Below, in pieces: positions 1 to 64,000 of a stretch of DNA of 64,000 nucleotides. Source of the stretch: Paraburkholderia sp. (GTDB lineage Bacteria; Pseudomonadota; Gammaproteobacteria; Burkholderiales; Burkholderiaceae); contig SCRN01000031.1 in NCBI GenBank assembly GCA_004322045.1, positions 62,001-126,000 on the forward strand. Direction: 5' to 3'. The notes under the pieces are model-generated. The model saw nothing but the letters and a program-made list of their open reading frames with translations. It had not been told where the DNA came from and did not search any database. Within the stretch, counting starts at the first letter, position 1; each line of letters begins with the position of its first letter. The translations under genes were made by a program, and so were the position numbers.

Positions 1-2
1 AA

Positions 3-71
3 ATCGGCACATCGTTCGAAACTTATCTGCGCGATTACGTCGGCCAGCTCGTGGCTTCCTCTCCGTCGTAA
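3..71 (+). CDS. C-terminal fragment of an unidentified protein
   Basis: The window opens inside a reading frame of 22 codons ending in TAA at 69-71. The visible tail contains FETYLRDYVGQLV. The frame has normal coding character for this genome, but the fragment is too short to assign a family. The upstream part lies outside the window. Confidence 0.4.
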   Translation: MGTSFETYLRDYVGQLVASSPS

Positions 72-316
72 CGGAAAGCGCAAGGCGGCTCGAAGGGGCC
101 GTCTTGCCGCCGCCGATTCTCCTCTTCGCTGTTTCCCTTACGCGCCCCGCGCCGAGCCGGGCGCGCGTTCGTCGTCGTGCCTACGCGTTTCATCAGTCGG
201 ACATGATTCGTTTCTATGCTGATCGGCTATTCGAGTGCGTCCGATACACACATGTGTGGGTATTCGATGCGGCCGAACCCGTGCAGACTCACGAATCGGA
301 GAGGGCAGTGGCGATC

Positions 317-655
317 ATGGAGCGGCAGCCGCCGAGCATAAACACGCCGTGGAGCAAACGTTTGTCTCTGGACCGGTTCGTCGCAACGCAGGGCCGCGCG
401 GTACGCAGCTTCGTGCTGGCCGGGGCGGCGCTCGCCGTGTTCGCCACGCTCGCGGCAGGATGCCGCGGCGACGACGGGCGCGCCGTCCAGACGCCCGCGG
501 CCGATGCGGCGCCGATGCTGCCCGGCACGAGAAGCGCGCTCGCTTCGCAGGCCGATGCGAATCCGGGCGCGCAACGATTCGACACTGCCGGCGCAGTAAC
601 CGATCGCGAGGCGCGCAGACCGTTGCTGCCGCCTGTCATGCATACGGCCGATTGA
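317..655 (+). CDS. Small putative lipoprotein, function unknown
   Basis: This is a 112-residue frame. A basic N-terminus is followed by a hydrophobic stretch (about residues 28-45) ending in a lipobox-like LAAGC, which suggests export and lipidation. The mature part is Ala/Pro-rich with no recognisable domain. I chose the ATG at 317 because it gives a sensible signal peptide; the frame is open back to 104 but the extra sequence is not protein-like. Purine-rich GGAGAGG lies somewhat far upstream (297-303). The gene could be spurious. Confidence 0.4.
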   Translation: MERQPPSINTPWSKRLSLDRFVATQGRAVRSFVLAGAALAVFATLAAGCRGDDGRAVQTPAADAAPMLPGTRSALASQADANPGAQRFDTAGAVTDREARRPLLPPVMHTAD

Positions 656-868
656 GCGATCGATTGAACGATCGATCGAGCCGTTCGTTCGGCCGGGAAT
701 CCGGCGGCGGCCTGCAAGCATCAGGCCGCGCGCCGGTCGCGTTCCTAGCTTGTCCCCGTAGTGTCTTCGCTGTTCACAGGTGGTTGGTTTTGCCGTAGTG
801 CGTCGGCGTGCCTCGCACATGACGAGCGCGCTCCCGTTCCTTCCCTTCGTCAAGAAACAAGACATCCA

Positions 869-2983
869 ATGACATCGAAAAGCCGCCGTGATTTTCTGCG
901 CGCCGCCGCTCAAGCGGCAGGCGCTGCCGCCGCGATGGGCGCATTGCCCGCCGGTATTCGCAACGCGCTCGCGATCCCCGCGCACGATGCGACGCGCAGC
1001 ATCAAAGACGTCGAACACATCGTGATCCTCATGCAGGAGAACCGTTCGTTCGATCATTACTTCGGCACGCTGCGCGGCGTGCGCGGCTATGGCGACCGCC
1101 GCGCGATCGAATTGCCGAACGGCAAGAGCGTTTGGCACCAGCCGTTGGCCGCCGATACCGGCTATGTGCTGCCGTTCCGGCCGAGCGCGCCCGATCTCGG
1201 CATGCAGTTTCTGCAGGATCTGCCGCACGACTGGACGACGACGCAAACCGCATGGAATCGCGGCCGCTACGATCAATGGATCCCTGCGAAAGGCACGACG
1301 ACGATGGCGTACCTCACGCGCCAAGACATCCCGTTCCACTACCAGCTCGCCGACGCATTCACGATTTGCGATGCCTATCACTGCTCGGGCATGACGCCGA
1401 CCGATCCGAACCGCTATTACATGTGGACCGGCTGGGTCGGCAATGACGGCAAGGGCGGCGGCCCCGTCATCGACAACGCCGAGGCGGGGTACGGATGGTC
1501 GACGTACCCGGAGGTGCTTCAAGCCGCCGGCGTTTCGTGGAAGGTCTATCAGGACATCGGCACGGGCCTCGATGCGGCCGGCTCGTGGGGCTGGACGCAA
1601 AACGCTTATATCGGCAATTACGGCGACAATTCGCTGCTCTACTTCAATCAGTATCGCAACGCGCAGCCGGGCAACCCCCTTTACGACAATGCGCGCACGG
1701 GGACGAACGTAGCCGCGGGCGGCGGGTATTTCGACGTGCTCAAGAAAGACGTGCAGAACGGTACGCTGCCGCAAGTATCGTGGATCGTGGCGCCCGAAGC
1801 GTATTCGGAGCATCCGAATTGGCCCGCCAACTACGGCGCTTGGTACGTCGATCAGGTCCTGCAAGTTCTGACTTCGAACCCCGAGCTTTGGAGCAAGACG
1901 GCGCTCCTCGTGACCTACGACGAGAACGACGGGTTCTTCGACCATATCGCGCCGCCCTATGCGCCCTGGTCGAAAGACGCCGGCCTATCCACCGTCGACG
2001 TCGCGAACGAATATTTCGCAGGCAATGCGAACTATCCGGCCGGGCCGTATGGATTGGGTCCGCGCGTACCGATGCTCGTGGTGTCGCCGTGGTCCAAGGG
2101 CGGCTGGGTGTGCTCGGAGACGTTCGACCACACGTCGATCATTCGCTTCATCGAGCGGCGCTTCGGACACGGGCGCAACCTGGGCGAAGCGAACATCACG
2201 CCCTGGCGCAAGGCCGTGTGCGGTGATCTGACGCGCGCATTCGATTTCGCCGCTCCCAACGCCGCCATGCCGAGCTTGCCCAGCACGACGGCGTACGTGC
2301 CTGCCGACCAGCAACGCCACGCCGATTACGTTCCGCTGCCGCCGCTCGTGCAGGCCAAGCCGCAGCAAGAGCCGGGCGTGAGGCCCGCCCGTGCCTTGCC
2401 GTATGAGCTGTTCGCCCGTGCGCAGCTTCAGGCAGGTCAGTCGGAATTGCGCTTGAAGTTGACGAATACCGGGCATGCCGCGGCTGTGTTTCAGGTCTAT
2501 CACGCGCTCAGCCTCGATGCGCCTCGCACCTACACGGTCGAGCCGCACAAGCATCTGCTGGACGAATTCCCGCTGAATCTGGATGGCACCTACGATTACG
2601 CGGTGCATGGGCCTAATGGTTTCGCTCGCCGGTTCGCCGGGCGAGCGCTTGCCGCGCATCTGTGGACCAGCGGCTTGGCAGCGCCCGAGGTGAGCGAGTC
2701 CTACGACGTGGCGAACGGCAACATCGAACTGCATCTGCGAAACGCCGGCGCCGCGGCTTGCGAGTTCACGATCTTCAATGCCTATGACGGTGCGAGCATG
2801 ACACGTCGCGTCGCCGGTGGCGAAAGCGCGGACCTGTACGTCGATTTGCGGGCTTATCACGGGTGGTACGACCTTCACGTGACCGTCGGCGCCGACTCGA
2901 AGTTCGTGCGCAAACTCGCAGGTCATGTCGAAACGGGGCAGCCGAGCATGAGCGATCCCGCACTCGGCATGGTCGCAAATTGA
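869..2983 (+). CDS. plcN: Phosphocholine-specific phospholipase C
   Basis: This 704-residue secreted phospholipase C would hydrolyse phosphatidylcholine-type lipids outside the cytoplasm. The N-terminus carries a Tat signal (SRRDFL at residues 5-10 followed by an Ala-rich hydrophobic segment), so export of the folded enzyme is expected. The phosphoesterase core shows ENRSFDHYFG near residue 58, then TPTDPNRYYMWTG, TYDENDGFFDH and FDHTSIIRFIE, all typical of the bacterial PC-PLC/acid phosphatase superfamily. The last 200 residues hold the two beta-domains usual in this family. Length is normal. The ATG at 869 was chosen because it starts the Tat signal directly. Burkholderia species carry several paralogues, so the exact symbol is uncertain. 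Confidence 0.93.
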   Translation: MTSKSRRDFLRAAAQAAGAAAAMGALPAGIRNALAIPAHDATRSIKDVEHIVILMQENRSFDHYFGTLRGVRGYGDRRAIELPNGKSVWHQPLAADTGYVLPFRPSAPDLGMQFLQDLPHDWTTTQTAWNRGRYDQWIPAKGTTTMAYLTRQDIPFHYQLADAFTICDAYHCSGMTPTDPNRYYMWTGWVGNDGKGGGPVIDNAEAGYGWSTYPEVLQAAGVSWKVYQDIGTGLDAAGSWGWTQNAYIGNYGDNSLLYFNQYRNAQPGNPLYDNARTGTNVAAGGGYFDVLKKDVQNGTLPQVSWIVAPEAYSEHPNWPANYGAWYVDQVLQVLTSNPELWSKTALLVTYDENDGFFDHIAPPYAPWSKDAGLSTVDVANEYFAGNANYPAGPYGLGPRVPMLVVSPWSKGGWVCSETFDHTSIIRFIERRFGHGRNLGEANITPWRKAVCGDLTRAFDFAAPNAAMPSLPSTTAYVPADQQRHADYVPLPPLVQAKPQQEPGVRPARALPYELFARAQLQAGQSELRLKLTNTGHAAAVFQVYHALSLDAPRTYTVEPHKHLLDEFPLNLDGTYDYAVHGPNGFARRFAGRALAAHLWTSGLAAPEVSESYDVANGNIELHLRNAGAAACEFTIFNAYDGASMTRRVAGGESADLYVDLRAYHGWYDLHVTVGADSKFVRKLAGHVETGQPSMSDPALGMVAN

Positions 2984-3023
2984 GCTTGAATTAAGCTCGA
3001 ATCAAGCTCGAATCAAGCTCGAA
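2982..3023. repeat. 11-bp tandem repeat after the phospholipase gene
   Basis: Three consecutive units of AAT(T/C)AAGCTCG occupy 2989-2999, 3000-3010 and 3011-3021, preceded by a degenerate partial unit overlapping the stop codon region. The second and third units are identical. No terminator-type hairpin with a T-run is seen here. Confidence 0.85.
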
Positions 3024-3202
3024 AGTGCACGCAGGCCCGGGGTTGGTCGGCTCCGGGCAAACCCTCGACTTCCGTCGTCGACGACGCGTCTCGCTCGACG
3101 ACGGACCGCGCCGGCGCTGAAATAGTCAGCGCCACGCAACAAATCCCCCCGTAAACACGCGTCGAAAACACAAAACAGATGCATGAAGCTGCGCGGCGCT
3201 TG

Positions 3203-3237
3203 TAGAATCCGGCGTTGAAGCGGCGTACGCCGTACGC
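3203..3237 (+). promoter_or_regulatory. Possible -10 element and palindrome before the HU gene
   Basis: TAGAAT at 3203-3208 resembles a sigma-70 -10 box 66 bp before the HU start. It is followed in the presumed leader by a perfect palindrome, GCGTACG-C-CGTACGC, at 3223-3237. No clear -35 box is visible. The palindrome could be an operator, which is inference only. Confidence 0.3.
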
Positions 3238-3273
3238 GCTTCGTGCGTTCAACGACCAATAGGTAGGAGAAAC

Positions 3274-3720
3274 ATGTCGACTTCCGCAAAGAAGGTTGCG
3301 AAAAAGGCTGCGGCCGCTCCGGCTAAAAAAGCAGTCGCCAAGAAAGCTCCCGCGAAGAATGCCGCGGCTAAGAAGGTCGCCGTGAAGGCGTCCGGCGCTC
3401 CGTCGCCGATCAAGGACACCTTCACGAAGGCCTCGCTGGCTGCTCACCTCGCGGAGCGTGCATCGGTCGAGCCGAAGTCCGTCAAGGCCGTCTTGGCCGC
3501 GCTCGAAGACACGATCCTCGGCTCGGTTCACAAGAAGGGCGCGGGCGAATTCACGCTCTCGGGCCTGCTCAAGATCGTGGTGCAAGCGGTGCCGGCCAAG
3601 AAGCGGCGCTTCGGCAAGGACCCGTTCTCGGGTGAAGAGCGTTGGTTCCCGGCCAAGCCGGCCAGCGTGCGCATCAAGGCGCGCCCGTTGAAGAAGCTGA
3701 AAGACGCGGCCGCAGGCTAA
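3274..3720 (+). CDS. HU-family DNA-binding protein with lysine/alanine-rich histone-like tail
   Basis: This 148-residue nucleoid protein has two parts. Residues 1-45 are almost entirely Lys, Ala and Pro in AKK/PAKK repeats, like eukaryotic histone H1 tails. Residues 48-145 form an HU/IHF-like fold, with FTKASLAAHLAE, GEFTLSGLLKI and a basic arm region around RRFGKDPFSGEER. Tailed HU proteins of this kind are known in Burkholderia and relatives, where they bind DNA non-specifically. The start is supported by AGGAG seven bases upstream. A strong terminator follows at once, so it is a single-gene unit. Confidence 0.93.
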   Translation: MSTSAKKVAKKAAAAPAKKAVAKKAPAKNAAAKKVAVKASGAPSPIKDTFTKASLAAHLAERASVEPKSVKAVLAALEDTILGSVHKKGAGEFTLSGLLKIVVQAVPAKKRRFGKDPFSGEERWFPAKPASVRIKARPLKKLKDAAAG

Positions 3721-3746
3721 GTCCGCTAGTCCGCTTCGGCAAAATA

Positions 3747-3781
3747 AAACCCCGCAAAGGCCGAGTGCCTTTGCGGGGTTT
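3747..3781. terminator. Intrinsic terminator, probably bidirectional
   Basis: A perfect 15-bp stem, AAACCCCGCAAAGGC with its complement, encloses the loop CGAGT. It is flanked by A-rich sequence on the left and T-rich sequence on the right, so it can stop both the HU gene and the converging cytochrome peroxidase gene. Confidence 0.93.
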
Positions 3782-3812
3782 ATTCATTGGAGCGGGCAAT
3801 TCGGCGCGGCGT

Positions 3813-5252
3813 TCAGTGCGCTTTGTCGTCGCCCCTATAACCGTCGGTGAGCGTTTGCAGGAAGGCGATGATGTCCTTCATGTCCGCGTCCGTCATCGGC
3901 GGCGCATCGCCCGCCTTGCGATCGAACGGGGCGTCGGCTTTGTCGATGTTGCCGTGAAATTTGGCCGGCAGGTCGTTGTATTGCGCGATATGGCCTTGGG
4001 CGTCGCGCGGGTAGATTTTCCCCGGCTCGAGATCGCGCAGGTTATAGAACGTCAGCACGTCGTCGAGCGAGTGGTAAACGCCGTTGTGGAAAAACGCATG
4101 ACGGGTGGCCGAATTGCGCAGCGTCGGGGTGAGGAACATGCCGCAGTATTGTGTCTGCTTCGCCAGATCGGTCCGGTGCGGCCCGCATAATCCCATGTCG
4201 AAATGGCTGGCGTCGCGGTTGACAGCCAGCGCGGTATTGCGCGGCACGCCCAACGCTTCGTATTCGTAATCGGTGAACATCGGCGGCTGGCCGTCGCGTG
4301 AAGGCTGCGACAAATGGCAACCGGCGCAGTTCGCTTTCTTCGGGTCGTTGAACAGCCGCAGGCCGCGCAGCTCTGCCTGCGTCAGCCGCGCACGTCCTTC
4401 CAGCCAGTGATCGTATTTGCTCGAGTACGGGTGAAACGAAGGATCTTCGACTTGATAGCGCGCAACGGCGAACATCGCTTCCGACAGCAGCAAGCGTGGA
4501 TTCTTGAAAACCTGCGGCCCGAACAACTGCAAGAACACGTCGTGGTATGCGCTGCTGTCGAATTTGCGCGCCACTTTGTCCTCGCTCGTATTCGCCATCT
4601 CGACGGGGTTCAATAGCGGGCCGAGCGCTTGCGCTTGCAATGTGTCGGCGCGCCCGTCCCAGAACATGCCGCCTTGCGGAACCATCGCCGGCGCGGCGGG
4701 CACTTTGCCAGCGCTCTTTTGCGCGAGCGTCACGCCCGATGCTTGCACTGCTTGCTGCGCCAAATCCGCGGGCGTATCGGCGTCGGCTTGCTCGGCGCCG
4801 ATGCTGAAATTCGGCTGCCGGTACAGATACATCAACGAAGGCGGAGGACGGTCCCCTTGCAGCGTCATCGCAGGACCGCCGAACTGAACGGGCAGCGCGT
4901 TGGGCGGACCATACGCATGCGCGGGGCTGTGACAGGAAGCGCACGAAAGCCTGCCCGACGCCGACAAGCTCGGATCGAAGAAGATGCGTTTGCCGAGCAG
5001 TGCCATGGCGCTGAGCGGCGCGGTCTGCGGGCGCTGAAGATGAACCGGGTGCGGGTTCGCGCCCGTCAAGCGCTCGACGATTTCGCCGACGGCAGATGGC
5101 GTGTGCTCCGGGTAGGCGAAGGCCCAGGCGCAGGCGCCGCTGGCGGCAACGAAGAGGGCAAGCGCAATCGCGCGCAGGGGAATGCGGCTGCGCAGCGCGG
5201 GTTGGCGGCCATCGGCGGCCGGTTTCGGCAAGGCTGAATCGAGCGGTTGCAT
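3813..5252 (-). CDS. Dihaem cytochrome c peroxidase / MauG-family protein
   Basis: This 479-residue exported dihaem protein has an N-terminal hydrophobic segment (about residues 26-45) that acts as signal or anchor. Two CXXCH haem sites are visible, CASCH in the N-terminal domain and CAGCH in the C-terminal domain, the layout of the bacterial CCP/MauG family. Such proteins reduce H2O2 or oxidise substrates in the periplasm using electrons from c-type cytochromes. The ATG at 5252 was preferred over a TTG at 5276, because the latter sits in the T-run of the upstream terminator. Only about 22 bp separate that terminator from the start, which is unusual. CCP versus a MauG-like oxidase cannot be settled by eye. 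Confidence 0.9.
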   Translation of the reverse strand: MQPLDSALPKPAADGRQPALRSRIPLRAIALALFVAASGACAWAFAYPEHTPSAVGEIVERLTGANPHPVHLQRPQTAPLSAMALLGKRIFFDPSLSASGRLSCASCHSPAHAYGPPNALPVQFGGPAMTLQGDRPPPSLMYLYRQPNFSIGAEQADADTPADLAQQAVQASGVTLAQKSAGKVPAAPAMVPQGGMFWDGRADTLQAQALGPLLNPVEMANTSEDKVARKFDSSAYHDVFLQLFGPQVFKNPRLLLSEAMFAVARYQVEDPSFHPYSSKYDHWLEGRARLTQAELRGLRLFNDPKKANCAGCHLSQPSRDGQPPMFTDYEYEALGVPRNTALAVNRDASHFDMGLCGPHRTDLAKQTQYCGMFLTPTLRNSATRHAFFHNGVYHSLDDVLTFYNLRDLEPGKIYPRDAQGHIAQYNDLPAKFHGNIDKADAPFDRKAGDAPPMTDADMKDIIAFLQTLTDGYRGDDKAH

Positions 5253-5274
5253 CGTGTCGAAGGGGCTGGCTGGC

Positions 5275-5304
5275 AAAAAACCACAGCCCGTTACCGGGCT
5301 GTGG
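5275..5304 (-). terminator. Intrinsic terminator of the phosphoesterase gene
   Basis: On the minus strand a perfect 10-bp stem (CCACAGCCCG and its complement, 5281-5304) with a 4-base loop is followed by six T residues (5280-5275). It lies about 90 bp after the stop at 5397 and directly before the cytochrome peroxidase start. Confidence 0.9.
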
Positions 5305-5396
5305 AGGGGGGAGGGCCGAGCAAACGGATCGTGTCGTTTTGGTGTTTCGACGCGACGCGATGCTCGGCGCGCTCTGCTTCGCAGGATGTGGACGTG

Positions 5397-7049
5397 TTAC
5401 GGAGCGGTGCTGACCTGCGTGCCCAGGTTCGGGTCGAGGAACAGCGGCGTCGTGCGCGCGGCGCTCGAGAAGTCGAACATGCCGTTGATGCCCCCCGCCG
5501 TGGCGTCGAACGAGCCGGCGCCGATGCGCTGGCCGCCGAGCCAGTTGTCTTCGATGAAGCGAACGATCGACGCTTGCGAGATGGCCGTATGGTCGACGTA
5601 GTTCTTCTTCGCATACGGCGAGATCACGAGGAACGGGATCCGCGTGCCCGGGCCGCAGCGGCCGTTCACGGGCTGGCCGTTCACGCCGAGCGGCGCAGTG
5701 CCGGTGCCGCATACGCCCGTGCCGTTGAGCATGTCGGCGCTCGAGAACGAGGCCGACGTCGGCGGCACGTAGGCGTGATCGTACCAACCGTCCGAATCGT
5801 CCCAAACCACGAGCACGGCAGTGCTCTTCCAATCGGGCTGCTGCTGCAGGAAGTTCACCACCTTCGTCACGAACGCTTGCTCGTCGAGCGGATCGGAATA
5901 GCCCGCGTGGCCGTCTTGATAAGCAGGCGCCTTCAGGAAGCTCACGGACGGGAAGTTGCCGGCCTTCACGGCGGTGAAGAAGTCGTCCGAATCATACTGA
6001 TGGTTGGCCGGATCGGCGCTCGTCGCGCCGGGAGCCGTCGTGTAGCCGACCGCCGCCATCGACGCGGGCCGCAAGTGTTGCGCGTTGGCCGTCGACGCGT
6101 AGTACTGGAACCAGTTGTGGTGCGGGATGTAATCGGCTGTCGCCGCGCCGACCACGGTCGACGTCGTGCTGCGCGCGCAGCCGGTCGTGCCGTTGGCGTT
6201 CGTCGTCGCGAGGTTGAAGCCGCCCATGAAGCCGCCCCACGTGATGTTCTTCGCGTTGAGCAGATCGCCGATGTTCTTGCCCGTCATCATGGCTTGATCG
6301 GTCGTGCTCGAGCAGACGTCGGAGCCCGGGTCGACGTCGTTGATCATCGTCAAGCCGCCTTGACCGTCGGCCACGTAATACGAACTGCGCGACGATTTCA
6401 CGATCTGCATGCCGTTGGTTTGCCCGGCGATCGCTTCGAGTGCGCCCGGCGTGGACGGACCGTACGTATCGGTGAAGGCGTTGTCGCTCATCGCATAGTT
6501 CTGCGAGTAGTTCCACAGCGCCGTCACCGTGTTGCCGTCGTAATAGCCCATGACCTGGCCCGTCGTGCCGAACGCGCCGGCGCCGCCGCTCGTGCCGCGG
6601 CCCGTGTATTTCGGGAAGAGGTCCATGAGGCCGTTGTCGTACGCTTGCTCTTCGGCCGTATAAGCATGGTTCTGGTCGGCCGTCGCCGCTTGCGTGCGAT
6701 CGAGGCGGAAGGGGTTCGTCGCGCCGGTGCCGTTCGCCACGTTGGTGGCATTCGGGTTGGCGGTCAGCAGCGTGCCGCTCAAGCCGTTGACGTTCGGCGT
6801 GCCGGCGGCCGCCGTGAACACCGGTTCGCCCGTCGGATTCGTCGCATTCGGATAGGTGGCGAAGTAATGATCGAACGAGACGTTTTCGCCGTAGATCACG
6901 ACGACGTGTTTGATCGGCGTCGCGGTCGCGGCCGCGTTTTGCACCGAAAGCGGAGTCGCCGCCGGCGTATCGTTCGAACTGCCGCACGCGGCGAGAACGC
7001 CGAGTGCTGCGACGGCTACTGCAATGGGAACAAGCGTACGGCGAAGCAT
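5397..7049 (-). CDS. Phosphoesterase-family lipoprotein (acid phosphatase AcpA-like)
   Basis: This 550-residue exported protein begins with a lipoprotein signal whose box ends LAAC (Cys at about residue 22). The phosphoesterase superfamily core is recognisable: VVVIYGENVSFDHYF near residue 52, VWDDSDGWYDH, and a C-terminal PFLVISPYAKKNYVDHT followed by SIVRFIEDNW. These hold the metal and nucleophile positions shared with phospholipase C and AcpA acid phosphatases. It probably releases phosphate from esters at the cell envelope. The start is supported by AGGAG upstream (CCAGGAGCTCGTCCCC-ATG). It is distantly related to the phospholipase C at 869-2983. Substrate is unknown. Confidence 0.88.
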   Translation of the reverse strand: MLRRTLVPIAVAVAALGVLAACGSSNDTPAATPLSVQNAAATATPIKHVVVIYGENVSFDHYFATYPNATNPTGEPVFTAAAGTPNVNGLSGTLLTANPNATNVANGTGATNPFRLDRTQAATADQNHAYTAEEQAYDNGLMDLFPKYTGRGTSGGAGAFGTTGQVMGYYDGNTVTALWNYSQNYAMSDNAFTDTYGPSTPGALEAIAGQTNGMQIVKSSRSSYYVADGQGGLTMINDVDPGSDVCSSTTDQAMMTGKNIGDLLNAKNITWGGFMGGFNLATTNANGTTGCARSTTSTVVGAATADYIPHHNWFQYYASTANAQHLRPASMAAVGYTTAPGATSADPANHQYDSDDFFTAVKAGNFPSVSFLKAPAYQDGHAGYSDPLDEQAFVTKVVNFLQQQPDWKSTAVLVVWDDSDGWYDHAYVPPTSASFSSADMLNGTGVCGTGTAPLGVNGQPVNGRCGPGTRIPFLVISPYAKKNYVDHTAISQASIVRFIEDNWLGGQRIGAGSFDATAGGINGMFDFSSAARTTPLFLDPNLGTQVSTAP

Positions 7050-7294
7050 GGGGACGAGCTCCTGGATTGTCGTTGCCGCGAGCTCCCCATACGAAGATGC
7101 CGTCACCCCTTCCCGAGGGGATGATGGCCGAGGAAGCCGCCGCGAACGGTGGTTATTTTCGGAAGAACGGCGCATTGGACCATGGGCATATGAAGCGTCC
7201 GAGGCATAACCCTTTCAAATTCATTTCGCATGCATGCCGCTTCCTGGAGGGCTCGCACTAATCGTTTGGAGACGAGCTCCGCCGAAGGGCGCAT

Positions 7295-7326
7295 AAAAAA
7301 AGCCAGCCGGGTGGACCCGGCTGGCT
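7295..7326 (-). terminator. Intrinsic terminator of the porin gene
   Basis: On the minus strand an 11-bp perfect stem (AGCCAGCCGGG and its complement, 7301-7326) with loop TCCA is followed by six T residues. It lies about 42 bp after the porin stop. Confidence 0.93.
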
Positions 7327-7367
7327 CGATACTTCGTAGTGCTGACTAGCTGCTTGTTTTTGTTCGC

Positions 7368-8534
7368 TTAGAACTTGTGGCGCAGGCCCAAAGCGACGAG
7401 TTCTTGCGAGCTCGTGCCGTTGTAGCCATACGAGCCGATCGACGCTTGCGCGTTAGTCACGGCACCCGTGTCCGGGTTACGCGTTTGACCGCTGGCGTGC
7501 TGATAGGCGCCGACCAAGTACACGTCCGTGCGCTTGGAAAGCGAGTAATCCGCGCCCAGCGAAGCTTGGTGATACGTGGCCGACGTATCGCCGCTCGACT
7601 TCGTGTAGGTGTAGCCCAGGCCCAGCAGCAGCGCCGGCGTGGCTTGATAGTTCAAGAAGCCTTGACCGACGTTGAACTTCTCGCTCGAGCCGAATCCCGA
7701 GAAACCATCGGGCTTGTACTGCGCGTTGCTGTAGCTAGCGCCCGCCGTGAACGGGCCGACCGTGTACTGCGCAGCCAAGCGCGCGATGCCGATCGACTTG
7801 GCCGTGGCGTAGAAGTTGTTGATGTTCGCATCGAACGTGCCATCCGACGTGCTGTTCCAGCCGGTGCGCAGGCCGTTTGCCAGCGTATTCGAATTGTCGG
7901 CGTGGAAGTAGCCGGCGGCCAGGCCGAGCGGGCCGTTGTTGTAAGCAGCGGCGAGCGACCACGTTTGGCCGGCGCCGGTGGAGCCGGCAACGCCGCCGAA
8001 CGCGTACATGGCTTCGAATTGCAGGCCGGCGTACGAGATCGATTGGAACTTGATCGCATTGTTCGTGCGCGAGCTGTTGTCGTAGTTGTCGACATCGCCC
8101 GGGGTGGCGAACGCGCTGCCGAAGTAGTTGTCGGCCGTGATGGCTTGCACCAGGTCGACCACCGGGTCGTACTGGCGGCCGAGCGTCACCGTGCCGAACT
8201 GCGAGCTCGTCAAGCCGACGAATGCTTGACGGCCGAATTCGCGGTTGTTTTGCAGGTTGCGGCCGTTCGACGGATCGAAACCATTTTCCAATTGGAAGAT
8301 CGCAGCCAGACCGTTGCCCAGGTCTTCTTGGCCCTTGATGCCCCAGCGCGTGCCGGCCAGATCGCCGCCGCTCGCGTTGCCGAGCGCCCACAGATGTTGG
8401 TCGCCCGATGCGTTATGGACGTACGTGAGCGAGGTGTCGATCACGCCGTACAGCGTCACGCTGCTTTGCGCATGAGCGGCGCCGGCAGCGCCGAGCAGTG
8501 CGAGCGAGAGGGTTGACAGAGCGATTTTTTTCAT
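7368..8534 (-). CDS. Outer-membrane general porin (OmpC family)
   Basis: This 388-residue trimeric-type porin would allow diffusion of small hydrophilic solutes across the outer membrane. It starts with a cleavable signal ending AHAQ. The mature protein begins SSVTLYGVIDTSLTY, the classic first beta-strand of beta-proteobacterial porins. Conserved elements follow: GxRWGIKGxEDLGxGLxAIFQLE and RQAFVGL. It ends ELVALGLRHKF with the terminal Phe required for barrel assembly. Two adjacent ATGs exist at 8537 and 8534. The second has the better spacing (5 bases) from GGAGA, so I used it. The gene is monocistronic, with its own terminator. Confidence 0.94.
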   Translation of the reverse strand: MKKIALSTLSLALLGAAGAAHAQSSVTLYGVIDTSLTYVHNASGDQHLWALGNASGGDLAGTRWGIKGQEDLGNGLAAIFQLENGFDPSNGRNLQNNREFGRQAFVGLTSSQFGTVTLGRQYDPVVDLVQAITADNYFGSAFATPGDVDNYDNSSRTNNAIKFQSISYAGLQFEAMYAFGGVAGSTGAGQTWSLAAAYNNGPLGLAAGYFHADNSNTLANGLRTGWNSTSDGTFDANINNFYATAKSIGIARLAAQYTVGPFTAGASYSNAQYKPDGFSGFGSSEKFNVGQGFLNYQATPALLLGLGYTYTKSSGDTSATYHQASLGADYSLSKRTDVYLVGAYQHASGQTRNPDTGAVTNAQASIGSYGYNGTSSQELVALGLRHKF

Positions 8535-8537
8535 CAT

Positions 8538-8930
8538 TTCTCCACGCGAAACGTTATTAGACTGTTGCGGGAAGGAGAATAGCGCAATGGAGTTGAAAGG
8601 AAGAATGGAAATTTAATCGTTGTCGCCAAAAGGAAACACGCCGGGATTAGAGCAAGCAAATAGTGGCGATCGAGCGGGGTGTGGATTATTGCCGCATTTG
8701 AAATACTAAATTAGAGAAAACGCAAAACTGTGTCGCAACTGTGCAAATTTTCCCCGCAGTCGTGCATCGTGCCCAATGTTGGCGGCTCGAATCCGTGACT
8801 GCCGGCCCAAACGGGGCGTGGCTCGTCGTGTCTCGGTGCGGCTTGCACGACAACGCGACATTAAGCGCATTGCCGGCGTGGGAATGGCGAGTAGACAAGT
8901 TTGTCGAAGTATGATTGCCGACAACCGCAA
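8538..8930. other. Intergenic region upstream of the porin gene
   Basis: About 390 bp without a credible gene. It is less GC-rich than its surroundings and presumably carries the porin promoter and leader. No operator, repeat or RNA gene could be recognised. Confidence 0.5.
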
Positions 8931-9146
8931 CTAATCATCTGGCTTATTAAGCCGTATGCGGGCTGCCGATTGCGTACGCTGGCGGCCGCGCGCCGCCGCA
9001 TATTCGGCGCCGAGCAATAACACGGCGGCGGAAAAGTACAGCCACATCAATAAAGCGGCGAGCGAACCTGCCGCACCGAATGCATTGGCGAGTCCGGCGT
9101 GGGCCAAGTAAAGCGCGAAAAGCTTCTTGCCCGCAGTGAACAGCAT
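8931..9146 (-). pseudogene. C-terminal remnant of a YihY/BrkB-family membrane protein
   Basis: The 71-residue frame matches only the end of the YihY/BrkB (formerly RNase BN) family: a GKKLFALYLA helix, a YGAAGSL-like FGAAGSLAALLMWLYFSA segment, and LLGAEYAAARG. Intact family members have about 280-400 residues and six membrane helices. In phase upstream, the frame stays open for roughly 110 bp and reads SIDDFMLFTAG, but earlier conserved helices are absent. The gene therefore looks truncated by deletion. Confidence 0.7.
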
Positions 9147-9260
9147 AAAGTCATCGATCGACCCTCGCGCGCAACCGTACCCTGATGCTTCGCGCTGTCG
9201 CCGGCGGCATGCCTGTGCACCGATCGACGCGATAGCACGCCCGCGCCGCCGGTCTACCGC

Positions 9261-9809
9261 CTAACGCCTGTCCGTTTGCAACAGTCCATAGATCACACTA
9301 TTGGAGATCTCACCATCGATGATCCATCGTTCGCGCAAAAGCCCTTCACGGACAAACCCCAGGCGCTCGAGCACCCGGGCGGATGCGACGTTGCGCGGGT
9401 CGGTCTCGGCTTCGATGCGGTGCAAGCGCAAGACGTCGAACGCACAATCGATCACGGCGCGCGCGGCCTCGCTCATGTAGCCTTTGCCCCAGAACGCGCT
9501 TTGCAAGCCGAAGCCGATCTCGGCGCGCGTGGACGCCATCTCCACGTTGAACAGCGAGCATATGCCGATCACCTCGCGCGTCGTATTCAGTTCGATGGCC
9601 CAGACGATCTCGATGTCGGCCCCGGACCCTTGCAAGCGGCGGGCGACATAATCGACGGCCTGCTCGAAGCGCCTCATGACTGGAAACGACCAGTAGCGCA
9701 TGAATTGCGCGTCCGAGTACATGCCGAATAGCGGCGTGGCGTCTTGCGGGCCAAGCGGGCGAAGCGTGAGTCGGGCGGTCGACAGGATGGCTGCGTCGAG
9801 TGGCGGCAT
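9261..9809 (-). CDS. GNAT-family N-acetyltransferase (RimJ/RimL type)
   Basis: This 182-residue cytoplasmic acetyltransferase has the family's order of motifs. TARLTLRPL opens the first strand, IGICSLFNV is the central strand, and AEIGFGLQSAFWGKGYMSEA is the acetyl-CoA-binding loop (split here as IGFGL and WGKGYMSEA). LHRIEAETDPRNVASARVLERLGF is the distal motif. It resembles RimJ/RimL enzymes that acetylate protein N-termini or small amines. The ATG at 9809 starts a typical N-terminus; no good ribosome site precedes it. Substrate is unknown. Confidence 0.87.
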   Translation of the reverse strand: MPPLDAAILSTARLTLRPLGPQDATPLFGMYSDAQFMRYWSFPVMRRFEQAVDYVARRLQGSGADIEIVWAIELNTTREVIGICSLFNVEMASTRAEIGFGLQSAFWGKGYMSEAARAVIDCAFDVLRLHRIEAETDPRNVASARVLERLGFVREGLLRERWIIDGEISNSVIYGLLQTDRR

Positions 9810-9893
9810 GAGGCGGCGAATAGGGAGGGCTTCGCAGGGATTCGGTTGGCGTTCTCGCAGTGTATAACGCGCATTCCCTCGCCATCGCAACTG

Positions 9894-10445
9894 CTACTTG
9901 GGCTTGACTGTGCGCCGAGCCACCATGGCGGCGCTGAGCTTGGCCAGTTGCCGGTGATCCAACCAGGCTTGCGCAAGCGGCAGGATTTCGCTTTCCTCGA
10001 AGGCCATGTGATTCCGGTACGCGTTCACGAACCGGTCTACCAAGCTACGCTCGAGCGGCGTGGCAAGGCCGTGGGCGATATCGGCAAGCACAAGGCGCGC
10101 CTGCGCCCAGGCCGCTTCGAGCTCGCGATGCTCGCCGAGCAACGATTCGATTCTTTCCCCAACCGGAGAGCCGCGGCGCCGGGCGGTTTCGTTCAACAGC
10201 GGAAAGAGATCGTCCTCTTCATCGGCATGATGATGGGGGCCCGCGACGTCGAAATAGCGCATGATGTTTTTGCTGGCCTGTTGCGCTTGCTCGTCCGCGC
10301 CGTGCGAGAGCAGGTGAGCCGCCAGTTTTTCGAGCGTGGCGCACTGAGCGGCGATACGCTCGTGACAGGCCTTGAGCATTTCGATCGGCTCATCGAACGA
10401 TGGCGCAGGCTTGACGAGGACGTTGTCGAAATTCACTTTGCGCAC
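9894..10445 (-). CDS. Hemerythrin HHE domain protein
   Basis: This 183-residue all-helical protein has His/Glu spacing expected of a di-iron hemerythrin-like domain: a His in KACHERI, HHHADEEDDLFP, EHRELE and NHMAFEESEILPLA. Such proteins bind O2, NO or iron, and often act in nitrosative or oxidative stress (compare YtfE/RIC). I chose a GTG at 10445 because GAGG lies eight bases before it and the longer frame upstream is not protein-like. A second GTG three codons later is possible. The function of this member is not known. Confidence 0.8.
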   Translation of the reverse strand: MRKVNFDNVLVKPAPSFDEPIEMLKACHERIAAQCATLEKLAAHLLSHGADEQAQQASKNIMRYFDVAGPHHHADEEDDLFPLLNETARRRGSPVGERIESLLGEHRELEAAWAQARLVLADIAHGLATPLERSLVDRFVNAYRNHMAFEESEILPLAQAWLDHRQLAKLSAAMVARRTVKPK

Positions 10446-10800
10446 GGGTTCTGCCTCGCTTCGGTCGATGACGCCTGGGTTCCCACGTCGGCTAGGGATG
10501 AGCCGATGAATTGGCGGGGCCCCGGATGGCGCTGTTAAAAAACATACGTACAATATATCAATTGAGGCGGCCTGGCAATGATGCGGAGGACTCTTGTCAG
10601 CTGTATTTGTAGTACGATCCCAGCGCTTTCGTTACTCCGGTGTCGTGACAAAAGATGGGTGAAGGATATACATAAAGAGCATGGATCCTCGTTCTATGCC
10701 CTCCACGTCGGGCAACCGACCGTGCGAAACGTGCTCTCGCGCGGCGCCGGTTCCCAACTTCGAGTCGGGGGGGGCGACGGCGCAACCCAGCGTGCACGAT
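10446..10800. other. Intergenic region, nothing recognised
   Basis: About 355 bp between the hemerythrin gene start and the end of the P450 gene. Frames here are not protein-like, and no terminator with a T-run was found. Confidence 0.4.
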
Positions 10801-11955
10801 TTACTCGATCGATAGCGGCAACGTGGAGTAACCTGCTGCCGGATAAACAGCGTTCACGGGGGCGCTGCCGGAACGTGCGAGGCCGATCTTCGTCGTGCCC
10901 GTCAGCAAGGCCTCCATCAGGATGCGCAATTCTAGCCGAGCCAACGGTGCACCCGGGCAAGCGTGGATACCCGCGCCGTACAGCAGATTGTCGGCGGGGT
11001 CGCGATCCAATCGAAACTCGTCGGGGTTGCCGAACACGGCTTCATCGCGGTTGGCCGAGGCCCACATCAGCGTGATGCGCTCTCCTGCCGCGATCGTGCG
11101 TTCGCCTATCGATACGGCTTGCGTGGGCGTTCTGCGGTTGGCGATGAACGGCGGGTGGATCCGCAAGATTTCGTCGATCGCCTTCGGCAGCAGGTCCGGA
11201 CGTGTGCGAAGTGCGTCTTGAACGTCGGCGTGCGCGGCGACGTAGTGCGCGAGAATGCCGACACAGGCGGCGATCGTTCCGAGTTCTCCGACCGTCCAAT
11301 TACGAAGGATGCTGACGATCTCCGGATCGGACAGCGGGCGCGCGCCGATTCGTTCCCCCAATAGACGTGTCGTGAGGTCATCGGGTGCTTGCTCGCCCAG
11401 GGCGCGCCGTTCGTCGAGCAGTGCGCGGATATGGCCGTCGAACTGAACGGCGAGGCGATACATCGCCGCCCGGTCGCCCGCGAGCGTGGCCGCCTGGTTC
11501 AGGCTCATCCACTCGAGCAGCGGCGCCTGCAGCGTTTGCGGCCATCCGAGAAACGCGCACTGGATCTGAATCGCGAACGTCTGCGCGAAGCCGGACATGA
11601 ATTCCATTTCGCACGGCTTGTTCAATGCGTCGACGAGTGCTGTCGCAACGTCGCGGCAGACGGGCTCGAACGCGCTCATTCGCTCGGGGCCGAAATACGG
11701 ATCGATAATCGTGCGATAGCGTTCATGTTCGGGCGGGTCCATGCCGTTGGGCACCGACAAGTGTCCCGATGCCGCGTTGCTGAACGTCTGCGGGTCGTTC
11801 AGCACGCGCATGACATCTTCGTGCCGAAACAGAGACCATTTCAGGTAACGGCTGTGGGCGACGGGACACTGCCGCCGCATCGCGTCATACGCAGCGATCT
11901 GATCTCGCAGGACAGGATCCGACGTTGGATCCCAGTCGTTCAACGGCTTGCTCAT
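10801..11955 (-). CDS. Cytochrome P450
   Basis: This soluble 384-residue haem monooxygenase would need separate ferredoxin and reductase partners; none is adjacent. The haem-binding signature is YGAGIHACPG with Cys333 as ligand (Tyr replaces the usual Phe). The ExxR pair is E262/R265 in EILRIHPP. The I-helix reads WTVGELGTIAA (residues 220-230). In register with the usual AGxET motif it lacks the normal acid-alcohol pair, so dioxygen activation may differ or peroxide may be used. The start at 11955 is supported by AGGA six bases upstream. Substrate is unknown. Confidence 0.92.
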   Translation of the reverse strand: MSKPLNDWDPTSDPVLRDQIAAYDAMRRQCPVAHSRYLKWSLFRHEDVMRVLNDPQTFSNAASGHLSVPNGMDPPEHERYRTIIDPYFGPERMSAFEPVCRDVATALVDALNKPCEMEFMSGFAQTFAIQIQCAFLGWPQTLQAPLLEWMSLNQAATLAGDRAAMYRLAVQFDGHIRALLDERRALGEQAPDDLTTRLLGERIGARPLSDPEIVSILRNWTVGELGTIAACVGILAHYVAAHADVQDALRTRPDLLPKAIDEILRIHPPFIANRRTPTQAVSIGERTIAAGERITLMWASANRDEAVFGNPDEFRLDRDPADNLLYGAGIHACPGAPLARLELRILMEALLTGTTKIGLARSGSAPVNAVYPAAGYSTLPLSIE

Positions 11956-12220
11956 GCTCGTTCCTAGTCTTTGTTCCGCCCGCGAATGAGTCACGCCGCC
12001 CGCGTAAGACCGGATCGATCATGGATAGCCTGTGGTGGACGTCACCCGCCGTGCAATTTTGCACTGGAAGCAATGATGTCGCGGGCCGCGCAGCCTTGCT
12101 TTGATTTATGTCACGACGTGAGGATTGGATGCTGCGGGAGTGCGTCGCGCCCAGACGATGCGCCCGCTCAACCGGCGAAGGGAAGTGCTCGCGGGTGAGT
12201 GGCGCAGGCGACACCGCCCG

Positions 12221-12880
12221 CTAACCGCCGCTGCGGCGGCGCTTCTTGGGCGTGTCGCCAGGTTTCTCCGCGCGCGGCGCGTGCTTGCTTGACGCCGCGC
12301 CGCCGCCCATCGATTCGAGGCACGACAAGGCGTCGACATATGAAAGAAATTGCTGCAGATAGCCTGGAGAGAGATCGTGCATTAGTGACAGGGCGCGATG
12401 CACGAGGCTGCTCGAATTGAGTGGACCCGCGTTTCCCGGCACCTGCGCGAGCGATTGCCGTAGTTGCTTCTGGGCGCTGATGCCGGCCCACAGCGCGCGC
12501 AACTCATCGAGCGCCGGCAGCTCCGGGTACGACGACACCACAGGAACGGCGCGCTCGGCCGCCGAGGCCTCGCTGCGCGCCTGCGCGTGACTCGCGAGGT
12601 AGTCGGTCAGTTCGGCAAGCGGGCCGCGCGTCGGCTTGCTCCCGGATAATGCGACCGCGCCGAGATGGGAAGGCGCCGCCGCGTTCTCGAGATCGTGCCG
12701 ATAGGCTTCGAGCAATGCGCACAGCTTGGTTTCGATCAGGTGCCGCGCTGCGCCGCCCTGGCTCGCCGCCCGCCGCGCCAGCGCCTCGATGAAACGGAAG
12801 CGGACCGGGTCGATGCGGTCGGCGCCTTGCGCGCGCCATGCGTCGAGCATCGCTTGGGCCTGAAGCGAGTCGCTACTCAT
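12221..12880 (-). CDS. DUF2894 domain protein, last gene of the motor-like operon
   Basis: This 219-residue cytoplasmic protein has no membrane segment. It is helical at the N-terminus (LDAWRAQGADRIDPVRFRF, then an RHLIETKLCALLEAYR helix), with an Ala-rich middle and a strongly basic C-terminal tail (KKRRR). It matches the Burkholderiales DUF2894 family by content and position. The start codon lies inside the end of the OmpA-like gene (8-bp overlap), so the two are translationally coupled. Its role is unknown. Constant association with the MotA/MotB-like pair suggests a cytoplasmic accessory. Confidence 0.8.
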   Translation of the reverse strand: MSSDSLQAQAMLDAWRAQGADRIDPVRFRFIEALARRAASQGGAARHLIETKLCALLEAYRHDLENAAAPSHLGAVALSGSKPTRGPLAELTDYLASHAQARSEASAAERAVPVVSSYPELPALDELRALWAGISAQKQLRQSLAQVPGNAGPLNSSSLVHRALSLMHDLSPGYLQQFLSYVDALSCLESMGGGAASSKHAPRAEKPGDTPKKRRRSGG

Positions 12881-13517
12881 GGCGTACCGTTGCGGTGGAT
12901 GGCTTCGGCACGGGCGCGATTTCCACGCGCCGGTTTTTGGCGCGTCCCACCTCGTCGGCGTTCGAGCTGACCGGCTGTTGGGCGCCGAACGCCGCCGCGA
13001 ATACCGACGAGGCGGGCACGCCGTCATCGATCAGGGTGCGTGTGACCGTCAGCGCGCGCTGCGCCGAGAGCTCCCAATTGTCGGCGAACCGCCGGTTGCC
13101 GTCGCGCACCTGCCGGTCGTCGGTGAAGCCGCTCACCATCAGAATCTCGTCGCGCTCGCGCAAATAGTTCGACAGCAGGCCGGCCAGGCTTTTCAGCAGC
13201 TCGCGGCCTTCCGGTTGCAAACGATCGGAATTGAGCGCGAACAGCACGCTGCCGTTGATGCCGATGCGCCCGTTGACGAGCGTCACGCGCCCCGCGGCCA
13301 GCGGGCCGGCCAGTGCCTGCTCGAGCGCTTGGCGGCGCTGGGTTTCCATTTGCCGCTGCTTGACTTCGTGTTCGAGCCGCGACGAAAGCTCCAATTGTGC
13401 GCCGACGACGCACACGAGGATCAGCATGAAGGCGCCGAGCAGCACCGACATGAGATCGCCGAAGGCGGCCCATACCGGCACCGCTTGCGTCAGCGCGTCG
13501 TCGATCTCCTCGCTCAT
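12873..13517 (-). CDS. MotB/OmpA-like peptidoglycan-binding stator protein
   Basis: This 214-residue inner-membrane protein has one N-terminal helix (about 15-40) and a periplasmic OmpA/MotB domain. The helix reads VPVWAAFGDLMSVLLGAF, and Asp21 sits where MotB has its proton-carrying Asp. A short coiled coil (45-70) precedes the peptidoglycan-binding domain, which shows GSVLFALNSDRL, GFTDDR, SAQRALTV and NRRVEI. Known MotB, ExbD and ZorB proteins share this plan. The ATG overlaps the stop of the DUF802 gene by 4 bp (ATGA), so coupled translation in a fixed ratio is likely. Confidence 0.87.
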   Translation of the reverse strand: MSEEIDDALTQAVPVWAAFGDLMSVLLGAFMLILVCVVGAQLELSSRLEHEVKQRQMETQRRQALEQALAGPLAAGRVTLVNGRIGINGSVLFALNSDRLQPEGRELLKSLAGLLSNYLRERDEILMVSGFTDDRQVRDGNRRFADNWELSAQRALTVTRTLIDDGVPASSVFAAAFGAQQPVSSNADEVGRAKNRRVEIAPVPKPSTATVRHE

Positions 13518-15622
13518 GCCGCTTTGGCTCCGGCTAACGCACGCTGACCGGCGAGTTGTTGCAAATCTTCGATGATCTGCTTCTGCGACATCACGCTCAG
13601 ATCGACGACTTCCCTCGCTTGCGCCACGTAGTAGGCAAGCTGTTCGTCGCTGCGAGCAAGCGATTTGTCGAGCGCGGCTTCGATACGCTGCAGGTGCGTC
13701 ACGAGGTCGTTGTTGGACTCGCCGAACAACCGCACGGCCGCACCGAACGCCTCGCCCAGACTCGCCACTTCCACGGCGCTGCCGGCAACCTGCGCGGCGG
13801 CGGCGCTCAATTTCGCCGTTTCAGCATCGAGCTGATCGGCGAAGCGGGCGCCGACTCGATCGAGCAGCCCCGCCGACGTCGCGACTAGCGCATCGACGGC
13901 CGACCGTTGTTCGGTGCAAGCGTGATTGACGGCGCCGAGCAGCGTCTCCAACGTTTCGAGCAGTCGAGTGCGTTCTTCGAGCATCGCGTTGTCTCGCACC
14001 ATGCTTTCCGAGAGTTTCTGCCGCAATTGGGCGACAACTTCGGCCGCGGCCCGCGGGGCTTGCGCCGCGGCATCCACGAGCCGGGCGATCTCCGCAATGG
14101 TTGCTTTGGCCTGCGCTTGCGCGTCGGCCGAGATGTCGCGCGCGGTTTGCGCCAATGCGTTGCAGATCTCCTGCTGGCGCTCGGCCGTGCGCACTCCGGC
14201 TCGTTCCCATTGCTGGTTCAACTCGGACGCCATCGAGCCGAGCGTCTCGGTCCACGCCGCCGCCCGCCGCTCGTCCTGAGACACCAATTGCGCTTGCAAT
14301 TGGGCATGCGATTGATCGACGGTGCGCAGCAAGCCTGCGCCATGTTGCTCGAAGGTTGCAGCGGCGGCGGCCAAGGCTTCCCGGTGGCGGTCGGCCAGCG
14401 TCTCGTTGGCGCTTGCCTGATGGGCGAGTGCTTCCGTCCACGCGGCCGAGAGGCGGCCTGCCGTGGCGTCCAAGCGTTCGGCGACGTCTTGCAACAGATT
14501 GGCCGAGCGCTGCTCGAAGGTTTCGGTGAAGCGTTCGAGCGAGCTCGTCAGGTGTTGCGAGAGCGATTCGCTCGAACGCCGATGAGCGTTCAAGGCGTCG
14601 TTCCAGATGCCTGCCACCGTCTGCGTCGCGGCAGCGAAGCCGGTCGACAGCCCTGCGAGCTGCCGCTCCACGGCTTGCGTGACGGACTGATGCAGCGACG
14701 CGCTTTCCTGGGCGAGCCCCGCCATCGTGGCTTCGACGACCGGTTGCAACGCCGCGCTCGCGGCGCGCGCGTTATCGGTGACGGTCCGCTTCAACGATTG
14801 TTCGACAGACGAAGCCAGGCGGACGTAGGCTGTTTCGACATCGCGGTGAAAGGCGTCCTGACTGGCAAGTTGCCGTGCATTCGAGGCCGAGCTCTGTTGC
14901 TCGATGGTCGCCATCATCGTCTGTAGACGGTCGATCAGCGTGGGCATCATTTCGGCCTGGCGCTGCAACAGCTTGAACGATTCCTCGCGCCGATGCGCAG
15001 GCGAAAACACGCGCAACGTGGTGGCGATTTTGGTGTCGAGCTGTCGGCTCGCTTCCATCCGTTCGCGCCGGCACAACGCGGAGAGCAAGCCGAGCATGGC
15101 CGAGGTGGCGACGCCCGCGATCGAGGTGCCGAACGCAAAGCCCAGACCCTTGACCGGCGCGGCGAGCGAAGCGCGAATCGCTTGGATGTCCGCCGCGCTT
15201 TCCAGCGCCATCCCGGTGCCGCGCAGCGTCGCCGCCATGCCCAGCAGCGTGCCGAGCATGCCGAGGAGCACGAGCAGCCCGACCAAGTACGGCGTGAGCG
15301 CGGGGCCGGGCAGGCCGGCGCGCTCGCCCTCGATGCGCAAGCGCACCGCGTTGCGCAGGCTCGGATGCAACGGGTCGAGGCAGGCGGCGAGGCTGGCGGC
15401 GAGGCTGGCGGGCGGCTCGGACAGACCGGCGACGGTGCGCGTCAGGGTATCGGTGGCCTGGCTGTAGCGTCGCAACTCCAGTGCGCCGGCGATGTAACAC
15501 ACGCCCACCAGGAGCGTGGCGGCGAGCGCGAGTGGGTTCGAGCCGACGTAGCCGATGCCGACCCAACAAACGACGGCGAGACCCGCCACGAACACGATGA
15601 GGTTAATCAATTGTCTGGGCAT
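13514..15622 (-). CDS. DUF802 protein: MotA/TolQ/ExbB-like membrane core with long helical tail
   Basis: This 702-residue protein has four predicted membrane helices, at about 7-26, 30-50, 112-133 and 157-183. The third carries LLGMLGTLLGMA and the fourth GFAFGTSIAGVATSAML, which resemble the GLLGTVxG and TTAxG signatures of TolQ, ExbB and MotA. Residues 190-702 are almost entirely Ala/Gln/Glu-rich heptad-like helix, presumably a long cytoplasmic coiled-coil tail. This plan recalls ZorA of Zorya defence systems, but no nuclease or helicase genes are adjacent. It probably forms an ion-driven complex with the next gene product. Function is unproven. Confidence 0.85.
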   Translation of the reverse strand: MPRQLINLIVFVAGLAVVCWVGIGYVGSNPLALAATLLVGVCYIAGALELRRYSQATDTLTRTVAGLSEPPASLAASLAACLDPLHPSLRNAVRLRIEGERAGLPGPALTPYLVGLLVLLGMLGTLLGMAATLRGTGMALESAADIQAIRASLAAPVKGLGFAFGTSIAGVATSAMLGLLSALCRRERMEASRQLDTKIATTLRVFSPAHRREESFKLLQRQAEMMPTLIDRLQTMMATIEQQSSASNARQLASQDAFHRDVETAYVRLASSVEQSLKRTVTDNARAASAALQPVVEATMAGLAQESASLHQSVTQAVERQLAGLSTGFAAATQTVAGIWNDALNAHRRSSESLSQHLTSSLERFTETFEQRSANLLQDVAERLDATAGRLSAAWTEALAHQASANETLADRHREALAAAAATFEQHGAGLLRTVDQSHAQLQAQLVSQDERRAAAWTETLGSMASELNQQWERAGVRTAERQQEICNALAQTARDISADAQAQAKATIAEIARLVDAAAQAPRAAAEVVAQLRQKLSESMVRDNAMLEERTRLLETLETLLGAVNHACTEQRSAVDALVATSAGLLDRVGARFADQLDAETAKLSAAAAQVAGSAVEVASLGEAFGAAVRLFGESNNDLVTHLQRIEAALDKSLARSDEQLAYYVAQAREVVDLSVMSQKQIIEDLQQLAGQRALAGAKAA

Positions 15623-15636
15623 AGTGAGCCAGTTAG

Positions 15637-16389
15637 CTAGCTAGTGCGAAGTGCGGCGAGCAATGCTTCGACAGGTTGAAAACGGACTTCCATCTCGGCG
15701 AGCAAAACGCTTTGCATGTCCTGGCGCAATGCGTCGAGCCAGGCGCGCGGTGCGACGCCCTGCGTGCTGCCCGAGGTATCGGCCGGGGCGTCGGTTTGCG
15801 CAGCGGCCTGCGCTTCTTGCTCGACCTTGCGCAAACGCTCGAAATACTCCGCCAGCAACTGCGGCACGTGTGCGAGCAGACCTTGCTCGCGCGGCGCCAG
15901 TGCGCGCTCCATGACGGCATCCACCATCGCCAGTCGCGCCATGGCAGGGGTTGCCGCGGCCAAGGTGACGCGCAGGCGTTCGCGCAGGTGGCCGATCGCC
16001 GTTCCCATCTCGCGCTGCAGAAACAGATAGCGCTGGCGAAACACCGCATAATCGACCGAGGCATCGAGCGACGCGTGGGCGTTCGTGTTCGAACACCCAC
16101 GCGTGGAGGCGAATACGCTGTCGTCGGCGATGGCGCGAGTCAATGTGGCGCGCGCGCGAGCGGCGTCGTCCACGGCCGCCGCGGCGTTGCCGCGCGGGCC
16201 AGGGGCGATGACGGGTGGATTGCCGTTCAGCGCGGTGGACAACTTGATCGCGTCGGTCCAGTCGAGCCATTGGCTCAGCCGGTCCGGCAAAGCGGGACGG
16301 GCGTCGGGAACTTCGGCTGCGGTCAGTCGCGCAAGTAAGCGAATCAGGGGCGGGCCACTTATGGCTGTGCGCTGAGGGGCTTGCACCAT
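15637..16389 (-). CDS. DUF3348 domain protein, first gene of the motor-like operon
   Basis: This 250-residue soluble protein starts MVQAPQRTAISGPP and contains LSQWLDWTDAIKLSTALNG, typical of the Burkholderiales DUF3348 family. A helical C-terminal half follows, with LLAEYFERLRKVEQEAQ. No membrane segment is visible. It lies 14 bp before the DUF802 gene, so it leads the four-gene operon. The ATG at 16389 was chosen from the family's usual N-terminus; the frame is open to a GTG at 16473. Neither start has a strong ribosome site. Function is unknown. Confidence 0.8.
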   Translation of the reverse strand: MVQAPQRTAISGPPLIRLLARLTAAEVPDARPALPDRLSQWLDWTDAIKLSTALNGNPPVIAPGPRGNAAAAVDDAARARATLTRAIADDSVFASTRGCSNTNAHASLDASVDYAVFRQRYLFLQREMGTAIGHLRERLRVTLAAATPAMARLAMVDAVMERALAPREQGLLAHVPQLLAEYFERLRKVEQEAQAAAQTDAPADTSGSTQGVAPRAWLDALRQDMQSVLLAEMEVRFQPVEALLAALRTS

Positions 16390-16670
16390 ACGACGGAAGT
16401 CAAAAGAGTCGAAGTTTACACGTTGACGGGACCGGACTGCCGATGAGGCTTGCACCTGGTGCGTTTTCGCCACCGCGCAATCGGCGCTCCGGTGACGCGT
16501 GCTCCCGTCATGGTCGAGCGAGAGGTGTTGTTTGAAGTGGCTGGATCGCCTGGCGCAGCAAAGGTGACATGCGCGGGCAGACGAGATACGTGCGAGGTGG
16601 GTTTGCCGACGAACCGTCCCGGTTCACCGATGACGCGGCGACCGAAACACAGAGCACACTGCTGCGGAGA

Positions 16671-16892
16671 TCAGCCCCGGTTGTCGATCCACTCGCGAGC
16701 CCAGCGGCTCGAGTAACGCAAGGCGGCTTTTTTGCTGCCGAAATATTCCAACGAGTAGAACTCGTAGGTACTGGCTTCATCGTCGGCGTCGGCCGCGCGA
16801 AGCACGAGGTTTGACGAAAAACTGCCGTCAGCCAGACGATGGGCGGAGGGGGAAATCGCGTAACCGCGATAGTGGTTGGTGTGTGATTGCAT
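16671..16892 (-). CDS. Small conserved-type hypothetical protein (YRG-type)
   Basis: This 73-residue frame begins MQSHTNHYRGYAISPSA and ends SRWAREWIDNRG. It shares the opening pattern YRGxxIxP and a C-terminal basic/aromatic helix with the protein at 18354-18629, so the two may be distant relatives. No signal peptide, membrane segment or known domain is seen. Composition and frame look coding. It sits beside infA and the cold-shock gene; function is unknown. Confidence 0.6.
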   Translation of the reverse strand: MQSHTNHYRGYAISPSAHRLADGSFSSNLVLRAADADDEASTYEFYSLEYFGSKKAALRYSSRWAREWIDNRG

Positions 16893-17009
16893 AAAGAAAT
16901 AGAAATAAAGTGTTTGGGCGCATGGTGGTGTAGGGGTCCCGTCGAACAGTAGGGTAGTGTTCGAACATGATCTGCGCGGGGACGTGGCTCGCGCCACGTC
17001 CCGCGGCCA

Positions 17010-17276
17010 TTAACGCCGGTTGAAACGAGTTCGCGATGCGGCGGTCGTCGCCCGCTCGTCCTTGTGTCGATAGTTGATACGGCCTTTGGTGAGGTCGTAC
17101 ATCGACAACTCGAGCCTGACGCGATCGCCCGCGAGAATGCGGATGTGGTTCTTTCGCAAGCGTCCCGAGGCATAGGCTGCGACGATGGCGCCATTCTCGA
17201 GCGTCACGCGATAGCGGCTATCAGGCAGCACTTCGTCGACGACGCCGTCCAGTTCCAACAATTCTTCTTTTGCCAA
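17010..17276 (-). CDS. infA: Translation initiation factor IF-1 (additional copy), TTG start
   Basis: This 88-residue S1/OB-fold protein would sit in the A site of the 30S subunit during initiation. The sequence follows the IF-1 family closely ([34 protein letters not shown]) and has a basic tail. The match to the family begins exactly at a TTG codon, six bases after a perfect GGAGG, so TTG is the start; no ATG is nearby. It differs at several normally conserved positions and is not inside a ribosomal-protein operon, so it is probably the second copy that Burkholderia carries near cold-shock genes. Confidence 0.92.
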
Positions 17277-17542
17277 TTGATGCCTCCGGTTACTGCGTGG
17301 ATTGAATGGTGGGACGCGCATCGCGCAACCAATCCTGCCGCGAAGCGGCAACCGGCTGATGCGCACAAGGTTGAAAACACGACGAGAGACGCGCGGACGC
17401 GAAACGGCGGTTGCGATGCGACGAAGCGGCGACGCCGCCGAGCATTACGACACCGGCGCATCCATCTAGCTTGCGCATCGGCGGACGGTAGCCGTCACGT
17501 GCGGCAATGAGCGATGAAGCGGGGGAATGCGTTGCAGACGAT

Positions 17543-17568
17543 CTGCCGGCGCGCGATTGCGCCGGCAG
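17543..17568 (-). terminator. Hairpin after the cold-shock gene, possible terminator
   Basis: A perfect 10-bp GC-rich stem (CTGCCGGCGC and its complement) with a 6-base loop lies about 70 bp after the cold-shock stop. It lacks a T-run on the minus strand, so it may instead stabilise the message. Confidence 0.35.
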
Positions 17569-17636
17569 GCAGGGGATGATCGAGGCGTTGCCGCCGATCG
17601 TCTCCGTCGCGTCCCAGGGGGAGGTGCGCAGGCGAA

Positions 17637-17840
17637 TCAGAGGGGCTTGATGTTCGACGCTTGCAGACCCTTCGGGCCTTGCTTCGTCTCGAAGCTGACG
17701 CGCTGGCCTTCGACGAGCGTGCGGAAGCCGTCGGCGCGAATTTCCGAGAAATGCGCGAACAGGTCGTCCTTGCCGCTGTCAGGCGAAATAAAACCAAAAC
17801 CCTTGCTGTCGTTGAACCACTTGACGATACCGGTATCCAT
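17637..17840 (-). CDS. cspA: Cold-shock-family RNA chaperone
   Basis: This 67-residue single cold-shock domain melts RNA structure. RNP1 (KGFGFI) and RNP2-like (DLFAHFSEI) motifs are intact, and the protein ends QASNIKPL. Start support is GAAGGA about six bases upstream. The sequence before the start stays gene-free and comparatively T-rich on the coding strand (about 17841-17990), as expected for the long structured leader of csp genes. The neighbour infA is on the same strand, and both are cold-adaptation translation factors. Confidence 0.95.
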
Positions 17841-18353
17841 GAAAATCCTTCAATGAAGACAAATGAACAGATGCGCCGCAAAGCGTGCGCGAAAAAAAGA
17901 ATCAAGGAGGGAGAGGACAACGAGTACCGCAATACGTGCGGTCAATGATGAGCAGCAATCGCGCTTCTTGAACACTTGAGTTAGGGAATGTACGTGTTGC
18001 CGAGAGATCGGTCAAGCGATTTCTCTTGGGCGGGTTGATTCGGCGGGTCGGTGCGGTCGATGACTGGCGTCGGTGAGGGCTGCGATGATTTTGAGGGGGC
18101 GCTCCCAGCCAACGGAAAATATAAATCCTCGGCTCGCGCCTAGGCTGTGCGACCGGAGTATCATGGATCGCGACTGGGTTCGAAGCTCACCTCCCCGCTC
18201 GCAGGCCGCATCGATCGCTACTTGTTGGCACGCGCGTTCTCGCCGTCGATAGTGTTCGACATCCCCCTCGTCCTTAGCCTGCCTCGGCGCCCCGCGCACC
18301 GGCAGCCGCTCACCATCGACGGCATCACTTTCAATGATTGCCAGGAGTTTGCC
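17841..18353. other. Divergent intergenic region with probable csp leader
   Basis: About 510 bp separates the cold-shock gene from the small gene on the plus strand. The part next to cspA is pyrimidine-rich on the coding strand (runs of T and CTC) and probably forms its 5' leader. The rest holds no convincing gene. Promoters for both directions must lie here, but none is clear enough to mark. Confidence 0.45.
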
Positions 18354-18629
18354 ATGAGCATGCACGTGTACCGCGGCTTTGAAATCTACCCTTTGATCTA
18401 CTGTCATTCGGAAACGACGGCTGGATCGAGCCGTAACTACGACAGCGGTTTCGACGCCGCCGTGAGAATTTGTCTGCGCGATGCAGGCACGACCTCCGTA
18501 TTCAGCGATACGTTCAAGCTGAACGAAAGTGCGCCGTTTCTGAGCACGGGCGCCGCACGCCGCGCTTCGGTCGCATTCGGTCAGGCGATCATCGACGAGC
18601 ACAACGGCGAAAACTGGATGCAGTCGTAG
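18354..18629 (+). CDS. Small hypothetical protein (YRG-type)
   Basis: This 91-residue frame starts MSMHVYRGFEIYPLIY after AGGAG six bases upstream, a strong ribosome site. It contains RNYDSGFDAAVRICL and ends AFGQAIIDEHNGENW. The YRGFEIYP opening resembles YRGYAISP of the gene at 16671-16892, and both end in a helix with a Trp. There is no signal peptide or membrane helix. It is probably a Burkholderia-restricted small protein with no known role. Confidence 0.65.
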   Translation: MSMHVYRGFEIYPLIYCHSETTAGSSRNYDSGFDAAVRICLRDAGTTSVFSDTFKLNESAPFLSTGAARRASVAFGQAIIDEHNGENWMQS

Positions 18630-18768
18630 TGGCAGCCAAGCCGCGGCGGCGGGGATGAGCCGCGCGATGCGCCGTCGACGATTGGTTTCGTTCGCTGGCG
18701 TAACAAGGCGCAATGAGGGCGCAATGCGCCTTGCGCCGGCATCCTATGAGATTTTCTAGAAGGTACCT

Positions 18769-18981
18769 ATGACCAAAATCGTTTTGAAATTGAATGAACC
18801 CGTTGAAGTCGCGCTTCGGCGTTTTCGCAGAGAAATCCAGAAGACCGGTTTGATTCAGGAGTTGAGAGCGCGCTGCGCCTATGAGAAGCCGACGTCCGAG
18901 CGCAAACGGAAACTGGCGAGCGCGGTGTCCAGGCAGCGAGCGCGGCTCAAACGGCAGACCCCGCCGCGCAAGATGTACTAG
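18769..18981 (+). CDS. rpsU: 30S ribosomal protein bS21 (paralogue)
   Basis: This 70-residue highly basic protein matches bS21 throughout: [38 protein letters not shown] and the ending PPRKMY. bS21 binds near the anti-Shine-Dalgarno region and helps initiation. GAAGG lies upstream of the ATG. It differs from the usual bS21 at several positions (KKAAAV replaced by KLASAV) and stands outside the rpsU-dnaG-rpoD operon, so it is likely a second copy. It lies near infA and cspA. Confidence 0.93.
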
Positions 18982-19029
18982 CGGTACCGGCGGCACGAGC
19001 GGTACCAGCGGGTACGCCTCGCGACCGAC

Positions 19030-19046
19030 ACGGCCTCGGCCGTTTT
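19030..19046 (+). terminator. Possible terminator after rpsU
   Basis: ACGGC-CTCG-GCCGT forms a short 5-bp stem followed by TTT within a TTTT run. It lies 49 bp after the rpsU stop, between converging genes. The stem is short, so confidence is limited. Confidence 0.4.
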
Positions 19047-19116
19047 GCCGTTCGCGCTAAGCCTGTACGAGCGCAGCGGCGGCACACGGCCGCGCCACCG
19101 CTGCTATGCCGCGCCG

Positions 19117-19758
19117 TTAATTCAACAGCCCGTTCTCGAGCGCATAGCGCGTCAACTCGGCGTTGCTGCCCAGGTGCATTTTGTCGAGGATGCGCGAGCG
19201 GTAAGTCGTGACGGTCTTCGGGCTCAAATGCAACTGCTCGCCGATGTTGACGAGGCTTTCGCCGCGCGCGAGCAACTTGAGCACCTCCAATTCGCGATCG
19301 GACAGGACTTCGTGCGAGGACGGCGCCTGGCCGCTCATCGCGCTGGCAAACTTTTCCGCGAGCGACGGGCTCACATACTTGCCCCCGTTCGATGCCTTGC
19401 GCACGGCTTCGACAAGCGTGGCCGCCGAGCTGTCTTTGGTGAGGTACCCTGCCGCGCCCAGCTTGAGCGCCCGCATGGCGTAGATGTCTTCGGCGTAGGT
19501 GCTCAGTATCAAGACCGCCAGTTGCGGATGCGTGACACGCAGCGTTTTGAGCAGGTCGAGCCCGTTCTTTCCGGGTAGCGCGATATCCACGAGCGCCACG
19601 TCGAACCGTTGCGCGTCCACCGCGCGAACGGCTTCCTGCGCCGATCCGGCTTCACACGTCACTTCGATATCGCTCGCGGAGCTCAGCATGAGCCGCACGC
19701 CGTTGCGCACGACCGTGTGGTCGTCGACGAGCAAGACTTTGATGGTTTCAGTGCTCAT
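19117..19758 (-). CDS. NarL/LuxR-family response regulator
   Basis: This 213-residue regulator has an N-terminal receiver with acidic pocket VDDH (residues 11-14) and phospho-acceptor Asp58 in ALVDIALPG. The C-terminal LuxR helix-turn-helix has LSDRELEVLKLLARGES and LSPKTVTTYRSRIL. It is the last gene of a four-gene signalling operon. Its start overlaps the end of the kinase gene by 11 bp, so that kinase (HisKA_3 type, the class that pairs with NarL regulators) is the likely partner. Target genes are unknown. Confidence 0.93.
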   Translation of the reverse strand: MSTETIKVLLVDDHTVVRNGVRLMLSSASDIEVTCEAGSAQEAVRAVDAQRFDVALVDIALPGKNGLDLLKTLRVTHPQLAVLILSTYAEDIYAMRALKLGAAGYLTKDSSAATLVEAVRKASNGGKYVSPSLAEKFASAMSGQAPSSHEVLSDRELEVLKLLARGESLVNIGEQLHLSPKTVTTYRSRILDKMHLGSNAELTRYALENGLLN

Positions 19759-21295
19759 GTGTATTCCCGATCGGCACCTTCAGCTCGACGGTGGTGCCCT
19801 GTCCCGCGCGCCCCGAAATCGTCAAGCTGCCGCCGAAATGCCGGGCCCGTTCATGCATGCCGAGGATGCCCCATGTTTGGCGGCGGGCGGAATCCTCGCC
19901 GGCGAACCCCGTGCCGTCGTCCTTGATTTCGACGACGATCTCGCCGTCATGCGCTTCGGCGCGCACCGATACGCACGAGGCGCCTGCATGCCGCACGACG
20001 TTCGTCAGCGCCTCTTGCACGACTCTGAACAGCATTGTGCTGAGGTCGGCGTCGATGGCGACCGACGATAAAGCCGTGTCGATCGAGCAGTCGCAAATGA
20101 GATCGGAGCGCGTCTGTATCTGATTGGCGTACCACCTCATGGCTTCCCACACCCCGAGCTGATCCAACACGCTCGGTCGCAGATCCGTGATGACACGCCG
20201 CACCGCGCCTAGGGCCTCCTCCGCCAATCGGGTTGCGTCCACGAGCAGGGGATCGGCCGTTCCTCCCGCTTGGATCGAGCGTTCCACGGAAACCGAGACA
20301 TACGCTTTGATGCCGGTCAAAAGACTGCCGAGTTCGTCGTGGATTTCTTGCGCGATGCGCTTGCGCTCGTTTTCCTTGATGTTCTCCTGGTGCGCTGCAA
20401 GCGAGCGCAGCTCGGCTTGCGATTGCTGCAACGTTTGCTGCGCGAGCTTGCTCTGCGTAATGTCAACCAAGATGCCTTGCACGGGAGGATGGTCCGAACC
20501 GTCATGGATCGTCTGCGCTTGTTCGCGGAACCACAGGATCTCGCGATGCTTGGCGATCAAGCGGTATTCGATGCTGAGCGCCGCGCCGCTCGCCCGGCTG
20601 AGCGCGACGGCCTCCTGCACGCGCCGACGATCGTCGGGGTGGACATACGCTTCATGAAACGAAGGCCCGCGCAGCCATTCGTCGGCGGTGTACCCGAGCA
20701 TGGCGATTTGCGGACTGACGTACTCGAGCCGGCTATGCTCGGACGACCAAATATACGTAATGGCGGGGATCTGCTCGACCAGCGTGCGAAATTTCGCTTC
20801 CGCTTCGCGTTTGGCTTCGATCAGCCGCTGCGCGTTCAGCATCCGCTCTATGGCCGCCGGTACTTGCTCGAGGTAGTGCCGGTCCGCGTCCTTCGTCAGA
20901 TAGTCGCGCGCACCGCGGCGCATCAATTCCACCGCCAGCGCCGCATTGCTGCCGCCGGTCAGGACCATGACGGGGATGGCGACTTCGCCGTCGTCGCCCG
21001 CCAGTGCGGCCAGGAACTCGAGACCGGTGTGATCGGGCAGGTTGTAGTCGAGCAAGATGCAATCGGGCCGCTGCTCTCGCGCCAATTCGAGCCCTTGCTC
21101 GCCTGTCTCTGCTTCGAAGACGACGTACCGGCGTGCGGAATCGGCAGCCAAGGCGCGCTTGCACGCCATGCGATCGACGAGATCGTCTTCGACTAGGAGG
21201 ATTCGGGTTTCTCGCGACACGGTCAGGCCTGGGTACGGATCGAATGGCAGCGGCGCGCGATCATTGCGGTAGCTCGCTGAGCGACCAGTAGACAT
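19748..21295 (-). CDS. Receiver-PAS-HisKA_3 sensor histidine kinase
   Basis: This 515-residue cytoplasmic kinase has no membrane helix. A receiver domain (about 30-150, Asp83 in LLDYNLPDHTG) precedes a PAS domain with PAC region (165-285), then a HisKA_3 dimerisation segment with His319 in AQEIHDELGSLL, and an HATPase_c domain with DDGTGF and WGILGMHER. The first gene of the operon could phosphorylate the receiver, with output to the LuxR regulator that follows. The ATG at 21295 overlaps the previous gene by 35 bp. A GTG at 21220, starting VSRETRILLVEDD, is an equally good start. Confidence 0.9.
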   Translation of the reverse strand: MSTGRSASYRNDRAPLPFDPYPGLTVSRETRILLVEDDLVDRMACKRALAADSARRYVVFEAETGEQGLELAREQRPDCILLDYNLPDHTGLEFLAALAGDDGEVAIPVMVLTGGSNAALAVELMRRGARDYLTKDADRHYLEQVPAAIERMLNAQRLIEAKREAEAKFRTLVEQIPAITYIWSSEHSRLEYVSPQIAMLGYTADEWLRGPSFHEAYVHPDDRRRVQEAVALSRASGAALSIEYRLIAKHREILWFREQAQTIHDGSDHPPVQGILVDITQSKLAQQTLQQSQAELRSLAAHQENIKENERKRIAQEIHDELGSLLTGIKAYVSVSVERSIQAGGTADPLLVDATRLAEEALGAVRRVITDLRPSVLDQLGVWEAMRWYANQIQTRSDLICDCSIDTALSSVAIDADLSTMLFRVVQEALTNVVRHAGASCVSVRAEAHDGEIVVEIKDDGTGFAGEDSARRQTWGILGMHERARHFGGSLTISGRAGQGTTVELKVPIGNTHEH

Positions 21296-21677
21296 CGATC
21301 GAGCGCATCACATCGACGAAGCGCCGATAATCGACGGGCTTGGCCATGTAACCGGCTACGCTGAAATTGAAGCTGTTGATCTTGTCTTCCTGTTCCTGGG
21401 ATGTCGTGAGCACGATCACAGGGATGCGCCGCAGGTTTTCGTCAGCCTTGATGATCTCCAAAAATTCGATGCCGCTCATGACGGGCATGTTCAGGTCGAG
21501 CAGGATGATGCATGGCGTGGCGTTGCTCGGATCGCGCAAGTAGTCGATCGCCATTTCGCCGTTTTCCTGGCGAACCACTGGGTTCAGGACGCGGATCTCT
21601 TTGAATGCCCGCTGTATCGTCATCACATCCACATCGTCGTCTTCCACGACCAGGATGGGTTGATTCATTGCCTTCAT
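21261..21677 (-). CDS. Single-domain response regulator (Rcp1-like)
   Basis: This 138-residue protein is a receiver domain only, with acidic residues VVEDDDVD, phospho-acceptor Asp61 in LLDLNMPVMSG, Thr in VLTTS and Lys in MAKPVD. Single-domain regulators of this type often act as phosphorelay shuttles next to PAS or phytochrome kinases. Its ATG overlaps the upstream kinase stop by 4 bp (ATGA) and its end overlaps the next kinase start, placing it as a link between the two kinases. Confidence 0.92.
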   Translation of the reverse strand: MKAMNQPILVVEDDDVDVMTIQRAFKEIRVLNPVVRQENGEMAIDYLRDPSNATPCIILLDLNMPVMSGIEFLEIIKADENLRRIPVIVLTTSQEQEDKINSFNFSVAGYMAKPVDYRRFVDVMRSIDVYWSLSELPQ

Positions 21678-23149
21678 ACTTTGTTCTCCATCGACATGGC
21701 AGGGGTGTGCTGGGGCAGCGTGAAGAAGAAGGTGCTTCCCGCACCTACTACCGATTCGAGCCAGACGTGCCCGCCGTACATTTCCACGATTTTTTTCACG
21801 AGTGCCAACCCCACGCCGGTGCTTTCGACCTGATCGCGAGGGGTCAGCGTTTGGAACAATTGAAAGATGCGCTCGAAGTGCCGTTGCTCGATACCGGGCC
21901 CGTTGTCCGCCACGGAAAACCGATAGGCCCGTTCTTGCTTGACCCAGTCGATCCGAATTTGGCCGGCCGGCTTATCCATATACTTGATCGAATTCGACAA
22001 CAGATTCTGAAAAACTTGTTGGATTCGCGTTTTATCCGCCACCACGGTGGGCAGCGGCCGCGTGACGATGACTTCGATGTTCGAGGGGGGCGCGAGCAGA
22101 TCGACAGCCTCGCGCACCAGCGCGTTCAGATCGACCCAGGTCGATGTCTCCTTGATTCGGCCCGCCCGGGAATATTCGAGAATCCCGTCGATCAGCGCGC
22201 TCATGCGATGCACGCGGCCTATCAGCAAGCGCATATGCTCGCGGCCTTCGGCATCGAATTTATCGGCGTAGTCGTGGGATAGCCAGTCGGCCAGCGACCC
22301 GATGCCTCGCAACGGCGCTTTCAAGTCGTGCGATACGACGTACGCAAAGTTGGTCAGCTCTTCGTTCGCCGTCGTGATTTCCTGCATCAAGGCGCGCTGC
22401 CGCTCTTCGCTTTCCTTGCGCTCGGTGATATCGCGCACGACGGCCGCAAGCATCCGGTGATCGCCCAGCCGAAACTTCGACAGCGACAGTTCGACGGGCA
22501 GTTCCGAGCCGTCCGCGCGCCGCCCGGTGAGTTCTTGGCGGTCGCCATTGGTCAATGCGTCATCCGATAACGCGCCCGACAGCGCCGGCATCAACAGCGC
22601 GATGCTTTGTCCGATCAGGGCTTCCTTCTTGTAGCCGAAAAGCTGCTCCGTCCGTGGATTGACGCTTTCGATCACGCCGGTATCGTGCAGCGTGATGATC
22701 GCGTCGGCCGCCGTTTCGACCACGGCGCGCATGCGCGCCTCGCTGTCGAGCAAGGCTTGCTCCGCACGCTTGCGAATCGAGACGTCGTGAATGGTCGCCA
22801 TCACGAGCCGCAACCCGCGATCGGTCTCGAGCGGCGACAAGCTCACTTCGATCGGAATCTCGGCGCCGTTGCTGCGCTGGCCGCGCAGCTCCATGCCCAC
22901 GCCCATCGGACGCGCCCGCAGTTGCGAAAAGAAGTTCGTGCGCTCCGTGACATGCGCGGACCGGAACCGCTCGGGCATGAGCATCTCGAGCATCTGCCCG
23001 TTCAGGCCCTGGTTCGGATATCCGAACAGGCGTTCGGCGGGCGGGTTCGCGAGCACGATTCGACCGTCCGGATCGACGATGATCAAGGCGTCGGCTGCCG
23101 AACTGAGGAGCCAATCCAATGTTTGGCCTTCGAGGATGTGATTTTTCAT
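21674..23149 (-). CDS. Dual-PAS sensor histidine kinase (HisKA)
   Basis: This 491-residue soluble kinase has two PAS/PAC domains (about 10-125 and 140-245). A HisKA domain follows with His274 in AYVVSHDLKAPLRG, then an HATPase_c domain with N box NLLSNSIKYM, G1 DNGPG and G2 GVGLALVKKI. No transmembrane segment is present, so it senses an internal signal. No Cys/His haem-ligand pattern identifies the ligand. It is the first gene of the four-gene operon and overlaps the receiver gene. The ribosome site is weak (CCGAG next to ATG). Confidence 0.93.
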   Translation of the reverse strand: MKNHILEGQTLDWLLSSAADALIIVDPDGRIVLANPPAERLFGYPNQGLNGQMLEMLMPERFRSAHVTERTNFFSQLRARPMGVGMELRGQRSNGAEIPIEVSLSPLETDRGLRLVMATIHDVSIRKRAEQALLDSEARMRAVVETAADAIITLHDTGVIESVNPRTEQLFGYKKEALIGQSIALLMPALSGALSDDALTNGDRQELTGRRADGSELPVELSLSKFRLGDHRMLAAVVRDITERKESEERQRALMQEITTANEELTNFAYVVSHDLKAPLRGIGSLADWLSHDYADKFDAEGREHMRLLIGRVHRMSALIDGILEYSRAGRIKETSTWVDLNALVREAVDLLAPPSNIEVIVTRPLPTVVADKTRIQQVFQNLLSNSIKYMDKPAGQIRIDWVKQERAYRFSVADNGPGIEQRHFERIFQLFQTLTPRDQVESTGVGLALVKKIVEMYGGHVWLESVVGAGSTFFFTLPQHTPAMSMENKV

Positions 23150-23344
23150 CTCGGCGCTTCTGTGATGTCCGGTTACCTATATAGAGTCCCGTGCGGGACG
23201 AGCGCGCCGCGGCCCGGACGATCCGCGCAGAAATGCGGCGGATGGGCCATCGGGGCAGCCGGCAAGTGCCAATGGTACCAGCGCCGAGGCATCGCTTCGT
23301 CCGCCGCGCGCAGCCGCCGGGACCGGCGCGTGAATGACCGGTGC

Positions 23345-23358
23345 TTGACCCAAGTCAC
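23345..23358 (+). promoter_or_regulatory. FNR/ANR-type box upstream of the HemN-like gene
   Basis: TTGAC-CCAA-GTCAC matches the FNR/ANR/FixK-type palindrome TTGAC-N4-GTCAA at nine of ten positions. It lies 113 bp before the HemN-like start, within the 320-bp divergent region 23150-23470 shared with the PAS kinase gene. CAAGAT at 23381-23386 would be a weak -10 box at class II spacing. An FNR gene follows downstream. Confidence 0.6.
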
Positions 23359-23470
23359 ATCGGAAGGCCTCTTGGCGCGGCAAGATAGAGACTCGAGCAT
23401 CAGGAAAGGTAGGCGCGGCCTGCTGTTGAGCATGCAAGCCGCCAGAATCGCGCCGAGCAAGGCAACTCTC

Positions 23471-24745
23471 ATGGAAGGCACGCACTTTTGTTATCCCGCA
23501 CCCCAATGGTATGCGCAGGCACTCGGTGTTTCCTGTGTCGAGTCCTGGGTCAAGGCCAGCCGTCAGCCGTATTGGTACCGGCCGGCCGCATTGGCGGTTC
23601 TCGCCCCGCTCGACCGGCAGCGCGGCGACGATTGCGCACGCACCGGCGCCTATGACACGGTTCGCGCCGTCCAGTTGCGGCGCGAGATGCTGCTGTTCGC
23701 GCGCGAGCACGGGGTGTGCGCGGGCGTGGCGGAGGTGTATTGGTCCGCCGGCGTGACGGCGCTGTCCGAGCACGCATTGCGGGCTGTCCATCATGCGGTG
23801 ACGGAATGTTTCGATGTGGAGGCGGGCGCCGCGTTCACGGCCAGCATCGCGGTATCGCGTCTGCCGCACGCCGAGACCTTGGCCGCGCTGCGCGAGTTCG
23901 GCGTCACCACGTTGCATACCTGCATCGACGCAAAGGAACCGCACCCGGAAGAGGCCATCGAGCCGTTCATGGCCGCGGCGCGCAACGGCGGCTTTCGTTC
24001 TATCGCCGTGGAGGTGCCCATCGTGGCCGCGGATGCCTCCGTGCGAACTGCGCGGGCATGGATGGATGCGCTGCTGGCGTACCGGCCAAGCCGCATCTTG
24101 CTGAGCGCCGGCGGCAACGAACAGGCGGCCGGCGGGCAGCGGAGCACGGCCGATAGCGAAGCGCGCCTGCAGCAGGTTCGGCAAGAGACGTTTGCCCGGC
24201 TCATCGCCGCCGGTTATGAGTACATTGCGCACGATGCTTTTGCGCTGCGCTCCGATGAATGGGTGGGCGCCAAACGCATTGCGGCGCTTACGCCGCGGCC
24301 CTATGGCTACGCGACTCGGATGCCGTACGCATCCATCGCGATCGGCCCTGGCGCGATTGGAAACGTCGGGCCGATGCAATATCAAAACTGCCGGAACGCG
24401 GATGCGTATGCCGAGATGCTGGCCCGCGAAGTATTGCCGGTGGAACGCGGGCTGCTCTGCACGCCGGACGATCTAGTGCGACGCACGATCATGGCCGGTC
24501 TGCTCGCGAATTTCTCGGTGGATATCGAATCGATCGAGGAGTGCTACGGCATCGACTTCCATATGACCTTCCGGCGCGAACTGGCGGCGCTCGAGCCGCT
24601 AGCGCGCCAGGGCGATGTCGAACTCGACGCCAAGCGCTTATGTTTGACGCCGGTAGGCCGTTTCGCCTGCGGCCGCGTGGCGGACGCTTTCGATCGTTAT
24701 CTAAGGCAGCTCGAACAGGCGCGCCGGGAGCCGGAGGAGCCCTGA
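23471..24745 (+). CDS. HemN-like protein lacking the radical-SAM Fe-S motif
   Basis: This 424-residue protein aligns by eye with oxygen-independent coproporphyrinogen III oxidase (HemN, about 457 residues). The C-terminal HemN domain is clear: DDLVRRTIMAGLLANFSVD, YGIDFHMTF, LTPVGRFACG and FDRYLRQ. YIAHDAFAL stands for the usual GMDHFA. However, where HemN has the CxxxCxxC cluster ligands this protein has PYWYRPAALAVLAPLDR (residues 33-49), and GGGTP is replaced by WSAGVTA. It therefore should not bind the SAM cluster and is unlikely to be a normal oxidase. It precedes an FNR gene, a frequent neighbour of true hemN. An upstream ATG at 23431 is possible. Confidence 0.8.
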   Translation: MEGTHFCYPAPQWYAQALGVSCVESWVKASRQPYWYRPAALAVLAPLDRQRGDDCARTGAYDTVRAVQLRREMLLFAREHGVCAGVAEVYWSAGVTALSEHALRAVHHAVTECFDVEAGAAFTASIAVSRLPHAETLAALREFGVTTLHTCIDAKEPHPEEAIEPFMAAARNGGFRSIAVEVPIVAADASVRTARAWMDALLAYRPSRILLSAGGNEQAAGGQRSTADSEARLQQVRQETFARLIAAGYEYIAHDAFALRSDEWVGAKRIAALTPRPYGYATRMPYASIAIGPGAIGNVGPMQYQNCRNADAYAEMLAREVLPVERGLLCTPDDLVRRTIMAGLLANFSVDIESIEECYGIDFHMTFRRELAALEPLARQGDVELDAKRLCLTPVGRFACGRVADAFDRYLRQLEQARREPEEP

Positions 24746-24756
24746 GCCGTCGATAA

Positions 24757-24776
24757 AGGTGTAGGGGATCACCTAC
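24757..24776. promoter_or_regulatory. Inverted repeat before the fnr gene
   Basis: GTAGG-GGATCA-CCTAC (24761-24776) is a perfect 5-bp inverted repeat within AGGTGTAGGGGATCACCT. It lies 16 bp after the HemN-like stop and about 125 bp before the FNR start. It could be an operator or a weak hairpin; nothing further supports either. Confidence 0.3.
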
Positions 24777-24901
24777 AAAACGCGACATGGATCGCCGATA
24801 TGCTCGGCGCTCCCGATTCATGACAATGCATCCCAGCAGCGATAGATCGATTGGCGACCCCTGTCAGCCGGTCCCGAATCTACGCGTCTTGGAGCATGGA
24901 C

Positions 24902-25738
24902 ATGGATACCACCGCATTTGCAGAAGTCGAACGTCTCACACCGCGCGCAGCGCACACGCAAGTGGCTGGGGCATCCCCGATCGCATGGCTCAAGCCGCAA
25001 CAGGAATTCGCCGCCAAGGCGGCTAGCGCCGCCGATCATCACGATTGCGCCAGTTGCAGTTCCCGCCGGTTTTGCCTGCCGGACGATTTCGACGCGCGCG
25101 ATATGGCCGCAGTCAAGGGCGTGTTCGGCAACTATCGCAAAGTGAAGCAAGGCGAGGCGATTTTTCGCGCGGGCGAGCCGTTCCGGCATCTCTACGTCGC
25201 CAAAGTAGGGTCGTGCAAGACCGTTGCGATCGACAACGAAGGCCGTGAGCAGATCATCGGTTTCCAGATCTCGGGCGAATTCATGGGAATGGATGGCATC
25301 AGCACGGGACATCACGTGTTGGACGCAATCGCGCTCGAAGACAGCGTAATTTGCTGCCTCCCGTTCAAGGAACTCGCCGCGGCCGGTGAAAATAATCTGG
25401 CCTTGCGCACCCATCTGCATAAGCTCATGAGCCGGGAACTCGTGCGCGAGTCGGCGTTGTTGATGCTGATCGGGCGGATGAATTCGATGGAGCGGCTCAT
25501 TGCCTTCCTGCTCAATTTGTCGAAGCGCTATGCGCAGCGCGGGTATTCCTCGCAAGAGTTCAACCTGCGGATGACGCGCGACGAAATCGGTTGCCACTTG
25601 GGATTGACGCTGGAAACGGTCAGCCGAGGGCTCTCGAAGTTGGGATCGCTCGGGCTGATCAAGTGCTCGGGCAAGCGCGTGTCGATCAAGGACCGCGCCG
25701 GGCTCGAAGAATTGAGCGGCCATCTCATTCCGCAATGA
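24902..25738 (+). CDS. fnr: FNR-family oxygen-responsive transcription regulator
   Basis: This 278-residue CRP/FNR regulator has an N-terminal cluster CASCSSRRFC (Cys49, 52, 58), the CxxCx5C spacing of FNR. A further Cys pair at 151-152 in VICCLPF sits where FNR has its fourth ligand. It should therefore carry an O2-labile 4Fe-4S cluster. The cNMP-like barrel follows, then a helix-turn-helix with LGLTLETVSRGLSKL, whose E-SR residues recognise TTGAT half-sites. The start at 24902 was chosen because GGAG lies seven bases before it. The N-terminus is about 30 residues longer than in E. coli FNR. It probably controls the boxes marked in this window. Confidence 0.93.
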   Translation: MDTTAFAEVERLTPRAAHTQVAGASPIAWLKPQQEFAAKAASAADHHDCASCSSRRFCLPDDFDARDMAAVKGVFGNYRKVKQGEAIFRAGEPFRHLYVAKVGSCKTVAIDNEGREQIIGFQISGEFMGMDGISTGHHVLDAIALEDSVICCLPFKELAAAGENNLALRTHLHKLMSRELVRESALLMLIGRMNSMERLIAFLLNLSKRYAQRGYSSQEFNLRMTRDEIGCHLGLTLETVSRGLSKLGSLGLIKCSGKRVSIKDRAGLEELSGHLIPQ

Positions 25739-26379
25739 CGTAGGGCGCCGCGCCCCATCCAAGCGGGGCGCAATGCCGGCCGAGACTAGCGCGCCGGTGT
25801 GCGGGTGTGCGTCGCCGCCGATCAAGCGAACGGCGAGCCGACGCGCGTCGAGACGGTCAATCCCATTCAGACGATTTCGATATTGCCGAAGGATTTCGGC
25901 AGCAGCCGCACGTTATGCCAAAGCGGCACCGTCACGCTGCAGGCCGGGAGATGTCGTCCCCCGATGCCGTGTTGGCTACGCCCAGCCCTCACGCAAAAAA
26001 GTCGGGCCCGAAATTTGCGCGCACCGCATAAAACCGACGAATGTTAATCTTTGTCATTTCATCTTCGACTTTGCCTGGTCAAGCGTATCCAAGATGCAAA
26101 TGGCCATTGAAGCTGACATCGATAATTTATTTACAGGTCGCGTCCAAACGTTTGCGCGACTATGCAAACGTTTGTTTCTTCAGTTCGGGCATAAGCCCGG
26201 TCGGGTAAGCGAGACAGCGGTTCGGTCACTTATTTCGCTTTTTCTGAATTCATGTTATTTTTCCGCCCGCAATGGGGAGAGCGGACAGTGTTTTGTTCGT
26301 CCGACATGAGGTCCGCACTGGGCTGTTGGTGGCATGAAGACCGTCCCCCACAGGCTGCGACATTCAAACGGGGAATGGT
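25739..26379. other. Long regulatory region upstream of the pel operon
   Basis: About 640 bp lies between fnr and pelA. Its first part (25799-25950) contains a short protein-like stretch (TRVETVNPIQTISILP) that I cannot assign and that may be a gene remnant. The second part is AT-richer and holds two palindromes (marked separately). No complete gene is supported. Confidence 0.6.
26145..26174. promoter_or_regulatory. Twin CAAACGTTTG palindromes upstream of pelA
   Basis: Two identical perfect palindromes, CAAACGTTTG, lie at 26145-26154 and 26165-26174. Their centres are exactly 20 bp apart, so both face the same side of the helix. The core with a central CG is typical of LacI/PurR-family operators, and GCAAACGTTTG matches the core of the E. 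coli PurR box. They are about 205-235 bp before the pelA start, suited to cooperative binding of a regulator. Confidence 0.7.
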
Positions 26380-29178
26380 GTGATCAGGTTTGCCATTGAT
26401 TTCGCACTTCGCGTGCGGTCGGCTCATCGTTGGCTCCGCAGTTGCCAAGCGCCGCGTCCGCTCGCGGTAGCGTTGTGCGTGGCGCTGGGTATTGCCGCAA
26501 TTGTCCGCCCCGACGCAGCAAGCGCCGCTTCCGTTGTGCAGTCACAGTCACAGTTGCAAGAGGTCGCGGAAAACACCAGCGGCGTCGATGCTTCGAATGC
26601 CGCACCTGCTGCGCATATCAATCTAGCTGTCTACGAAGGCGACGATCCCCCGATGGATCTGCTTCAGGCGTTCGATGCGGTCGTCCTCGATCCCGCCCGC
26701 ACCTTCGATCCCTCGTCGCGGCCGCTCGAGCACACCACCTACCTTGCGCGCCTCGACGGCGTCGATCCGCAAGCCCCTTCCTTTATTGCCGAACAAATCG
26801 CACCGCTCTGGCAGCGCGGCTTCCGCGGCTTCGTCGTCGATGCGAAAGGCGGCGAGGGTGCGATCGATGCGATCCGCGCAGCCTACCCCGCGGCAAAGAT
26901 CGTCGTTGCCGGGCCCCACGCGCTGGACGTCGCCCGCGCCCATCGCAACAACTTATATGCAGTGCTGACGCAAGGGCTCTTCACCTCGATGCCGGGCAAC
27001 GACGCCGATTCGTCGCCTGCCGCCTCCGCCGGCCTCGATGCGGTGCGCGCATTCGTCCGCGACACGCGGGTGCCCGTCGTCACCATCGAATACTGCGAGA
27101 AGACCGACCGCGCCTGCGCACGCAAGGCCGCCCATGACGCGATCGCCGCTGGGCTCGACGTGTATGCGACCGACCCGTCGCAGAGCGTGGTGGGCATCGG
27201 CCGCATCGAAGTCATGCCACGCAAAGTGCTGGTCGTGCAAGACCGCGAAGCGAGCATGCCGGTGGACCTCACGCCCGGCGTGCGCTTGCTCGCGACACCG
27301 CTCAATTACCTCGGCTACGACATTCAATACGTCGATGCAACCAGCCCCTTGCCCGCGAACGTGACGCCCGACCGCTATGCGGGCGTCGTCGCGTGGATCC
27401 AGCGCGGCGACGTGGCCGATCAAACGGCGTGGCGGCGCTGGGTGCGCCGCGTCGTAGCCGCACAGGTACCGATCGCATTCATCGGGCAGTTCGGCTTCGC
27501 GGCCGATAGCGACGAGTTGCCCGGGCTGCGGCGCGTGAGCGGGACGCTCGCGCGGCCGATCTCGATCGTCGCGCACGACCCGATGGTGGGGTTCGAAACG
27601 ATGCCGCCCCCCGATATGCGCGACCTGCCGCGCGTTCGCGTGGATGGCGCCGGCCGCTCGCTGCTGGGTATCGATGCCGGCGGCACGCGCGTCGATGCGG
27701 TCGGCGTGATGCCTTGGGGCGGCTTCGCACTCAATCAATATTCCGAACTCTCGCTCGACGCCATCGAGCAAGAGCGCTGGGTCATTCAGCCGATCGATTT
27801 TCTGAAGGCGGCGCTGCGCTTGCCGGCGCTGCCGGGGCCGAGCGTGACGACGGAGAACGGGCGACGCTTGCTGATGTCCCATGTCGACGGCGACGGATTT
27901 GCGTCCCACGTCGAATTCCCGGGGCCGGACTACGCAGGGCAGGCGCTGTACGACCGGATTTGGACGAAATATCCGATTCCCGTCACGCTTTCGGTGATCG
28001 AGGGCGAAGTGGGTCCGCAAGGCCTCTATCCGAAGCTTTCGCCTCGGCTCGAACAGATCGCGCGCAAGATGTTCGCGTTGCCGTACGTCGAGATGGGCAC
28101 GCACACGTATTCGCATCCTTTCATCTGGGAAGAGGTCGACACGAAAAGCGGCGCGCGCACCGATCGCGGCGGCACCGATGCGGCGTTCTCGTTGAATATC
28201 CCCGGCTATAAATTCAACCTCGACCGCGAGATCTCCGGCTCCATTCACTACATCGACAGCCGGCTCGCGCCGCCGGGCAAGCACGTCACGATCCTGCAGT
28301 GGTCGGGCGATTGCATGCCGCCGGCCGTTGCCGTGAAGCGGGCCTATGAAAGCGGCGTCTACAACATCAATGGCGGCGACACCGTTATCACGAAGACGCA
28401 GAACAGTTGGACCGCGATCGCTCCGATCGGCATCGATAAAGGTCCCGGCGCCTATCAAGTGTTCGCGCCCAACCAAGACGAGAACGTCTATACGAACGAT
28501 TGGCAGGGGCCGTTCTACGGCTTCGAGCAGGTACTGCAAACCTTCGCGATGACCGATGCGCCGTTGCGGTTCAAGCCGATCGACCTGTATTACCACATGT
28601 ACAGCGGCACGAAAATTGCCTCGCTGACCGCGTTGGATCACATCCTCAAAGCGGTGCTCGCCCAGCCCGTGCTGCCCGTGCGCGTCACCGACTATGTGCG
28701 CAAGGTGCTGGACTGGCACACGTTCGCGGTGGCGCGCGAGGGCGACGCCTGGCTCGTGCGCGGCGATGGGGCAGTGCGCGAATTGCATTGGGCCGGCAGC
28801 GAAGTGCCGCGGTTGTCCGACGCATCGGGGGTGACGGGCTACGCGCGCGGACCGGACGGCATCTATGTGCACTTCGACGGCGGGGCGGCGCGCTTCGCGC
28901 TCGAATCGCCTTCGCAAACGCGCAATACGGCGCCCTATATCGCACAGGCCAACGGCTTCGTGCGGGACTTCCAGCGCGGCGCACATAGCCTGCGCTTCTC
29001 GTTCGGCGGGTATTACAAGCCGTTCGTCACGATTGCGAACGCCGGACAGTGCCGTGCCTCCAGCGCGGGCCGGGCGCTCGACGGGCGCCGCGAAGGCGGC
29101 GCCTTGACGATCGCGTTACCGGCCGTGCCGGGACAGCAAGTAGCCTATCAACCGATCCAAATCGACTGTGGCGAATAA
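26380..29178 (+). CDS. pelA: PelA: Pel polysaccharide deacetylase with altered hydrolase domain
   Basis: This 932-residue periplasmic protein (about 948 in Pseudomonas aeruginosa) has an N-terminal signal or anchor. A glycoside hydrolase-like domain (about 78-275) is followed by a reductase-like middle and a carbohydrate-esterase deacetylase (about 495-800). The deacetylase motifs are intact: SHVDGDGF with H501/D503/D505, and GTHTYSHPF with H575/H579. In the hydrolase domain the segment corresponding to the catalytic Glu reads TQGLF (Gln198), and VVDAKGG replaces FLDTLDS, so hydrolase activity is probably lost. The start codon is GTG. The pelB start lies 11 bp inside the end of the gene. Confidence 0.93.
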   Translation: MIRFAIDFALRVRSAHRWLRSCQAPRPLAVALCVALGIAAIVRPDAASAASVVQSQSQLQEVAENTSGVDASNAAPAAHINLAVYEGDDPPMDLLQAFDAVVLDPARTFDPSSRPLEHTTYLARLDGVDPQAPSFIAEQIAPLWQRGFRGFVVDAKGGEGAIDAIRAAYPAAKIVVAGPHALDVARAHRNNLYAVLTQGLFTSMPGNDADSSPAASAGLDAVRAFVRDTRVPVVTIEYCEKTDRACARKAAHDAIAAGLDVYATDPSQSVVGIGRIEVMPRKVLVVQDREASMPVDLTPGVRLLATPLNYLGYDIQYVDATSPLPANVTPDRYAGVVAWIQRGDVADQTAWRRWVRRVVAAQVPIAFIGQFGFAADSDELPGLRRVSGTLARPISIVAHDPMVGFETMPPPDMRDLPRVRVDGAGRSLLGIDAGGTRVDAVGVMPWGGFALNQYSELSLDAIEQERWVIQPIDFLKAALRLPALPGPSVTTENGRRLLMSHVDGDGFASHVEFPGPDYAGQALYDRIWTKYPIPVTLSVIEGEVGPQGLYPKLSPRLEQIARKMFALPYVEMGTHTYSHPFIWEEVDTKSGARTDRGGTDAAFSLNIPGYKFNLDREISGSIHYIDSRLAPPGKHVTILQWSGDCMPPAVAVKRAYESGVYNINGGDTVITKTQNSWTAIAPIGIDKGPGAYQVFAPNQDENVYTNDWQGPFYGFEQVLQTFAMTDAPLRFKPIDLYYHMYSGTKIASLTALDHILKAVLAQPVLPVRVTDYVRKVLDWHTFAVAREGDAWLVRGDGAVRELHWAGSEVPRLSDASGVTGYARGPDGIYVHFDGGAARFALESPSQTRNTAPYIAQANGFVRDFQRGAHSLRFSFGGYYKPFVTIANAGQCRASSAGRALDGRREGGALTIALPAVPGQQVAYQPIQIDCGE

Positions 29179-32100
29179 CCGACCCCGTATCGCGGCGCCG
29201 ACCACGCTCGCGGGCCTAACGCTCGCGGTCGTCGCGGCGCTCGGCGCAATTTACCAAGGTGGCCGACTGCGCGAGCGCATCGTCGACGATCGCACGCCGA
29301 GCGAGCTCAACGTGGCGTACCTCGAGGCGTGGCTGCGCAGCGCGCCTTCCGATCCCGTTTATCTCCACGTCCTGGGCGAGCAATACATTGCATTGGGGCA
29401 GATCGATCATGCCGAGGCGATCGCGGCACGCCTCACCGCGCTCGATGCGCCTGCCGCGCGCCGCAATGGCGAGCGCCTTGCGCTGCGCTGCGATATGCAG
29501 CGGGCATTCGCGGCCACGCCGGGTTCGGCGGATCGAGAGGCGGGTCTCGCCCGTGCTCGCGAGCACCTGGCGGCCATGGCGGCCGAATCGTGGAGCGTCG
29601 ACGATCTGCGCACGCTCGCCGGACAAGCCTTGGCCGTGGGTGCGACGGACGTTGCAGTGCGCTACGAGATGCGGCTCGTTCAGGCCGATCCCGATCGCCG
29701 CGTGTATTGGCAGCGGCGCGTGGCGCAACACCGGTTGGGGCTCGGCGACTATCGCGGCACGGCGCAGGCGTATTTCGCGGCGCAGGCCATGGAAGCCGAT
29801 CGCGCGTCCGCGCGGCGCGATTTTCTTGCCGCCGTGCGGGCGTTGCAGTCGGGGAATCTGCTCGATGAAGCGCTCGGCGAGGGCGATGCCCATCTTGGCG
29901 CACTAGCCGACGATCGCGAGTCGCTCGAAGCGATGCTCACGCTCGCGCGCGCCGCACATCGCACCGATCTGGTCGAGCGCTATGGGCGCGCGTTGATGAA
30001 ATTCGTGGTGCCGTCGGCGACGGGAGACACGCTAAGCGAAACGAAGGGCGGCGTCATACCCGTATCGTTAGCGGCAACCGCATCCGCATCGGCTCTGCTG
30101 AAGGGAGAGGAAGCGCGCGTGGCTCATGCTCGGCAGCAACCCCAGCATGGTGTTTGGTTGCGGCTCGGGCAGGCCGAGGCCGAGCGTCTGCGGGCGGCCG
30201 GCGGGGCCTCGCCGTCGACTCGGTTCATCGCCGCCGCTTTCCCCGCTGCGGGGCGCGTTCGCGTGGTGCGCATCGCGACCGGCGCTGCCGTTCCCGCGTC
30301 GCAGCCCGCTGCGTCTTCCCAATCGAGCGCCCATGCCGGGACGAACGCGAATGGCGCGCTGGCGCTCACGTTGTATCAATCCTTCCTCGAAGCGGGCGAT
30401 CTCGCCAACGCCGAGCGAATTGCGACCGCTGAGGTCAAACGCGCCCCCGATGACGCCGCTTGGTTGGCGCGGCTCGCCCAAGTCGAGGAGTGGCGCAACG
30501 AGCCGGCGGCTGCGCTGCAGTCGTGGCTCGCCGATGCCAAGGCGACAGGTGATGCGGCGGCATGGGGCAACGTGCAGCGGCTTGCACCGATGCTGCACGA
30601 CGACGAGCGTTACGTGCAAGCGCTTGCCTACGCTTCGAACGCCGCGCCGGACGACATGACGCTCGTCGATGGCGTGATCGCCGCCTATGAGCGGCTCGGG
30701 CGGCCCGACGATGCGCTGGCTTTCCTGAATGCGCGCGCGCACGGGCCGCAAACCGATGCGATCCGCAGCCGAATCGCCCTGCTCGCGCAGCGAGCCGGGC
30801 GCGACGATCTCGCGCTCGCAACCTATCGATCGCTGCAGCATCAAGCACCGAGCAAGGTCGAATACGCGCTGCACGGCGCCAACTTGTTGTACGCGCACAA
30901 TGACTTCGCGGGCGCGCTCGCGATGCTCAAGCGCTCGGCGCCCTATGCAACCGATGCCGATGTGCTGTTCTGGCGCACGTACGGACAGCTCGCACGGCGC
31001 TTGCAGGACGATGAGCAGACGCAGCGCGCCTACCGGCATCTGCTTGCGGGCGGACAGGCTTCGCCCGAAGACCTCGCGGCCATGACGTTCTTTTACGATC
31101 CGCATCCGCTCGACGCGGCGCGCACGGCCGAGCGCCAATATCAACGCACGGGCGAGATCCGCGCGCTGCGCGATGCGATCGATTACTACCTCGCCGCGCA
31201 CGCGCGCGAGCGTGTCGGTTCGCTGCTCGAACACTTGACGCCGGAGCAGCGCTCGGCTGCCGAGCGCGACTCGGGGTTTCTTGCCTCGCGCGCGGAATAC
31301 GAACGTCAATCGGGCAATGTAGGGGACGCGCTCGACGACCTTCGGCGCGCGATCGCACGGCCGGACTCGACGCCCGATACGCGTGCCGCGTATCTGTGGA
31401 TGCTCGTGGACCAGGGTAGCGAAGGCGAGCTGCGCGCCGTGCTGCAGCGTTGGAGAGCCGCCTCGCTCGACAACGAATCGCTGTGGGGTCCCTTCGCAGC
31501 CGCCGAATTGCGGCTGAACCGGCCGGTCGCGGCGCTCGAGTATTTGCGCCGCCAGGCAGCGGCGCAGGCGCGCGACCCGCTGTGGCTGCTCACGTACGCC
31601 GACGCGCAAGAGATGGCGGGGCACCCCGGTCTTGCATGGTCGATGCGCCGAGAAGTCTGGCGTGGGCTGATGCGCGAAACCGAAGCGGCGCGTACCGCCA
31701 AGCCCGGACCGCGCGCGGGCGGCCCGGCACTGCGCTTGCCTGCCCGCGGCGACTGGGAGGCCAGCACTCAGCTGCAAGGCCGGCGTGCAATGCTCGCGCA
31801 GACGCTGACGAACGGCGACTTTGCGCGGCGCTTGCTCGATTCGTTGACGGGACCGTCGGCGAATGCACCCGCGGACGCCTCGTCGGTAAGCTTGCTCGGC
31901 AACGTCAAGGGCCTCTCGCCGTTGCCGTCGATGTCCGCGCGCGGCGCCCAATACCGGAGCCAACGCGAAGCGGTGGCGCGCGACGTCGCCGTGGCGTGGG
32001 CGGTTTCGCATGAGCGTTACGACGTCGCGAAGCGTTGGCTCGCGCGCCGCTACGCGCTGCGCTTGGCCGGCTCGCAAGACGAACAACTCGCCATTGCGCT

Positions 32101-33214
32101 GGCGAACGACGACGTACGCAAGATCGACGCGTTGCTCGACGAGCGCACCGCGGTCCTGCCGCTCGCGAACCGGATCGACGGCGCGAGCCGAGCCGACCGG
32201 CAGGGTCAGGCCCAAGCGCTGGCGTTCGCCGGGCTCGACGGCGCGCCGGACGACGACATGCACCAGCGCCTCGTCGACACATCGCTGTACTGGAATCAGT
32301 CGATCGAGGCGTCGGTCGACAACTATGTCGAGCATCCGCTCGACTACGTGCAGCAAACGCTGGGCGGCAGCTTGAAGCTGTCGGACCACTACATGATCGG
32401 CATGCGTGCGTATCAGCGCGAGCAGCGTTCGGCGGACACCACGCAGCTCGTCGGCGTCGATCCCCTCGATCGCGCGGCCGAGTTCTACGCGCGCCGCCTC
32501 ACGCACGATACGCGCACCGAACTCGGCTTCGGGCGGCGCACGGCGCTCGACTCGTTCTACACGTTTCGCGCGGAAGCGACGGTCGGGACCAATTCGCCGT
32601 TGTCGTTCAACGCCTCGGTCGCGCGCAACGCCGAGGCCACCGAACTGCAGGCGCTGCAGGTGGGCGGCATGAAAGACAAGGCGATGGGCGGGTTCACGTG
32701 GCAGATGACGCCGCGCTGGTCGGTGAGCGGCTCGATCGAGGCCGACCGGTTCTACAGCCAGGCGCGTACGTTTATCGGCAGCGGCGCTGTGCAGCAGGCC
32801 GAGATCGACTACAAGATCCGTACCGAGTACCCCGACTACACGCTGCGCTTCGTGGGCGCGCACGGGCAGTACAACGACAGCGGCCAGTCCGATGCGTTGC
32901 TCGCGCGGCTATTGCCGGCCGATGCAGGCCCGGCTACAGCCGCGACCTTCACGCCGAACAGCTATACGGAGTTCGGCGCGTACATCGGCTTCGGCAACGA
33001 TCTTGTCGATCGCTATACGCACGCGTGGCGGCCGTATCTGGATGTCGGGACCGTGCACGACACCGTGCAGGGATGGGGTATCGATGCGAACGTCGGGATT
33101 GCCGGCTCGGTTTTCGGCGGGGATCAGGCGGCGCTGTACTTCCGGCATCAGCGTGTGGCGCAGACGGGCTCGGCTGTCACGGTGATCGGCGCACGGTATC
33201 GCTGGCTATATTGA
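29168..33214 (+). CDS. pelB: PelB: TPR scaffold and outer-membrane export barrel
   Basis: This 1348-residue protein has one N-terminal membrane helix (about 14-30) and a very long periplasmic TPR superhelix (about 45-970). The C-terminal beta-barrel of roughly 350 residues has alternating aromatic strands and ends VIGARYRWLY. In P. aeruginosa PelB (about 1190 residues) the TPRs hold PelA and guide the cationic polymer to the barrel. This one is about 150 residues longer, mostly in the Ala-rich linkers near residues 275-400. The GTG start at 29168 overlaps pelA by 11 bp. Confidence 0.93.
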   Translation: MANNRPRIAAPTTLAGLTLAVVAALGAIYQGGRLRERIVDDRTPSELNVAYLEAWLRSAPSDPVYLHVLGEQYIALGQIDHAEAIAARLTALDAPAARRNGERLALRCDMQRAFAATPGSADREAGLARAREHLAAMAAESWSVDDLRTLAGQALAVGATDVAVRYEMRLVQADPDRRVYWQRRVAQHRLGLGDYRGTAQAYFAAQAMEADRASARRDFLAAVRALQSGNLLDEALGEGDAHLGALADDRESLEAMLTLARAAHRTDLVERYGRALMKFVVPSATGDTLSETKGGVIPVSLAATASASALLKGEEARVAHARQQPQHGVWLRLGQAEAERLRAAGGASPSTRFIAAAFPAAGRVRVVRIATGAAVPASQPAASSQSSAHAGTNANGALALTLYQSFLEAGDLANAERIATAEVKRAPDDAAWLARLAQVEEWRNEPAAALQSWLADAKATGDAAAWGNVQRLAPMLHDDERYVQALAYASNAAPDDMTLVDGVIAAYERLGRPDDALAFLNARAHGPQTDAIRSRIALLAQRAGRDDLALATYRSLQHQAPSKVEYALHGANLLYAHNDFAGALAMLKRSAPYATDADVLFWRTYGQLARRLQDDEQTQRAYRHLLAGGQASPEDLAAMTFFYDPHPLDAARTAERQYQRTGEIRALRDAIDYYLAAHARERVGSLLEHLTPEQRSAAERDSGFLASRAEYERQSGNVGDALDDLRRAIARPDSTPDTRAAYLWMLVDQGSEGELRAVLQRWRAASLDNESLWGPFAAAELRLNRPVAALEYLRRQAAAQARDPLWLLTYADAQEMAGHPGLAWSMRREVWRGLMRETEAARTAKPGPRAGGPALRLPARGDWEASTQLQGRRAMLAQTLTNGDFARRLLDSLTGPSANAPADASSVSLLGNVKGLSPLPSMSARGAQYRSQREAVARDVAVAWAVSHERYDVAKRWLARRYALRLAGSQDEQLAIALANDDVRKIDALLDERTAVLPLANRIDGASRADRQGQAQALAFAGLDGAPDDDMHQRLVDTSLYWNQSIEASVDNYVEHPLDYVQQTLGGSLKLSDHYMIGMRAYQREQRSADTTQLVGVDPLDRAAEFYARRLTHDTRTELGFGRRTALDSFYTFRAEATVGTNSPLSFNASVARNAEATELQALQVGGMKDKAMGGFTWQMTPRWSVSGSIEADRFYSQARTFIGSGAVQQAEIDYKIRTEYPDYTLRFVGAHGQYNDSGQSDALLARLLPADAGPATAATFTPNSYTEFGAYIGFGNDLVDRYTHAWRPYLDVGTVHDTVQGWGIDANVGIAGSVFGGDQAALYFRHQRVAQTGSAVTVIGARYRWLY

Positions 33215-33283
33215 ACTGAACGAAGCGCGGCGCAAGCTAGCGCGCCGCTTGCGGAAATCCACAAACGAAGAGGAAGAACGGAC

Positions 33284-33829
33284 ATGACTACAATCGAGCG
33301 TATATCCAGGGCGACAGGCCTTCTGCTCACCATCGCCTGCGGGCTGATCGTCAGCGCCTGCGCAAGCGTCGAATCGACACCGGCGCCCGCGCTTGCGGAA
33401 ACGGGGGCCATAGCCGTGCTGCCGCTCGCGAACTTCACCGAGACGCCCGACGCCGGCCGCGCCGCTCAAGCCATCGCCGCGAACACGCTGCGCACGGCCG
33501 GCGTTGCGCACGTCGACACGATGCTCGCCACCGATAGCGGCGATGCGCTCGATCCGACCGCGCAGCCGAACCTCGAACGCGGCCTGGACTGGGCGCGCAC
33601 GCAGCATGCGAAGTATGTGTTGACCGGGGCTGTCGAAGAATGGCGCTACAAGGTCGGCGTCGATGGCGAGCCGGTCGTGTCGATGACGTTCGAACTGCGC
33701 GAATTGCCCGCGGGCAAGGTCGTATGGAGCGCGGTCGGCGCACGCAGCGGCTTTAGCCGCTCGTCGCTCGGCGGCGTCGCGCAGAAGCTCGCCCAGAAAT
33801 TGCTTGCTCCGCTGGCCGCGCACCGGTAA
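33284..33829 (+). CDS. pelC: PelC: periplasmic lipoprotein of the Pel secretion pore
   Basis: This 181-residue protein has a lipobox IVSAC (Cys at residue 26). It has the PelC/CsgG-like fold pattern IAVLPLANFTETP, then AKYVLTGAVEEWRYKVG and a C-terminal helix. PelC forms a dodecameric ring under the PelB barrel that funnels polymer. It lies 69 bp after pelB, with purine-rich GAGGAAGAA before the ATG. Length fits the family (about 172). Confidence 0.92.
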   Translation: MTTIERISRATGLLLTIACGLIVSACASVESTPAPALAETGAIAVLPLANFTETPDAGRAAQAIAANTLRTAGVAHVDTMLATDSGDALDPTAQPNLERGLDWARTQHAKYVLTGAVEEWRYKVGVDGEPVVSMTFELRELPAGKVVWSAVGARSGFSRSSLGGVAQKLAQKLLAPLAAHR

Positions 33830-33849
33830 GCGGACGTATCGAGGACACG

Positions 33850-35334
33850 ATGAACGCCCCAACCGTTGCCGAGCGCAATAGCACCGCCTCCGCGGGCGGC
33901 CGCCCGCGCGATCTGTATAAAACGCCGACGACCGGCTCGGGCCGCCTGCGACGCTTCCTCGCGCCCCTCGCGCGGCCCGGGTACGCGTGGGCCGAGGCGG
34001 CCGGGTTCACGATCGCCGTGCTCGCGCTCGCGTGGTTCCTCGACCGTACCGACCCTTTGCTGATCGCCAATGGCTTCCCTTGGCTGTGGCTCGTGCCGAT
34101 GATCATTTCGCTGCGCTACGGCGTGGTGTTGGGTGTCGGCTCGGGGTTGATGTTCGCCGCATCGTGGCCGCTGACTTATGCGGCGGGCACGCCGTGGCCG
34201 GCGCCGTTTTTCGTGGGCGGGTTCGTCCTCACGATCGTCGCGGGGCATTTCGCCGATACGTGGAATCGGCGCAGCGACCGCGCGAGCGCAGTCAACGACT
34301 ATTTGAACGAGCGCTTGTCCGCGCTCACCGACAATCACTATCTGCTGCGTTTGTCGCACGAGCGGCTCGAGAACGACTTGCTCACCCGGCCCACGACGTT
34401 GCGCGACTCCATCGCGGCGTTGCGCATGATAGCGGCGGCGCCAGGCGCATCGGCACCGGCATCGGCGGCCGTTGCGGCCGCGCATGCTTCCAACGGCGCC
34501 GATCGCAGCGCGCCGCGCGCGGTTTCCGGAGCCGATGACGCGCTGCCCGGGGCTGCCGCGCTGATGGAGTTCGTGGCGCGCGCCTGTCAAATCGAAGTGG
34601 CCGCGCTCTACCCGGTGGACAACGGCACGCCGTCCCGCAGCGCCGCCACGGCAGTGGGCGAGGCCTTCGATTTCGATCCGGCCGATCCGCTCGTCGAACT
34701 TGCGCTCTCGACGGGCAAGCTTGCGCACCTGAAGTCGGAAGGCATGCTCACGAGCGGCAGCCAGTATCTCGTCTGTGCGCCGCTGCTGTCGGCCGACGAT
34801 CGCATGCTCGGGTTGCTCGTCATCAAGCGCATGGCGTTCCTGTCGCTGAACAACGACAACCTCCAACTTCTGCTCGTGCTGCTCGGCTATTACGGTGACG
34901 GCGTCGAGCACGGGCGCGCCATGCACGCAATGCTCGTCGCGATACCGGATTGCCCGCCGCAGTTCGCGTTCGAATACGCGCGGCTCGTGCGGCTGCATCG
35001 GCGCAGCGGCATCCAGTCGTCGATCGTCGCGCTGTCGTTTCCGCGCAGCGAGGAGCACGATTCGCTGTTCGAGCATGTCTTGCGCCGCGGCCGTTCGCTC
35101 GATTTCGCGTGGCCGCGGCAGACTTCCCATCGCTCCGTGCTCGTCAATCTGATGCCGCTGGCCGATCCGGCGGGGGTCGCGGGCTATCTCGCACGGGTGG
35201 AAGGCAATCTGCGCAATCAGTTCGACACCGACTTCGACGGCGCCCGCATCGGCGTGCATACGCTGCACGTGACGAGCGATTCGAACGAGATGAACGTGGC
35301 CGAATTGCTCGATCGGGTAGCCGGCAATGTTTGA
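33850..35334 (+). CDS. pelD: PelD: inner-membrane c-di-GMP receptor
   Basis: This 494-residue protein has four membrane helices (about 50-65, 72-90, 92-112, 118-133). A helical linker, a GAF domain (about 235-350) and a degenerate GGDEF domain (about 365-490) follow. The GGDEF active-site motif is absent. GRSLD contains an RxxD (R415-D418) placed like the c-di-GMP inhibitory site of P. aeruginosa PelD, so c-di-GMP binding should activate polymer synthesis. The gene starts 20 bp after pelC and overlaps pelE by 8 bp. A low-complexity Ala/Pro insert occupies residues 195-232. Confidence 0.93.
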   Translation: MNAPTVAERNSTASAGGRPRDLYKTPTTGSGRLRRFLAPLARPGYAWAEAAGFTIAVLALAWFLDRTDPLLIANGFPWLWLVPMIISLRYGVVLGVGSGLMFAASWPLTYAAGTPWPAPFFVGGFVLTIVAGHFADTWNRRSDRASAVNDYLNERLSALTDNHYLLRLSHERLENDLLTRPTTLRDSIAALRMIAAAPGASAPASAAVAAAHASNGADRSAPRAVSGADDALPGAAALMEFVARACQIEVAALYPVDNGTPSRSAATAVGEAFDFDPADPLVELALSTGKLAHLKSEGMLTSGSQYLVCAPLLSADDRMLGLLVIKRMAFLSLNNDNLQLLLVLLGYYGDGVEHGRAMHAMLVAIPDCPPQFAFEYARLVRLHRRSGIQSSIVALSFPRSEEHDSLFEHVLRRGRSLDFAWPRQTSHRSVLVNLMPLADPAGVAGYLARVEGNLRNQFDTDFDGARIGVHTLHVTSDSNEMNVAELLDRVAGNV

Positions 35335-36337
35335 GGTGCTCGCGCTCATCGTCGCGGTCCCCCTCGCCGTGCTGTTTCAGGGCGTGGCGCTCCATTACCT
35401 GCTGCATCCGTCGGCTTTAGCCGATCCGCTGGCTGCGTTCCTCGGCGCCCAGGCGCTCGCTGCGGCCGCGCAGGCCGTCGTGTTCCGCCGAATGCTGCCT
35501 GCCGCGCAGCGCTCGCCGCTCGGCGCCGTGCTGGCGCAGTTATGGTTGCTCTCGTTCTTGGCGCCGTGCGTGGGGGGCTTGCTCGAAGTGCTCGTGACCG
35601 CGTGCGGCGTGTGGCTGCCGCTGCCGAGCAAGTCCCGTTCGATGCTGACGCTGGGCCGGCCCGCGTTCGTTTCGCATTTGGTGTCGCGCGTGTCGCATGG
35701 CGGCGGTGCGCGCGTGCAGTCGCGCCTGGCGAACGCGAAGGTCGCGACCGACGACCGGCTCGCCGCGCTCGTCGCGATTCAGCATTTGCCGACGCGCACC
35801 ACCGGCGCGTTGCTGCGCGACTTGCTTGCCGATCCGGTCGACGATTTGCGGCTGCTCGCATACGGTCGCCTCGATCAAGCGGAGAACGAGATCGTCACGC
35901 GCATCTCCGATGGCCGCGAGGCGCTCGAGCATGCGCAAGACGAGGACGAAATCCACATACTGCATCATCGGTTGGCCGAATTGCATTTCGAACTCGTCTA
36001 TCAACAACTGGCGCAAGGCGATGTTCATGCGCATACGATCGGCCAGGCCGAGGCGCACGTGCGTGCGGCGCTGGCCGTCGGCGAGGGCGAGCGCGACGCT
36101 GCGTTGTGGCTGCTGCGCGCGCGCTTGGCGCTCGCGCGCGGCGTCTCCGAAGAGGCCGGTCCCTTTCTCGAGCGCGCACGCACGCTCGGCTTTCCGCGGG
36201 AGCGCTTGTTGCCTTGGCTCGCCGAAGTCGCTTACCGGCAAGGACGCCATACACAGGCGGCCGAGATTGTCGGCGAACTGGCGGCGCGCACCGGCGCGCC
36301 GGCGCTCAAACCCGTGGTCGAATACTGGACGAGATGA
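35327..36337 (+). CDS. pelE: PelE: inner-membrane TPR protein of the Pel synthase
   Basis: This 336-residue protein has two N-terminal hydrophobic helices (about 2-20 and 25-46), a third hydrophobic stretch near 62-90, and a helical TPR-like cytoplasmic region (190-330) with repeated Ala/Leu helices. PelE bridges PelD, PelF and PelG in the synthase complex. It overlaps pelD by 8 bp and pelF by 4 bp (ATGA), so its synthesis is coupled to both. Confidence 0.9.
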   Translation: MFEVLALIVAVPLAVLFQGVALHYLLHPSALADPLAAFLGAQALAAAAQAVVFRRMLPAAQRSPLGAVLAQLWLLSFLAPCVGGLLEVLVTACGVWLPLPSKSRSMLTLGRPAFVSHLVSRVSHGGGARVQSRLANAKVATDDRLAALVAIQHLPTRTTGALLRDLLADPVDDLRLLAYGRLDQAENEIVTRISDGREALEHAQDEDEIHILHHRLAELHFELVYQQLAQGDVHAHTIGQAEAHVRAALAVGEGERDAALWLLRARLALARGVSEEAGPFLERARTLGFPRERLLPWLAEVAYRQGRHTQAAEIVGELAARTGAPALKPVVEYWTR

Positions 36338-38085
36338 ACACTTCGTTGAAACGGCATGCTGCGCAAGCCGACGTCTGCTTGCTGCTCGAGGGTACGTTCC
36401 CGTTCGTGCGCGGGGGCGTGTCGAGTTGGGTCAACGACATGATCCGCGCCTATCCGGACACGCGCTTCGGGATCGTCTTCATCGGCAGCCGCGCGCAGGA
36501 TTACGCCAAGGCCGTCTACGCGCTGCCCGATAACGTCGTGCATTTCGAGGCGCATTACTTGTACGAGGATGCGCCCGCGGACGCCGAGCCCCGTCGTGCC
36601 CGGCACGGCGATCGCGATGCGTTCGCGTATTCGTCGAAGTTCCATGAGTTGCTGCGCGATGGGCGGCATCACGCCGAAGTCGGCACGATGATGATCGATT
36701 TGATCGGCATGCTGACCGATGGCGGCGCGCTCTCCGAAGAGCAATTTCTGTACAGCCGCGAAGCGTGGGATTACATCGAGGAGCAGTATTCGAAGCGCTG
36801 CACCGATCCGTCGTTCACGGATTATTTCTGGACCGTGCGCAACATGCATAAGCCGATCTGGCAGTTGGCGCGGGTGGCTGAGCGCACCTTGCGTGCGAGC
36901 GTCTACCACACGGTATCCACGGGTTACGCGGGCTATCTCGGTGCGCTGCTGCACTATCGAACGGGGCGTCCGCTGATCGTCAGCGAGCATGGCATCTACA
37001 CGAAAGAGCGCAAGATCGATTTGCTGCAGAGCCGCTGGATTCGCGATAACCGCGGATTGTTCGAGCGCGATGTGTCCGACGTCAGCTACTTTCGCGAGCT
37101 GTGGGTGCGCTTCTTCGAAGCGCTGGGGCGCTTCGCCTACGACGCCGCCGACGAGATCATCGCCTTATACGAAGGCAACCGGTTGCGCCAAGTCGCGGAT
37201 GGCGCGCGCGCCGAACTCACGCGCACGATTCCGAACGGAATCGATGTCGACGGCCTGCGGCCGCTCATAGAGCGGCGCGATCCGGCTCGGCCGCGCCGGG
37301 TCGTCGCGCTGATCGGGCGCGTCGTGCCGATCAAGGACATCAAGACGTTCATTCGCGCGATCTTCGTTGCGACGCGCACGTTGCCCGACATCGAAGGCTG
37401 GATCGTCGGCCCCGAAGAAGAGGATCGCGACTACGCGCACGAGTGCCATGCGCTCGCGGAAAGCCTGGGCCTCGAGCGCAACTTGAAGTTCTTCGGGTTT
37501 CAGCGCATTGCCGATGTCTTGCCGCAAGTCGATCTCGTTGCGCTGAGTTCGATCAGCGAGGCGCTGCCGCTCGTCGTGCTCGAGGGCTTTGCGGCTGGGG
37601 TGCCCGCTGTGACGACCGATGTCGGCGCGTGCCGCGAGCTCATCGAAGGGGCGCTGCCCGAGGACCGCGCCCTCGGCGTGGCCGGAGCAGTGGTGCCGAT
37701 CGCGAATCCGGCCGCGTTCGCCGAGGCGGCCATCGCGCTCCTGACCGATACGGTGCGCTGGGACGCCGCGCAACGCGCGGGCCTTGCGCGGGCGCAGCGC
37801 TATTACACGCGGCCGCAAATGGTCGAGCGTTATCGCGGCATATACGAGCGGGCGGCGGCGCAGCCCGACGCCGCACCGCGCGATTCGCAAGGCGCGGGGG
37901 GCGGTGCGCTCGGGTGTCCCATGCACGCGGCGAACGCGGGAGCGGGCACGAACGCAGGCACAAACGCAGGCACAAACGCAGGCACAAACGCAGCCACAAG
38001 CACGGCGCCTTCCGGCGCACGACCCACCACGCAGCCGGCCACCGCATTCGGTGCGCTGCGCGACGTCCTGAACCGGAGGCGATGA
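36334..38085 (+). CDS. pelF: PelF: GT4 glycosyltransferase of Pel synthesis
   Basis: This 583-residue cytoplasmic glycosyltransferase uses UDP-GalNAc/GlcNAc in the Pel pathway. The N-terminal domain has LLEGTFPFVRGGVSSWV. The C-terminal GT-B domain has RVVALIGRVVPIKDIKTF and the E-x7-E element in SEALPLVVLEGF. P. aeruginosa PelF has about 507 residues. The extra 75 residues here are a disordered C-terminal tail containing tandem TNAG repeats. The start is an ATGA overlap with pelE, and the stop shares its last base with the pelG start. Confidence 0.94.
   Translation: MNTSLKRHAAQADVCLLLEGTFPFVRGGVSSWVNDMIRAYPDTRFGIVFIGSRAQDYAKAVYALPDNVVHFEAHYLYEDAPADAEPRRARHGDRDAFAYSSKFHELLRDGRHHAEVGTMMIDLIGMLTDGGALSEEQFLYSREAWDYIEEQYSKRCTDPSFTDYFWTVRNMHKPIWQLARVAERTLRASVYHTVSTGYAGYLGALLHYRTGRPLIVSEHGIYTKERKIDLLQSRWIRDNRGLFERDVSDVSYFRELWVRFFEALGRFAYDAADEIIALYEGNRLRQVADGARAELTRTIPNGIDVDGLRPLIERRDPARPRRVVALIGRVVPIKDIKTFIRAIFVATRTLPDIEGWIVGPEEEDRDYAHECHALAESLGLERNLKFFGFQRIADVLPQVDLVALSSISEALPLVVLEGFAAGVPAVTTDVGACRELIEGALPEDRALGVAGAVVPIANPAAFAEAAIALLTDTVRWDAAQRAGLARAQRYYTRPQMVERYRGIYERAAAQPDAAPRDSQGAGGGALGCPMHAANAGAGTNAGTNAGTNAGTNAATSTAPSGARPTTQPATAFGALRDVLNRRR
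37948..37995 (+). repeat. 12-bp tandem repeat in the 3' end of pelF
   Basis: Four units of AC(A/G)AACGCAGGC run from 37948 to 37995 (the last ends GCC) and encode TNAG three times and then TNAA. Because the unit is 12 bp, slippage would change tail length without shifting frame. Confidence 0.9.
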
Positions 38086-39455
38086 TGGCGGGAATCGGAT
38101 TCGAACTACGCAAGCTGATGCATCGCAACACCCTGAGCGGTGTCGCGCGCGCGTACCTGTATGCCGGCCTCATCAGCTCCGGGCCGATGATCCTCTCGTG
38201 CTTCGGCATCTTGATCATCGGCGTGCTGAGCCTGACGGTCGTGGTCCCGACCGTGTTGATCACGCAATTCCAGGTCTCGGTTACCTACATGATCGCGTGC
38301 AGCCTCATCGTCACGGGGCCGCTTCAACTCGCGTTCACGCGCTTCGTGTCGGACCGGCTGTTCGAGGAACGCGACGATCTGGTCATATCGAACTACCGCG
38401 CCGTGCAACTCGCATGCACGGTGGCGTCGGGCTTGATCGCGGTCGTGGCCATGGGCTTGGGCTTTCAAGCCGAGCCGCTCGGCTATCGAGTCCTGATGAT
38501 CGCGGGCTTCGTCATCGCGAGCAATATTTGGATCGCGGTGATCTTTCTGTCGAGCGTCAAGCAGTACCGGCAGATCCTGCTCTCGTTCGCGATCGGCTAT
38601 AGCTTCGTGGTTGGGCTCACGCTTTCGCTGAATCGTCATGGCATCACGGGGCTGCTTGGCGGCTTTGTCGCCGGGCACGCTATCCTGTTCGCGCTGCTCT
38701 CCGGCATCGTCCATCGCCATTTCCGAAGCCCGCGCTTCATGTCGTTCGAGGTGTTCGATCGGAAGATGATGTATCCGAGCCTCGCATGGGTCGGGCTGAT
38801 GTTCAACCTCGGCGTGTGGGCCGACAAGTTCGTGTTCTGGTACGTGCCCGAGACGGGAACGCGCGTCATCGGCTGGTTTCATGCGTCGCTGATCTACGAT
38901 ATTCCCGTGTTTCTCGCGTATGTTTGCGTGATGCCTGCGATGGCCGCGTTCCTCGTGCGAATCGAGGCCGATTTCGTCGAATACTACGACGCCTTTTACG
39001 ATGCCGTGCGCACCGGCGCGACGCTGCAGCGGATTCACGCCATGCGCGACATGATGGTAGGCAGCGTGCGCGCGGGGCTTTACGAAATCATCAAGGTGCA
39101 AGTTGTCACGTTGCTGTTGATGGTGGCGTTCGGGGCCGCACTGCTTGGGGCGCTGCGCATCTCGTCGCTCTATTTGCCGTTGTTGCTCGTCGACGTGATT
39201 GCGGCTAGCCTACAGGTATTGTTCCTGGGCCTTTTGAACGTGCTGTTCTACCTCGACGCACGCCGCGACGTGCTTCGTTTGACGGGGCTGTTCGTGCTGC
39301 TGAACACCGGCTTCACGCTGTTGTCGATCAAGATCGGTCCCGAGGCGTACGGGTACGGTTTTGCGGCGGCGCTCGTGGCGGTGACCGTTGTCGCCGTGCG
39401 CACGCTCGATCGCAAGTTCGCTTTTCTCGAGTACGAAACGTACATGCTGCAATGA
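38085..39455 (+). CDS. pelG: PelG: inner-membrane Pel transporter (MATE/PST-like)
   Basis: This 456-residue polytopic protein has about twelve hydrophobic helices and starts MAGIGFELRKLM, as PelG proteins do. It matches the family length exactly. It is the proposed flippase/synthase membrane subunit that moves the polymer across the inner membrane with PelD, PelE and PelF. Two ATGs follow GGAGG; the second (38085) has the better 5-base spacing and gives the standard N-terminus. The end overlaps the next gene by 4 bp. Confidence 0.94.
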   Translation: MAGIGFELRKLMHRNTLSGVARAYLYAGLISSGPMILSCFGILIIGVLSLTVVVPTVLITQFQVSVTYMIACSLIVTGPLQLAFTRFVSDRLFEERDDLVISNYRAVQLACTVASGLIAVVAMGLGFQAEPLGYRVLMIAGFVIASNIWIAVIFLSSVKQYRQILLSFAIGYSFVVGLTLSLNRHGITGLLGGFVAGHAILFALLSGIVHRHFRSPRFMSFEVFDRKMMYPSLAWVGLMFNLGVWADKFVFWYVPETGTRVIGWFHASLIYDIPVFLAYVCVMPAMAAFLVRIEADFVEYYDAFYDAVRTGATLQRIHAMRDMMVGSVRAGLYEIIKVQVVTLLLMVAFGAALLGALRISSLYLPLLLVDVIAASLQVLFLGLLNVLFYLDARRDVLRLTGLFVLLNTGFTLLSIKIGPEAYGYGFAAALVAVTVVAVRTLDRKFAFLEYETYMLQ

Positions 39456-40372
39456 CCTTGAAGACGGTGCCGGCATTGCGCCGGTTTGCCCGCCTACCCG
39501 TCGCCGCGCGGCTTCGGGCGGTCCGCTCCGCCTTCGTCGCGCTGCTTGCGCTCACGCCGCTCGCCGCCTTAGGCTGCATGCCTCGGCCGTCAGGTCCCAG
39601 CGTTGCGCTGTATTACGGAGAGGAGCCTTCCGTCGATCTGTTCTCCGGTTATGACATCGCCGTGCTCGAGCCCGACAGCGGCTTCGAGCCGCGCGAGCAC
39701 GCGAGCGCACGCACGCAGTGGTTCGCTTATGCGAGCGTCGGCGAGGTGACGCCGCAGCGCGCTTACTATGCGGCCCTCCCGAGCGACTGGCTGCTCGGCA
39801 AGAACAAGGCTTGGGCCTCGCGCGTCGTGGATCAGGCAGCGCCAGGGTGGCCCGCCTTCTTCGTGCGTCACGTGATCGATCCGTTATGGGCACGCGGCTA
39901 TCGCGGCTTCTTTCTCGATACGCTCGATTCCTACCAACTCGTCGCCAAGACCGACGCCGAGCGTGCGCGGCAGCAGGCGGGCCTCGTGCGTGTGATCCAT
40001 GCGATCAAGGCGCGGCATCGCGGTGCGCGTTTGATCCTGAATCGCGGCTTCGAACTATTGCCCGAAGTCCATGACGAGGTTTACGCCATTGCGTTCGAAT
40101 CGCTCTTCAGCGGTTGGGATCAAGCGAAGGCTCGCTATGTCGAGGTGCCGCAAACGGACCGCGACTGGCTGCTTTCGCAAGCGCAGATCGCGCGCGATCG
40201 ATATGGCCTGCCGGTGATTTCGATCGACTATTGCGCGCCGGACGACGATGCCTGCGCGCAGTCGACGGCGGCGCGCATCGCGGCACTCGGCATCGTGCCG
40301 TATGTCACCGATGGCGCGCTGCGGACCGTGCGGCCGCGCGCGATGTTGCAGGCCCGTTGCGGCGGGCAGTAG
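39452..40372 (+). CDS. Stand-alone GH114/PelA-type glycoside hydrolase in the pel operon
   Basis: This 306-residue exported protein has an N-terminal hydrophobic segment (about 25-42) with a possible, imperfect lipobox (Cys42). It is homologous to the N-terminal hydrolase domain of PelA and to endo-alpha-1,4-polygalactosaminidases. VALYYGEEP corresponds to LAVYEGDDP of PelA, RGYRGFFLDTLDS carries D156/D159, and AIAFESLFSGWD carries Glu216. These acidic residues are those missing or changed in the local PelA. It overlaps pelG by 4 bp and so belongs to the operon. It probably trims or releases Pel polymer. Confidence 0.88.
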   Translation: MTLKTVPALRRFARLPVAARLRAVRSAFVALLALTPLAALGCMPRPSGPSVALYYGEEPSVDLFSGYDIAVLEPDSGFEPREHASARTQWFAYASVGEVTPQRAYYAALPSDWLLGKNKAWASRVVDQAAPGWPAFFVRHVIDPLWARGYRGFFLDTLDSYQLVAKTDAERARQQAGLVRVIHAIKARHRGARLILNRGFELLPEVHDEVYAIAFESLFSGWDQAKARYVEVPQTDRDWLLSQAQIARDRYGLPVISIDYCAPDDDACAQSTAARIAALGIVPYVTDGALRTVRPRAMLQARCGGQ

Positions 40373-40419
40373 AAGGCCAGATGTAAACCGTTTGCGTCAG
40401 GAACTTGGAGGGATGGGAG

Positions 40420-41820
40420 TTACCCGAGCGCCTTCATGAAAGACCACAACGCCGGCACATCGGAAGTCGCCGCATTGAAGCGGAACCACGCCGAGGCGGT
40501 CTCTTCCGGGCGGAAATACGAGCCGGGCGCAAGCCAGATGCCTTTGCTCAACGCGTCGTTGGCCACGGCGATGCTGTCTTCGGGCCGGATCGGCAGCTTG
40601 GCCCAGAGAAACAACCCCGCGTTCGGCGCGTGAAATAGTTCGAGGCCCGCATCGGCCATGGCTCGCGTGACTCGACTATGCGCGTTGAACAACCGCTCTC
40701 GAAGGTGCGCGGTGTGGCGGTCGTAGTGGCCGTCGACGAGCACGTTGGCGACGGCTCGCTCGGTAATCTCCGAGGAGGTCAAGCCCACGGCCATTTTGGT
40801 CAGCGCGAAGCGGGAGATCAGGTCGCGGCTGGCCGCGATATAGCCCACGCGCACCGCGGGCGTGATCGTCTTCGAAAACCCGGACAAATAGATGACCCGG
40901 CGCAAGCCCTCCATGGCCGCGAGGCAGGGCGCGCCCGCCGGTGCGAGCGGTCGCGAGATGTCGTCCTCGACCACCCACAGCCCTTCGCGGTCCGCGATTT
41001 GCAGCAGGCGAAATGCCGCCTGCGCATTGAGCGATGCGCCGGAGGGGTTCTGCAGCACCGTGTTGATGAACAGGCCCTTGGGGCGATGCTGTTCGATCAG
41101 CGCTTCGAGTCGTGCAATGTCGATGCCCTCCGGCGTGCGCGGCACGCTGACGACATTGACGAACGCCACCTTCAGAATCTGAAGCAGGTTGCAGTAGCAG
41201 GGATCTTCGACGACAACCGTATCGCCGGGCCGAAGCAAGGTTCGAACGACGAGGTCCAACGCCTGGGTGACGCCTTGCGTCATCAGAACTTCGGCTGCGC
41301 CGACGGCGAGCCCGTAGCGGCGCAACGTGTCAGCAATGAGATCGCGCAGCGGACCGAACCCGTGTGGATGACCGTAGCCGCCTATGCGCGGCCCCGGCAC
41401 GCGGCTGACGACGCGCAGGGCATGCTGAATCCCGCTTTCGTCGATCCAATCGTTCGGGATCCAGCCGCATCCGGCCTTGATTGGGACGGTTTGATCGGCG
41501 AATACGTCGGACAAAAGCCACGCCGCGTTCAGGCTTGGCGCGCTCCAACTGGGCGCTGCGGGCGCCTTCGCCGGCAGTGTCGCGACGCGGTAGCCGGCGC
41601 CTGCCCGGGCGACCACGAGCCCCAGCGAAACCAGGCGCTGATAAGCCTCCGAGACGGTGTACGTGCTCAAGCCGTGCGATTTCGCGAGGGCGCGTACGGA
41701 AGGGAGTGCGGTCCCGGCCGGATAGGTGCCGTGCCGCAATTCTCCCTGGATCGAAGAGACGATCTGGTCGACCAGCGTGCCCTCGTCCTTGCGCGAACGA
41801 GAGAGCTTCAGCGTGAACAT
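40420..41820 (-). CDS. MocR-type regulator (GntR DNA-binding plus aminotransferase-like domain)
   Basis: This 466-residue regulator has an N-terminal winged helix (LPSVRALAKSHGLSTYTVSEAYQRL) and a fold-type I aminotransferase domain. The PLP Lys lies in YLSGFSKTITPAVRVGY. VVEDPCYCN and NPSGASLN are typical active-site segments. MocR proteins use PLP or an amino acid-PLP adduct as effector. It is divergent from, and 115 bp away from, an omega-amino acid transaminase gene, so it probably regulates that gene, as TauR or GabR do for theirs. Confidence 0.92.
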   Translation of the reverse strand: MFTLKLSRSRKDEGTLVDQIVSSIQGELRHGTYPAGTALPSVRALAKSHGLSTYTVSEAYQRLVSLGLVVARAGAGYRVATLPAKAPAAPSWSAPSLNAAWLLSDVFADQTVPIKAGCGWIPNDWIDESGIQHALRVVSRVPGPRIGGYGHPHGFGPLRDLIADTLRRYGLAVGAAEVLMTQGVTQALDLVVRTLLRPGDTVVVEDPCYCNLLQILKVAFVNVVSVPRTPEGIDIARLEALIEQHRPKGLFINTVLQNPSGASLNAQAAFRLLQIADREGLWVVEDDISRPLAPAGAPCLAAMEGLRRVIYLSGFSKTITPAVRVGYIAASRDLISRFALTKMAVGLTSSEITERAVANVLVDGHYDRHTAHLRERLFNAHSRVTRAMADAGLELFHAPNAGLFLWAKLPIRPEDSIAVANDALSKGIWLAPGSYFRPEETASAWFRFNAATSDVPALWSFMKALG

Positions 41821-41824
41821 TTCA

Positions 41825-41911
41825 ATACAGTTGGGAAGAAAAAATCAGCACGGTTTGACCGCTCGTTTTTTGCTGTCCAGTGATTGTAGCCCGCCGAACC
41901 GATACAGTCGG
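41825..41911. promoter_or_regulatory. Direct repeats in the MocR/transaminase divergent promoter
   Basis: ATACAGTTGG at 41825-41834 and ATACAGTCGG at 41902-41911 are direct repeats differing at one base, 77 bp apart. MocR/GabR-type regulators usually bind direct repeats in such divergent regions. The assignment is inference. Confidence 0.35.
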
Positions 41912-41935
41912 CGCCATATTCCACGGAGGCCATCC

Positions 41936-43264
41936 ATGAGCACAACGCACAGCAGCCCCGATCTCTCGAACTTCTGGATGCCGTTTACGGCCAATCGGCA
42001 ATTCAAGTCCTCGCCGCGACTCTTCAAGGCCGCGAAGGGGATGTACTACACGACGGTCGACGACCGTGCCGTCCTGGACGCGACAGCCGGGCTCTGGTGC
42101 GTGAATGCCGGTCACGGCCGTGCGGAGATCACGCGCGCCGTCGCCGAGCAGCTCGACACGATGGACTATGCGCCCACGTTCCAAATGGGCCACCCGCTCG
42201 CGTTCGAAGCAGCCACGAGAGTGGCCGAGTTGATGCCTGCGGGGCTCGACCGCATCTTCTTCACGAATTCGGGCTCGGAATCGGTCGATACCGCATTGAA
42301 GATGGCGCTCGCCTACCACCGCGCGCGCGGCGAAGGCCAGCGCACGCGCTTCATCGGGCGCGAGCGCGGCTACCACGGCGTGGGGTTCGGCGGCATCTCG
42401 GTTGGCGGGATCCTCGCCAATCGCAAGACGTTCTCGGGCAATTTGATGCCGCACGTCGATCATTTGCAGCATACGTTGAACATCGCCGAGGCAGGGTTCA
42501 CGCGCGGCCAGCCCACTTGGGGCGCGCACCTGGCCGATGAGCTCGAACGGCTCGTCGCGCTGCACGACGCTTCGACGATCGCGGCCGTGATCGTCGAGCC
42601 GCTGGCCGGTTCGACCGGCGTTCTCGTGCCGCCGAAAGGTTATTTGGAGCGGTTGCGCGAACTGTGCACGAAGCACGGCATCTTGTTGATTTTCGATGAA
42701 GTGATTACGGGGTTCGGGCGGCTTGGTGCACCCACCGCGAGCGAATACTTCGGCGTGACGCCCGACCTCTTGACGATGGCCAAGGCGATCAACAACGCGG
42801 CCGTGCCGATGGGCGCGGTGGCAGCGAGCCGCGCGGTGCACGATACAGTGGTCAACGCGGGCGCTGCGAACGCCATCGAGTTCTTTCACGGCTACACGTA
42901 TACGGCCCATCCGGCGGCCGCGGCTGCGGCTGTCGCCACGCTCGATATCTATAAGCGCGACCGGTTGTTCGAGCGCGCGAAAGAACTATCCGGCGTGTTC
43001 GAAGACGCCGTGCATGAATTGCGTGGGACGGCTCACGTGAAGGACATTCGAAATCTCGGCCTCGTGGCCGGTGTCGAGCTCGAGTCTCGCCCGGGTGCGG
43101 TGGGCGCACGGGCCTACGACGTCTTCCTCAAATGCTTCGAAGCGGGCGTGCTCGTGCGTTACACCGGCGACATCCTGGCGTTCTCGCCGCCGCTGATCAT
43201 CGAAGAAAAACAGATCGACCAGATCTTTTCAACGGTGCGGGACGTAATGAGCAGCGTCGCCTAA
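41936..43264 (+). CDS. bauA: Omega-amino acid (beta-alanine):pyruvate aminotransferase
   Basis: This 442-residue class III aminotransferase transfers the amino group of beta-alanine or a similar omega-amine to pyruvate, using PLP. Motifs include FWMPFTANRQFK near the N-terminus (strongly typical of this subfamily), TNSGSESVDTALK, RERGYHGVGFGG, the Asp of FDEVITGFGR and the PLP Lys in LTMAKAINNAAVPMG. The start has GGAGG six bases upstream. Divergence from a MocR regulator fits substrate-induced catabolism. The exact amine donor is not certain. Confidence 0.9.
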   Translation: MSTTHSSPDLSNFWMPFTANRQFKSSPRLFKAAKGMYYTTVDDRAVLDATAGLWCVNAGHGRAEITRAVAEQLDTMDYAPTFQMGHPLAFEAATRVAELMPAGLDRIFFTNSGSESVDTALKMALAYHRARGEGQRTRFIGRERGYHGVGFGGISVGGILANRKTFSGNLMPHVDHLQHTLNIAEAGFTRGQPTWGAHLADELERLVALHDASTIAAVIVEPLAGSTGVLVPPKGYLERLRELCTKHGILLIFDEVITGFGRLGAPTASEYFGVTPDLLTMAKAINNAAVPMGAVAASRAVHDTVVNAGAANAIEFFHGYTYTAHPAAAAAAVATLDIYKRDRLFERAKELSGVFEDAVHELRGTAHVKDIRNLGLVAGVELESRPGAVGARAYDVFLKCFEAGVLVRYTGDILAFSPPLIIEEKQIDQIFSTVRDVMSSVA

Positions 43265-43316
43265 TCGCGGGTCTACCGGGCGGTCGACGCGTTGCTCGAT
43301 GGCATCGATCGATAGC

Positions 43317-43349
43317 CGGTCGATGCCCGGTCGATGCTCGGTCAATAGC
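43317..43349. repeat. 11-bp tandem repeat after the transaminase gene
   Basis: Three units of CGGTCGATGCC occupy 43317-43327, 43328-43338 and 43339-43349 (the last degenerate). The third unit runs into the stop codon of the converging lipoprotein gene. Confidence 0.7.
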
Positions 43350-43917
43350 GCGAAATCTGGCTGCCGTCGATGCGCACTCGATCGCCCGGCCGCAGCTCCC
43401 CGGGTGTCTGCATGTCGAACGAACGCATGCTGCCGTCGCTCAGTTGAATGTCGACGCGGTAGCCCGACGGCTGCCCCATGTTTTGACCGATCTGATTGCC
43501 GGCCACCGCACCGCCCAGTGCGCCGATGACGGTGGCCGCATCGCGGCCATGGCCGCGGCCGATTTGATTGCCGAGCACCCCACCGACGACGGCGCCGACC
43601 AGTGTCCCCGCCACGCCGGATGGGCTCGTTGCGCCGCCGATCGGGCGAATGCCGGCGACGGTGCCGTACTGCTCGCCATAGCTGCCGGGCTGCACGTAGG
43701 CGGGCTGCGGCGGCGGCGTGTAGGCAGGCTGCGCGTAACTCGGTTGGGCGTAAGCCGGCTGCGCATAACTCGGTTGGGCGTAAGCCGGCTGCGCATACTG
43801 CGGTTGCGCGCCATAGCCTCCATACGGATTCGCCGCGATGCATCCCGTGAGCGATACGGCGCAAGCTGCGACGAGCGGCAGGAGCAGAGTGGTTTTGGTC
43901 AGCGTGGGGTGTTTCAT
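43342..43917 (-). CDS. Glycine-zipper 2TM lipoprotein (SlyB/PcP-like)
   Basis: This 191-residue outer-membrane lipoprotein has a lipobox SLTGC (Cys26). A Tyr/Gln/Pro/Ala linker (about 33-75) contains repeats of AQPSYAQPAY. A glycine-zipper segment follows (GTLVGAVVGGVLGNQIGRG, then IGALGGAVAGNQIG), and the C-terminal domain contains RVDIQLSDGS and PGDRVRIDG. The family stabilises the envelope and associates with outer-membrane proteins. The ATG at 43917 was chosen for the signal peptide. No clear ribosome site is visible. Confidence 0.88.
   Translation of the reverse strand: MKHPTLTKTTLLLPLVAACAVSLTGCIAANPYGGYGAQPQYAQPAYAQPSYAQPAYAQPSYAQPAYTPPPQPAYVQPGSYGEQYGTVAGIRPIGGATSPSGVAGTLVGAVVGGVLGNQIGRGHGRDAATVIGALGGAVAGNQIGQNMGQPSGYRVDIQLSDGSMRSFDMQTPGELRPGDRVRIDGSQISRY
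43736..43795 (-). repeat. 30-bp tandem repeat in the lipoprotein linker
   Basis: Two identical 30-bp units (43736-43765 and 43766-43795), with a partial third, encode AQPSYAQPAY repeats. Copy number could vary by slippage without frame change. Confidence 0.85.
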
Positions 43918-44258
43918 GGGGTGACTCGTGTCGTTTTGAGTGCTGGCGATGCGCAAATGAATCGGATCGGTTGCGTACCGGAGTATAGGGATTGGCGAAT
44001 CGCGTGTACGCGGCTGGGGGGTAACAGTGTGTAAAGTCTGTTGCCGCGCGATGGTGCGGTGGCGCGCAGGTTTCGGCACGCACGGCAACCGTCCAATCCG
44101 ACGCGCACGCGACGGCCGCGAAAATGCCGCCGCCGCGAGCGTTCCCGCGGTCGGGACGCCGACAAGGGTTGCCGGCTAAGCGCCATCAACGAGCGCTCAA
44201 AGATTACCGTATCGCCGGGCGTGGCGACAGACACGCGGCCTTCAGTGACCGGAGCGAT
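43918..44258. other. Intergenic region between lipoprotein and cytochrome genes
   Basis: About 340 bp. It must contain the lipoprotein promoter. No gene, terminator or operator could be supported. Confidence 0.4.
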
Positions 44259-44891
44259 TTACCGCGATTGCAGAAACGCCGTCACCGCTTGTGCATCTTC
44301 TTTGCCGAGCGAATGCGCCACGGCCGACATCACGGGCGCATTCGCCCGCGTCCCGTCTTGGAAGACCCCGATTTGGCGCATCAAGTACTCGGCGTGCTGG
44401 CCCGCAAGCCGGGGAAATTGCCCGTTTCCTTGCCCTTGGGCGCCATGGCACGAGGCACACGCGGGCACGCCTTTCTCGGGGAGCCCTTCTTCGAAGATCT
44501 TCTGCCCTTGCGCAACTAGCGCGGAGTCGCCCGCGCTGCCTGCCGTCGGCGCTTGTTGGGAATAGTAATCGGCCAACGAAGCAATGGTCGCATCGTCCAG
44601 TTGCGATGCGATCGCCCACATATACGAGCGCGCGTCGGACTCCGAGCGCTGATGTTGCCCGAAGCCCTTCAACTGTGCGACGAGATAGTCTCGCGTCTGG
44701 CCATTGAGCTTCGGAAACATCGGCGACTTACTGTCTCCATGCACGCCGTGACATGCCACGCACAACTGGGAGGCCAAGCGCGCGCCGTCCTGCGCCGAGG
44801 CGGGAGACGTCCCCAGAGCAAGGACGATAGCGACGATCGGCAACGTGGCCGATAGGCTCAGTCGAGCGGAATAACGCGACAGTCGTTTCAT
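44259..44891 (-). CDS. Dihaem cytochrome c4-like protein
   Basis: This 210-residue periplasmic dihaem cytochrome has a signal peptide ending SPASAQ. Two c-type domains follow. The first has CVACH (C44/C47/H48) and PKLNGQ, with a Met near 91. The second has CASCH (C145/C148/H149) and PRLAGQ, with a Met at 188. Such c4 proteins shuttle electrons in the periplasm, often to terminal oxidases. It lies 47 bp after the Cyc2-like porin-cytochrome gene and is probably co-transcribed with it as its electron partner. The ATG at 44891 is preferred over a GTG four codons earlier. Confidence 0.92.
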   Translation of the reverse strand: MKRLSRYSARLSLSATLPIVAIVLALGTSPASAQDGARLASQLCVACHGVHGDSKSPMFPKLNGQTRDYLVAQLKGFGQHQRSESDARSYMWAIASQLDDATIASLADYYSQQAPTAGSAGDSALVAQGQKIFEEGLPEKGVPACASCHGAQGQGNGQFPRLAGQHAEYLMRQIGVFQDGTRANAPVMSAVAHSLGKEDAQAVTAFLQSR

Positions 44892-44938
44892 ATGCCGGTC
44901 CACTTTTTCGGTTGGTTCGATTTTGAGATGCTCGCGTG

Positions 44939-46288
44939 CTAGAACATGATCCAGGCCAGCAAATACAAGGTGTTGTTGTCGCTGGCGTTGCGACCGTTGC
45001 CGTCATAGTTGTAGCGCGCCCCGTTGAATCTTAGGAACCACGTGTACTGCACCGCGACCTTGACTTGGGGTATCGGCAAGTAATCCGCTTCGAGGGTGAT
45101 GCCGTTGGAGTTAGGGGTTCCATTCGCACTGCCGGTTACCGGCGCTGGTCCATATAGACCGGGGTCCGTGCTACCCGTCGTTTGAAAATAGGCGAGTGTG
45201 GCGCCATATTTTCGATGGTAGTAGTACGACGCTTTCGCTTTGAAGGTATTGAGTGTATCGGAAGCGTTCGTCGGCGTTGGACCCGCACCGATTCCTCCAC
45301 TCGCAAAACTCGCATCCCAGCTTTGCTTCTCGTGAATCCAGGTGGCTTGCGCAGTAATCGAATGCGTGTACGTCAAGTATTGATACTGCGTGTCGAAAGC
45401 AATATCCGTGAAGCGATCGGTCGGCGAAACGGGAATCGTGTTGTCGGGATACTTGTCGGCAATGAGGCCGTATGTGCCGAACATGATCGAGTGCGGGCCC
45501 CATTCGGCATTGTAGGCAAGCCGCCAGTACGGGTTGTTGCCGGACAGGCGCGCCACGCCACCAGGACTCGTGATGTCCTGCCCCGTGCGCAGGAAAGAGA
45601 ACATCTGGTCCGCGGTTCGATACAGGCCGATCTCCGCGTAAATGCTGCGTTGCCAGAACACATAGGCCGTGGCGCCGGCCACTTGCTGCGCGAGCCCGCC
45701 GTCGATGAGCGTGCTGGCCATCGGCGTCAGCGAGACGCTGCTCGAGGCGTAGGGGTACCCGAAGGCCGGCGTGCTGTTCCAGACATCCGACACGGTCGGG
45801 TTATTGTTGAGCGTCATGCCGTAGATGAAGTCGATGTCGCCCTGCGTGAAATGGCCGGCCGCGCGGATATCGGTGTTGTCGATGCCGCTGTGGTGTGCGA
45901 TGCCGTCATAGGTCCATTGCGCGAAGGCGCCGACTGGCCCGGCGATACGGCCCGCATAGAAGATGCTGGCCTGCTGCAGTGCCACCCCGCCGTTGCGCAC
46001 GAAGTCGTAGTCGTTGTTATCGATCGTCCGCGTATTCGTTTGAGAGAACTGCAACATCGCGGCGAGGGGAATCGTTTTCTTGTTGGTCAGCGTATAGCCG
46101 GTCAACTTAAAGAATCTGCCGAACGGAGTGAGTTCGGGAAAGCTCACGTGGCAGGCGACGCACGCGAGGCCGGTTTGGCGTGCGAATGCAGGCACTGCCT
46201 GCGCTGTGCGACCGATTAGGCTCAGCACGACTGCCACGAGAAACATCGCCCACCTCGCGCGAACCACGCTTCTGCCCCAGGCATTCAT
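44939..46288 (-). CDS. Cyc2-like fused monohaem cytochrome-outer membrane porin
   Basis: This 449-residue protein has a signal peptide (cleavage near AQA-VPAF, residue 31). One haem motif CVACH (C43/C46/H47) is embedded in FARQTGLACVACH and PELTPFGRFFKLTGY. Roughly 380 residues of alternating beta-strands then end in the terminal Phe of WIMF. This order, with the FARQTG / CxxCH / LTPFGRxFK context, is that of Cyc2, the fused cytochrome-porin used for extracellular Fe(II) oxidation. GGGGAAG precedes the ATG. A periplasmic c4-like cytochrome follows. The direction of electron flow and the substrate are not proven. Confidence 0.82.
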   Translation of the reverse strand: MNAWGRSVVRARWAMFLVAVVLSLIGRTAQAVPAFARQTGLACVACHVSFPELTPFGRFFKLTGYTLTNKKTIPLAAMLQFSQTNTRTIDNNDYDFVRNGGVALQQASIFYAGRIAGPVGAFAQWTYDGIAHHSGIDNTDIRAAGHFTQGDIDFIYGMTLNNNPTVSDVWNSTPAFGYPYASSSVSLTPMASTLIDGGLAQQVAGATAYVFWQRSIYAEIGLYRTADQMFSFLRTGQDITSPGGVARLSGNNPYWRLAYNAEWGPHSIMFGTYGLIADKYPDNTIPVSPTDRFTDIAFDTQYQYLTYTHSITAQATWIHEKQSWDASFASGGIGAGPTPTNASDTLNTFKAKASYYYHRKYGATLAYFQTTGSTDPGLYGPAPVTGSANGTPNSNGITLEADYLPIPQVKVAVQYTWFLRFNGARYNYDGNGRNASDNNTLYLLAWIMF

Positions 46289-46436
46289 GGCACTTCCCCC
46301 AAAATATTTTCATCTTTGTTTATAGGACTGATCGAATCAGCGATGTCGCCCTTGCGCATATATCTGTGCGGATCGACACATGACTCGATTGCGGTCCCTA
46401 CTGCACTTACGGTAGCGCTGAATGGTTCGACGAATT

Positions 46437-46450
46437 TTGACTTGGCTCAA
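46437..46450 (-). promoter_or_regulatory. FNR-like box upstream of the Cyc2-like gene
   Basis: TTGAC-TTGG-CTCAA matches TTGAC-N4-GTCAA at nine of ten positions. It lies about 150 bp before the Cyc2-like start and about 95 bp before the divergent gene at 46546. The -10 region is not convincing, so this is a weaker candidate than the boxes at 53915 and 53964. Confidence 0.4.
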
Positions 46451-46545
46451 CTGCCCGTTGCGTGCGGGTTAACCACGGGTGATTGGAATCGGCGTCGTTC
46501 TGCGACAATACCGGCCCTTCGTCTTCTATCCCGCACACAAACGAT

Positions 46546-47064
46546 ATGGCATCGCATAGCGCACATCATGCCCTGGGGTGGGCGGCCGGTATGACGGCCG
46601 CCGCAACCGTCGCGGCAGCCGGAGCAGCGGGGCCTTGGCACGTCGGCGCGTTGACGGCGCTTCTCGCGGGTGTGGCGGGAGGCACTGCGCCCGACTGGCT
46701 CGAAGTCGCTTGGTGGTCTCGCGCGCGACGGCTGTGGATCGCGCATCGAACGGCAACGCACTGGGGCATCGGTTGGGCGGCCGCGCTGATCTTTGCCTAC
46801 CATTCGCTTGGGCGCCTGCATCCATTTGCCGCAGCGCTGTTCGGTTTCGCATGCGGCGGCTTGATGCATCTGCTGGCGGATTGGCCCAACCCGCTCGGCG
46901 TGCCGTGGATCTGGCGGCGTCATTCCCTGAACCTATGGAAGAGCGGGCGCTGCGACGTGATCGTCGTGGCGTTGGGATGGGCCGGTGCGGCTTGGGTTGC
47001 GCGACCGTTGTGGACTCCGTTCGTCGTGCCGTTGATGCGCGGTTTGCATCCGCTCGCGCGCTGA
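46546..47064 (+). CDS. YdjM/DUF457-type inner-membrane protein (putative metal-dependent hydrolase)
   Basis: This 172-residue membrane protein has about four hydrophobic helices. Polar residues typical of the YdjM/DUF457 family are present: AHHALGW near the N-terminus, GGTAPDWLE, IAHRTATHW, GGLMHLLADWPNPLGVPW and RRHSLNLW. The His/Asp positions suggest a metal site in the membrane, but no reaction is established. The ATG at 46546 starts the AHHALG region directly. Confidence 0.78.
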   Translation: MASHSAHHALGWAAGMTAAATVAAAGAAGPWHVGALTALLAGVAGGTAPDWLEVAWWSRARRLWIAHRTATHWGIGWAAALIFAYHSLGRLHPFAAALFGFACGGLMHLLADWPNPLGVPWIWRRHSLNLWKSGRCDVIVVALGWAGAAWVARPLWTPFVVPLMRGLHPLAR

Positions 47065-47081
47065 GCGTCGTCTCGTGACGA

Positions 47082-47948
47082 TCAAGCGCCTAACGTCTCC
47101 GTCCCGCCATCGACACTCGACAGCTCGACGATCTCCGCGGTGATTTGCTCTTGGCGCAGCCGGCGATACTCCATCGTCAACTGCAGCGCCGTTTCGTCGA
47201 TATTGCGTCGGGCGGCCATCATGGTGCGCATGCGCGCTTCGCTCTCAGCAGCGAAAGATAAAACGATGGCCTCGCAGATCTGGGTGTACACGTGTTCTTC
47301 CGCGAGCCGCTCGAGCAACTCGCGCGCAGGCAGCGTGACGATGGGCGGCAGACGGCGGTGCACCGGCTCGAAGCGCCTGAAATCGAAAGGCAGCAGCGAT
47401 GTCGTCACGATCGATGCGCCTTCCACGGGTTGCGGCGCGCCGTGCACGAGCATGACGCGCGAGACGCCGCCGTCTTGCAGGCGGCCATATAGCGCATTGA
47501 CGATGCGGCCGGCAAGCTCGGGCACGGCATCGACGTGCACCGCCATTTCGGCGGACCAACTCGCCCGATAATCGAATTCTTCGGCCACCAGTTGGGCGCG
47601 GTCGCCGACGATGAAATACTCGACTGCGCCCGCCGACGGGCGGCGCGCGGCTTGCATCACGCGGTGGTTGTATGTGCCCACGAAGCCTTGCTCCGTGCCG
47701 ATCACGATCAGGATTTGCGTGTCGCTTGTTCGAGCCGGCGTCGGCAACTCCGAGGGAAGGGGCAACGCCAGCGCCATTGCATCGGCAATTGCGGCCGCGA
47801 TTTGATCGGCGCAGGCACGGATACCCGGCAGGCGTGCAAGCGCGTCGCGTGTGCGGGCAGCGGCAATACCGCGCATCGCCGTGACGACCGATGCCAGTTC
47901 ACCGACCGTACCCAGCCGCGCTTGCACCACGCCGAGTTCGTTGCTCAT
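47082..47948 (-). CDS. atpG: N-ATPase F1 gamma subunit
   Basis: This 288-residue central-stalk subunit rotates inside the alpha3beta3 head. The N-terminal helix includes [16 protein letters not shown], like MxxVA-ARL in normal gamma. The C-terminal helix has [21 protein letters not shown] and [14 protein letters not shown]. The divergent sequence and lack of a delta gene are features of N-ATPases. It is the last gene of the nine-gene operon, overlapping atpA by 4 bp. Confidence 0.9.
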
Positions 47949-49546
47949 GAAGTGCTCCGATCTGGCGGGTTTTGCTCGCTCGTTGGGCTCGGCTGGATTG
48001 GCGGACTTGGCGGGCTTTGTGCGATGCGAGGCACGAGGTCCCGCACGACGCCGATCAGCATTGCGCGATCATCGGGCTGCAATTGCGCGCCGTGTTGCAG
48101 CGCCTGGCCCAACTTTGCTGCAATGCCGATGGCATCCAGGCGCGCGGGAAGCGCGTCGCGCACTTGCGCAACGGCCGCGTTCGGGCTTGCGTCGAACACG
48201 CCCTCGGCCAGGGCAAGCAACAAGGCAATTTCCCCGATCGGGCGCAGCGGCGAGAACCGCGGCTGGGCGATGAGTGCACGGATGCGTTCGCCGCGCGCGA
48301 TCTGCGCCTTCAGGCGCGCATCGCTCAAGCCGCCGAAGCGCGTGAACATTTCGAGTTCGAGGAACTGCGCGTAATCGAGCCGCAACCGCCCGGAAGCGGC
48401 GCGCAACGCCGGAAGCTGCGCTTTGCCGCCTACGCGGCTCACACTGAGCCCGACATCGATCGCGGGCCGCTGATTCGCTGCGAACAAGCGCGCATCGAGC
48501 ACGATCTGTCCGTCCGTGATCGAGATCAGATTGGTGGGGATGTAAGCGGCCAAATTCCCTGCGTCGGTCTCGGCGATCGGCATGGCCGTGAGCGAGCCGC
48601 CACCGCGCTCCGAACAGAGCTTCGCCGCACGTTCGAGCAAACGAGCATGCAAGTAGAAGATATCGCCGGGATAGGCTTCCCGCCCGGGCGGTGCGCGCGT
48701 GAGCAGCGACAGTTCGCGATGCGTCGCGGCGTGCTTGGTCAGATCGTCGATCACGACGAGTGCATGCCCGCCGCGGTCTCTGAAATATTCGGCAATGCTG
48801 AACGCCGCGAACGGCGCGATCCATTGGAGGCCAGGCGGATCCGACGCAGATGCGACGACGAACACGCAACGCTCCGGCGCGCCGTGCTTGCGGACCGCAT
48901 CGATCACGCGCTCGACGGCCGTCGCCCGTTGGCCGATGGCGACATAGACGCAAACCACGTCGGAATGTTTTTGATTGACGATCGTATCGATCGCAATCGA
49001 AGTCTTTCCCGTCGCGCGATCGCCGATAATCAGTTCGCGTTGCCCGCGGCCGATGGCGAACAATGCGTCGATCAGGAGAATGCCGGTTTCGATCGGCTCG
49101 GATACCAGCTCGCGTTCGATGATCGCAGGCGCTGGGCGCTCGATCGGGAGCGAGAGCGGCGCGTGTATCGCTTCGCCGCCATCGAGCGGCCTGCCGAGGG
49201 GATCGACGATTCGGCCCAGCATGCCCGATCCGACCGGCACTTCGACCACGCGTCCGGTACCCAGCACGCGCGAACCGGCGGCGATGCCTGCGCAGCTATC
49301 GAGCAGCACGCAGCTCAACGTATCGACATCGAGTTCGAGCGCGAAGCCGAACTGCCCGCCGTCGAATTGCAGCAGCTCGTTCAAGCGCACGTGCGGCAGC
49401 CCGCTCACGCGTGCGATGCCGTCCGCTACGTGTTCGACGCGCCCGACGATTTGCGTCTGCGGCGCGAGGCTGAGCCGTGCCAGCGCGCTCCTGCCGCGCA
49501 CGAGCCAAGCCCCTTCGGCGGTTTCAGGCGTGGAATTCGTCGTCAT
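47945..49546 (-). CDS. atpA: N-ATPase F1 alpha subunit
   Basis: This 533-residue nucleotide-binding subunit has Walker [24 protein letters not shown] and [20 protein letters not shown], and the arginine-finger region [13 protein letters not shown]. The N-terminal region is shorter than in ordinary AtpA, as expected for an enzyme without a delta subunit. It overlaps atpF by 23 bp and atpG by 4 bp. The C-terminal tail is Pro/Ser-rich. Confidence 0.93.
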
Positions 49547-50276
49547 GGGACAAGAGCTCGGCCTTCAGCGTTTCTAGATCGTGCCGGAAGCTGTTGCGCA
49601 CGACGACATGCGGCGCGACGAGTTCGAGCCCCGCGATCAGGCTCGAATCGACTTCCGTTTGCAAATTCACCTCATGGCCCACGGCCGTGGCAAGTGCCAT
49701 GCGGCATTGCGTCAGTTCGTCGTCGCTTAGCGCTCGCGGCGCAATCAAACGCAGCGGGTCGGAGGGCTCGCCGAGGTGAAGGCGATTCTCCTCCGGCAGG
49801 GAGTGGACGGCATCCGCGAGAGGGGCGATGAAGCCTTCGACTAGCGCTTGCGGCGGGAGCCTGGACAGTAGCCGCGAGGCGATGTCGAGCGCGAATGCGC
49901 TGGCGCGCGCTGCATCCGCGCGTGCCGCGTTCTTGCGCATCAGATCGGTCTGTTCCAACGCGGATGCGTGCAACGCATCGGCTTCGGCGCGAGCAGCCGC
50001 GAGCAGCGACGTTCGCAATTGCTCGGTCTGCGCCGAGACTTCGCTCAGCCGCTGCAGGCGCAGCGCATCCATCGAGGCGACTTCCTGTGCGGCCTGCTTG
50101 CGGTCGCGTTCGGCCATATCGCGCGCCGCCGATGCGTCTCGCATGATGGCGGCCGCGGCCTGCTGGCGATCGGCCATGATCTTGGCGACCGGCTTGAACA
50201 GAAAACGCGACAACAGCCACACGAGCACCAGCACGTTGACGGTCTGAAAGGCGAGCGTCCACCAGTCGATGCGCAT
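49524..50276 (-). CDS. atpF: N-ATPase b subunit (peripheral stalk)
   Basis: This 250-residue subunit is longer than a standard b subunit (about 156). It has an N-terminal membrane helix ([18 protein letters not shown]), a long coiled coil (about 35-120), and an extra globular end (about 140-250) with [16 protein letters not shown] and [14 protein letters not shown]. That C-terminal part resembles the delta subunit (OSCP), consistent with the b-delta fusion that replaces the missing delta gene in N-ATPases. Confidence 0.9.
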
Positions 50277-50285
50277 GTCGAACGC

Positions 50286-50534
50286 CTATTTGGTGAACGG
50301 GTTGGCGAACAGCACCAGCAGCGCGACGACGAGGCAGTAGATCGCCATCGTCTCGATCATGGCTAAGCCGACGAACAGCGTGCGCGAGATCGTACCTGCC
50401 GATTCGGGCTGCCGCGCCAATGCATCCATGGCCGCGGCGACGGCGCGGCCTTCCGCCAGAGCGGGGCCGATCGCGCCGAACGACACGGCGATCGCCGCCG
50501 CAACGATGCTGATGAGTTGGATCCAATTGGTCAT
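50286..50534 (-). CDS. atpE: N-ATPase c subunit (rotor ring)
   Basis: This 82-residue hairpin of two membrane helices has its polar loop at about ARQPES (40-45). Helix 1 contains a carboxylate, Glu28 in PALAEGR. Helix 2 has the ion-binding Glu61 followed by Thr62 and Tyr66 (MIETMAIY). A Glu in both helices is characteristic of N-ATPase rings. The Burkholderia pseudomallei ring of this type has been reported as a proton-specific 17-mer, although the family was first proposed to be Na+-coupled. The ATG at 50534 overlaps atpB by 4 bp. Confidence 0.94.
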   Translation of the reverse strand: MTNWIQLISIVAAAIAVSFGAIGPALAEGRAVAAAMDALARQPESAGTISRTLFVGLAMIETMAIYCLVVALLVLFANPFTK

Positions 50535-51229
50535 GACGGTCCTTGCGATGGATGCGATGCGATCTCTGTGTGCTCGCCGAGGGCGGCGCCGATGAACACC
50601 GCCGCGAGCACGGTGAAGATGTAGGCCTGAACGGCGCCGGTCAGAAGATCGAGCGCCATCAGCGGAATCGGTGCGAGCAGCCCTGCCAAAGAGAGGACGA
50701 TGCCGATCACGAAAACGCCGCTCATCACATTGCCGAACAGACGGACGACAAGTGAAAAGGTGCGCGTGATCTGTTCGACGAGATTGAGCGGGATCATGAT
50801 CCACGTAGGCTCGGCGAACGATGCGAGATAGCGGCGGATTCCGCGCACTCGTACGCCGTAGTAGAGGGTCGCTGCGAACACCACGCAGGCAAGCGCAGCA
50901 TCGGTTTCGATGTGCGCGGTGGGCGGCTCGACGCCTGGAATCATGCCGGACCAATTGCAAACGAGGATGAAGACGAACAACGTGCCGATCAATGCGCGAT
51001 ATCGCGAAGGATCGGCCTGGATCGTGTCGCGTAGCTGACTATCGAGCGAAGTCACGAGCAGCTCCACCGCGACTTGCAGCTTCGTCGGCGCAAGCGATAA
51101 GCGCTTTCTTGCCCACAGCGTGGCGCCGACGATCACGATCATGATGGCCCAGGTGGTCACGACCGGCGCCGAGATCGAGACGACGCCAAGCCGCAGCAGC
51201 GGTTCGGTTGCGAGCGGGGAGTGGATCAT
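50531..51229 (-). CDS. atpB: N-ATPase a subunit (ion channel)
   Basis: This 232-residue membrane protein has about five or six helices. The essential Arg is in SLVVRLFGNVMSG and the conserved helix TGAVQAYIFTVLAAVFIGAAL follows. WSGMIPG marks the family's NxxGxxP-like loop. It forms the half-channels facing the c ring. It overlaps atpR by 4 bp and atpE by 4 bp. Confidence 0.93.
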   Translation of the reverse strand: MIHSPLATEPLLRLGVVSISAPVVTTWAIMIVIVGATLWARKRLSLAPTKLQVAVELLVTSLDSQLRDTIQADPSRYRALIGTLFVFILVCNWSGMIPGVEPPTAHIETDAALACVVFAATLYYGVRVRGIRRYLASFAEPTWIMIPLNLVEQITRTFSLVVRLFGNVMSGVFVIGIVLSLAGLLAPIPLMALDLLTGAVQAYIFTVLAAVFIGAALGEHTEIASHPSQGPS

Positions 51230-51510
51230 GGCGCTTGCCTCGTCAATCGAATCGCGACGTGCCGGGCAAGGACGATGCCGGCGAGGGCGGCCAGCAACGC
51301 GGCGGGGCCAAGACGAGCGAGGCCGAACAGCGCGAGCGCCAGCAGGGCGAACCGGAGCGCCTGCAAGGCGATCGCGGCGCCGATGGCGTGACGTGCGTAG
51401 CAGCGCGCGTTCGCGAACAGCGAAGCGAAATAGGCTGCGCCGACGATGCCGCCGGCCGCGGCGCCGATGGCGATCTTGAAGGAAGTGGCGAGGGCCGCCG
51501 TGGCGAGCAT
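51226..51510 (-). CDS. atpR: N-ATPase-specific membrane protein AtpR
   Basis: This 94-residue protein has two or three hydrophobic helices with short polar ends (ARCYARH, FANAR, a basic C-terminus). AtpR occurs only in N-ATPase operons between atpQ and atpB, where an assembly role has been suggested. The ATG at 51510 was chosen because AGGA lies six bases upstream and atpQ ends just before it. Confidence 0.85.
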   Translation of the reverse strand: MLATAALATSFKIAIGAAAGGIVGAAYFASLFANARCYARHAIGAAIALQALRFALLALALFGLARLGPAALLAALAGIVLARHVAIRLTRQAP

Positions 51511-51512
51511 GG

Positions 51513-51846
51513 TCAATCCTCCGGGTTCTGACGATGCATCCAGCGCCATGCGAGCCAGAGGCCGATCGCTGCGCCGATCATCAAGAGCGGCGCGGAAAAG
51601 AACACGCCGGTGGCGAAGTACCGGTCAAGCCAATGACCGATCCACAGGCACAGCAAGGTCGGGATGACGACCATCCATCCGAGCATGCCGATCTGGCCGA
51701 GCCTGGACCCGAGCGATGGCTCCGGCACATCGCGCGCTGCGCGTTCGCGCCGCACAGCGCGTTGGGCGCTTCGTTCCAGCAGATGCGAGCCATGATTGCG
51801 CGCCGGTTCTTTCGAATCTGGCTCGCGCGGCGGCACGTCGGGCTGT

Positions 51847-51857
<11 letters not shown>
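51513..51857 (-). CDS. atpQ: N-ATPase AtpQ (AtpI-like) protein
   Basis: This 114-residue protein has a hydrophilic charged N-terminus (1-48) and two membrane helices (about 53-75 and 83-105), with GSRLGQIGMLGWMVVIPTLL and LGLWLAWRWM-like ends. It resembles AtpI, which helps assemble the c ring. It overlaps the epsilon gene by 11 bp. Confidence 0.85.
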
Positions 51858-53876
<2,019 letters not shown>

Positions 53877-53886
53877 TCACCTCAAC

Positions 53887-53892
53887 TATGTA
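53887..53892 (-). promoter_or_regulatory. Candidate -10 element of the N-ATPase operon
   Basis: On the minus strand TACATA lies here. A start site about seven bases downstream (near 53880) would place the centre of the FNR box at 53915-53928 at -41.5, the standard class II activation position. The start site is inferred, not measured. Confidence 0.4.
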
Positions 53893-53914
53893 GCGCGATC
53901 CGTTTCGGCCGTGG

Positions 53915-53928
53915 TTGATCGCGATCAA
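53915..53928. promoter_or_regulatory. Perfect FNR box upstream of the N-ATPase operon
   Basis: TTGAT-CGCG-ATCAA is a perfect match to the FNR consensus TTGAT-N4-ATCAA. It lies about 175-190 bp before the atpD start in the gene-free stretch 53742-54088. Confidence 0.8.
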
Positions 53929-53963
53929 CTCGGGGCAGGATCGAATGGATGTCGTCGCTGCGG

Positions 53964-53977
53964 TTGACGCAGGTCAA
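53964..53977. promoter_or_regulatory. Second FNR/ANR-type box upstream of the N-ATPase operon
   Basis: TTGAC-GCAG-GTCAA is a perfect palindrome of the ANR/FixK-type variant TTGAC-N4-GTCAA. Its centre is 49 bp from that of the perfect FNR box, on the distal side from atpD. Confidence 0.7.
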
Positions 53978-54088
53978 CCCGCCCCCGTTCGCTGTCGCTG
54001 CGAACGAGGGGGAGGCCATCGCCGGGGGGGCGACGCGATCGAATTTGGATCTGAATTTGGGTGCGGATTGGATGTCATCCGCACCGCA

Positions 54089-55168
54089 TCAAAGCCGATC
54101 CGCGTCGACCACGGCCTGGGTGAACGCTTGCGGCGCTTCTTCGGGCAGGTTGTGGCCGATGCCGCCCGTGACGAGGCGGAACTGGTACTTGCCCGCGAAG
54201 CGCTTCGCGTACGCCGAGGGTTGCGGATGCGGTGCGCCGTTGGCATCGCCTTCGAGCGCGATCGTCGGCACCGTGATGGGCGGGAACTGCGCCAGGCGTT
54301 TCTCGAGGGGCTCGTACTTCGCCTCGCCCTTGGCCAAGTCGAGCCGCCAGCGGTAGTTATGGGTGGCGATAGCCACTTGATCCGGGTTATCGAGCGCAGC
54401 CGCGCTGCGCTCGAAGGTGGCGTCGTCGAACTTCCATTTCGGCGAGGCCAACTGCCAAATCAATTTGGCGAAATCGTGGCGGTACTTGTCGTAGCCGATG
54501 CGGCCGCGCTCGGTCGCGAAGTAGTATTGGTACCACCACTGCAGCTCGGCTTGCGGCGGCAGCGGCGTCTTGCCAGCCTCCTGGCTGCCGATGAGATAGC
54601 CGCTCACCGTCACTAACGCTTTCACGCGTTGGGGCCACAGCGTCGCGACGATGTCGGCCGTGCGGGCACCCCAGTCGAAGCCGCCGAACACCGCGCGCTC
54701 GATGTGCAAGGCATCCATGAAATCGATGGCGTCCTGCGCCAGGGCGGCAGGCTCGGCGTTTCGCACGGTGCGAGCGGATAGGAAGCGCGTCTCGCCGTAA
54801 CCGCGCGCATACGGGACCAGCACGCGGTAGCCCTTGGCCGCGAGGGCGGGCGCGACCTGCTCGTAGCTGTGAATGTCGTACGGCCATCCATGCAGAAGAA
54901 TGACGACAGGCCCGTTTGCCGGTCCCATTTCGGCATAAGCGACGTCCAGCACGCCTGCGTGGACGTGTTTCAGCGGCCCCCAGGGCGCTTCCGATGCAGC
55001 GGCCGCCGCCTGCGGTTGTGACGCTTGGTCTTGAGCATGTGCGACGGGAACGAGGCAACCGAGGCAACCGAGGCTCAAGGCAAAGGTGGCGGCGAATGCG
55101 GCGTAGTTGCGAGATTGCCCGTTGCGACCGCCGGTGGTGTGGGTTTTGCCGGTATAAAGCAGGGACAT
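54089..55168 (-). CDS. Exported alpha/beta hydrolase (epoxide hydrolase / haloalkane dehalogenase-like)
   Basis: This 359-residue protein has an N-terminal signal-like segment ending VAHAQ (about residues 20-46). The alpha/beta-hydrolase core follows: oxyanion loop LLHGWPYDIHS, nucleophile elbow GGFDWGAR with Asp as nucleophile, an acid in ALEGDANG, and His in GGIGHNLPEEAP. An Asp nucleophile with HGWP and a lid domain fits epoxide hydrolases and dehalogenases. GHNLPEEAP is common in the epoxide hydrolases. AAGGA precedes the ATG. Substrate is unknown. Confidence 0.88.
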   Translation of the reverse strand: MSLLYTGKTHTTGGRNGQSRNYAAFAATFALSLGCLGCLVPVAHAQDQASQPQAAAAASEAPWGPLKHVHAGVLDVAYAEMGPANGPVVILLHGWPYDIHSYEQVAPALAAKGYRVLVPYARGYGETRFLSARTVRNAEPAALAQDAIDFMDALHIERAVFGGFDWGARTADIVATLWPQRVKALVTVSGYLIGSQEAGKTPLPPQAELQWWYQYYFATERGRIGYDKYRHDFAKLIWQLASPKWKFDDATFERSAAALDNPDQVAIATHNYRWRLDLAKGEAKYEPLEKRLAQFPPITVPTIALEGDANGAPHPQPSAYAKRFAGKYQFRLVTGGIGHNLPEEAPQAFTQAVVDADRL

Positions 55169-55474
55169 GATCGGTTTCCTTTTGGATGAAATGGCCGCGT
55201 GGTTGAGAAGCGTCGGCCGGTGTGTGTATGAAACCGTGGCCGCGTATCCTGCATGTATCGCGGCAGGCGCGAAATCTCATCGGAATGTGTCGCGCGCAGC
55301 GCCGGATACATTCCGATACATAACGCGGCCGCTTATCGGCGTCCGGGCGTGCGGCGAATACAAACGGATACAAAAGGCGGGGAAAGCGGACACGCTGCGG
55401 ATAACCACGCAGACGTAAATGGCGTGCAGGGCGACGCACGACGCGCCGTCAAGCACGACTGGAGAGGCACACCC

Positions 55475-56020
55475 ATGACTTTTTCTCGATTCGCCATCGC
55501 GGCGCTCGCCCTGTCGAGCGCCGTGTTACTCACGTTCCGGCTTGCGTCGGGCGGTTTGCCCAGCGAGCAACAATCGGCGGCGCAGGGGCTTGCGCCCGGC
55601 TTCGACGGCGCCGATCGTTGGTACAACTCGCCGCCGTTGACGCTCGATGCGCTGCGCGGCAAGGTGGTGCTCGTCGAGTTCTGGACGCGCGAATGCATCA
55701 ATTGCATTCACGTGCTCCCGCATACGAAGGCGCTGCACGACGCATACGCCAAAGACGGGCTGGTAGTGGTGGGCGTGCATACGCCGGAATACGAGGAGGA
55801 ACGCGACCCGGCGGCCCTGCAGGCCGCACTCGATCGATATGGGATCATGTGGCCCGTCGCGGTGGACAATGAGTCCCGCATTTGGAACGCCTACGGCAAT
55901 CGCTTCTGGCCCGCGATCTACTTGATCGACCGCAATGGCCGCGTGGTTTATCGGCATTACGGCGAAGGCGACTACGAGCAAACCGAGCAGCGAGTGCGCG
56001 CGCTGCTCGGAAAGGCTTGA
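55475..56020 (+). CDS. Membrane-anchored thioredoxin-like protein (DipZ/TlpA type)
   Basis: This 181-residue protein has an N-terminal hydrophobic anchor (about 5-22) and a periplasmic thioredoxin fold. The active site is CINC (C74/C77) in FWTRECINCIHVLP, followed by VGVHTPEYEEE and WPAIYLIDRNGRVVYRHYGEG. The FWTxxCINC motif is that of the C-terminal domain of DipZ-like proteins, here without the CcdA part. It likely reduces periplasmic disulfides. GGAGAGG lies about seven bases before the ATG. Confidence 0.88.
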   Translation: MTFSRFAIAALALSSAVLLTFRLASGGLPSEQQSAAQGLAPGFDGADRWYNSPPLTLDALRGKVVLVEFWTRECINCIHVLPHTKALHDAYAKDGLVVVGVHTPEYEEERDPAALQAALDRYGIMWPVAVDNESRIWNAYGNRFWPAIYLIDRNGRVVYRHYGEGDYEQTEQRVRALLGKA

Positions 56021-56082
56021 CACTAGGTCCTTGATCCTAGGTCCTAGGCCGCGAATTCGACAACGAATAGGCAACGAAGAGC

Positions 56083-56823
56083 ATGGAACATATCGACCAC
56101 ATCCTCGTCGTCGACGACGACCGTGAAATTCGCTCTGGCGTCGTCGAGTATCTACGCAAGAACGGGCTGCGCGCCAGCGCCGCCGTGAATGGCCGGGAGA
56201 TGTTCGCGCAACTCGATTCGTCGGCGTTCGATTTGATCGTGCTCGACATCATGATGCCGGGCGACGACGGTCTCGTGCTGTGCCGCACGCTGCGCGGCGG
56301 GAAGCATAAAGCCGTGCCGATCCTATTGCTCACCGCACGCGACGACGAAACCGACCGCATCGTCGGCCTCGAAATGGGCGCCGACGATTACGTGGTCAAG
56401 CCGTTCTCGCCGCGCGAGCTGCTTGCGCGCATCAAAGCCGTGATCCGTCGCGCGCGCATGCTGCCGCCTAATTTACGCATCACCGAAACCGCCGAGATGC
56501 TCTCGTTCGGCCGCTGGCGGCTCGACACGACGGCGCGTCACCTCATCGACGAACAGAACACCGTCGTCGCGCTGAGCGGCGCCGAATTCCGGCTCTTACG
56601 CGTGTTTTTGGATCATCCGCAGCGTGTGCTGTCGCGCGATCAACTGCTCAATCTGACGCAGGGCAGGGACGCGGAGCTCTTCGATCGCTCGATCGATTTA
56701 CTGGTGAGCCGTCTGCGCAGCAGGCTGGAAGACAACGCGAAGGAGCAGTCGTATATCAAGACCGTGCGTAGCGAGGGATACGTCTTCAGCATGGCGGTCA
56801 CGCTGCAGGGGGACGACACGTGA
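56083..56823 (+). CDS. OmpR-family response regulator
   Basis: This 246-residue regulator has a receiver domain with acidic pocket VVDDDRE, Asp55 in LDIMMPGDDG, Thr in LLLTARD and Lys in VVKPFSP. A winged-helix domain (about 140-238) follows, with LSGAEFRLLRVFLDHP, DRSIDLLVSRLRSRL and IKTVRSEGYVF. It overlaps the following kinase gene by 4 bp, forming a two-component pair. The signal is unknown. Confidence 0.94.
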   Translation: MEHIDHILVVDDDREIRSGVVEYLRKNGLRASAAVNGREMFAQLDSSAFDLIVLDIMMPGDDGLVLCRTLRGGKHKAVPILLLTARDDETDRIVGLEMGADDYVVKPFSPRELLARIKAVIRRARMLPPNLRITETAEMLSFGRWRLDTTARHLIDEQNTVVALSGAEFRLLRVFLDHPQRVLSRDQLLNLTQGRDAELFDRSIDLLVSRLRSRLEDNAKEQSYIKTVRSEGYVFSMAVTLQGDDT

Positions 56824-58145
56824 GCGGCGCGGCACCAAATGCCTCGATGCGCTGGCTGCCGCGACGCATGGCCTCTCGCGTGTATTTGATTATTTTCGCG
56901 GGACTGATGCTGGCGCAGGCGCTTTCGTTCGCGTTGATGTATTACGAGCGCGATCAAAGCGCCACGACGGTGATGCTCGATTCGGTGGAGCACGAAGTCG
57001 GCACCTCGGTAGCCGTGCTGGACCGTTTGCCCGCAGCGGAACGCCCCAGTTGGCTGAGCCGCCTGCAACGCGACAACTACCGTTTCATCCTTGGCGATGG
57101 ACGGCCGGGAACGCCGCTCGCCTCCCAGCGCTCGCGCGAGCTCATGTATCGGATCGAGCGGGAAGTCGGCCCCGGCTATCACGTAAAGGCCGATACGATC
57201 TCGATGCATCCCGAGCTGTACCAAGTGCACTTCACGTTGCACGACGGTGAGCCGCTTACGCTGGAAGTCACGCCGCGCGGCGTACCGCCGATCGCGCAGT
57301 GGCTGCCTATCGTGCTGGTGTTGCAGTTGCTGCTGTTGCTCGCGTGCACGTGGCTGGCGGTGCGTTTGGCCACGCGGCCGTTGACGCAGCTCGCGCGGGC
57401 CGCGGAAGCGATGACGCCGACGGCGGAGGGGCCGCGCATGAGCGAGGCTGGTCCCATCGAAGTGTCGCAAGCCGCGGTTGCGTTCAATACGATGCAAGAG
57501 CGCGTCAGCCGCCACGTCAAGGAGCGGCTGCACATTCTCGCTTCGATTTCGCACGATCTGCAGACGCCGATCACGCGCATGCGGTTGCGTGCCGAGGCGT
57601 TGGAAGAGAACGAAGATCGCGTCAAGCTGCTTGGGGATTTGCACGAGATGGAGCACCTCGTGCGCGAAGGCGTGGCTTATGCGCGCAGCGCGCATGGCGG
57701 CGCCGAAGCGCCGGTGCGTATGGATGTGGGCGCGTTTCTGGAAAGCGTCGTGTTCGATTATCAGGACGTGGGCAAACCGGTTACGTTGACAGCCTCGGTC
57801 AGCGGCGTATCGATGGTGCGCCGGCAGGCGCTGCGGCGCGTGCTGGGCAACTTGATCGACAACGCGATCAAGTACGGCGGCGCGGCGCAAGTGAGCGCGT
57901 GGCGCAACGACGAAGGCGCGCTGTGCGTGGCTGTGCTCGATCGTGGCCCCGGTATTCCCGAACACGAACTCGATCGCGTGCTCGAGCCGTTCTACCGCTT
58001 GGAAGGGTCGCGCAACCGCGACACGGGCGGTGCGGGCTTGGGTCTTGCGATTGCGGTGCAGCTGACGCGCGCCATCGGCGGTAGCCTCGAGCTCGCCAAC
58101 CGGCAGGGCGGGGGGCTGACGGCCACGGTCGTCTTGCACGTATGA
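56820..58145 (+). CDS. EnvZ-like sensor histidine kinase
   Basis: This 441-residue kinase has two membrane helices (about 20-41 and 160-182) flanking a roughly 115-residue periplasmic sensor. A HAMP domain (183-236) follows, then HisKA with His245 in ASISHDLQTPITRM, and HATPase_c with N box NLIDNAIKYGG, DRGPGIPE and GAGLGLAIAVQL. The start codon is GTG, overlapping the regulator stop (GTGA). Partner: the preceding OmpR-type regulator. Confidence 0.94.
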   Translation: MSGAAPNASMRWLPRRMASRVYLIIFAGLMLAQALSFALMYYERDQSATTVMLDSVEHEVGTSVAVLDRLPAAERPSWLSRLQRDNYRFILGDGRPGTPLASQRSRELMYRIEREVGPGYHVKADTISMHPELYQVHFTLHDGEPLTLEVTPRGVPPIAQWLPIVLVLQLLLLLACTWLAVRLATRPLTQLARAAEAMTPTAEGPRMSEAGPIEVSQAAVAFNTMQERVSRHVKERLHILASISHDLQTPITRMRLRAEALEENEDRVKLLGDLHEMEHLVREGVAYARSAHGGAEAPVRMDVGAFLESVVFDYQDVGKPVTLTASVSGVSMVRRQALRRVLGNLIDNAIKYGGAAQVSAWRNDEGALCVAVLDRGPGIPEHELDRVLEPFYRLEGSRNRDTGGAGLGLAIAVQLTRAIGGSLELANRQGGGLTATVVLHV

Positions 58146-58527
58146 GTGTGCGAACCACGACGCATTAGGAAATTCCCTATGTGCCACCCCGCGCGGCACC
58201 CCGTTCAACACGCGGCAAAGCCGTGCATCGCCCTCTCTTTGCACCGCCGAATGCCCGCCCCCATTGGGTCATAGCACATCGCGCGATTTCGGCCGATATT
58301 CAACGAACGCTACATTCGCCGGCCGCATAACCGGACGTATGGCAAAGGGCGAACAAAATGTATCGGGATGCGACCATTTGGCTTGGTACGCTTGATTTCA
58401 CGTAATAGACATCAACCAGCGATTGGCCGTCGCCGCAGGATTCGCCGCGAGCGACGACGAATGCGAGCCGACGCGCTGCACGAGTCGTCGCCGTCGATTT
58501 CTTGAACTTGCCAGTTGAGATCAAAGC
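58146..58527. other. Intergenic region before the betaine-type transporter operon
   Basis: About 380 bp without a gene. It presumably holds the promoter of the transporter operon. No operator, terminator or riboswitch could be recognised. Confidence 0.45.
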
Positions 58528-59817
58528 ATGCCCCCGAACCTGACATTTGCACCGCAAGACTTGGCGCCGCCAAGAGCGCGCAATGCGGCCGCCGCCGCGC
58601 CCGCTGCGCATTCCATTGCTGCCGCGGGCACCGATATCCTGACCGTGCGCCGCTTGGCGAAGATCTTCGGGCCGAAGCCAGAGAGGGCCGCCGAACTGGT
58701 CAAGCAAGGGCTCGGCCGAGATGAAATCTTCAAGCGCACGGGCAACATGGTGGCTGTCAACGACGTTAGCTTGAGCGTCAAATCCGGCGAGATCTTCGTC
58801 ATCATGGGGCTGTCGGGTTCGGGCAAGTCGACGCTGGTGCGGCTGCTGAACCGCCTGATCGAGCCGACGTCAGGGCAGGTCATCCTCGAAGGCCGCGATA
58901 TCGCGCCGATGTCGACTGTGGAACTACGCGAGGTGCGCCGAAAGAAAATGGCGATGGTGTTCCAGTCGTTCGCGCTGCTGCCCAACCGCACCGTGCTGGA
59001 TAACATTTCCTATGGTCTCGAAGTGGCCGGCATGAAAAAAGCGGAACGCTACGAGATCGCACGCGCCGCGCTGACGCGTGTCGGCCTTGGTTCATACGAA
59101 AAGCTCCTGCCGAGCGAGCTATCGGGGGGCATGCAGCAACGCGTCGGTTTGGCGCGCGCCTTGGCGGTGAATCCCTCGGTGCTGCTGATGGACGAAGCGT
59201 TTTCCGCTTTGGACCCGTTGATCCGCCATGAGATGCAGAGCGAACTGCTGCGGCTGCAAAAGGAAGAGCAGCGAACGATTGTCTTCATCTCGCATGACAT
59301 CGAAGAGGCGATCAAGATCGGCGGCCGGATCGGCATCATGAAGGACGGGTGTTTGATCCAAGTCGGTACGCCGGCGGAACTGATTCAGTCGCCTGCGGAC
59401 GACTATGTACGCGACTTCTTCCGCCACGTCGACGTCTCCCGGTTCTTGAAGGCGTCGAGCCTCTTGACGAGCGTTGGACGCGAGTTGATTGCCTGCGACA
59501 TCGGTGCGCCGGCGGACCGGTACCTCAGCCAGCTCATCGATAGCAGTGTCGAATGTGGCTACGTCTGCGACCTGTCGGGCCGCTACCAAGGCGGCGTAAC
59601 GCCCGCTTCGCTTCACAAGGCCGGCACGGGCTCGATCTGCGACGCGTTGCTGCCCGATTTACGGGCCGTTTCGCTGGACGCCGATCTGCACGACCTCGCC
59701 GCGATCGCTTTGAGCCAAGAACACGATGTGCCGGTGGTGGATGAGGCCGGCAGGCTCGCGGGCGTCGTGTCGTGCCGCACGATCCTCAAACAAGTCATGG
59801 AACGGAGAGCAGGATGA
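58528..59817 (+). CDS. proV: ABC transporter ATPase, glycine betaine/proline type
   Basis: This 429-residue ATPase energises uptake of a quaternary amine. Walker A is GLSGSGKST (94-102), the signature is [15 protein letters not shown], and Walker B is [12 protein letters not shown]. The N-terminal helical region [21 protein letters not shown] is typical of ProV/OpuAA. A C-terminal pair of CBS-like motifs ends [18 protein letters not shown], as in ProV, where they sense ionic strength. The 35 residues before the domain are a low-complexity Ala-rich extension. The permease start overlaps the stop by 4 bp. Confidence 0.93.
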
Positions 59818-60698
59818 ACTCGTCAGGGATCGGCAAATTTGCAGAGGATGCCGTCAATTTCCTCTTCCATCATTTCCGTGGCGGGTTCGACGCGTTCTCC
59901 GCCGCACTCGGCGCGGTAGTCAAGCTGCTGGAGGATGGCCTGGGCGCGATTCCGTTCGTCGCGATGCTGGTGATCCTCGTGGCGCTTGCATTGTGGCGCC
60001 GCGGCATCGTGTTCGCGGTCTTCGTCGGCCTCGCGCTGGAAGCGATTCATTACATGGGATTATGGACGCAGACGGTCTCCACGCTGGCGCTCGTAACGGC
60101 TGCCACCTGCTTCAGTTTGGTCATCGGCGTTCCGCTCGGTATCTGGGGCGCGAGAAACAGGCGGGTGGAATTGATTCTGCGTTCGCTGCTCGATTTCATG
60201 CAGACGATGCCGGCGTTCGTTTATTTGATTCCGGCCGTTATTTTGTTCGGGCTTGGCAGAGTGCCGGCCGTCATCGCAACGGTCGTTTTCGCGATGCCGC
60301 CCGTCGTGCGTCTGACCACATTGGGCATTCGGCAGGTGCGAGAAGAGTTGCTCGAAGCGGGGCGCTCGTTCGGCAGCACCGATGCACAGTTGCTGTGGAA
60401 GGTTCAGTTGCCGAATGCGTTGCCCTCGATCATGGCTGGAGTGAATCAAACCATCATGATGGCGCTTTCGATGGTCGTGATTGCATCGATGATCGGCGCG
60501 GGCGGCCTTGGCGAATATGTGCTGAGCGGGATTCAGCGCCTGGACATCGGCATCGGTTTCGAAGGCGGCTTGGGCGTCGTGCTGCTCGCGATCGTGCTCG
60601 ACCGTTTGACCGAAAGTTTCGGTGTCAAGGCGAAGCGCAAGGCGAGGCCCGGCATGCGGACGGCGAAGTCGGAAGCGCGCGGCGCGGCGCATACCTGA
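59814..60698 (+). CDS. proW: ABC transporter permease, glycine betaine/proline type
   Basis: This 294-residue inner-membrane permease has about seven helices. [16 protein letters not shown] and [16 protein letters not shown] match ProW/OpuAB, and the EAA loop is [21 protein letters not shown]. The start at 59814 is supported by GGAGAGCAGG and the ATGA overlap with proV. The substrate-binding gene follows after 170 bp. Confidence 0.94.
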
Positions 60699-60868
60699 GC
60701 GCAAGCGAAAAGCGATAGCGATAGCGGTAGATACGGTCGCCCTGGCGGGCGACCCGGGAACCGAGCATTGCCGCCGGCTCGGTGAAGCGGAAGGGGCGGG
60801 GACCAATGCGCTACATAGCGACGTCCGTCGGATTGTTGATCATCTCTTTTATAACTAAGGAGTCCTAA

Positions 60869-61750
60869 ATGAAATGCCGTTTGTTGAAATCGCTTCTCGC
60901 GAAGCTGGCGGTATCGACGGTTGTCGCTGTAGGCGTGGCGGGTGTGCCCGCGATGGCCGCGGAGCCGTTGAAGATCGCGGTGACGAACTGGGCCGACGTG
61001 CTGGCCGTGGCGAACGTCGCCAAATACGTGCTCGAAAACGATCTGAAGCAACCCGTTCAGTTCGTGCAAGCCGATATCGGCATCCAATACCAAGGCGTGG
61101 CGCGCGGCGATTTGGACATCATGGTGGGCGGATGGCTGCCGGTTACCCATGCGACGTACTACGCCAAGTACAAGAACGACTTGGATGACGTGGGCATCAT
61201 CTACACGGGCGGCAAGAACGGTTGGGCTGTCCCCGCCTACGTGCCCGAATCCGAATTGTCGTCGATCGCCGATCTTAGCAAGCCCGAGGTCAAGAGCAAG
61301 CTCAACGGCACCATCCAAGGTATCGAGCCTGGCGGTGGCTTGATGCAAGCCTCGGAAAAGACGATCCAAGCCTACAACTTGTCCGGCTACAACCTGCAGG
61401 CGTCGAGCGAAGCGGGCATGCTGGCCGGCGTGTCGCGCGCGTATCAGTCGAATCAATGGGTCGTGGCGACGGTATGGAGCCCGCACTGGCTCTTCCAAAA
61501 ATGGAAGATGCGCTATCTGAAGGATCCGAAAGGCACGCTGGGTGGAGAAGAGCAGATCCATGCCTTTGCGTCGAAGCAGTTCGCGAGCAAGTTCCCGCGC
61601 GCTGACGTGTTCTTCAAGCACTTCAAGTTGACGCTGGCCGATGTCGAGGCGATCGAGTTCGAAGGGAACAGCACGAACGACTATGCCACCGCCGCGAAGA
61701 AATTCGTCGAGGCGCATCCAGACAAGCTGAAGGCTTGGATGCAGCAGTAA
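60869..61750 (+). CDS. proX: Glycine betaine/choline-type substrate-binding protein
   Basis: This 293-residue periplasmic binding protein has a signal ending AMAAE. Trp residues that form the quaternary-amine cage in OpuAC-like proteins are present in VTNWAD, GGWLPVTH, WAVPAYVP and WSPHWLFQKW. AAGGAG lies six bases before the ATG. It completes the transporter with the two genes upstream. Because glyA follows, the substrate may be catabolised rather than only stored (betaine, carnitine and choline are candidates). Confidence 0.9.
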   Translation: MKCRLLKSLLAKLAVSTVVAVGVAGVPAMAAEPLKIAVTNWADVLAVANVAKYVLENDLKQPVQFVQADIGIQYQGVARGDLDIMVGGWLPVTHATYYAKYKNDLDDVGIIYTGGKNGWAVPAYVPESELSSIADLSKPEVKSKLNGTIQGIEPGGGLMQASEKTIQAYNLSGYNLQASSEAGMLAGVSRAYQSNQWVVATVWSPHWLFQKWKMRYLKDPKGTLGGEEQIHAFASKQFASKFPRADVFFKHFKLTLADVEAIEFEGNSTNDYATAAKKFVEAHPDKLKAWMQQ

Positions 61751-61815
61751 ATCGAAGGACGCAGTCCGTGAACCCTGTGCCGCAAGCGTTCGCGGGCTGC
61801 GTAGATGGATATCCG

Positions 61816-61837
61816 GGCGGGCGAGAGAGCGCCCGCC
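61816..61837 (+). other. Strong hairpin between the binding-protein gene and glyA
   Basis: GGCGGGCG-AGAGAG-CGCCCGCC is a perfect 8-bp GC stem with a 6-base loop and no T-run. It may protect the upstream mRNA or reduce read-through into glyA. Confidence 0.35.
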
Positions 61838-61897
61838 GTACTCATGATGGTCGCAGTCGCCGGGGCTGCGGCAAACGAAATCTTTCGGGAGTCATCA

Positions 61898-63193
61898 GTG
61901 AACGAACAGTCGCGCTTTTTTTCCGAAACGCTCCAGAGCCGTGACCCTGTCATCGCATCGGAGATCGCGCTCGAGTTGCGCCGCCAGCAAACGCAGATCG
62001 AACTGATCGCTTCTGAGAACATCGTTTCGGCTGCTGTGATGGAGGCGCAAGGTACCGTACTGACCAACAAGTACGCCGAAGGCTATCCGTCCAAGCGCTA
62101 TTACGGCGGTTGCGAGCATGTGGATCGCATCGAGGCGCTGGCGATCGATCGCGTGAAGGCGCTGTTCGACGCCGAGTATGCGAACGTGCAGCCGCATTCG
62201 GGTGCGCAGGCAAACGGCGCCGTCATGCTGGCGCTCGTCAAGCCCGGCGATACGGTCATGGGCATGTCGCTCGATGCGGGCGGTCACCTCACGCACGGTG
62301 CGCGTCCGGCGCTCTCCGGCAAGTGGTTCAACTCGGTGCAGTACGGCGTGAGTCCCGAGACGTATCGGATCGACTACGACAAGCTGCATCGGCTTGCGCA
62401 AGAGCATCGCCCGAAGCTGATCATCGCCGGCTATTCGGCGTATCCGCGGGCGCTCGACTTTGCGGCCTTCCGCAATATCGCCGATAGCGTCGGCGCGCTG
62501 TTGATGGTCGACATGGCGCATATCGCGGGCATCGTCGCGGCGGGGCGGCATGAAAACCCCGTACGTTTCGCCGATGTGGTGACGTCGACGACGCACAAGA
62601 CGCTCCGTGGACCGCGCGGCGGCTTCATCCTCACCAACAACGGCGATATCGCCAAGAAGATCAACTCGGCCGTGTTTCCGGGACTGCAGGGCGGCCCGCT
62701 CATGCACGTCATTGCGGGCAAGGCGGTGGCATTCGCCGAAGCGCTGCGCCCCGAGTTCACGACCTACATCGACCAGGTGCTGCGCAATGCGGAGGCGCTC
62801 GGCAATGTGTTGAAGTCCGGCGGACTCGACCTCGTGACGGGCGGCACGGATAACCACTTGCTGCTCGTCGATTTGCGGACGAAGCGCCTCACCGGCACGC
62901 AGGCGGAGAAGGCGCTCGAGCGTGCCGGCATCACCTGCAACAAGAACGGGATTCCGTTCGATACGGAAAACCCGACGGTCACGTCCGGCATCCGCTTGGG
63001 CACACCGGCGGGCACGACGCGCGGCTTCGGCAAGGCGCAGTTCGAGCGGATCGGCGAAATGATTTTGGACGTGTTGTCGGCGCTCGAGCGCGAGCCGGGC
63101 GGCGACGAGCAGATCGAACGCGCGGTGCGCGCCCGCGTGCGAGAGCTGTGCGGACAGTTTCCAATCTACTCGCATGCGGTCGATGTCGTCTGA
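61898..63193 (+). CDS. glyA: Serine hydroxymethyltransferase, GTG start
   Basis: This 431-residue PLP enzyme interconverts serine and glycine with tetrahydrofolate. Motifs include [31 protein letters not shown], and the PLP Lys in [14 protein letters not shown]. The family N-terminus starts at a GTG with GGGAG six bases upstream; earlier in-frame codons are not homologous. A glyA beside a betaine transporter resembles the separate catabolic glyA used with betaine/sarcosine demethylation, in which released one-carbon units are joined to glycine. Confidence 0.93.
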
Positions 63194-63334
63194 CGTGAGC
63201 GCCGCGCGCCCTGGCCGCAATGGCGGTTCGGATCGGTTGGTCGGTTTGCCACGATCCGCTACGGGCGGGTGATTACCGGCTACTGCTACTAATTGTTGAT
63301 TGTTAATTGCTGATTACTGAAGAGAGATATCGAA

Positions 63335-64000
63335 ATGAGCTTCGAGGGAGTACATACCCCGCTGGTGACCCCGTTCAAAGCGGACGGCGAAATCGATCAT
63401 GCGTTGCTCGGCAAACACGCCGCCGACCTGGCCGGCCGTGTGTCCGGCTTGGGCGTTGGCGGCACGACCGGCGAATACTATGCACTGAGTTTCGACGAGC
63501 GCGTCGAGACGTTCAACACGGTGGCTCAGGCCGCCGGCGGCAAGACGTACTTGACCGCGGGCATCAATGCCACCACCACGAAAGAAGTGATTCGCTTGGG
63601 TGAGCAAGCCAAGCGTGCTGGGCTGCAGGCGTTGCTGGTCGCTGCGCCGTACTATGCGCAACCGACGCAAGAAGAACTGCTCGCGCATTTGCTGAAAGTA
63701 GACGATGCGCTCGATATGCCCATCATGCTTTACAACTTCCCGGCTCGGACCGGGACGGAAATCGGCGACGGCGTCCTGGCGAAGTTGCTCGAGCGGCCGA
63801 ACTTCATCGCCATGAAGGAAAGCACCGGGGACATTTCTCACCTGCATCATCTCGCCACGCATTTCAAGGATCGCTTGGTGCTCAGTTGCGGCATGGATGA
63901 CCAGGCGCTCGAGTTCTTCGCTTGGGGTGCGAGGAGCTGGGTCGGCGGCGCGTCGAACTTCCTGCCCGAGGCGCATACAGCGCTGTTCGACGCTTGCATG
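63335..64000 (+). CDS. Dihydrodipicolinate synthase/N-acetylneuraminate lyase family protein, cut by window end
   Basis: The first 222 codons of a class I aldolase-type TIM barrel are visible. VGGTTGEYYAL is the substrate carboxyl loop, YNFPARTG carries the catalytic Tyr, and FIAMKESTGD carries the Schiff-base Lys. All key residues are intact. Beside a betaine-type transporter and glyA it is more likely catabolic than lysine-biosynthetic DapA, but the substrate is not clear. The gene continues beyond 64000. Confidence 0.88.
   Translation, partial: MSFEGVHTPLVTPFKADGEIDHALLGKHAADLAGRVSGLGVGGTTGEYYALSFDERVETFNTVAQAAGGKTYLTAGINATTTKEVIRLGEQAKRAGLQALLVAAPYYAQPTQEELLAHLLKVDDALDMPIMLYNFPARTGTEIGDGVLAKLLERPNFIAMKESTGDISHLHHLATHFKDRLVLSCGMDDQALEFFAWGARSWVGGASNFLPEAHTALFDACM

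Follow-up and report, generated by a model that had tools for sequence, protein, structure and literature searches.

Cyc2 has been described by an AXPXFAR[Q/K][T/Y] consensus, a CXXCH motif, a PXL motif four residues downstream, a length of at least 365 aa and a 16-stranded porin (PMC8406198). In the rus operon of Acidithiobacillus, whose Cyc2 falls in published Cluster 2, the gene for this monohaem cytochrome-porin is followed by one for a cytochrome c4, Cyc1 (PMC10654088). A network cut at 35% identity in the same paper connected Acidithiobacillus Cyc2 with homologues that include those of Burkholderiales, and gave these lineages for Cyc1 as well. Homologues from Burkholderia or Burkholderiales were already given by Keffer et al. 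2021 (PMC8406198) and Li et al. 2023 (PMC10654088), so the expectation of a first-pass annotation that the locus described here would extend the family beyond classical iron oxidisers had been overtaken in print. A Burkholderiales genome from mine drainage has also been reported to combine a Cyc2-like gene with form I RuBisCO and sox genes (PMC8357290), and rock weathering is a setting for which putative iron oxidisers belonging to Cupriavidus and Burkholderiales are mentioned (PMC7767972). Whether Cyc2 homologues outside the known iron oxidisers oxidise iron is posed as an open question in PMC8406198.

Here we analysed a 64,000-nucleotide stretch of DNA (the window) from a Paraburkholderia-like member of the Burkholderiaceae, which carries a two-gene locus of this kind (Table 1). 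The locus was not met in the available portions of the literature on Cyc2 with Paraburkholderia, with Burkholderia, or with Burkholderiaceae and RuBisCO. It shares the bacterial order and both protein families with the Burkholderiales Cyc2 and Cyc1 homologues of Li et al. 2023 (PMC10654088); those are order-level network nodes, however, and the Paraburkholderia clade, the cbb operon and the promoter boxes reported below were not met in the available portions of that paper. The most useful addition to the known family is the enrichment of these promoter boxes.

The cyc2-like gene is an intact open reading frame with an ATG start, encoding a 449-aa protein (P0001) with one CXXCH, and it is single-copy in the window's own genome (5.99 Mb, 54 contigs searched). 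The hydrophobic leader of P0001 ends in AQA, which we take to be a cleavage site under the AXA signal-peptidase rule, and continues with VPAFARQTGLACVACHVSFPELTPFGRFFK; the C-terminus reads ...YLLAWIMF. Every feature of the published Cyc2 description was found, namely the AXPXFAR[Q/K][T/Y] consensus, a single CXXCH, the PXL motif four residues on, a length above 365 aa and a 16-strand barrel. In the AlphaFold model (pLDDT 87.6) the protein is a 16-stranded porin with its strands within residues 75-448 and a helix at residues 4-24, the pLDDT falling below 50 at residues 27-38. Such an architecture would place P0001 in the outer membrane with its haem in the lumen of the barrel. No model of Pfam, NCBIfam or PHROGs matched P0001, and its membership of the family therefore rests on homologues, motif, model and tree; the sole match among PDB sequences had an E value of 1.4.

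Table 1 Features of the cyc2-c4 locus and of two other genes in the window.
Feature	Position	Strand	Description	Basis or remark
cyc2-like gene (P0001)	44939..46288	-	Monohaem cytochrome-porin fusion, 449 aa, predicted to be in the outer membrane	ORF, full-length homology, barrel model, conservation
Leader, residues 1-31	46196..46288	-	Presumed signal peptide ending AQA	Sequence; model helix 4-24
AVPAFARQT, residues 31-39	46172..46198	-	AXPXFAR[Q/K][T/Y] consensus	Consensus from PMC8406198
CVACH, residues 43-47	46148..46162	-	Haem-c attachment motif	C43, C46 and H47 invariant in aligned family
PEL, residues 51-53	46130..46138	-	PXL motif	Consensus from PMC8406198
Beta-barrel, residues 75-448	44945..46066	-	16 strands	AlphaFold model; porin matches
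Dihaem cytochrome c4-like gene (P0002)	44259..44891	-	210 aa; presumed periplasmic electron acceptor	Two CXXCH; Cytochrom_C; homology to rus c4
TTGAGCCAAGTCAA	46437..46450	-	Candidate Crp/Fnr-type palindrome, core TTGA-N6-TCAA	149-162 bp before cyc2 ATG
Fnr-like gene	24851-25738	+		200 bits, below curated cut-off of 228
Betaine-type binding protein gene	60869-61750	+

To place P0001 within the family, anchors were chosen by operon context, and the Cyc2 homologues of four rusticyanin operons (L078, L216, L217 and L221) were used. Curated models identified rusticyanin, COX1 and COX2 in L077, the proteins of which served as queries. The operons L216, L217 and L221 belong to one family of genomes, 15 of 18 of which had a match, and run in the order Cyc2 homologue, c4, short gene, COX2, COX1 and rusticyanin; in the L078 operon, from another family, c4 is missing and rusticyanin scored 137 bits, slightly under the NCBIfam cut-off of 146.7. 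P0001 aligned with all four Cyc2 homologues over its full length, at 29.8-35.7% identity (E 1e-43 to 4e-79), and in the alignment R256, D295, D299 and E320 are conserved in P0001 and all four.

We then considered a tree of 67 rows, obtained by a quick search with SH-aLRT support only and a midpoint root, with long branches at L019 and L113 and without seven members of the first set (near-duplicate or partial), several Acidithiobacillus-family rows and most genome-contig rows. P0001 fell into a 6-row Paraburkholderia/Caballeronia clade (support 100) within a 14-row clade (99), both on a 60-row side (96) that also holds the rus Cyc2s, to which P0001 is not sister. Six Cluster-1-like sequences formed a separate clade (99) with P0001 outside it, and the tree program warned that joins of these rows with L019 may be false. 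The label Cluster-1-like was given by a CHxQHFP-type motif, which we take to mark that cluster, in a set without a named Cluster 1 anchor; by this motif labelling P0001 lies outside Cluster 1, the cluster of neutrophilic iron oxidisers. It shares with the Cluster-1-like proteins the haem-region motif and R256, G271, D299 and Q301, but the two compared by BLAST (L017 and L075) match it only in the N-terminal part. With respect to published Clusters 2 and 3, P0001 goes with the rus-operon Cyc2s in a set that has no known Leptospirillum Cyt572 and in which the two clusters are unseparated. P0001 is a Cyc2-family fused cytochrome-porin, on the side of the family that includes the Acidithiobacillus-type rus-operon Cyc2s.

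The stop codon of cyc2 is separated from the ATG of the P0002 gene (at 44891) by 47 bp. P0002 has two CXXCH motifs and two Pfam Cytochrom_C stretches (whole-protein E 3e-19), and is 36.3% and 39.9% identical to the c4 of the L216 and L221 rus operons, respectively, the c4 of L217 being in split frames. Several weaker paralogues are present in its own genome, the best being 43% identical, and a match to NCBIfam PdsA was weak (48.9 bits of 330). Because P0001 and P0002 are homologous to the Cyc2 and the c4 of rus operons, the two genes are, as read from their sequences, a cyc2-cyc1-like pair minus the cox and rus genes. These results agree with the first-pass annotation, which had described a Cyc2-like porin-cytochrome with a beta-rich region ending in Phe, and a dihaem c4-like gene 47 bp downstream. 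Its motifs, gap and coordinates were correct, the C-terminal barrel of about 16 strands that it had set as a check is present in the AlphaFold model, and the profile check that it proposed was positive, using our own profile and the rus-operon anchors rather than the FeGenie HMMs. The FNR and betaine genes that it had listed in the neighbourhood were likewise recovered (Table 1).

The surroundings of the pair set it apart from the Acidithiobacillus rus operon, in which cup, coxBACD and rus accompany cyc2-cyc1. No cup, cox or rus gene was found at the locus, where the neighbours are an F-type ATPase operon, a YdjM-like gene and Gly-zipper genes, and no quinol-oxidising partner was seen adjoining the pair. 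The window's own genome (G000) equally gave no rusticyanin, as judged by matches to TIGR03095. Nine plasmid records had a match to P0001, the best being two megaplasmids of Caballeronia sp. SBC1 and SBC2, where genes annotated as 'cytochrome C' encode proteins 81% identical to P0001; in SBC2 the gene is likewise followed by a c4, 72% identical to P0002. The Caballeronia loci differ from the window in their plasmid location, an upstream HiPIP gene and neighbouring transposases. HiPIP was rejected as a specific partner, being encoded elsewhere (C37) in the window's own genome and present in 11 of 11 same-genus genomes (own included), with or without Cyc2.

The pairing with c4 recurs in the family. 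With redundant loci included, P0001 had a match in 131 of 134 loci. In 70 of these the 2.2 kb downstream contain a c-type cytochrome that matches P0002, 59 of them c4-like and 11 weak one-haem ORFs of 535-567 aa. A c4-like match was found upstream only in 5 of the 131, and none within 2.2 kb on either side in 56. The pair is present in the window and in each of the five loci nearest to it. In 7 of 45 loci, though not in the window, the gene after cyc2 or c4 encodes a short periplasmic protein, which Pfam marks as BamE-like in the single member compared with it.

A match to P0001 was present in 17 of 81 genomes (own included). Among the 11 same-genus genomes, again including its own, five have the same type (84-100% identity), two have distant matches (44 and 49%) and four have none; the locus of Paraburkholderia sp. 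NMBU_R16 encodes a protein identical to that of a same-genus genome (G010). P0001 is therefore not a chance open frame, given its matches in 17 of 81 genomes and in 5 of 11 of the same genus, and the recurrence of the two-gene order. Across the class, a profile search of 369 genomes gave matches in 65, of which 27 were near full length by a table count. A scan of genome contigs with one short peptide pattern, using a rus-operon Cyc2 as its first row, returned at least 595 stretches, of which at least 578 were confirmed; the best 80 of these include Bacteroidia, Acidobacteria, Betaproteobacteria and Gammaproteobacteria, and no named iron oxidiser was among the matches listed. The Cyc2 family is therefore widespread and patchy.

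Following up the palindrome upstream of the window's cyc2, we analysed the sequence upstream of cyc2 in 117 loci, i.e. the 134 minus seven that gave no tblastn match or had too short an upstream stretch (including G010) and minus ten that were redundant (at least 90% identity). The palindrome core TTGA-N6-TCAA occurred between -300 and +30 in 18 of these 117 family members, which are still related by descent, compared with 40 of 3,687 windows taken elsewhere in these loci (p 2.6e-14). In two further controls the core was present in 24 of 794 windows lying upstream of other ORFs (6.5e-7) and in 19 of 505 windows that were mostly intergenic (1.9e-5). Spacers of 4, 5, 7 and 8 were found in 1, 0, 0 and 2 of the 117. 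When all 256 half-sites with an N6 spacer were ranked by count, TTGA came first and GTGA second (12 of 117); in a ranking by raw enrichment ratio, four single-hit half-sites come before TTGA, and TTGA and GTGA had the lowest p among the first ten. The strict form TTGATN4ATCAA was found in 8 of 117 family members and 10 of 3,687 windows, and in an unfiltered count the box lay within 400 bp in 24 of 124 loci, against 0.55 expected from shuffles. On the FNR/FixK consensus, which we presume to apply, the enrichment points to Crp/Fnr-type control, i.e. oxygen or redox control, in part of the Cyc2 family.

The case for Crp/Fnr regulation of the window's own cyc2 is weaker, because its box is nearer the divergent YdjM-like gene than cyc2 and because G001 and G010 are without a box. 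The window box TTGAGCCAAGTCAA lies about 32 bp before the listed start of this divergent ORF (a TTG, the true start being uncertain) and is missing the outer T/A. Its core is conserved in G005 and is found with an altered spacer in G002; no TTGA-N6-TCAA core was present within 300 bp upstream in G001, nor in the 218 bp available for G010. Taking the Fur consensus that we assumed, no Fur-like site was found within 7 mismatches in 46200-46600. Sigma-70-like promoters (two sites, 1.4 expected, neither before cyc2) and terminator-like sites (seven, 2.8 expected, mostly within genes) were left unused.

The metabolic potential of the host was then examined. Its genome encodes a RuBisCO large subunit scoring 787 bits against a curated cut-off of 438, and the gene is lined up with those of a CbbX-like AAA ATPase, FBPase, phosphoribulokinase and transketolase. 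We take the AAA ATPase to play the CbbX role in a cbb operon, and the host is probably able to fix CO2 through this operon. The search for the use of other lithotrophic donors covered [NiFe] hydrogenase, SoxB and CODH; no [NiFe] hydrogenase or SoxB was found in the genome, and a CODH-like protein was far under the cut-off (127 of 991 bits). A strong RuBisCO (E <1e-100, seven genomes with weaker RuBisCO-like matches being counted as without) was found in 9 of the 17 Cyc2-bearing genomes, which include its own genome and G072 with a Cluster-1-like Cyc2, and in 10 of the 64 others (p 0.003, uncorrected for kinship). Restricted to genomes of at least 2.5 Mb, the counts were 9 of 16 and 8 of 42 (p 0.009, also uncorrected for kinship). 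We regard this co-occurrence of RuBisCO and Cyc2 as a hint only.

The electron-transfer role that the first-pass annotation had proposed for the pair appears likely, and we consider it reasonably probable that P0001 takes electrons inward from soluble Fe(II) and passes them to c4 and a terminal oxidase. A small soluble reductant, most likely Fe(II), would enter the barrel, give one electron to the single haem in the short N-terminal domain and leave in oxidised form. The electron would then pass from this haem to the dihaem c4 P0002 and on to a terminal oxidase. Because the host can probably fix CO2, mixotrophic or lithoautotrophic growth at low oxygen could draw on such electrons.

Several points count against the Fe(II) reading. 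Up to 2025 no iron oxidation had been reported for Paraburkholderia, and no cyc2 is annotated in three isolates that show nitrate-dependent iron oxidation (PMC12094003). Keffer 2021 cautions that large parts of Clusters 2 and 3 lie far from every protein tested, and that function in such branches is uncertain (PMC8406198). Also on this side are the genome without rusticyanin, the lack of cox genes beside the pair and the position of P0001 in the tree, not sister to the rus Cyc2s. So are the 56 of 131 loci without a c4-like gene, the absence of a strong RuBisCO from 8 of the 17 Cyc2-bearing genomes, and a donor search that took in only three other lithotrophic donors.

An inward flow from a donor other than iron, e.g. 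Mn(II) complexes, reduced humics or quinols, or secreted mediators such as phenazines, seems to us rather unlikely: a part in Mn(II) lithotrophy has been suggested for the Cyc2 of Ca. Manganitrophaceae (PMC9040806), but Fe(II) oxidation is the activity of all three Cyc2 proteins characterised, each from a different published cluster (PMC8406198). The family appears to be common beyond the known iron oxidisers, with Bacteroidia and Acidobacteria among the best 80 of at least 578 confirmed stretches; against this, R256, D295, D299 and E320 are common to P0001 and the four rus Cyc2s. Electron flow in the outward direction, with c4 reducing Cyc2 under oxygen limitation and electrons being dumped on a soluble acceptor in the pore, is improbable, given that c4 is usually a high-potential donor to oxidase and that no quinol-oxidising partner adjoins the pair. 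Such a flow would suit the low-oxygen or redox control suggested by the Crp/Fnr-type boxes before many family members, and c4-like dihaem shuttles such as PdsA can serve outward electron transfer, the PdsA match of P0002 being weak. The Cyc2 of Mariprofundus, an iron oxidase whose potential is 208 mV, again argues against outward flow (PMC8406198). A surface ferroxidase without an energetic role, oxidising Fe(II) near the cell and so limiting Fenton damage or steering iron speciation, is very improbable: it would fit the single-copy cyc2 without cox or rus genes nearby and the fact that 7 of 45 loci, the window's not included, have a BamE-like neighbour instead of a respiratory one, but the commonest partner found is a respiratory-type c4 and the region upstream gave no Fur-like site.

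If inward electron flow from Fe(II) is correct, the window's host may be an unrecognised iron oxidiser. A bolder proposal, that this Paraburkholderia lineage is a hidden facultative Fe(II)-oxidising autotroph, combining the cyc2-c4 pair with an Fnr/Crp-type switch-on at low oxygen and the Calvin cycle, is possible but doubtful. Were it true, a large and scattered branch of Cyc2 would be marked by its Crp/Fnr control as an accessory module with which ordinary heterotrophs respire at low oxygen. The locus offers a tractable test of Cyc2 function, being a two-gene module with a single-copy cyc2 in a genome with a Calvin-cycle operon and in which no [NiFe] hydrogenase or SoxB was found, and it makes a testable regulatory prediction, namely induction at low oxygen. 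We expect the host genus group to be culturable and genetically accessible. Should P0001 oxidise iron, microbial iron oxidation would be widened to a group of ordinary heterotrophs; should it not, Cyc2 would be an unsafe marker gene for iron oxidation.

Individual residues of the barrel were also considered, the faces of its strands being assigned by the hydrophobicity of alternate residues rather than from coordinates. E320 was left out of the residues counted as facing inward, as both faces of its strand (309-323) are alike in hydrophobicity. M78 was near-invariant in a first, smaller alignment (A3); as a candidate sixth haem ligand it was rejected, the position being F in three of the four rus Cyc2s and M in 111 of the 134 members of the larger set.

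The gene for a short periplasmic protein was found directly 3' of cyc2 or c4 in 7 of the 45 loci. Its likeness to BamE is based on the single member tested, and the protein might help the cytochrome-porin to assemble or dock.

Coordinates of the short periplasmic protein genes and of the second F-type ATPase operon.
Feature	Location	Strand	Position or basis
Short periplasmic protein gene	L084 6502-7035		directly after cyc2 or c4
Short periplasmic protein gene	L092 10312-10944		directly after cyc2 or c4
Short periplasmic protein gene	L096 10959-11567		directly after cyc2 or c4
Short periplasmic protein gene	L106 8555-9046		directly after cyc2 or c4
Short periplasmic protein gene	L108 7055-7465		directly after cyc2 or c4
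Short periplasmic protein gene	L109 7546-8112		directly after cyc2 or c4
Short periplasmic protein gene	L110 6930-7439		directly after cyc2 or c4
Second F-type ATPase operon	window 47082-53783	-	Pfam and NCBIfam subunit matches

In other Burkholderiaceae, a more distant Cyc2 type lies within or adjoining a larger gene cluster, which we examined in L083 (genome G006), L087 (G043), L088 (G023) and L089 (G004). A monohaem protein of 567-602 aa and very large proteins, assigned to the beta-helix fold by Pfam in the sole member tested (L083), were present in all four loci. Two LolA-like proteins, scoring below Pfam's cut-off, and a downstream cytochrome c assembly protein were each observed in three of the four. 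The cluster possibly represents a distinct locus for electron transfer at the surface.

Across 117 upstream regions of Cyc2-family genes, the palindromes TTGA-N6-TCAA and GTGA-N6-TCAC were enriched, a sequence pattern that suggests that some members of the family are under Crp/Fnr-type control.

Within the second ATPase operon of the window, Pfam names the beta, a, c, b/delta-like and alpha subunits; the gamma subunit was matched by NCBIfam only, under the cut-off. The 'alternate F1F0' models also match beta and alpha, again under their cut-offs (TIGR03305, 611 bits versus 752), and we take the operon to be perhaps a Na+-type N-ATPase. The corresponding place in the same-genus genome G002 lacks the operon, so the difference between the two genomes stems from either insertion or loss.

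Plasmid pACRY03 of Acidiphilium cryptum (L023) and a plasmid of A. ferrooxidans YQ-N3 (L026) carry what appears to be one and the same Cyc2-like gene, lying between a transposase and a monohaem cytochrome. The plasmids are recorded from two acidophile genera, and the likeness is consistent with transfer between these genera or with mixed cultures.

Genome G448 has two copies of the pair (L217 and L218), and in each the c4 gene following cyc2 is spread over several frames, reflecting either sequencing errors or real decay; the cox and rus genes near the split c4 of L217 match at full length.
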